Of a stretch of 33,066 nucleotides of DNA, positions 1 to 33,066 are shown in pieces (positions within the stretch are counted from its first letter, which is position 1; each line of letters starts with the position of its first letter). This DNA is from an uncultured Pelagibacteraceae bacterium (GTDB lineage: Bacteria; Pseudomonadota; Alphaproteobacteria; Pelagibacterales; Pelagibacteraceae). The stretch covers positions 17,501 to 50,566 of the forward strand of contig CACFQM010000004.1 of the NCBI GenBank assembly GCA_902568425.1, written 5' to 3'. Made by a program: the position numbers and the translations under genes. A model generated the notes under the pieces. That model did not search any database. It was not told where the DNA came from and saw only the letters and a program-made list of their open reading frames with translations.

Positions 1-795
<795 letters not shown>

Positions 796-840
796 TTTAA
801 TGCACAGAAAAAAATTTCTGTAAAAATTAAATTTTTGTTG

Positions 841-902
841 GAATGTTCATCTATTCGAACATTCATTCATTATTCATTGATTGTTCATCTATTCGAACAA
901 TC
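841..902 (-). repeat. Two tandem ITS hairpins (841-864 and 879-902): 8-bp stems, identical 8-nt loops
   Basis: GAATGTTC-ATCTATTC-GAACATTC and GATTGTTC-ATCTATTC-GAACAATC, read directly; 38-bp period. Confidence 0.85.
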
Positions 903-958
903 GGATATAGATATTGATAAAATTATTTACGATTTAAAAATGCTAAAAGTGTCAATTC

Positions 959-1034
959 TGGTGGAGGATAGCGGGATCGAACCGCTGACCTCCTGAATGC
1001 AAATCAGGCGCTCTCCCAGCTGAGCTAATCCCCC
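959..1034 (-). tRNA. tRNA-Ala(TGC), CCA encoded
   Basis: Reverse complement GGGGGATTAGCTCAGCTGGGAGAGCGCCTGATTTGCATTCAGGAGGTCAGCGGTTCGATCCCGCTATCCTCCACCA folds as a cloverleaf, TGC anticodon. Confidence 0.97.
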
Positions 1035-1041
1035 GAAACAA

Positions 1042-1118
<77 letters not shown>

Positions 1119-1206
1119 CTAAAGTCATTATATAGAGACACTTTGAAGAAGAGAAATGAGGACGGTCACATTAAATATATTTTTTGACCAAAAGAAACTT
1201 TTGGTC

Positions 1207-2690
<1,484 letters not shown>

Positions 2691-2911
2691 AATAACGGCG
2701 CACACTAGCTTTAATAATTTTAATTAAATTAAAATTACTTTCGTTAAAGTGTGTACGACAAATTTCTTTTATTAACCTAACCGTCCACACTTCTCTTCTT
2801 TATCTACAATTTAAAAAAGCTAAATCTTCTGATTTTCAGAAAACTAAATCCCAATATCAGTATAAAAACCAACTAAAAATAAGGTTTTTGCAGTGATTAT
2901 TGGGAAACGCT

Positions 2912-2939
2912 GTTATATTGTAATATAAAAATTAATCAA
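2912..2939 (-). promoter_or_regulatory. Candidate rRNA operon promoter (TTGATT-N16-TATAAC on minus strand)
   Basis: Reverse complement reads TTGATTAATTTTTATATTACAATATAAC, about 215 nt upstream of the 16S 5' end. A TTGACA lies further upstream at 2950-2955. Pattern match only. Confidence 0.4.
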
Positions 2940-3031
2940 GACGTATATTTGTCAAAAAAACCACTAAAAACAGGTATTTTTACACTACCTGACATTGAAT
3001 ATTGCACTTTTTTTTTATATAGAAAAGATCG

Positions 3032-4369
3032 ATGATAATAAATCATTTTTTAGCAAATTTAGTAAAAATTTCACGAAAACTATCTAAAAATAATGTTCTT
3101 TTTAGCAGGGTAAGACCTGCTTACTTTATTGGGAGCACACTTTTATTTTTAATAGTGTATTTTTCTTTTCTTATTAACGAAAATTTAAAAGAAAAAAGGG
3201 CAGAACAAATAAGTTCTTTTTTATCTAACAACCAAACAGTTCTTTTAAAAAATTACATATTCAACAAAATTAAGTCTCCGTATTTGGAGTATGATTATAT
3301 TGTAAAAAACAATGATACCATTGAAAGTATATTAAATAAATTTAGTGTTAAAAGAGATGAAATTGCTTTTGTTGTAAAGAAGATTAAGAAACAAAAATTA
3401 TCTAACATATCACCAGGTCAAAAAATACAATTTATTTTAAAAAAATCTTCAAATGGCAAAGACTTGGAAATATTTAAAATCAACTATCCAATTTCTAAAA
3501 CTACATTTGTCCGTATAGATAAACGTAAAGATGGTATAAACGTTTCAAAGAATATTACACAACTTTTTAAAAAAAATGTTGTAGTTGAAGGAAGAATATC
3601 AAATAATTTGTATAGCTCGGCAACATCATCGGGGATGGAGCCTAGCATTATAATTGAATTTGCAAGGATTTTTGGTTTTGAAGTAGATTTTCAGAGAGAT
3701 ATAAGAAAGGGAGACAAATTTCAAGTTATGTATGAAAGATATTTCGACGACAGGAATAAGCAAATCAAAACAGGAAAAATATTATATGCTTATCTTAACG
3801 TAAATAATCAAAAAATTAAATTATATCGATATGAAACAAAAAATGATTTCGATTTTTATGATGAAAAAGGTAAGAGTATAAGAAAAGCTTTGATGAAGAC
3901 TCCAATTAACGGTGCGAGACTTTCATCGCCTTTCGGTAATAGAAAACACCCAATATTAGGTTTTACAAAACATCACAATGGGACTGATTTTGCTGCACCG
4001 ACTGGTACGCCAATCATGGCTTCGGGTAATGGTACTGTAATAAAAGCTGGTTGGTGTGGGAATGGTGGCAACTGCGTTAGAATTAGACATAACTCTGCAT
4101 ACACAACTGGTTACGGTCATATGTCTAAAATTGCTACCAGAACCGGAAGAAGAGTTAGACAGGGACAAATAATAGGATATGTTGGAAACACCGGTATGTC
4201 TACCGGACCACATTTACATTATACAGTTTCTTACAATGGGAAATTTGTAAACTCACAAAAATTAAAACTTCCTTCAGGAAAAACTTTAAGTGGTGATGAA
4301 AGAAAAAAATTTGAAATTCAAAGAATAAAGCTTGATGTTACTTTAGGAGAGCTACTATCTCGGCTTTAA
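3032..4369 (+). CDS. M23-family metallopeptidase (murein endopeptidase-like), N-terminal TM segment
   Basis: Protein has ...SPFGNRKHPILGFTKHHNGTDFAAPTGTPIMASGNGTV...GYGHMSKI...VGNTGMSTGPHLHYTV..., the LytM/M23 motifs HxxxD and HxH. Confidence 0.92.
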   Translation: MIINHFLANLVKISRKLSKNNVLFSRVRPAYFIGSTLLFLIVYFSFLINENLKEKRAEQISSFLSNNQTVLLKNYIFNKIKSPYLEYDYIVKNNDTIESILNKFSVKRDEIAFVVKKIKKQKLSNISPGQKIQFILKKSSNGKDLEIFKINYPISKTTFVRIDKRKDGINVSKNITQLFKKNVVVEGRISNNLYSSATSSGMEPSIIIEFARIFGFEVDFQRDIRKGDKFQVMYERYFDDRNKQIKTGKILYAYLNVNNQKIKLYRYETKNDFDFYDEKGKSIRKALMKTPINGARLSSPFGNRKHPILGFTKHHNGTDFAAPTGTPIMASGNGTVIKAGWCGNGGNCVRIRHNSAYTTGYGHMSKIATRTGRRVRQGQIIGYVGNTGMSTGPHLHYTVSYNGKFVNSQKLKLPSGKTLSGDERKKFEIQRIKLDVTLGELLSRL

Positions 4370-4372
4370 TTA

Positions 4373-4714
4373 TTACTCTATTGATTTATTAGAATCTGTT
4401 TTTGGAGTTTCTTGAGGAACGTTTCTTTTATTAACCTCTGATAGAATTCGTGCATAATGATCGGAATGTTGAAGATAATTTTCATGCAAGATTTTATCTC
4501 CGATACCAAGAGCCTCTTTTGCTAAGTTTTTATATTTTTCAATTACTCTTTCTAAATTATGTGGATTTTTACTAACATGGTTAGCCCTAAAAAAATTATT
4601 CCTTGGACCATCTATATTATGTACTGAATTATTTTTCATAGACCCATTTGATCTTCTACCTGAATAGTGTTTATTTGATCTTGGTCTAAATCTTCTTATT
4701 TTTCCGTTCTTCAT
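4373..4714 (-). CDS. DUF4167-like protein
   Basis: Basic N-terminus (RRFRPRSNKHYSGRRSNGS) followed by the NPHNLERVIEKYKNLAKEAL...EQHADHYxRIL-like pattern typical of alphaproteobacterial DUF4167. Confidence 0.75.
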   Translation of the reverse strand: MKNGKIRRFRPRSNKHYSGRRSNGSMKNNSVHNIDGPRNNFFRANHVSKNPHNLERVIEKYKNLAKEALGIGDKILHENYLQHSDHYARILSEVNKRNVPQETPKTDSNKSIE

Positions 4715-4782
4715 AATTTTTATAAATGATTCTATATTTATAATTTAAAAAATTTAATAATTTTTCTTAATATTTGTTTTTT

Positions 4783-5619
4783 TTACTTCAAAGTGCTAAA
4801 AATACAACGAACATTATCTCTGTAATCTTTAATCTTTTTAGTCTCTCTAAATCCGTTTAACCTCAGAATATTAGATACTAAATAGTTTTGTCCTCTTCCG
4901 ATTTCTAATGCTAAAATTCCATTTAATTTGAGGATATTTTTAGATTTGTAAATAACTTTTCTTATAACGTCAAGCCCATCATGACCGCCGTCTAACGCTT
5001 TCTGTGGTTCAAATTTCTTAATATCCTCTGAAAGTTGGTTGATTTCTCTTTTAACTATGTACGGTGGATTAGACACAATAAGATCGAATTTCTTATTATA
5101 GATCGTATCTATAGATTTGCATTTAAGGCTTGCCCTTTTATTCAAGTTCATGGTTTCTAAATTAATTTTGGCTACTGAAATTGCCTTATTACAAATATCT
5201 ATACCTAGTCCTCTACTATTATTTAATTCATTTAATATTGAAAACATTATACATCCCGTTCCGACTCCTACGTCTAAAAAATAGAGACTTTTTCCCCTAA
5301 ATTTTTTAATAATTGGATCTATCAAAAGTTCAGTTTCAGGTCTTGGTATCAAAGAATTTTTTACAACATAGAAATCTTTGCTTCTAAATTCCTTTTTATT
5401 AAATATATAGGCAATTGGTTCTTTTTTTAATCTTCTAGAAATAATTTTTTTAAATCTTTTTAAGTCAGAAAAGGAAATAACTTGTTCATTTATCAAGAGT
5501 TTTTCTCTGCTTGTTTTAAGAACATGGGATAAAATTATTTCTGCATCAATTTTATGGGAAATAATGTTTCTATTTTTTAAAATCTTTGATCCAATATTTA
5601 TTGCCTCTGATGTTTTCAT
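4783..5619 (-). CDS. prmC: Peptide chain release factor N5-glutamine methyltransferase
   Basis: DVGVGTGCI SAM motif and NPPY motif; adjacent to prfA. Confidence 0.95.
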   Translation of the reverse strand: MKTSEAINIGSKILKNRNIISHKIDAEIILSHVLKTSREKLLINEQVISFSDLKRFKKIISRRLKKEPIAYIFNKKEFRSKDFYVVKNSLIPRPETELLIDPIIKKFRGKSLYFLDVGVGTGCIMFSILNELNNSRGLGIDICNKAISVAKINLETMNLNKRASLKCKSIDTIYNKKFDLIVSNPPYIVKREINQLSEDIKKFEPQKALDGGHDGLDVIRKVIYKSKNILKLNGILALEIGRGQNYLVSNILRLNGFRETKKIKDYRDNVRCIFSTLK

Positions 5620-5620
5620 T

Positions 5621-6694
5621 TTAAGTAAGACTTTTTAGTTTTAAATCCTGATCTTTTAATCTCAAATTTTCGTTCATTTCTTCATGAATTTCTCCTTTTA
5701 AAAACTCATCTAATTTATGAAGGGTGAGATTTATTCTATGATCAGTCACTCTCCCCTGTGGGAAATTATATGTTCTTATTCTTTCAGATCTATCTCCTGA
5801 ACCTATTTGGCTTCTTCTGTCACTAGATCTTTCTTTTTCTTTTTTTAATTTTTCAGCCTCATAAAGTCTTGCCCTAAGAATTTTTAAAGCTTTAGCTTTA
5901 TTTTTATGTTGAGACTTTTCATCTTGCTGGGTTACGACAATTCCAGTCGGCTTGTGGGTAATTCTCACGGCACTATCAGTAGTGTTAACTGATTGGCCGC
6001 CTGGACCACTTGATCTAAATACATCTATTCTTAAATCGCTATCATTTATTTTAACATCTACATCTTCGGCTTCTGGTAAAATTGCTACTGTTGCAGCTGA
6101 AGTATGGACTCTTCCTTGGGTTTCTGTATTTGGAACTCTTTGTACCCTGTGAACACCAGACTCGTATTTTAAATAGGAATAAATATTAGTTCCCTTTACA
6201 GAAAAAATTACCTCTTTAAAACCTCCTGCTTCACTTTTTGAAATACTAATTATATCCATAGTCCAATTCTTTTTGGAACATACTTTTTCATACATTCTAA
6301 ATAAATCGGCTGCAAATAGAGTTGCTTCTAGTCCACCTGTCCCTGCTCTGATTTCTACTATAGCATTTTTTTCGTCATCTCTATCTTTGGGTAAAAGGAA
6401 TATTTTTAATTTTTTTTCGTAATTATTTCTTTTTGACTCTGCACTCTCAAGCTCTTTTTGGGCTAAGTCAATTATTTCGTTATCATTCTTTTTGTCATTT
6501 ATAATATTTTTAAGATCTATTTTGCTCTTATCAAAATTTAAGTATTCTCGGGCAATTTCAATGATATTTTTTAAATCAGAGTACTCTTTAGATTTTTTTG
6601 CAAATAGTTTTGTATCAAACTTTCCGCTTGATAATTCTTTTTCTAAGGAATTATATTTATCTATGATATTCTTGACTTTTTCAGCTGGTATCAT
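5621..6694 (-). CDS. prfA: Peptide chain release factor 1
   Basis: GGQ motif in [28 protein letters not shown]; full RF1-like architecture. Confidence 0.97.
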
Positions 6695-6699
6695 AAAAG

Positions 6700-7809
6700 T
6701 TAATTTATTTTTTCTTTGGCTTTTGATTCAACTAGCTCTACTACTTTTTCAATAATATCTTTATTCGCAACTTTATTATGAGGAATTCCAGACAAATAAA
6801 ATAAATTATTTCCTTCTCCACCACCTGTAAGACCAATATCAGTTTGTGATGCCTCACCAGGTCCATTAACAACACATCCTATAATTGATAGTGTTAAAGG
6901 TTCCTTGATATGGGAAAGTTTATCTTCTAAAATTTTCACTGTATCAATGACTGGAAAAGCTTGTCTTGCACAAGATGGGCATGAAATTATTTGCACTCCT
7001 CTTGATCTAATGCCTAATGATTTCAATATTTCATAACCAGCTTTAACCTCTTCGACTGGATTAGCAGACAATGAAACTCTTATTGTATCGCCTATACCTT
7101 GCATTAAAAGTTTTCCAATTCCAATTGATGATTTAATACTACCAGTTATTAAACCACCTGCTTCTGTAATACCTAAGTGTAAGGGATAATCATAAAGTTT
7201 TGATAAACCCTCATATGCCTTTACTGCCAAAAATACATCCGATGATTTAACGCTTATTTTAAAATTAAAAAAATCATTATCTTCAAGTAACTTTATATTC
7301 TGCTCTGCGCTTTCAATTAATGCCTCGGGACAAGGTTCTTTGTACTTTTCTAAAATATTTTTATCTAAGGAGCCTGCATTTACTCCTATTCTGATAGCGC
7401 AATCATAATCTTTAGCAGCTTTCACAACCTCTTGGACTCTTTCTTTAGAGCCAATATTACCTGGATTAATTCTCAAACATTTTGCTCCTGAAATTGCTGA
7501 CTCAATTGCTCTTTTATAATGAAAATGTATATCAGCAACGATAGGTACTCTGGCTTCCTTTGTTATTTTTTTTAGTGCTTTTGTTGACTCTTCGTCAGGA
7601 CAGGAAACCCTAACTATGTCAGCACCTGCTTGTTCCAACTCATTAATCTGTTTTATGGTAGCTACATAATCTGTTGTAAGGGTATTTGTCATTGATTGAA
7701 CAGATATTACCGCGTCGCCTCCAACATAAACATTGCCAACTTTAATTTTTTTTGTTTTTTTTCTTTTTATTAATCTATGAGGTCTTATTTCCATATTATT
7801 ATCAATCAA
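6700..7809 (-). CDS. ispG: 4-hydroxy-3-methylbut-2-enyl diphosphate synthase
   Basis: [57 protein letters not shown] motifs of IspG/GcpE. Confidence 0.97.
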
Positions 7810-9013
7810 GTTTAAATGTTTTATGTAATTTTTTTACTGCATCAATAGTAAATTTTTCATCTATTATTACTGAAATTTTAATTTCAGATGTAGAGATAGC
7901 TAACAAATTTATATTTGCGTCTGCTAAAGATCTAAACATTTTAAAAGTAATACCCGGGGTAGCAACCATTCCAGCACCAACAATTGATATTTTTGAAACT
8001 TTATCATTCATATACATTTTTTCATACTTAATTTTTTTATTGTTTTCTATTAATAAAATTGCATTTTTAACGTCCTGTCTTTTTGTTGTAAAAGTAATGT
8101 CAGTTTTTTTTCCATCAGTTGAGATATTTTGAATTACCATATCAACGTTTATTTGATTTTTTGATAACGGTTCAAATACATCTGCTGCAACACCTGGTTT
8201 ATCTTCAACTCCAAGTAAAGTAATTTTTGCATCATCTTTTGAATAAGCAACACCAGTTACTGCTTTGGTGTAATCTATGTTGTCTTGATTAATTATTTCT
8301 GTTCCCTCCCTTTCAGTAAATGTTGACTTCACCTGAATAGGGATATCACTCATCATGGCAGATTGTACGGCTGAGGATTGCATTACTTTTGCGCCTAGAG
8401 ATGAAAGCTCTAACATTTCTTCGTAGGATATCTTATCAATTTTTTTAGCCAGAGGTATTTTGTTTGGGTCAGAGGAGTACACACCATCTACATCGGTATA
8501 AATTTCACAACTATCTGTTTGAAAAATTTTAGCTATTGCTACAGCAGTTGCGTCCGATCCACCTCTTCCAATAGATGTAATGTCTCCAGATTTTGAGACT
8601 CCTTGAAAACCTGGCACAATTGCAACACCGCCTGAAGAAATATAATCATTTATATTTTTAATATTCATATGAATAATTCTAGCATTTGTATGTTCACCTT
8701 CTGTAATAATTGGGATTTGCCAATTCAACCAGGATTTTGATTTGATTCCTAAATCATTTATTGCTCCTGCTATTAATGCACTTGTGACTTGTTCGCCAGA
8801 GGTCAATAAGACATCTAGCTCCCTTTTGTTAAATTTTTTTGATATCCCCTTTGAATATTCAATTAAGTTATTTGTTGTGCCTGCCATAGCTGACACTACG
8901 ACAATTAATTTATTACCATTGTCATGTTCTTTTTTGATAATTTTTGCCGCATGCAGGATTCTTTTAATAGATCCAACAGAAGTACCACCAAATTTTAATA
9001 CTTTTTTTGCCAT
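7802..9013 (-). CDS. lysC: Aspartate kinase
   Basis: KFGGTSVG N-terminus, [16 protein letters not shown] motif, C-terminal ACT-like region. Confidence 0.96.
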
Positions 9014-9078
9014 ACTTAGATTTTATTATAAGATAATTAAGTTAAAATTAAGTTAATTAATTTATAATAATGAGATAG

Positions 9079-9804
9079 ATGACTACAGTAAATAAAGAAG
9101 AAATTCAAAAGTTTTCAAAAATAGCAGATGAGTGGTGGGATACAAAAGGCAAATTCAAACCTTTGCATATGTTTAATCCTATCAGGATAAAATATATTAA
9201 AGAAAAATGTATTTCACATTTTAAATTAAAAGAAGATCACCCTAAACCATTAATGCCTTTAGAGTTATTGGATATAGGCTGTGGAGGCGGCTTGATAAGT
9301 GAACCAATGTGTAGGTTAGGAGCAAAAGTAACTGGAATTGATGCATCAAATAAAAATATAAATGTTGCTACACTTCATGCAAAGAAAAGTGGTCTTAATA
9401 TAGATTATATGAATACATCACCTGAGCAAAAAATAATTAAAAAAAAATTTGATGTTGTTTTAAATTTAGAAATTATAGAGCATGTAGACAATGTTGATTT
9501 ATTTTTGGAGTCCTCAAGTAAATTATTAAAAGAAAACGGCATAATGTTTATTGCGACCATAAATAGAACTTTTGAGTCTTATATAAAAGCAATAGTTGGA
9601 GCAGAATATATTTTAAGATGGCTTCCAATAGGAACGCACGAATGGAATAAATTTCTTAAACCGAATGAGATTTATGAAAGATTAAAAAAATTGAACTTTG
9701 AAAATATTGAAACAGATGGATTTAATTTTAATTTATTTTTGCAAAACTGGAAAAAATCTAAGGATTGTTCTGTAAACTACATTATTGTAGCTAAAAAAAA
9801 TTAA
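9079..9804 (+). CDS. ubiG: Bifunctional ubiquinone biosynthesis O-methyltransferase UbiG
   Basis: EWWDTKGKFKPLHMFNPIR...LDIGCGGGLISEPMCRLGA...GIDAS... characteristic of UbiG. Confidence 0.95.
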   Translation: MTTVNKEEIQKFSKIADEWWDTKGKFKPLHMFNPIRIKYIKEKCISHFKLKEDHPKPLMPLELLDIGCGGGLISEPMCRLGAKVTGIDASNKNINVATLHAKKSGLNIDYMNTSPEQKIIKKKFDVVLNLEIIEHVDNVDLFLESSSKLLKENGIMFIATINRTFESYIKAIVGAEYILRWLPIGTHEWNKFLKPNEIYERLKKLNFENIETDGFNFNLFLQNWKKSKDCSVNYIIVAKKN

Positions 9805-10214
9805 TTCTCTCTATTATTAACCCAAGGAATTGAAACTACATCAATTCCCTCCTCTTTAAGTTCCTGGGTCTCTTTTGGTGTAGTTATGCCGTATATATTT
9901 TTGTTCCTTTTTTTGTCATAATAAATTTTTCTGACTTCTCGTGGAAAATTCTCGCCAACATATTTGAAGTTTTTTTCAACAAATTTTCTCAGTTTTGCTA
10001 AATCATTTTTCATCTTATTTATCTCTTTATTTGGAAAATTTATTTTCTTTCTGTGAGAAATTCTTGGAGACATTATTGATTTTTTTACTAATTTAGTTTT
10101 ACAAAATAAGCACTCGATTAATTTTTTTTTAAGTAATTTTTCAAATTCTTTTGAATCAGAAAACCAACTTTCAAATTCATGCTTATTTTTACACTTGAGA
10201 TTATATTTGATCAT
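9801..10214 (-). CDS. DUF1178-family protein
   Basis: MIKYNLKCKNKHEFESWFSDSKEFEKLLKKKLIECLFCKTKLVKKSIMSPRI pattern; 4-bp overlap with ubiG 3' end. Confidence 0.8.
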   Translation of the reverse strand: MIKYNLKCKNKHEFESWFSDSKEFEKLLKKKLIECLFCKTKLVKKSIMSPRISHRKKINFPNKEINKMKNDLAKLRKFVEKNFKYVGENFPREVRKIYYDKKRNKNIYGITTPKETQELKEEGIDVVSIPWVNNREN

Positions 10215-11518
10215 TAGTTTCTGTAGTCGGCATTTATATTTATATATTCATTTGTTAAATCGCATGTATAACACTCAAAAGATCCTTGGCCAATCTTTAG
10301 ATTTACTTCTATAAGTAAATCGTCCCATTTCATATATTCTTTTAATCTCTCTTCATTGTACTCTTCGGAGATCTTGCCTTTTTCAGCAACTTTTAATTCT
10401 CCAAATTTAATTTCAATTTTGTCTGGAGATATCTTTTCTCCTGATTTACCAATAGCCATAATTATTCTCCCCCAGTTGGGATCCTCACCGGCCATAGCTG
10501 TTTTAAATAAAGGTGAGTTAGCAATAGAGAAAGCAATATTTTTTGCCATCTGTTGTGATCTAGCATTTGTAACTTTTACAGTAATAAATTTCTTTGCACC
10601 CTCACCATCACTTACAATTTGTTTTGCTAAATTTAATAATAATCTTTGAAGAGCCATTTCAAAATCTTTAAGCTTTGGATCTAATACATTATATATCTTT
10701 CCTGTTTTAACCTTATTGCTTGAAAAAATTGCAACCATGTCATTTGTAGATGTATCACTGTCTACCGTTATTGCATTAAAGGTGTTTGTCATTGCTCTTT
10801 TTAACAAGCTCTTTAAAAATATTGATGGAATATCTGCATCAGTAAAAACAAACGCGAGCATAGTTGCCATATTTGGCGAAATCATGCCAGATCCTTTTGC
10901 GATTGCAGATAATCTAATATCCTTATTCCAAATTCTGCATTCTTCATATGCAAGTTTAGGTCTTGTATCGGTAGTCATTATAGATGAAGCTGCTTTAAAC
11001 CAAATAAATTTATTTTGTTTATCTCTTAATTTTTCTACAAGTTGAGGAGTACTATTTTTAATTTGTTGTATTGGAAACTTTTCTCCAATTACGCCAGTTG
11101 ATGCAAAAAGTATTTCATTAGGTTTAATTACTTGGCTGGTACCACCTTTTTTTTGAGCTTCTCTCAAGGTAAGATTTTTTGAGAGATTTTTTGATAAACT
11201 TTGCAAGGCTTCTGAACCTTGTGTTCCTGTGAAAGTATTTGCATTTTTAGTATTTATCATTAAAGCTTTAATAAATTTTTTTCTGATTTGTCTATTCCAT
11301 GTAATTGACTCTGAACAAATAGAATTATTTGTGTAAACTGCTGCGTAATTTGCGCCATCCTTAAAATAAAATAAACAAAGATCATCCCTACCTGTTCCAT
11401 ATAAATCAGCAGAAATTGCTGAAATTTCTAAGCCTTCAATTGGCTGGAGTTCTTGAAATTCGCCCATTTTTGACAATTTTGGTTTATCTTTTAAAAAATT
11501 TTTTACATTAATAGTCAT
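10214..11518 (-). CDS. argJ: Bifunctional glutamate N-acetyltransferase / amino-acid N-acetyltransferase
   Basis: GSGMISPNMATMLAF and NAITVDSDTSTND autocleavage region, GEDPNWGRI motif. Confidence 0.96.
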   Translation of the reverse strand: MTINVKNFLKDKPKLSKMGEFQELQPIEGLEISAISADLYGTGRDDLCLFYFKDGANYAAVYTNNSICSESITWNRQIRKKFIKALMINTKNANTFTGTQGSEALQSLSKNLSKNLTLREAQKKGGTSQVIKPNEILFASTGVIGEKFPIQQIKNSTPQLVEKLRDKQNKFIWFKAASSIMTTDTRPKLAYEECRIWNKDIRLSAIAKGSGMISPNMATMLAFVFTDADIPSIFLKSLLKRAMTNTFNAITVDSDTSTNDMVAIFSSNKVKTGKIYNVLDPKLKDFEMALQRLLLNLAKQIVSDGEGAKKFITVKVTNARSQQMAKNIAFSIANSPLFKTAMAGEDPNWGRIIMAIGKSGEKISPDKIEIKFGELKVAEKGKISEEYNEERLKEYMKWDDLLIEVNLKIGQGSFECYTCDLTNEYININADYRN

Positions 11519-11580
11519 GTTAATATTCTAATTTATTACTATATATATATATGAAACTAACAATTATATAAAACAAACAC

Positions 11581-14139
11581 ATGAATTTTATAACTAAAAC
11601 ACTAAATAAGTTATTTAAAAGCAGCAATCAACTAGAATTAAATAAAATTAAGCCAATAGTTGCTAAAATTAATGATCTAGAGAAAAATTTCACTAAATAT
11701 AAAAGACATAATTTTGTAGAAAAAACTAACGAATTCAAAAAGAATATTATAGATGGGCGAAGTTATAATGAGATACTGCCAGAGGCTTTTGCATTAGTCA
11801 GAGAAGCGTCGAGGCAGGTGCTAGGTGAACGTCATTTTGATGTGCAATTAGCAGGAGGGATTTTCCTACATCAAGGTTGTGTTTCAGAAATGAAAACTGG
11901 CGAGGGTAAAACATTGGTTTCCACTCTGCCTGCCTACCTTAATGCACTAGGGGGAAAGGGAGTTCATATTGTAACCGTTAACGATTATTTAGCCAAAAGG
12001 GACTCTGAATGGATGGGTCAAATATATAATTATTTAGGATTACAAACCGGCTGTATAACAAATGAATTGGACGATCAACAAAGAGAGGAGAATTATAAAA
12101 AAGATATTACCTATGCAACAAACAACGAATTAGGTTTTGATTATTTGAGAGACAATATGAAATATAATATTGCTGAAATGGTACAAAAAAATAGAAATTT
12201 TTGTATTATCGATGAGGTAGATAGTATATTAATTGATGAGTCTAGAACCCCATTAATAATTTCAGGTGGTATAGAGGATAAATCTGACCAATATTTTTTA
12301 GCAAATAAGTTTATTAAAAATTTACAAAAGAAAGATTATGATCTTGATGAAAAAAATAAAAATGCAATACTAACCGATGTAGGAATTGACAATATTGAGA
12401 AAATGTCAATAAAAACTGGAATACTCAAAAATAATAATTTCTATGATCCCCAAAATTTAAATTTAGTTCATCATATTAATCAGGCCTTAAAGGCAAATTT
12501 ATTATTTCAAAAAGATAAGGATTACATAGTCAAAGATGATCAAGTTCAAATTATCGATGAATTTACCGGTAGGATTTTAGAGGGAAGAAGATTTTCTGAT
12601 GGATTACATCAAGCAATTGAAGCTAAAGAAAATGTTGAAATTCAAAAGGAAAATCAAACACTAGCGTCAATTACATATCAAAATTTTTTTAGATTGTATC
12701 AAAAACTCGCGGGTATGACTGGCACTGCAATGACTGAGGCAGAAGAACTTTTTGATATCTATAAACTTAAAGTAATAAGTATTCCAACAAATAGAGAAAT
12801 GGTTAGAAATGATAAGAACGATCAAATTTTTAGAACTGAGGAAGAAAAAAACTTTGCAATTCTTAATAAAGTTAAAGAGTGTTATGCAAAAGGTCAACCT
12901 GTACTCGTTGGAACAACAAGTATTGAGAGTTCTGAAAAGATGTCGAAAATTTTCAAAAAAAATAATTTAATTCACAATGTTTTAAATGCTAAGCAACATG
13001 ATAAAGAAGCAAAGATTATTGCTGAGGCTGGTAAAGAAGGAATGATAACTATAGCAACTAATATGGCTGGTAGAGGAACAGATATACAGCTGGGAGGAAA
13101 TAAAAATCTTCTTGTAAATAATAATAATTCTAAAGATAAAGTTGAAAAAATAAAACAAGACAAAGAAAAAGTAAAAAATCTTGGAGGGCTTTTTATTGTG
13201 GGAACAGAAAGGCACGAGAGTAGAAGAATAGATAATCAATTAAGAGGTAGATCGGGTAGACAGGGTGACCCGGGATCATCGGTATTTTACATAAGTCTTG
13301 AAGATGATTTAATGAGAATTTTTGGCGGCGGATCAATTGACGGAATGTTGAAAAAATTAGGTTTAAAAAAAAATGAATCTATTAATCATCCTTGGATAAA
13401 TAAAGCAATGGAAAGAGCTCAGCAAAAGGTCGAAGCAAGAAATTTTGAAATAAGAAAAACACTATTAAAGTTTGATGATGTAATGAATGACCAAAGAAAG
13501 ATTATTTTTGGTCAAAGGTTAGAAATTATGAAAAATAGTGACATAAAAAAAATGATTTTATCTTTTCTTGAAGAACTAAATAAAAATTTAGAGTTAGCCC
13601 ATCAAAATTTTTCAAAAAGTAACGATTTAAAAGTATTTTCTAATGAAGTAAAGGCAAGTTACGGAAATGCTTTTGATGAAAAAAAAATTGAGGAATTTTC
13701 TAAAATGAATACAAAAGAAATAACCAAGAATTTTGATAACTTTTTTATAGAAAAAAGAACTGAAAGAATAAAGGTATTGGGGGAACAACAAAATAACGAT
13801 ATTGAAAAAAGAATTTTTTTACAAATCATGGATTTTTTATGGAGGTCACACTTACAATACTTAGAACAATTAAGGCAAGTTATTGGCCTAAGAAGCTATG
13901 GTCAGAAGGATCCATTGGCTGAGTTTAGAAGAGAAGCATTTCAGCTTTTTGAGGATTTGTTATTTAAAATTAAAACAGAAACAATTAAGTTTTTAGTTAA
14001 TACAAATATTGTTATACAGGATAAAAAAGAAGATAAACAAACTGGTAATTTTGTTAAAACGCGAAAAATTTCCAGAAATGAGCCTTGTTCTTGTGGATCT
14101 GGAAAAAAATATAAACATTGTCATGGAAAGGTAGCTTAA
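11581..14139 (+). CDS. secA: Preprotein translocase subunit SecA
   Basis: MKTGEGKTLV Walker A, IIDEVDSILIDESRTPLIISG, NMAGRGTDIQLGGN, C-terminal zinc motif CSCGSGKKYKHCHG. Confidence 0.98.
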   Translation: MNFITKTLNKLFKSSNQLELNKIKPIVAKINDLEKNFTKYKRHNFVEKTNEFKKNIIDGRSYNEILPEAFALVREASRQVLGERHFDVQLAGGIFLHQGCVSEMKTGEGKTLVSTLPAYLNALGGKGVHIVTVNDYLAKRDSEWMGQIYNYLGLQTGCITNELDDQQREENYKKDITYATNNELGFDYLRDNMKYNIAEMVQKNRNFCIIDEVDSILIDESRTPLIISGGIEDKSDQYFLANKFIKNLQKKDYDLDEKNKNAILTDVGIDNIEKMSIKTGILKNNNFYDPQNLNLVHHINQALKANLLFQKDKDYIVKDDQVQIIDEFTGRILEGRRFSDGLHQAIEAKENVEIQKENQTLASITYQNFFRLYQKLAGMTGTAMTEAEELFDIYKLKVISIPTNREMVRNDKNDQIFRTEEEKNFAILNKVKECYAKGQPVLVGTTSIESSEKMSKIFKKNNLIHNVLNAKQHDKEAKIIAEAGKEGMITIATNMAGRGTDIQLGGNKNLLVNNNNSKDKVEKIKQDKEKVKNLGGLFIVGTERHESRRIDNQLRGRSGRQGDPGSSVFYISLEDDLMRIFGGGSIDGMLKKLGLKKNESINHPWINKAMERAQQKVEARNFEIRKTLLKFDDVMNDQRKIIFGQRLEIMKNSDIKKMILSFLEELNKNLELAHQNFSKSNDLKVFSNEVKASYGNAFDEKKIEEFSKMNTKEITKNFDNFFIEKRTERIKVLGEQQNNDIEKRIFLQIMDFLWRSHLQYLEQLRQVIGLRSYGQKDPLAEFRREAFQLFEDLLFKIKTETIKFLVNTNIVIQDKKEDKQTGNFVKTRKISRNEPCSCGSGKKYKHCHGKVA

Positions 14140-14140
14140 A

Positions 14141-14770
14141 ATGAATAAAGATTTTCCAAAAAAAATATCTGTATTTCCATTAAGAGGTGCAATATTTTTT
14201 CCAAAAACTAATTTACCATTAAATATTTTTGAAAAGAGATATGTGAGTATGGTAGAAGATGCCTTAAAAGGAAATAAATATATTGGTATGGTCCAATCAA
14301 AAAAAGTTGAGGGTGAAGTGTTTAAAGTTGGTTGTTTAGGAAAAATTGATAGACATGAAAAAACTCCTGATGGAAGAATTTTAATAAATCTTAATGGTCT
14401 ATCACGATTTAAAATAGATGAAGAAGTAAATAATGATAAATTATACAGAGAATTTATAGTTAATTACGAGGACTTTAGAGATGATATGAAACTAAAAGAA
14501 TATGAAGTTAAAAATGAAATACTTGAAAAATTAATTAATAATTCAAAAAAATATTTCAGTCAACAAGGAGTACTAATTGATTGGAGAGAAATTTCAAAAC
14601 TTAAAGCTTTTGAACAAATTTATACTTTGGCAATGATTTCACCATTTTCTGTCAGCGAAAAACAAAAAGTTTTAGAAGTACCTGATTTGAATGAAGCAGC
14701 GAGCACTTTAAATGAAATAACAAAATTTGGATTTTATGAAGATCTAAATGATAAAGATACGCTTCAGTAA
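14141..14770 (+). CDS. LON substrate-binding domain (peptidase S16 N-terminal-like) protein
   Basis: ISVFPLRGAIFFPKTNLPLNIFEKRYVSMVEDAL...IGMVQ; no protease domain. Confidence 0.88.
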   Translation: MNKDFPKKISVFPLRGAIFFPKTNLPLNIFEKRYVSMVEDALKGNKYIGMVQSKKVEGEVFKVGCLGKIDRHEKTPDGRILINLNGLSRFKIDEEVNNDKLYREFIVNYEDFRDDMKLKEYEVKNEILEKLINNSKKYFSQQGVLIDWREISKLKAFEQIYTLAMISPFSVSEKQKVLEVPDLNEAASTLNEITKFGFYEDLNDKDTLQ

Positions 14771-14771
14771 A

Positions 14772-15188
14772 CTAAACATATATTCTGTCTGCTAGACCGT
14801 AGCAGAGAATAGCGCTAATGATGACAAGAACTATAGGGGCATAAATTCCATCATTTCTAGTTTTTTTGGTCAATCCTGTTTTGTCAATCTTCAATGTATA
14901 AAAATTTGTGATTAATATTGAAACGTTAATTATAAAAACTAGGTTAAAGAAAGCCCAAGTAGCAACTAAACCACCTGACCTAATAAAAGCAACATAGATT
15001 GCCATTAAAACAGTAGCAATCATGAATGATCCTGCAAATCTCGTGATCAAAGTTGCAGTTTTATCAACTCCTCTATCCTTAAGAAATTTTTTGGTATCAA
15101 AGACTAATTGGTAAGCGTAGCTACCCACTATGATAAAGTGTGCTAAGTAAATTATTAAATAAAATATGTTACCAAATTTATCTATCAT
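14772..15188 (-). CDS. Small integral membrane protein, unknown function
   Basis: 138 aa with about four hydrophobic segments; directly downstream of the GcvT-like gene on the same strand. Confidence 0.7.
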   Translation of the reverse strand: MIDKFGNIFYLIIYLAHFIIVGSYAYQLVFDTKKFLKDRGVDKTATLITRFAGSFMIATVLMAIYVAFIRSGGLVATWAFFNLVFIINVSILITNFYTLKIDKTGLTKKTRNDGIYAPIVLVIISAILCYGLADRIYV

Positions 15189-15213
15189 AAAAACTTAAAT
15201 ATTAGTTTTTTAA

Positions 15214-16584
15214 CTAGTTTGTTTCTCTAGTATTCTTATTGTAAGACTGAGTAAATGGTATTGGCACAACTGTCGCATTAACAGGCTTGTTTGAGTATTT
15301 TTTTGGTAAATGCACTTTGTATTTTTTCCCAAAATTTCCAATTGGAAAACCATTTGTATTTAAATTTCCTTCAAATGGAACGTAGCCCATAGCTATGTTT
15401 GTGCCTTTTTCTGGATGATACCATGGTGACGTTATAAATCCGACTGGCTTACCCCCTTTGTCATTTGATATTAACCAAAAGTCGTTTGCATAATCTTCGA
15501 TAGGTTTTCCGCCCATTTCTAAACCTACAAGTTGTAGTTTATAGGGTTTTTCACCATTTTTAATTTGTTCTTTCATTTTCTCTAGTGCTTGTTTACCCAC
15601 ATAATCCGTTTTTTTATTCCATATTCCTTTACCTGATAGCGAAACCTGATAACCAAGATTACATTGAAATGGGTTGTGCTCGTGATCTAGATCTTGACCC
15701 CAAGATAATATTCCAGCTTGTATTCTTCTATGGTGTGCTGGTGCAATGACCATTAATTTATGTTTTTTTCCAGCTTTAAGTACAGTGTTCCACATATCTT
15801 CAGCATACAATGTTGCGTTTTTTAAATAAATTTCATATCCAGCTTCCCCTGAAAAACCTGATTGTGAAATTATACAATCTCTACGGCCTATTTTAGCTTT
15901 AGCTAAACCATAGAAAGGAATATTATCCATATCTACTTGGTCACCTACTAAATCCTTCATTAAAGCTTTAGATTTTGGTCCTTGAATTTGAACTGGACAT
16001 GAATCAATCTCGTCTATTTCAACATTAAATCTTTTGTCAGCATTAACGCCTTGTAAGTATAAACCAATGTCGGAGTCCGACAAACTAAACCAAAACTCAT
16101 CATCTTCGACTCTTAACAAAACAGGGTCGTTAAGAACGCCGCCCTTATAATTACAAAGTATTACATAACGTCCTCTCATAGTTGAAATTTTCGATGCATC
16201 TCTTGTAATTACATAGTCGACAAATTTTTCAGCGTCTGGACCTTTAACACGAATTTGTCTTTCAACTGCTACGTTCCACATTGTAACGTGATTTTTAATA
16301 GCTTTATATTCAACCATAGCGCCACCTTTTTCAGGTCTTACATAGCCTCTTGGATGGTATATTCTATTATAAACTGTAGCTCTCCAACAGCCAGCTTTCA
16401 TAGACAAATGCCAGTAAGGAGATTTTCTTACTCGAGTTGAAATAAGCATTTCTACTTTTGTTGGACCACTTTGTCTCAAATTGTATGGTACTTGTCTGTC
16501 TGACTGATCAACTGAAGTTTCGTGTTTGACTTTATCGTAATTTATTTTTTCAACTTTATAAGAGTTCGGTACCTTTTTAGGCAT
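15214..16584 (-). CDS. GcvT/DmdA-like aminomethyltransferase-family protein (putative THF-dependent demethylase)
   Basis: TVYNRIYHPRGY...MWNVAVERQIRVKGPDAEKFVDYVITRDASK...GGVLNDPVLLRVEDDEFWFSLSDSDIGLYLQG...SGFSGEAGYEIY fits the GcvT fold family; MetF-like gene directly upstream. Confidence 0.85.
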   Translation of the reverse strand: MPKKVPNSYKVEKINYDKVKHETSVDQSDRQVPYNLRQSGPTKVEMLISTRVRKSPYWHLSMKAGCWRATVYNRIYHPRGYVRPEKGGAMVEYKAIKNHVTMWNVAVERQIRVKGPDAEKFVDYVITRDASKISTMRGRYVILCNYKGGVLNDPVLLRVEDDEFWFSLSDSDIGLYLQGVNADKRFNVEIDEIDSCPVQIQGPKSKALMKDLVGDQVDMDNIPFYGLAKAKIGRRDCIISQSGFSGEAGYEIYLKNATLYAEDMWNTVLKAGKKHKLMVIAPAHHRRIQAGILSWGQDLDHEHNPFQCNLGYQVSLSGKGIWNKKTDYVGKQALEKMKEQIKNGEKPYKLQLVGLEMGGKPIEDYANDFWLISNDKGGKPVGFITSPWYHPEKGTNIAMGYVPFEGNLNTNGFPIGNFGKKYKVHLPKKYSNKPVNATVVPIPFTQSYNKNTRETN

Positions 16585-17305
16585 AATTATTTTTAACTAA
16601 CCACTTATTAGTTTCTTTTAATCCACCAAAAGTGTAAATGTGGAAATGACCTGTTGATTTCTTAACTTGATCAATTAATTCATTAGGATCTGATGGTTTT
16701 AACAAATTTATCGCTTTAGAAGCGTTAGATTTTATAAAGTTAAGTGAATTTTTAGCTCCAACAATATTTGCGAATTTTATTAAACTTGTAAGCTTTAAAG
16801 GTCCAGTAATTCCAACATGAACTGGCAAAGTTTGTTTTGAAATAAATTTATTTATTGGTTCAGGATTTAAAAGCCACTGAGTAACAATGTAATCTGCAAA
16901 GGGTTTTTTATCTTTCATAGCTTTATCTAAATTAGAATCCGATATATCAGGGGACCCCTCCGGGTGTCCAGCAATTCCTATCTTAAAACCCTCGAACAAT
17001 CCTGTTTCTAAAATCTGCAACGAGCAGTGGTAATCACCAATTGGTTCAGCACTTCCTCCAATAACTAAAGCTTGTTTTACGCCAAAATCTTTACACATAG
17101 AAACATACTGTTTTAATTCATCTAGATTTTTAATTGACCTTGCTGGAAAGTGAGGCACTGGATTGAACCCAGATTGGACTAGCTCTTTTGCTTTTTTTGC
17201 AACCTCTCTAAAGTCATTACCAGGAAGCATTGTAACATAAACATCTTTAACTTTTGGTAAAACTGAAAGGTCAGTTTTCATTGTTATCTCTAAAGAAAAA
17301 TTCAT
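16577..17305 (-). CDS. Methylenetetrahydrofolate reductase (MetF-like); start re-assigned to ATG at 17305
   Basis: MNFSLEITMKTDLS...YVTMLPGNDFREVAKKAKELVQSGFNPVPHFPARSIKN...QALVIGGSAEPIGDYHCSLQIL...GIAGHPEGSPDI. The ORF-track start at 17389 is a GTG inside the tRNA-Phe gene. Confidence 0.85.
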   Translation of the reverse strand: MNFSLEITMKTDLSVLPKVKDVYVTMLPGNDFREVAKKAKELVQSGFNPVPHFPARSIKNLDELKQYVSMCKDFGVKQALVIGGSAEPIGDYHCSLQILETGLFEGFKIGIAGHPEGSPDISDSNLDKAMKDKKPFADYIVTQWLLNPEPINKFISKQTLPVHVGITGPLKLTSLIKFANIVGAKNSLNFIKSNASKAINLLKPSDPNELIDQVKKSTGHFHIYTFGGLKETNKWLVKNNYA

Positions 17306-17359
17306 TTTTTCGGATATACCAGCTAAACCTATTTCTTGTCTAGAGTTTTCGTAATGAGG

Positions 17360-17431
17360 TGGCCTTGGTTTGAATCGCACAAACGACACATACCTTTTCA
17401 GGGTACTGCTCTACTACTGAGCTACAAGGCC
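17360..17431 (-). tRNA. tRNA-Phe(GAA), atypical elbow; CCA not encoded (CCT follows discriminator A)
   Basis: Reverse complement GGCCTTGTAGCTCAGTAGTAGAGCAGTACCCTGAAAAGGTATGTGTCGTTTGTGCGATTCAAACCAAGGCCA: acceptor 7/7 bp, anticodon stem 5/5 (one G-U), T stem 5/5, anticodon GAA in CTGAAAA loop. Confidence 0.88.
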
Positions 17432-17438
17432 AAATTCA

Positions 17439-17654
17439 TCAAAATCTAAAAGTAATTCTACCTTTAGTCAAATCGTAAGGGGTCATTTCTACCATTACTT
17501 GATCACCGGCTAAAACTCTTATTCTATTCTTTCTCAATTTTCCAGCTGTATGGGCTAAAACCTCATGATTATTCTCAAGTTTTACCCTGAACATTGCGTT
17601 AGGTAATAATTCGGTTACTTTTCCCTTAAATTCTAGTTTTTCCTGTTTACCCAA
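17439..17654 (-). CDS. infA: Translation initiation factor IF-1
   Basis: [64 protein letters not shown]. Confidence 0.97.
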
Positions 17655-17658
17655 TTAA

Positions 17659-18957
17659 TTACCTTTTTTTTAATCTCACTTTTATAGAATTAGCGTGCCC
17701 ATAAAGATTTTCATACTTTGACAAAGTTATAACTGATGGACCCAATCTTTCAATACCCCTTTTTGATATTTTAATTACTGATTGCCTTTTCAAAAAATCA
17801 TAAACTGATAAGCCAGATGAGAATTTTGCTGTTCCAGATGTTGGTAATACGTGGTTTGGGCCAGCAATATAGTCTCCTAACGCTTCAGGAGAATAAGGAC
17901 CTAAAAAAATGGAACCAGCATTATTAATTGAATTTAAAAAGATATCAGGATTTTTTGTATAGATTTGTAAATGTTCAGGGGCAATAATATTTACTACTTT
18001 ACCTGCTTCTTTGAGATTATTTAATAGTATAGCTAAACCGAAATTCTTTAAACTTTTCGAGGCAATCATTCTCTTTGGTAAAAATTTGAGCTGCTTTTTT
18101 ATTGATTTATTTACTTTAAGAATTAAATCTTTACTATTTGTAACTAAAATAGATTGTGACATTTCATCATGCTCTGATTGAGCAATTAAATCTGCTGAGA
18201 CCCACTCAGGTTTCGAGAATTTATCAGCAACAACGGTAACCTCAGATGGACCAGCAAACATGTCAATTCCTGAAATTCCTGAAACTTCTTTTTTGGCTAA
18301 TGCGACGTATTCGTTTCCTGGACCAACTATCTTATCAACTTTTGGCACTACTTTGGTTCCAAAAGCAAATGCTGCGATGGCTTGTGCTCCACCGAGTTTA
18401 AAGATTTTTTTAACACCACATTTCTTTGCCGCATACAATACCCCGGGATTTATTCCCCCATTAAAAGAAGGAACTGTCATAAAAATTTCATTTACTCCCG
18501 CAATAGAAGCTGGAATACAATTCATTAATACAGAGCTTGGGTAACTCGCTTTCCCTCCAGGTACATAAACACCAACTTTCTCAATAGGTTTTGATCTATA
18601 GTAAAAACTATTGTTGATTTTATCCTTTTTTTTAAATTTATAAAACTTTTGATTCTTATGAAAATTGAAAATTCTCGAAAAAGCAAGATCGATAGAATTT
18701 TTTACTTTCGGATCTAAGAATTTTATTTTTTTTTTTATTTCTAATTTTGTAAAAGTGAGGTTATTACTTTTCAAAGTTTTTAAATTATTAAATTTTTTCT
18801 CATATTTTATAAGTGATTTATCTCCATATTTTTCAACATCATTTATAATTTTTTTTACCACAGTAATTTTTTTACTGGAATACCCTCGTCTTAAAGTCAA
18901 AAAACTATTTAATATTTTTTCGAAATTTTTTGCTCTTGATCGTAATGTTTTAATCAT
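17659..18957 (-). CDS. hisD: Histidinol dehydrogenase (start probably ATG at 18957)
   Basis: VGVYVPGGKASYPSSVLMN, GGAQAIAAFAFGT, KIVGPGNEYVALAKK, GPSEVTVVAD, AQSEHDE, GPNHVLPTSGTA motifs. Confidence 0.96.
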   Translation of the reverse strand: MIKTLRSRAKNFEKILNSFLTLRRGYSSKKITVVKKIINDVEKYGDKSLIKYEKKFNNLKTLKSNNLTFTKLEIKKKIKFLDPKVKNSIDLAFSRIFNFHKNQKFYKFKKKDKINNSFYYRSKPIEKVGVYVPGGKASYPSSVLMNCIPASIAGVNEIFMTVPSFNGGINPGVLYAAKKCGVKKIFKLGGAQAIAAFAFGTKVVPKVDKIVGPGNEYVALAKKEVSGISGIDMFAGPSEVTVVADKFSKPEWVSADLIAQSEHDEMSQSILVTNSKDLILKVNKSIKKQLKFLPKRMIASKSLKNFGLAILLNNLKEAGKVVNIIAPEHLQIYTKNPDIFLNSINNAGSIFLGPYSPEALGDYIAGPNHVLPTSGTAKFSSGLSVYDFLKRQSVIKISKRGIERLGPSVITLSKYENLYGHANSIKVRLKKR

Positions 18958-19399
18958 GAAATAAATCGTGTTTTGGTTTATTTTTTGTTTCCCATGGATC
19001 ACTTATATCTTCCAGAAAACATTCTATTATTTCTAAATTTAATTTAATCAATATATCACCTGCAAAATTTAATTTTACTTCATAGTTTTTATCAGACAAT
19101 AATTTAGTTTCAATTGCTAAAAAGTCTAAAAAACGTTCTGTATTTTTTTGATTCAAGTTTTTTGAATTAACATTAATTACATTTTCAAATTTTAAGACAG
19201 ATATTATCCTTTTGTTTTTCCTAAAAACTCCCTTTTCAATATCCTCCCACATAAATCTATTGAATTGTATTAGGAATATTTTATTTTTTTTCAAATGTGC
19301 AATATTTTTTACTTGTGTAATCGAATCCTGCAGGTGTGCTGAGATTACCTTTATATCGTCTTCAGAAGTTCCATTAAGTTTTAAACTTGTACTACTCAT
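18950..19399 (-). CDS. DUF2948-like protein
   Basis: Position between murA and hisD and LKLNGTSEDDIKVISAHLQDSITQVKNIAHLKK...F pattern resembles alphaproteobacterial DUF2948. Confidence 0.65.
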   Translation of the reverse strand: MSSTSLKLNGTSEDDIKVISAHLQDSITQVKNIAHLKKNKIFLIQFNRFMWEDIEKGVFRKNKRIISVLKFENVINVNSKNLNQKNTERFLDFLAIETKLLSDKNYEVKLNFAGDILIKLNLEIIECFLEDISDPWETKNKPKHDLFHD

Positions 19400-20664
19400 T
19401 AATAATTTACTCTAGTAATTGTTGCTCCACAGTTTCTAAGTTTCTTTTCTAAATTTTCATAACCTCTGTCTAAATGATAAACTCTATTTATAATTGTTCT
19501 ATTTTTAGCAATTAAACCAGCTAAAACTAAACTTACTGAAGCTCTTAAATCAGTGGCCATAACTTCAGCTCCGTTTAGTTCTTCAGAAAAATTTATTGTA
19601 GAAAGGTTACCAGAAACTTTTATCTTCGCTCCCATTCTATTGAGCTCAGGGACATGCATAAAACGATTTTCAAAAATATTTTCTTTAATTTTTGACTCCC
19701 CATTCGCTTTGGTCATCAAAACCATAATCTGTGCTTGCAAATCAGTTGGAAAGCCTGGGTAAGCCTCAGTTTTAATAGAAATAGGTTTAATATTTTTTGA
19801 AAAAAAAATTATTATTTTATTTTTTTGAGTTTTAAATTTAATACCCATTTTTTTTAGAATATCTAATTCTTTTTTTAATATATTAGTATCAATACTAGTG
19901 ATTTTAATTTTTTTACCAACCAAGGCACCAGCAATTATAAAGGTACCAGCTTCAATTCTATCAAACATTACTGAGTAATTAACTGCCTTAAATTTTTGTG
20001 TTCCGATAACCCTTATTTCTCTTTTTCCAGTCCACTTAATATTAGCACCCATTTTTTTTAAAAAATTTATTAAATCTTTTATTTCAGGTTCACACGCACA
20101 ATTTTGAATTAATGTTTTTCCAAATGCGTAAGTAGCGGCAATAACCAAATTTTCGGTTGCTCCAACTGATATTGATGGTAATTTTATCTTGTTACCAATA
20201 AGCCCATTGGTTGCTTCAGCGTGAATATAACCATCTTTAATTTTAATTTTAGCACCTAATTTTTTTAACCCAAAAAGATGAATATTTACTGGCCTCGTTC
20301 CAATTGCGCAGCCTCCGGGTAAAGATACTCGGGCTTTACCAAATTTTGATAACAAAGGTCCCAGAACAATAATTCCAGCCCGCATAGTTTTAACAAAATT
20401 ATATGGGGCTAGAGTTTTTAAAGATTTTTTATTGTTATTTATAAAAATTTTTTTTTTTTTAAAATTTAATTTTATATCTGATCCCAAGTATTTTAGAAGT
20501 TCAGACATGGTAATTACATCTTTCACAAATGGAACATTGTTTATAATAATTTTATTATTGCTAAGAATTGTTGATGCCAATATTGGTAGAGTGGCATTTT
20601 TAGAACCTGATATTTTAACAGTTCCAGATAAACTTTTTTTACCCTTAATAATAAGTTTTTGCAT
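19399..20664 (-). CDS. murA: UDP-N-acetylglucosamine 1-carboxyvinyltransferase
   Basis: ISGSKNATLPILASTIL, MRAGIIVLGPLL, GGCAIGTRPVNIHL, YPGFPTDLQAQ, ENRFMHVPEL, DLRASVSLVLAGL. Confidence 0.97.
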   Translation of the reverse strand: MQKLIIKGKKSLSGTVKISGSKNATLPILASTILSNNKIIINNVPFVKDVITMSELLKYLGSDIKLNFKKKKIFINNNKKSLKTLAPYNFVKTMRAGIIVLGPLLSKFGKARVSLPGGCAIGTRPVNIHLFGLKKLGAKIKIKDGYIHAEATNGLIGNKIKLPSISVGATENLVIAATYAFGKTLIQNCACEPEIKDLINFLKKMGANIKWTGKREIRVIGTQKFKAVNYSVMFDRIEAGTFIIAGALVGKKIKITSIDTNILKKELDILKKMGIKFKTQKNKIIIFFSKNIKPISIKTEAYPGFPTDLQAQIMVLMTKANGESKIKENIFENRFMHVPELNRMGAKIKVSGNLSTINFSEELNGAEVMATDLRASVSLVLAGLIAKNRTIINRVYHLDRGYENLEKKLRNCGATITRVNY

Positions 20665-20667
20665 TAA

Positions 20668-21222
20668 TTAAATTTTGGGAAGGGTAACGCCTCTTTGTTT
20701 CATATATTTACCTTTTCTTTTAGAATAAGTAACTTCAGGTTTTTCATTTCCTTTGATAAAAACAAATTGTGCAGCTCCCTCATTAGCATAAATTTTTGCT
20801 GGTAAAGGTGTTGTGTTTGAAAACTCAAGAGTTACATGACCTTCCCAACCTGGTTCTAATGGTGTCACATTTACGATTATGCCACATCTTGCATATGTAG
20901 ATTTACCTAAACAAATTACAATTACATTGTCGGGTATTTTGAAATATTCTACAGTTCTGGCTAAAGCAAAAGAGTTGGGTGGTATTACACAAATATTTGA
21001 TTTTTTTGATATAAAACCATCTTTCTTAAAATTTTTAGGATCGACAATAGTAGAATTAACATTTGTGAAAATTTTAAAATCATTTGAAACTCTCGCGTCG
21101 TATCCATATGATGAAAGACCATAAGATATTCTACCTTTTCTTGTTTGTTTTGAGACAAAAGGTGAAATGATTTTTTTACTTTTTGCCATTTTTTTTATCC
21201 ATTTATCTGACAAAACGCTCAT
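20668..21222 (-). CDS. dcd: dCTP deaminase
   Basis: [64 protein letters not shown]. Confidence 0.96.
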
Positions 21223-21227
21223 GTTAG

Positions 21228-21341
21228 TTATTTGACCTTCTTCTTATATTTATTTTTATACTCTTTTCTTTTTTTTAAATTTGATTTCAAAGCGAATTCT
21301 TTTTTATAAAGAGATATCTCCTTTTTTAAAATGACTTTCAT
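21228..21341 (-). CDS. Candidate 37-aa lysine-rich small ORF (absent from ORF track)
   Basis: Manual translation: [37 protein letters not shown]; packed 5 nt both sides between two same-strand ORFs. Confidence 0.45.
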
Positions 21342-21346
21342 TTAAA

Positions 21347-21538
21347 CTAATTTTTGTTTGGGTTTGTTAAATCTTCTAGTGTAATTGTCTTTTCAATATC
21401 ATGCATTTTTTCGGGCTCATTTTTTTCTTCTTTAACTCCCTTTTTGGCACGCCTTTGTTCTAAACGAGCTTTTCTTTTGGCCTCTTTTTTCATGGCCTTT
21501 TCGCCTCTGATAGATTTGTAAGTGTAATGTATACCCAT
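21347..21538 (-). CDS. Small highly charged protein of unknown function
   Basis: 63 aa ORF in a dcd-proximal cluster; charged, probably partly helical/disordered; no recognised domain. Confidence 0.55.
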   Translation of the reverse strand: MGIHYTYKSIRGEKAMKKEAKRKARLEQRRAKKGVKEEKNEPEKMHDIEKTITLEDLTNPNKN

Positions 21539-21647
21539 TTTTGCACCATATTTTCATTATCTTTTTACTTTGTAGGCTGAAATTATGCAAGCACTACTAT
21601 ATTTAGCTGTAGATATCCTTTGATAAAATGTAAGTATCAAATAATTT

Positions 21648-21720
21648 GCCCATATAGCTCAGTTGGTAGAGCACTTCCATGGTAAGGAAGAGGTCGCAAG
21701 TTCAATTCTTGCTGTGGGCA
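21648..21720 (+). tRNA. tRNA-Thr(GGT), CCA not encoded
   Basis: GCCCATATAGCTCAGTTGGTAGAGCACTTCCATGGTAAGGAAGAGGTCGCAAGTTCAATTCTTGCTGTGGGCA; cloverleaf with GGT anticodon. Confidence 0.96.
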
Positions 21721-21763
21721 CCGTTTAAAATATTTATTCTATATATAGCTGCCATCTCTCAAA

Positions 21764-23209
21764 TTATTTAAAAGTTTTTTTTAAGTCTTCATTTATCATT
21801 TTAAATGAGCTTTCCCAGTTATCAATTTGCTTTGATCTGTACAAATTAACATTATCATACCATTTAGTAGATTTTTTATCTAAAAACCATCTCCAATCGC
21901 TCACAAATGGAAGGGGTATCCATGTTTTTTTTCCTAGTGTTCCAGACAAGTGAGCTAGTGCTGTATCAGCAGTTATTACTAAATCAAGTTGTTTAATTAT
22001 TTGGATACTATCTATAAACGCATTTTCCGATTTATCGATATTTTTAAAAAAGATTATATTCTTAAATTTATCTATTTTTTTGTTATCAATTTCTTTTTGT
22101 AAAACAAAAAAAGTAAAATTAAATGATGAAGCTAGATTTAAAAAATAATCAAAAGGTATGTTTTTTTTAATTAAAGAGGTATTTGAATTTATGCCAATTT
22201 TAGTTCCTTTATACTTTTTTAATAAATCAGTCCATTTTTTTTCTAAATTGTCATTTTTTTGAAAAAAATTTACAGTAGGAACAAAAAGATCATTTTTATT
22301 ATAAAAAATTCTTGGGATACTAAGTAAATGAATATGATAATCATGCTCTGGAATTGGATTAATATCAGATATTAAATTAAATATTTTTTTATCAAAAAAG
22401 TGAAAAAACTTTTTACTTTTAAGAATAATTGTTATTTCAACTTTGTATTTATTTTTTATTTTATATAAATATCTGGTAAATTGTATCAAATCACCAATTC
22501 CTTGTTCTGAAATTACTAACAATTTTTTATCATCAAGACATTCCCCACCCCAAATTTTACTTTTAAGATTAAGCTTTTCATAATTTATATAATCTTGAAA
22601 TGATTTACTTTTTTTTCTCCATTCATATTCTTCAAAACCTTGTTCGAAATTCTCCATCATTAATAACTGCGTTCCATAATTTACATGAACATCAGGATTA
22701 TTATCTTTAATCTTTATTGATTTTTTGTATGATTCTATGGCTTCTTTAAAATTTCCAGTTTGTTTGTAAGTATTTGCTAAATTATTATATGCTAAAAAAT
22801 TTCTTGGACTATTTTTTAAACTATTCTTATATGCACTAATTGCTAAATCTAATTTATTAATTGAAAAATAAATATTTCCAATATTATACATCGAAAAATT
22901 ATTTCTAGGTTCAATCCCATAAGATTCTTTATATAACTTAATTGCTTTTTCAAAAATTCTTTGATCATGATAAAACTTTGCATAGTTATATAAAAGTAAA
23001 GGATCCTTAGGTTTAATTTTTAAACTTTTTTCGAAGACATTTTTTGCCAATTTATATTCTTTTAATTGCGAAAGTAATGGACCATAATTTTGCAAAACTG
23101 AATAGTTATTTGGATTCGATTTTAAAATATGCTCATAAATTTCTTTAGCTTTATTCCAGTTTCCTTTGCTATGGTGCAAAAGCGCACTTTTAAAATAATC
23201 TACGTTCAT
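21764..23209 (-). CDS. TPR-repeat protein with C-terminal glycosyltransferase-like domain
   Basis: Serial TPR units (e.g. NPNNYSVLQNYGPLLSQLKEYKLAKNVFEKSLKIKPKDP) and C-terminal DLVITADTALAHLSGTLGKKTWIPLPFVSDWRWFLDKKSTKWYDNVNLYR. Confidence 0.88.
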   Translation of the reverse strand: MNVDYFKSALLHHSKGNWNKAKEIYEHILKSNPNNYSVLQNYGPLLSQLKEYKLAKNVFEKSLKIKPKDPLLLYNYAKFYHDQRIFEKAIKLYKESYGIEPRNNFSMYNIGNIYFSINKLDLAISAYKNSLKNSPRNFLAYNNLANTYKQTGNFKEAIESYKKSIKIKDNNPDVHVNYGTQLLMMENFEQGFEEYEWRKKSKSFQDYINYEKLNLKSKIWGGECLDDKKLLVISEQGIGDLIQFTRYLYKIKNKYKVEITIILKSKKFFHFFDKKIFNLISDINPIPEHDYHIHLLSIPRIFYNKNDLFVPTVNFFQKNDNLEKKWTDLLKKYKGTKIGINSNTSLIKKNIPFDYFLNLASSFNFTFFVLQKEIDNKKIDKFKNIIFFKNIDKSENAFIDSIQIIKQLDLVITADTALAHLSGTLGKKTWIPLPFVSDWRWFLDKKSTKWYDNVNLYRSKQIDNWESSFKMINEDLKKTFK

Positions 23210-23211
23210 AA

Positions 23212-23367
23212 TTATTTCTTTTTTAATTTTATTAAAACCAAGTTTAATAAAGATAGCATAACAGTAACGGTGATATCAAGAAATGGACTTGCTTCTGGAT
23301 ATCCGTAGTTCCATAAAATTACTAAAACTAGCCATGCCAACCAAATAGTTATTTTAAAATTTTTCAT
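23212..23367 (-). CDS. Candidate 51-aa small membrane protein (absent from ORF track)
   Basis: Manual translation: MKNFKITIWLAWLVLVILWNYGYPEASPFLDITVTVMLSLLNLVLIKLKKK*; two hydrophobic segments; start directly abuts the stop codon of the upstream VTT gene. Confidence 0.7.
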   Translation of the reverse strand: MKNFKITIWLAWLVLVILWNYGYPEASPFLDITVTVMLSLLNLVLIKLKKK

Positions 23368-24096
23368 TTAGTTTTTTTTAAAAAAAAATTTTTTAATTAC
23401 AAGTCCAACTAAAAGCATCAAAATAAAACCTAAAATTGGTAAGTAAATATCTGGAGATAAAACTATATTTACTAAACTTAATTTTTCATTTGTCTCAATA
23501 TATTTTTCTATCCCTGCTCCTAGAGCAACACTTATGAACATTGTTGGCCAACTACCTATAAATGTTCCCAGGAAATAATTTTTTATGGAAATATTAAATA
23601 AAACAGGTAATACATTTTGTATTGCATAAGGAATTCCACCGCCACCACCAAGTCTAAATAATGTAAAATATAAAAATTCATTTTTTTGAAAGGCAAGTTT
23701 AAGACTTGAAAATTTTGGCTCTAATTTTTCTTTTATTAAATCTGTAAAAAAGAGTTTTGCCAATAGATATAGTAAAGTTGTTCCAATTGAAGCAGATACA
23801 ACAGCGATTAAAATTCCATACCACTTTCCAAAAACAAACCCAGAAAATAACAAAATTGGTGATGCAAATCCCAAAAGTAAATACCAAACTATTGAAAATA
23901 AAAAAAATACTATAGTAAGAAATAGAAAGTTATTATTCTTGTAATCAATAATAATCTCTTTGTTTGACTTAATAAACTCATAGCTTGTCAAATCTCTAAC
24001 ATCAATAAGAGAGAATAAATAATATAGACCAAGAAATAGAATTAGTAGATAAAATACTCCAATTATAAGTTTTAGATTTCTAGAACTTAAATTCAT
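23368..24096 (-). CDS. TVP38/TMEM64 (VTT domain) family membrane protein
   Basis: LLGFASPILLFSGFVFGKWYGILIAVVSASIGTTLLYLLAKLFF...FRLGGGGGIPYAIQNVLPVLFNISIKNYFLGTFIGSWP. Confidence 0.82.
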   Translation of the reverse strand: MNLSSRNLKLIIGVFYLLILFLGLYYLFSLIDVRDLTSYEFIKSNKEIIIDYKNNNFLFLTIVFFLFSIVWYLLLGFASPILLFSGFVFGKWYGILIAVVSASIGTTLLYLLAKLFFTDLIKEKLEPKFSSLKLAFQKNEFLYFTLFRLGGGGGIPYAIQNVLPVLFNISIKNYFLGTFIGSWPTMFISVALGAGIEKYIETNEKLSLVNIVLSPDIYLPILGFILMLLVGLVIKKFFFKKN

Positions 24097-24173
24097 AAAT
24101 AATTTTTAACTGTACTTATACAGTCTTATTACCTATAAATATCAAAAAATTTAATAGGAACCAAAGAAATCTT

Positions 24174-24308
24174 ATGAAAAGAACCTATCAACCAAGTAAG
24201 CTGGTAAGAAAAAGAAGGCATGGCTTTAGATCAAGAATGGCTACAAAGGCAGGCAGAAAACTTTTAGCTAGGCGTAGAGCTAAGGGTCGAAAAAAACTTT
24301 CTACTTAA
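24174..24308 (+). CDS. rpmH: 50S ribosomal protein L34 (absent from ORF track)
   Basis: Manual translation [44 protein letters not shown]; upstream of rnpA. Confidence 0.98.
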
Positions 24309-24313
24309 AGATA

Positions 24314-24676
24314 ATGACAAAGCTCGAAAGTTTAAAAAAAAATTCCCATTTCCAAAGAGTCTTAAGAAATAGAGTTATAAATAACGAATGCTTTACTATA
24401 TATCGTTCAAAAAATTTTTTAGATAAAAAAAATAAGGGTAAAAAACTTTACGTAAGTTTTGTCATGAGAAAAAAAATTGGAAATGCGGTTAAAAGAAATA
24501 GAATTAAAAGGAAGTTAAGATCTATTGTACAAAAGTTGTTGATGATGAACAGTACAATTAATTTAGATTATATATATGTAATTTTTGGAAAGGATAAAGC
24601 CTATAAAGAGTATAATAATTCACTATATGAAAAAATGAAAAAAAGTTTTAAAAGGATGCAAAGTTTAAAAGTATGA
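24314..24676 (+). CDS. rnpA: Ribonuclease P protein component
   Basis: FVMRKKIGNAVKRNRIKRKLR motif; between rpmH and yidD. Confidence 0.95.
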   Translation: MTKLESLKKNSHFQRVLRNRVINNECFTIYRSKNFLDKKNKGKKLYVSFVMRKKIGNAVKRNRIKRKLRSIVQKLLMMNSTINLDYIYVIFGKDKAYKEYNNSLYEKMKKSFKRMQSLKV

Positions 24677-24930
24677 AATTAATAAGTTTAACTTTAATAT
24701 TTTTTATTAAAATTTATAAATATTTAATATCGCCTCTAATTGGACAAAATTGTAGATTTCTTCCCACCTGTTCGGAGTATGCTGAAGAGTCATTAAAAAC
24801 TCATGGTCTAATAAAAGGTTTATCCTTAACTTTTAAAAGAATATCGAAATGTCACCCTATAAAATTATTGGGAGGAAGCTCAGGATTAGATTTTGTACCG
24901 AAAAAGAAAAATGTAGGAAAGAAAATTTAA
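24673..24930 (+). CDS. yidD: Membrane protein insertion efficiency factor YidD
   Basis: YKYLISPLIGQNCRFLPTCSEYAEESLKTHGLIKG...RISKCHP. Confidence 0.96.
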   Translation: MKLISLTLIFFIKIYKYLISPLIGQNCRFLPTCSEYAEESLKTHGLIKGLSLTFKRISKCHPIKLLGGSSGLDFVPKKKNVGKKI

Positions 24931-26631
24931 ATGGATCTTAGAAACGTAGTTTTTGCTATAGCTTTATCATTCGCTGTTCTATTTGGTTGGTCAGTAATTT
25001 TTGAAACACCTCAAATTGAAGAGCAAAAAAAATTGGAACAAACTCAGGGTTCAGAAAAGACTGACAATAAAAATACTGATGCACCTTCACCAAATGTTAA
25101 TATAGAAAAGGAAAAAGTTTTAAACATATCTAGGGATGATGCGATTAAATCTGTAAAAAGAGTAAATTTTGAAAATGAGAATGTTAAAGGTTCTATCTCA
25201 CTAAAAGGATTTTTGATAGATGACATTCTTTTTAAAAAATATAACACAGAAGTCAATTCAAATGAAAAAGTAAAATATTTAAATCCTTCTGAAACAAATG
25301 ATGGGTACTTTGTTGAAACTGGCTGGGCAGCAAGCAATACAACTAATACACCTCTTCCAACAAAAAATTCGATATGGAAAGTAGTTGGCAATAATGAACT
25401 TTCAGTAGGCAATCCAGTTATAGCTGAGTGGAATAATAAATCAGGTTTGATTTTTAGAAAGAAAATAGAATTAGATGAAAAGTTTTTATTTAAAGTAACG
25501 CAAGAAGTTCAAAATAATTCAAGTCAAAGAGTAGAGCTTTATCCGTACGCGCAGATAACGAGAAACCAAGATCCAGATGTTGTAGACTTTTATATTTTAC
25601 ACGAGGGGTTTATTGGAGTTTTTGATGAGGACTTACAAGAGGAAGGGTATGATGATATTAAAGAAAAGAAAAAAGAGTACTCCGCTGGAGAAGGTTGGTT
25701 GGGTATCACAGATAAATATTGGTTAACCGCATTAGTACCTGAAAAAAATCAACCATTTAAAGGTGAGTTTACTTACAAAAATGGTTTCAAAGCAAATTAC
25801 ATTCAAAATAAACCTGTCGTTGTTCAGCCTTCAGGCTCAGGAATATCCGAGTCAAAAGTATTTATAGCAGCAAAAGAAGTTAAAGTAATAGATGGTTATG
25901 CTGAAACAGAAGGTATTAACAAATTTGATTTAACAATTGATTGGGGTTGGTTCTACTTTTTCACTAAACCACTATTTTTTATAATGAATTATTTATTTGA
26001 ACTTACAAAAAACTTTGGAATAGCAATTGTTTTAGTAACTGCAGCTGTAAGATTGTTATTTTTCCCACTTGCAAATTACTCATTTAGATCAATGGCAAAA
26101 ATGAAGATATTACAACCCGAGTTGTTAAGATTAAAAGAATTACACAAAGAGGATAAAGTTAAACTTCAGCAAGAAATGATGGCGCTTTACAAAAGAGAGA
26201 AAGTAAACCCACTTTCTGGATGTCTTCCAATTTTAATTCAGATACCTTTCTTTTTTGCAATATATAAAATGCTTTTCATTTCACTGGAAATGAGACATCA
26301 ACCATTTTTTGGTTGGATTAAAGATTTATCAGCACAGGATCCAACTTCTATTTTTAACTTTTTTGGTTTGATACCTTGGGATCCACCATCTTTTCTAATT
26401 ATTGGAGCATGGCCTATAATGATGGGAGCGACGATGTACTTACAGCAGAAACTTAACCCTACTCCTCCAGATCCTATACAAGCAAAAATTTTTATGTTTT
26501 TTCCGTTATTTTTAACAATAATTTTAGCACCATTTCCTTCAGGTCTTGTTGTTTATTGGACAATTAACAACATACTAACAATTGCTCAACAATGGGTGAT
26601 TTACAGATCAACAACTGTCAAAACGAAATAA
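24931..26631 (+). CDS. yidC: Membrane protein insertase YidC
   Basis: N-terminal TM and periplasmic domain; NFGIAIVLVTAAVRLLFFPLANYSFRSMAKMKILQPE...GCLPILIQIPFFFAIYKML. Confidence 0.97.
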   Translation: MDLRNVVFAIALSFAVLFGWSVIFETPQIEEQKKLEQTQGSEKTDNKNTDAPSPNVNIEKEKVLNISRDDAIKSVKRVNFENENVKGSISLKGFLIDDILFKKYNTEVNSNEKVKYLNPSETNDGYFVETGWAASNTTNTPLPTKNSIWKVVGNNELSVGNPVIAEWNNKSGLIFRKKIELDEKFLFKVTQEVQNNSSQRVELYPYAQITRNQDPDVVDFYILHEGFIGVFDEDLQEEGYDDIKEKKKEYSAGEGWLGITDKYWLTALVPEKNQPFKGEFTYKNGFKANYIQNKPVVVQPSGSGISESKVFIAAKEVKVIDGYAETEGINKFDLTIDWGWFYFFTKPLFFIMNYLFELTKNFGIAIVLVTAAVRLLFFPLANYSFRSMAKMKILQPELLRLKELHKEDKVKLQQEMMALYKREKVNPLSGCLPILIQIPFFFAIYKMLFISLEMRHQPFFGWIKDLSAQDPTSIFNFFGLIPWDPPSFLIIGAWPIMMGATMYLQQKLNPTPPDPIQAKIFMFFPLFLTIILAPFPSGLVVYWTINNILTIAQQWVIYRSTTVKTK

Positions 26632-27501
26632 ATGTCCGAAGAAAATAATTTAGAAGAAATAAAAAAGTTTTGGCCAAAAGATGCTCCAGATGTGACGAAT
26701 GTTCCAAAATACGTGAAAAAATATAAAAAAGATTTAATAGTAATAAAATATGGTGGCAATGTTTTAATTGATAGAAATATTTTTAATAATTTTATTCAAG
26801 ACATAAGCATATTAAATAAACTAGGTCTTTCAATTGTAGTTGTACATGGTGGAGGTCCAAGAATAGAAAGGGAATTAAAAAAAGGAAATATTCAAAGTAA
26901 ATTTATAAATGGTCTAAGAGTAACAGATAAAGATGTCATTAATATTGTAGAAAAAGTTCTTATAGATTTTAATAAAGATATCGTAAGCTCATTAAACAAA
27001 AAAGGGTCTAAAGCAATTTCGGTAAATACAAAAATAAATAATATTATAAATGTAATTCCTGATAAACCTGAGTTAGGTTTTGTGGGAGTACCACAAGAAA
27101 TAAATATTGAAGTAATAAGAAATATAATTAGTCAAAATCAAATACCAATTGTTGCACCATTAGGTTTAGATAAAAATAATCAAACTTACAATATTAATGG
27201 GGATACTGCGGCGAGTGCTATAGCTAAAAAATTGAAATCTAGAAGACTTTTATTAATGACAAATGTTGAGGGTGTTTATGATGATAGAAAAACTTTAATT
27301 TCAGAAATAAAACCTTACGATATGGAAAATTTAGTTAATTTAAAGATTGTCCAGGGTGGAATGTTACCTAAAATAAAAAATTGTATTGAGGCTGTTGAGA
27401 ATGGGGTTAGAGGTGTTGTTATTCTTGATGGTAGAAAACCAAGAGCTATATTGAAAGAAATTTTCTCAGATCAAGGTGCTGGTACTTTAATTAGAAAATG
27501 A
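26632..27501 (+). CDS. argB: Acetylglutamate kinase
   Basis: VIKYGGNVL, VVVHGGGPRI, NGLRVTD, INGDTAASAIAKKLKS, QGGMLPKI motifs. Confidence 0.96.
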   Translation: MSEENNLEEIKKFWPKDAPDVTNVPKYVKKYKKDLIVIKYGGNVLIDRNIFNNFIQDISILNKLGLSIVVVHGGGPRIERELKKGNIQSKFINGLRVTDKDVINIVEKVLIDFNKDIVSSLNKKGSKAISVNTKINNIINVIPDKPELGFVGVPQEINIEVIRNIISQNQIPIVAPLGLDKNNQTYNINGDTAASAIAKKLKSRRLLLMTNVEGVYDDRKTLISEIKPYDMENLVNLKIVQGGMLPKIKNCIEAVENGVRGVVILDGRKPRAILKEIFSDQGAGTLIRK

Positions 27502-28169
27502 AAGATCTTTTAAATATAAAGTATTGGCTATTTGACTTAGATAATACGCTTTATTCCGGTGATACAAAAGTTTTCGATCAAGTTGATAAACGAATGTCTA
27601 AATACATTTCAAATAAATTAAAAGTAAGCATTGAGGAAGCTAGAAAAATACAAAAAAATTATTTCCATGAATATAATACGACTTTAAATGGTATGATCAA
27701 AAATCATGAGATAGATGCGCAAGAGTTTCTAGATTTTGTTCACGATATTGATTTAGAATTTCTCAAAAATGATAAGGGTTTAGAAATAGAGCTCAGTAGA
27801 ATAAAAGATAAAAAAATAATATTTACCAACGGCTCCCGTGCTCATGCCGAGAATGTTACTAAAAGAATTGGGATTAATAGGCTTTTTGATGGAATTTTTG
27901 ATATTGTAGACTCAGATTTTATCCCTAAACCTGCTATCGAAACTTACAAAAGATTAATTGATAAATACAAAATTGAGCCACAATATTGTATATTTATAGA
28001 GGATATTGCAAGAAATTTGAAGCCAGCACATGAATTAGGTATGAAAACTGTTTGGATTAAAAATGATGAACCTTGGGCTGCAAAATATTCAAATGAAAAT
28101 TTTATAGATTATAAAACAGCTAATTTAACAACTTTCTTAAAGGAAATAAATGAACTTAGAAAAAATTGA
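27498..28169 (+). CDS. HAD-superfamily hydrolase, pyrimidine 5'-nucleotidase-like
   Basis: [12 protein letters not shown] (motif I), [14 protein letters not shown] (motif II), [22 protein letters not shown] (motif IV). Confidence 0.88.
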
Positions 28170-28974
28170 AAAAACTATAAACGAAGCTTTTGAAAAAAAA
28201 GATAAAATTGATAGTTCAGATAAAACGCTAAATGATTTGGTGCGTGAAACTATTGACTTGTTAGATAACGGTAAAATCAGAGTTGCAGAAAAAAAAGGTG
28301 ACAAATGGGAAGTCAATCAATGGATTAAAAAAGCTATACTTTTAAGTTTTCGGGTGAATAAAATGAAAGCATCTAAAGGTCCTTACTCTACTTGGTACGA
28401 TAAAGTTGATGGAAAAACACAAGGATGGAGTGAAGAGCAAGTTAAGAAAGCTGGATTTAGATATGTTCCCAATGGCGTAATTAGAAAAGGAGCTCACATA
28501 GCAAAGAATGTTGTTTTAATGCCTTCGTTTATAAATGTTGGGGCGTACGTAGACGAAGGAACAATGATAGATACATGGGCATCAGTTGGGTCATGTGCTC
28601 AGGTTGGAAAAAATTGTCATATTTCTGGTGGTGCTGGTATTGGTGGTGTCTTAGAACCGATGCAAGCAAATCCAACTATTGTAGAGGACAATTGTTTTTT
28701 AGGAGCAAGAGCAGAAATAGCGGAAGGTGTAATTGTTGAGAAAGGGTCGGTGCTGTCTATGGGTGTTTATATTGGTGCATCAACAAGAATAATTGATCGT
28801 GCAACTGGCAAAATTCATTATGGTAAAGTACCTGCCTATTCTGTTGTTGTTCCAGGCTCAATGCCAAGTACAAATAATCCTAAAGGACCATCGCTATATT
28901 GTGTGGTAATTGTAAAAAAAGTAGATGAGAAAACTAGAAGTAAAACTTCTATTAACGATTTGTTAAGAGATTAA
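28150..28974 (+). CDS. dapD: 2,3,4,5-tetrahydropyridine-2,6-dicarboxylate N-succinyltransferase
   Basis: [47 protein letters not shown] left-handed beta-helix hexapeptides. Confidence 0.97.
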
Positions 28975-28978
28975 AATC

Positions 28979-30118
28979 ATGCAAATAAGTGAATTAAAGT
29001 TAGCAAAAGATTTGATTCGCAAACCTAGTATTACACCTAAAGATGCTGGAGCTATAAATTTATTAGCTAAAAATTTAAGATCTATAGGTTTTAATTGTAA
29101 AATTATTAATTTTAAAAATATAAAAAACCTTTATGCAAAACTTGGAAAATCCTCTCCAAATTTTTGCTATGCAGGACATACAGATGTGGTTCCTCCAGGA
29201 AATATTAAAAACTGGACCACTAATCCATTTAAACCAATTGTAAGAAATAACAAATTAATTGGACGAGGTGCTAATGATATGAAAGCATCAATTGCATGTT
29301 TTGTAGCTGCAGTAAGTAGATTTAAAAATGAAAATAAAAATTTTAAAGGATCAATAAGTTTACTTATTACAGGAGATGAGGAAGGAATAGCGGTGAATGG
29401 AACAAAAAGAGTTATAAAATATTTAAAAAGAAAAAGAGAAAAAATTAATTTTTGTATAGTAGGCGAACCAACTAATCCAAATAAACTTGGTGAAATGATA
29501 AAAATTGGAAGAAGAGGAAGTTTGACAGGTAGACTTACTATAATAGGTTCGCAGGGCCATGTTGCTTATCCACACAGAGCCAATAATCCCTCAAGTACTT
29601 TAATTAAAATTTTAAAAAAAATTAAGGATTTAAAACTTGATAAAGGAACAAAAAACTTTCAACCTTCTAATCTCGAGGTAACAAAAATTAATATTGATAA
29701 TCACGCAGATAATGTTATTCCAGGATCAGCCGAGGCTGTTTTTAATATCAGATTTAATGATAAACACTCATCCAGTTCCCTAAAAAATAAACTTAATAAA
29801 ATATTTAAATCATTTACGAGAGCTAATAAATCTAGATTCAAAATAACTTACGAAGTTTCAGGCGAAGCATTTTTAACTAAACCAAATAAAACTACTTATA
29901 TGGTTCAGAATATCGTTAAAAAAGTCACTGGTCTTAAACCAAAACTATCTACCTCAGGCGGTACATCTGATGCAAGATTTATAAAAAATATTGCACCTTG
30001 TCTAGAATTTGGCTTGGTAGGTAAGACAATGCACAAAATAGATGAGAGTGTGTCTGTTTCTGATTTAAAAAAATTAACTAAAATATATGAAAATATTTTG
30101 ATAAGTTATTTTAAGTGA
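28979..30118 (+). CDS. dapE: Succinyl-diaminopimelate desuccinylase
   Basis: FCYAGHTDVVPPG, GRGANDMKASIACF, TGDEEG, VGEPT; follows dapD. Confidence 0.96.
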   Translation: MQISELKLAKDLIRKPSITPKDAGAINLLAKNLRSIGFNCKIINFKNIKNLYAKLGKSSPNFCYAGHTDVVPPGNIKNWTTNPFKPIVRNNKLIGRGANDMKASIACFVAAVSRFKNENKNFKGSISLLITGDEEGIAVNGTKRVIKYLKRKREKINFCIVGEPTNPNKLGEMIKIGRRGSLTGRLTIIGSQGHVAYPHRANNPSSTLIKILKKIKDLKLDKGTKNFQPSNLEVTKINIDNHADNVIPGSAEAVFNIRFNDKHSSSSLKNKLNKIFKSFTRANKSRFKITYEVSGEAFLTKPNKTTYMVQNIVKKVTGLKPKLSTSGGTSDARFIKNIAPCLEFGLVGKTMHKIDESVSVSDLKKLTKIYENILISYFK

Positions 30119-31035
30119 AGACAGGAATTATTACTACAGAGACTTATTTAAATCACAACACCGGTCAAGGTCATCCTGAAAGAGCAGATCGTGTTTCTGT
30201 TGTTATTGAAAACTTAAAAAAGAACAAAAAATTGATTTGGAAAAAACCATTAAAGTTTGATGCTAAATATTTAAAAATTGCTCATAAATCTGATTATATT
30301 GATGAAGTAGAAAATTCTTTTCCAAAGAAGGGACTACATTTTTTAGATGGTGATACAATTGTGTCTCCAGGTAGTAAACAAGCTTCGTCAGATGCAGTTG
30401 CATCAATAATAACTGCTATTGATAGTGTACAAAATAAAGAGTTTAAAAATGTTTTCTGCCCTGTAAGACCACCCGGGCATCATGCAGAAAAAGATAAAGC
30501 AATGGGATTTTGTATATACAATAACGTGGCAGTTGGAGCTCATTATCTTATAGAAAAATATAAGTTTAACAAAATTGCTATAATAGATTTCGATGTTCAT
30601 CATGGAAATGGCACGCAAAATATTTTTTATGATAATGAAAAAGTTTTATATATTTCAACCCATCAATACCCCTTCTATCCTGGAACGGGTGCAAATAATG
30701 AAAAAGGTAAACATAGTAATATTTTAAATATTCCATTACCAGCTGGAACAAACTCTGAGGAATACATGAATGCATATGAACATGTTTTAAAAAAACTTAA
30801 GGAATTTAAACCAGAATTTTTATTATTTTCTGCAGGATTTGATGCACACCAAGACGATCCTCTTGCTCAATTTAAATTAAAGTCAAAAGATTTTTACGAT
30901 ATTACAAAAAGAACATTAAAAGTTATTAATAAAAGTATTAATAATAAAGTTGTTTCAATTTTAGAGGGTGGTTATGATTTAAATGCCCTTAAAGAGAGTT
31001 CTGAGTACCACCTAAAAGCTTTGTTAGAAAACTAA
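30115..31035 (+). CDS. Histone deacetylase-like / acetylpolyamine aminohydrolase family protein (GTG start)
   Basis: NHNTGQGHPERADR, VRPPGHHAEKDKAMGFCIYNNVAVGA, IIDFDVHHGNGTQ, FSAGFDAHQDDPLAQ. Confidence 0.93.
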   Translation: MKTGIITTETYLNHNTGQGHPERADRVSVVIENLKKNKKLIWKKPLKFDAKYLKIAHKSDYIDEVENSFPKKGLHFLDGDTIVSPGSKQASSDAVASIITAIDSVQNKEFKNVFCPVRPPGHHAEKDKAMGFCIYNNVAVGAHYLIEKYKFNKIAIIDFDVHHGNGTQNIFYDNEKVLYISTHQYPFYPGTGANNEKGKHSNILNIPLPAGTNSEEYMNAYEHVLKKLKEFKPEFLLFSAGFDAHQDDPLAQFKLKSKDFYDITKRTLKVINKSINNKVVSILEGGYDLNALKESSEYHLKALLEN

Positions 31036-31041
31036 AAGTTA

Positions 31042-31064
31042 CTTGCGGAGACAAGCCCCGCAAG
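31042..31064 (-). terminator. GC-rich hairpin between convergent genes; candidate hsp20 terminator
   Basis: Minus-strand transcript CTTGCGGGG-CTTGT-CTCCGCAAG: 9-bp stem with one G-U, 5-nt loop, followed by TAACTTTTA. Plus-strand version has a mismatch. Confidence 0.5.
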
Positions 31065-31074
31065 CAAGGCTACC

Positions 31075-31518
31075 TTATTTAATAGGTATTAGTTTTCTCT
31101 TTTTTATTTCTGGTACGATTTTTTCACAATCGATAGTCAAAAGACCATCTTTTAACTCAGCGCCATTTACCTTTACATCATCTGCTACTGTAAATGATCT
31201 AGAGAATGATCTCTGAGATATTCCTCGATGAATAATCTCGTCACCATCTTTATTTTCAGATTTTTGAACTTTTTTGGTTCTCACTGTTAAAGTATTGTCT
31301 TCATACTCAATTTCAACATCACTTTTGTTAAAGCCTGCAAGAGCTACTTCTATAGCATACTTATCTTTACCTGCTTTCCTGATGTTATATGGGGGATAAT
31401 TTGTTTGTACGCCTAATCCTCCATTCCCTAACATAGACTCGAACTGATCAAACATGTCGTCGAATCCAATGCTGAAAGGTTTTAATGAGTTAAAGACAGA
31501 AATGTCCTTACTTGTCAT
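31075..31518 (-). CDS. Hsp20/alpha-crystallin small heat shock protein; start re-assigned to ATG at 31518
   Basis: ACD-like YAIEVALAGFNKSDVEIEYEDNTLTVRTKK...EIIHRGISQRSFSRSFTVADDVKVNGAELKDGLLTI. AAGGAGGAAAATATG puts a strong SD upstream of 31518; the listed TTG start would translate that SD. Confidence 0.95.
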   Translation of the reverse strand: MTSKDISVFNSLKPFSIGFDDMFDQFESMLGNGGLGVQTNYPPYNIRKAGKDKYAIEVALAGFNKSDVEIEYEDNTLTVRTKKVQKSENKDGDEIIHRGISQRSFSRSFTVADDVKVNGAELKDGLLTIDCEKIVPEIKKRKLIPIK

Positions 31519-31573
31519 ATTTTCCTCCTTTGTTAGCAAGGTTGTTTGTAAGTCCCATTTGGCGACCTACAAT
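31519..31573 (-). promoter_or_regulatory. Candidate ROSE-like RNA thermometer in the hsp20 5' UTR
   Basis: Transcript: TTGTAGGTC-GCCAAATGG-GACTTACAA hairpin, then CCTTGCT-AACAA-AGGAGG hairpin with UUGCU opposite the SD (bulged G), then AAAATATG. Confidence 0.65.
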
Positions 31574-31577
31574 TTCT

Positions 31578-31605
31578 ATATGGTAATTAAAAAAAATAAT
31601 TCAAG
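31578..31605 (-). promoter_or_regulatory. Candidate sigma32 (RpoH)-type promoter for hsp20
   Basis: Minus strand CTTGAAT-N13-TACCATAT, close to CTTGAAA-N13/14-CCCCATNT; positioned just upstream of the 5' UTR hairpins. Confidence 0.65.
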
Positions 31606-31610
31606 TACTT

Positions 31611-32351
31611 TTAATATTTGACTTTGACTAAATATAATCCATGTGCTGGAGCTGGTGGAGCACACATTGATCTTTTTTTTGATTTAAATACTTTTTTAAA
31701 ATCTTTTAAATTCCATTTTCCCTCACCTAAATATTTTAAAGAACCTACCATTGACCTTACTTGTTGTTGTAGAAAAGACTTTGATTGAAAGGTAAATATA
31801 ATCTTATTTTTGCTTTTAATAATTAAAGGTTTTTTCAATGTTCTGATTGGTGATTTAGCCTGGCAATTTGAGGCTCTAAACGTCGTAAAATTATGTGTTC
31901 CTTTTAAAATTGTAGCGCCCTTTTTCATCAATTTTATATCTAGTTTTTTTTTAATATGCCAGGCCTTATTTTTATCTATAGCAAGAGATGAAGGTCGATT
32001 AACAATGAAATATTTATAAACCCTTTCTTTAGCACTGTGCCTTGCATGAAAATTATTGGATCTTTTCTGAATATTTAAAATTGATACAGGATGTTTCTTT
32101 AAAAAAAAATTCACCGCATTTAGGAAAATACCAATATTATTTATCTTATTTTTTGTTTTGAAATGCGCTGATTGTTCACTCGCATGAACACCAGAATCGG
32201 TTCTTCCAGAACCTATTACTCTAATATTTTCTTTTAAATATTTCGATAATGCCGTTTCTAAAACTTCTTGAATTGAAAGACCATTTTTTTGAAATTGCCA
32301 TCCAACAAAATTTGTACCAAGATATTCAATTCTAATTTGATACGTTGTCAT
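31611..32351 (-). CDS. truA: tRNA pseudouridine(38-40) synthase
   Basis: YLGTNFVGWQFQKNGLSIQEVLE, GSGRTDSGVHASEQSAHF, RHSAKERVYKY motifs. Confidence 0.96.
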   Translation of the reverse strand: MTTYQIRIEYLGTNFVGWQFQKNGLSIQEVLETALSKYLKENIRVIGSGRTDSGVHASEQSAHFKTKNKINNIGIFLNAVNFFLKKHPVSILNIQKRSNNFHARHSAKERVYKYFIVNRPSSLAIDKNKAWHIKKKLDIKLMKKGATILKGTHNFTTFRASNCQAKSPIRTLKKPLIIKSKNKIIFTFQSKSFLQQQVRSMVGSLKYLGEGKWNLKDFKKVFKSKKRSMCAPPAPAHGLYLVKVKY

Positions 32352-33066
32352 TATGCAATTTTTTCACCCTTAGGAATTTTACTGCCAAGTAGGAATTGAC
32401 CAGTTGCTTGTCTACTTTTACCCTCCTTTTGTATTTCAAGAATACTTATTGATTTATCTTTACATGCAATGGTTAAGTTATTATCTATTGTTGATCCTTG
32501 TACACCACTTGTATTGGATATTTTTGCTTTCCACACCTTATATCTTTCGTCTTTATATTTAAACCAAGCTCCTGGATTTGGATTTAATCCATTGATTTTT
32601 GCTAAAATTATTTTTGCATTTTGATTCCATTTTAATTCGGCCTCTTCTTTTGTAATTTTTTTTGCGTATGTAGCTTCATTATGATTTTGCTCAACAAAGT
32701 TGACTTCATTTTTTTCTAATTTATCGATTGCATTCATTAAAGATTTTGCACCTAACTGAGAAAGTAACTTTGATAATATTGAAGTATCTATATTTTCATT
32801 TAAATTAATTTTATCCTGTTGAATAACAGGTCCAGCATCAAGTTTTTCAACAATTTTCATTATACTTACGCCAGTTTCCTTATCTAAATTCATTATAGAT
32901 CTTTGTATAGGAGCTGCCCCTCTCCACTTCGGCAACAGTGAAGCGTGAACATTAATGAAACCAAATTTGGGAATATCTAGAAATCTTTTGGGTATTATTT
33001 GGCCGTACGCAACGACAACAGCGATGTCTGGTTTTAATGAGTTAAAAAATTTAAACTCTTCATCAC
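32351..33066 (-). CDS. fmt: Methionyl-tRNA formyltransferase, 5' end truncated by window edge
   Basis: Frame stays open to 33066: DEEFKFFNSLKPDIAVVVAYGQIIPKRFLDIPKFGFINVHASLLPKWRGAAPIQRSIMNL. The ORF-track start at 32935 is an internal TTG. Confidence 0.95.
   Translation of the reverse strand, partial: DEEFKFFNSLKPDIAVVVAYGQIIPKRFLDIPKFGFINVHASLLPKWRGAAPIQRSIMNLDKETGVSIMKIVEKLDAGPVIQQDKINLNENIDTSILSKLLSQLGAKSLMNAIDKLEKNEVNFVEQNHNEATYAKKITKEEAELKWNQNAKIILAKINGLNPNPGAWFKYKDERYKVWKAKISNTSGVQGSTIDNNLTIACKDKSISILEIQKEGKSRQATGQFLLGSKIPKGEKIA

Follow-up and report, generated by a model that had tools for sequence, protein, structure and literature searches.

A short two-hairpin ROSE-like leader, predicted to act as an RNA thermometer, precedes hsp20 in Pelagibacteraceae

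The hsp20 locus and its promoter

The window, the whole 33-kb stretch of DNA analysed here, comes from a bacterium whose close relatives are recorded in databases as Pelagibacteraceae (SAR11), and carries on its minus strand a small heat-shock gene, hsp20, with a terminator-like hairpin behind it and the end of truA just upstream of its leader (Table 1). An initial annotation of this DNA had proposed that the leader is a ROSE-like RNA thermometer, and the leader sequence and coordinates that it gave were exact. We found a single hsp20 copy in the source genome, which is 66% complete. Within the source genus the gene is patchy, with 10 carriers including this one and no match in at least 20 genomes, one of them 95% complete.

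Table 1. Features of the hsp20 locus, in coordinates of the window
Feature	Coordinates	Strand	Basis
hsp20, 147-aa small heat-shock protein	31075..31518	-	PF00011, 67.9 bits
hsp20 start codon, ATG	31518-31516	-	
hsp20 leader	31573-31519	-	
Terminator-like hairpin behind hsp20	31039..31067	-	terminator scan
Shine-Dalgarno (SD), AAGGAGG	31524..31530	-	sequence; AGGAG in 139/139 extracted leaders
Hairpin II, CCUU[G]CU-AACAA-AGGAGG, bulged G at 31537, predicted SD cover	31524..31541	-	fold and conservation
UUGCU anti-SD motif typical of ROSE-like elements	31535..31539	-	conservation over 114 distinct leaders
Hairpin I, UUGUAGGUC[G]CC-AAAU-GG-GACUUACAA, bulged G at 31563	31546..31572	-	fold and covariation
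-10 element of sigma32-like promoter, CCATAT	31578..31583	-	sequence and conservation
-35 element of sigma32 (RpoH)-like promoter, CTTGAA	31600..31605	-	conservation and consensus
End of truA	31611		

For comparison we assembled 139 hsp20 leaders from Pelagibacteraceae, some of whose genomes occur in two collections, which gave 114 distinct sequences. They come from at least 11 genera, with Hsp20 identities as low as 43–57%, and 39 diverse leaders among them form alignment A1, on which all counts of pairing and covariation are based.

The promoter elements upstream of the leader are separated by a 16-nt spacer, an arrangement that by its sequence fits the E. coli sigma32 consensus, quoted as NNCTTGAA-N13-18-CNCCATAT (PMC3669281). 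The pattern CTTGA(A/T)-N13-19-(-10) recurs in 127 of the 139 relatives, with the 16-nt spacer in 121, and a scan of both strands of the window for CTTGAA-N14-18-CCATAT returned this one occurrence. An rpoH gene is present in the source genome. Transcription would be expected to start ∼4–9 nt 3′ of the -10 element, near 31573, and because the sigma32-like promoter lies immediately upstream, the transcript is expected to begin at, or within a few nucleotides of, hairpin I. The leader length of about 55 nt put forward earlier agrees with this promoter position.

Hairpin I covaries and hairpin II is nearly fixed

The whole leader folds with a predicted energy of -15.7 kcal/mol in RNAfold, which is lower than all of 200 dinucleotide shuffles (z -3.7), and the fold reproduces the two hairpins described before. 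The stem of hairpin I is as it had been drawn, except that the drawing had missed the bulged G and the two inner C-G pairs that close the 4-nt loop. Across A1, 96.9% of cells are paired over the whole structure versus 37–63% for controls in which the partner strand was slid. Changes on both sides occur at 8 pairs, and double-change cells number 51 versus 13.4 in shuffles, with none of 500 shuffles reaching the observed value; the shuffles ignore the relatedness of the leaders, which the slid controls do not.

An alignment of leaders across SAR11, which the initial annotation had proposed for detecting stem covariation, gave different results for the two hairpins. Hairpin I covaries strongly, with compensatory changes in 7 of its 9 scored pairs, 98–100% of cells paired and no equal among 500 shuffles; the column pair 5/27, for example, is AU in 18 leaders, CG in 9, UA in 7, GC in 2 and UG in 2. 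It is also the only hairpin that RNAalifold predicts unaided, and its bulged G is conserved among SAR11 leaders. The UUGCU/AGGAGG pairing of hairpin II, in contrast, is conserved and barely covaries. All 39 leaders retain five of its six pairs; the outermost pair is C-G in 25 of them and A-U in 2, the other 12 leaving it unpaired, and the U-G pair is replaced by C-G in 2. Since hairpin II is nearly invariant, almost no covariation signal can arise there, and what backs this predicted pairing is sequence fixation together with the known ROSE motif rather than covariation.

That fixation is pronounced. UYGCU stands ahead of AGGAG in 138 of the 139 leaders, an arrangement expected by chance in ∼3.5% of mononucleotide-shuffled leaders, and over the 114 distinct sequences the UUGCU columns are conserved at 100/96/100/100/100%, with UCGCU as the sole alternative. 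The string C-U-Y-G-C-U is thus fixed (Y being U in 96% and C in 4%), while the linker varies freely. Conservation of AGGAG counts for little, as it is expected of any SD. The one leader that departs from this (L139) precedes the gene of a divergent Hsp20 copy with 39% identity, and it is without UYGCU despite a strong SD. Second, divergent hsp20 copies were seen in two genomes (G010 and G042).

Hairpin II can form in two registers of nearly equal predicted energy, both of which cover the SD. The ROSE register CCUU[G]CU/AGGAGG, with one bulged G and a U-G pair, is predicted at -2.4 kcal/mol at 37 °C and -6.3 kcal/mol at 10 °C, and the alternative CCUU/AAGG at -2.9 and -6.2 kcal/mol, respectively. 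Near-equal in energy, the alternative is nevertheless the less conserved of the two, with 89.7% of cells paired versus 94.9% for the ROSE register, and we therefore did not take it as the preferred register. It is conservation that favours the ROSE register read earlier from this leader.

Relation to known ROSE elements

The Rfam models that the initial annotation had named for its candidate, ROSE and ROSE_2, do not match the leader; the best family is ROSE_3, though far below its cut-off. ROSE (RF00435, cut-off 45 bits) matches neither the leader nor any of 58 genomes of the SAR11 order, and ROSE_2 (RF01832, cut-off 65 bits) gives no match to the leader while scoring 100.4 bits on the positive control, E. 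coli ibpA. On a 76-base stretch, ROSE_3 (RF02523) ranks first of 4227 families at 21.0 bits (E 0.0079; cut-off 43 bits), aligning with the SAR11 leader over its full length, both hairpins and both bulged G included; the top SAR11 score seen was 26.4 bits. Neither the whole window nor a 251-base stretch gave a ROSE match when scanned, a silence that we attribute to search sensitivity because the 76-base stretch revealed ROSE_3. The Rfam cut-offs are a weak test in this class: ROSE and ROSE_3 pass in 0 of 190 of its genomes, and RF00435 was silent in the Caulobacter control, Caulobacter crescentus being listed with a ROSE element (PMC3669281).

Anatomy places the leader among known systems more clearly. 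The top of hairpin I, consisting of a bulged G, a short G-C stem and a short loop, resembles in our folds that of E. coli ibpA and of three alphaproteobacterial leaders that match RF00435 below threshold (L142, L144, L145). In the E. coli element the likeness is one of identity in kind (bulged G, CC, 4-nt loop, GG), and the three sub-threshold leaders share both the hairpin I apex and the UYGCU/SD hairpin. An apex with bulged G, CC/GG and short loop was observed from SAR11 to E. coli ibpA (SAR11 relatives, L142, L144, L145, L216). Two further RF00435 matches (L143, L146) had no clear UYGCU/SD leader in the stretch inspected and were left aside. RF00435 elements have three to four hairpins, whereas the SAR11 leader has only a linker of a few nucleotides in place of the middle hairpin, and it is therefore not a classical ROSE element, in which one or two additional hairpins separate hairpin I from the one that holds the SD. 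Nor does it have the four U opposite the SD of a FourU thermometer, as UUUU is absent from 31573–31519.

What the leader does have is exactly two hairpins with the SD in the 3′ one, an imperfect pairing of U(U/C)GCU to the SD that leaves a bulged G, and a position ahead of a small heat-shock gene, in its 5′ UTR, behind a predicted sigma32-type promoter. The ibpA thermometers of Pseudomonas likewise consist of two hairpins in 61–62 nt with UYGCU and sigma32 control, and of their hairpins only the second melts (PMC3669281). The SAR11 leader shares with these the two hairpins, a length of ∼60 nt, U(U/C)GCU with the bulged G, a sigma32-type promoter and a small heat-shock gene; it differs in being AT-rich, and the likeness is drawn from the published description of the Pseudomonas elements, whose thermometer function is proven (PMC3669281). 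Comparative evidence thus supports the ROSE-like candidate proposed before hsp20, while its precedent is the Pseudomonas short form and ROSE_3, not the rhizobial ROSE or ROSE_2 elements.

A gene-blind search recovers heat-shock leaders

To look beyond the family, a covariance model (R1) trained on SAR11 leaders was applied without gene information. It matches hsp20 leaders at E <1e-7 in 27 of 28 sampled Pelagibacteraceae genomes, with no second strong site in those 27, and in the remaining genome (G012) no hsp20 was detected. Across 289 alphaproteobacterial genomes, all of the 11 best matches outside Pelagibacteraceae, with E up to 0.0019, directly precede heat-shock genes: hsp20 in 8 (L191-L196, L198, L201), rpoH in 2 (L197, L199) and dnaK in 1 (L200). 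Among 12 weaker matches, three also lie before heat-shock genes (L204, dnaK; L206 and L207, hsp20), and the other nine (L202, L203, L205, L208-L213), with no recognised heat-shock gene behind them, were taken as chance matches. Protein names were mostly confirmed by Pfam and NCBIfam, those for L196 and L204 being assigned from their own sequence. Since R1 knew no genes, this is the strongest evidence tying the element to heat-shock control.

The rpoH and dnaK leaders (L197, L199, L200, L204) show UUGCU/SD pairing like that of SAR11 hsp20, most of them with hairpin I; L200 is without its bulged-G form. The leader of the SAR11 rpoH gene itself (L217) gave no match to the SAR11 covariance model.

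These results bear on the idea that the match of UUGCU to the SD arose by chance and was kept solely through recent common descent. Many of the leaders do come from closely related genomes and hairpin II hardly varies, as such an idea would have it. The leaders nevertheless span the genera and Hsp20 divergence given above, with linker and hairpin I rewritten around the fixed motif, and the design is common to other families of the class, so that the cross-family matches already contradict chance descent, to which we give almost no credence.

In a sister SAR11 family (f2, L148-L174), whose genomes are also small, UCGCU stands opposite the SD in a three-hairpin hsp20 leader. These leaders have an extended AU-rich lower stem and are unmatched by the Rfam ROSE models. 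Given their three hairpins and the shared hairpin I top, the leader of Pelagibacteraceae resembles a ROSE element that lacks its middle hairpin. The suggestion that the form is minimal because the genome is streamlined fits poorly with this distribution: the small genomes of the sister family keep three hairpins, and a 5.4-Mb genome (G517, L198) has the two-hairpin form. Loss of the middle hairpin through streamlining is possible, though weakly supported.

Predicted energetics of SD opening

Opening the SD of the SAR11 leader is predicted to cost 6.7 kcal/mol at 10 °C and only 3.1 kcal/mol at 42 °C, close to or slightly below the cost for E. coli ibpA, which drops from 6.6 to 4.6 kcal/mol. With standard energies the SD is modelled as mostly closed even at 42 °C, and likewise for the E. 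coli element. Other genes of the window have similar opening costs at 20 °C, and hsp20 ranks just 8th of the 29 window start sites by this measure. Because SD-opening energy fails to discriminate among window genes, we dropped it as evidence; the modelled energies are compatible with a thermometer without proving one.

This unexceptional cost would also suit an explanation in which the hairpins are general 5′-end features, serving mRNA stability or terminating truA, and the pairing with the SD is incidental. Hairpin I is indeed predicted at the 5′ end of the mRNA, and truA ends just upstream. However, no T run follows hairpin I and the terminator scan finds no terminator there, the UYGCU opposite the SD is fixed whereas the linker varies, and the genes behind the blind model's matches are heat-shock genes. 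We consider this explanation very improbable.

A model for temperature control and a possible protein input

Taken together, we think it very likely that the 55-nt leader of the Pelagibacteraceae hsp20 gene acts as a ROSE-like RNA thermometer of the short, two-hairpin kind, for which a temperature response is predicted. RpoH-driven transcription would begin at the base of hairpin I, with sigma32 setting the mRNA level. At normal sea temperature the CCUUGCU of hairpin II, with its bulged G and U-G pair, would cover the SD and limit ribosome binding, and warming would open this weak helix so that Hsp20 is made. Hairpin I would remain folded, keeping hairpin II isolated and perhaps shielding the 5′ end. 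SAR11 thus probably combines RNA melting with the heat-shock sigma factor to turn on a chaperone.

The leader could instead be a hairpin that represses translation mainly in response to a protein, for example Hsp20 acting on its own leader, with temperature secondary. E. coli IbpA binds its own 5′ UTR via Arg93 and represses its own translation, and both Arg93 and Tyr34 are reported to be conserved among the IbpAs of alphaproteobacteria (PMC10474464). Our alignment shows the equivalents of both residues kept in the Hsp20 encoded here; the Arg is found in all usable SAR11 Hsp20 sequences (the pattern left two unscored: in one the Arg can be recognised by inspection, and the second sequence is truncated), 129 of 139 have the Tyr, and the tip of hairpin I is conserved beyond what a mere spacer would need. 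One conserved residue, however, is no proof of RNA binding, proven thermometers show exactly this pairing of UYGCU, bulged G included, with the SD, and melting and protein binding are not exclusive. A mainly protein-driven leader therefore appears unlikely. Somewhat speculatively, the bulged-G hairpin I could be a docking module for Hsp20, such that the leader would sense temperature through hairpin II and also free Hsp20, and elements of the same kind ahead of rpoH and dnaK elsewhere in the alphaproteobacteria would bind these genes into one post-transcriptional heat-shock circuit; we regard this extension of the thermometer reading as doubtful, if conceivable.

Significance

The type of device is known, and its SAR11-wide conservation seems to be little documented. 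Stav et al. 2019 mention ‘a possible RNA thermometer’ in SAR11 HIMB5, with the gene unnamed in the main text (PMC6429828); this candidate may be the same element, and priority is therefore uncertain. Meyer et al. 2009 (PMC2704228) make no mention of heat-shock genes or thermometers. A limited literature search found no earlier report of ROSE-like rpoH or dnaK leaders in alphaproteobacteria, where such elements would extend ROSE control past small heat-shock genes. Few cells on Earth are as numerous as those of SAR11, which possess very few regulators and inhabit an ocean that is warming. If our reading of the hsp20 leader is true, the built-in RNA thermometer of this chaperone gene would give SAR11 a temperature sensor open to direct test.
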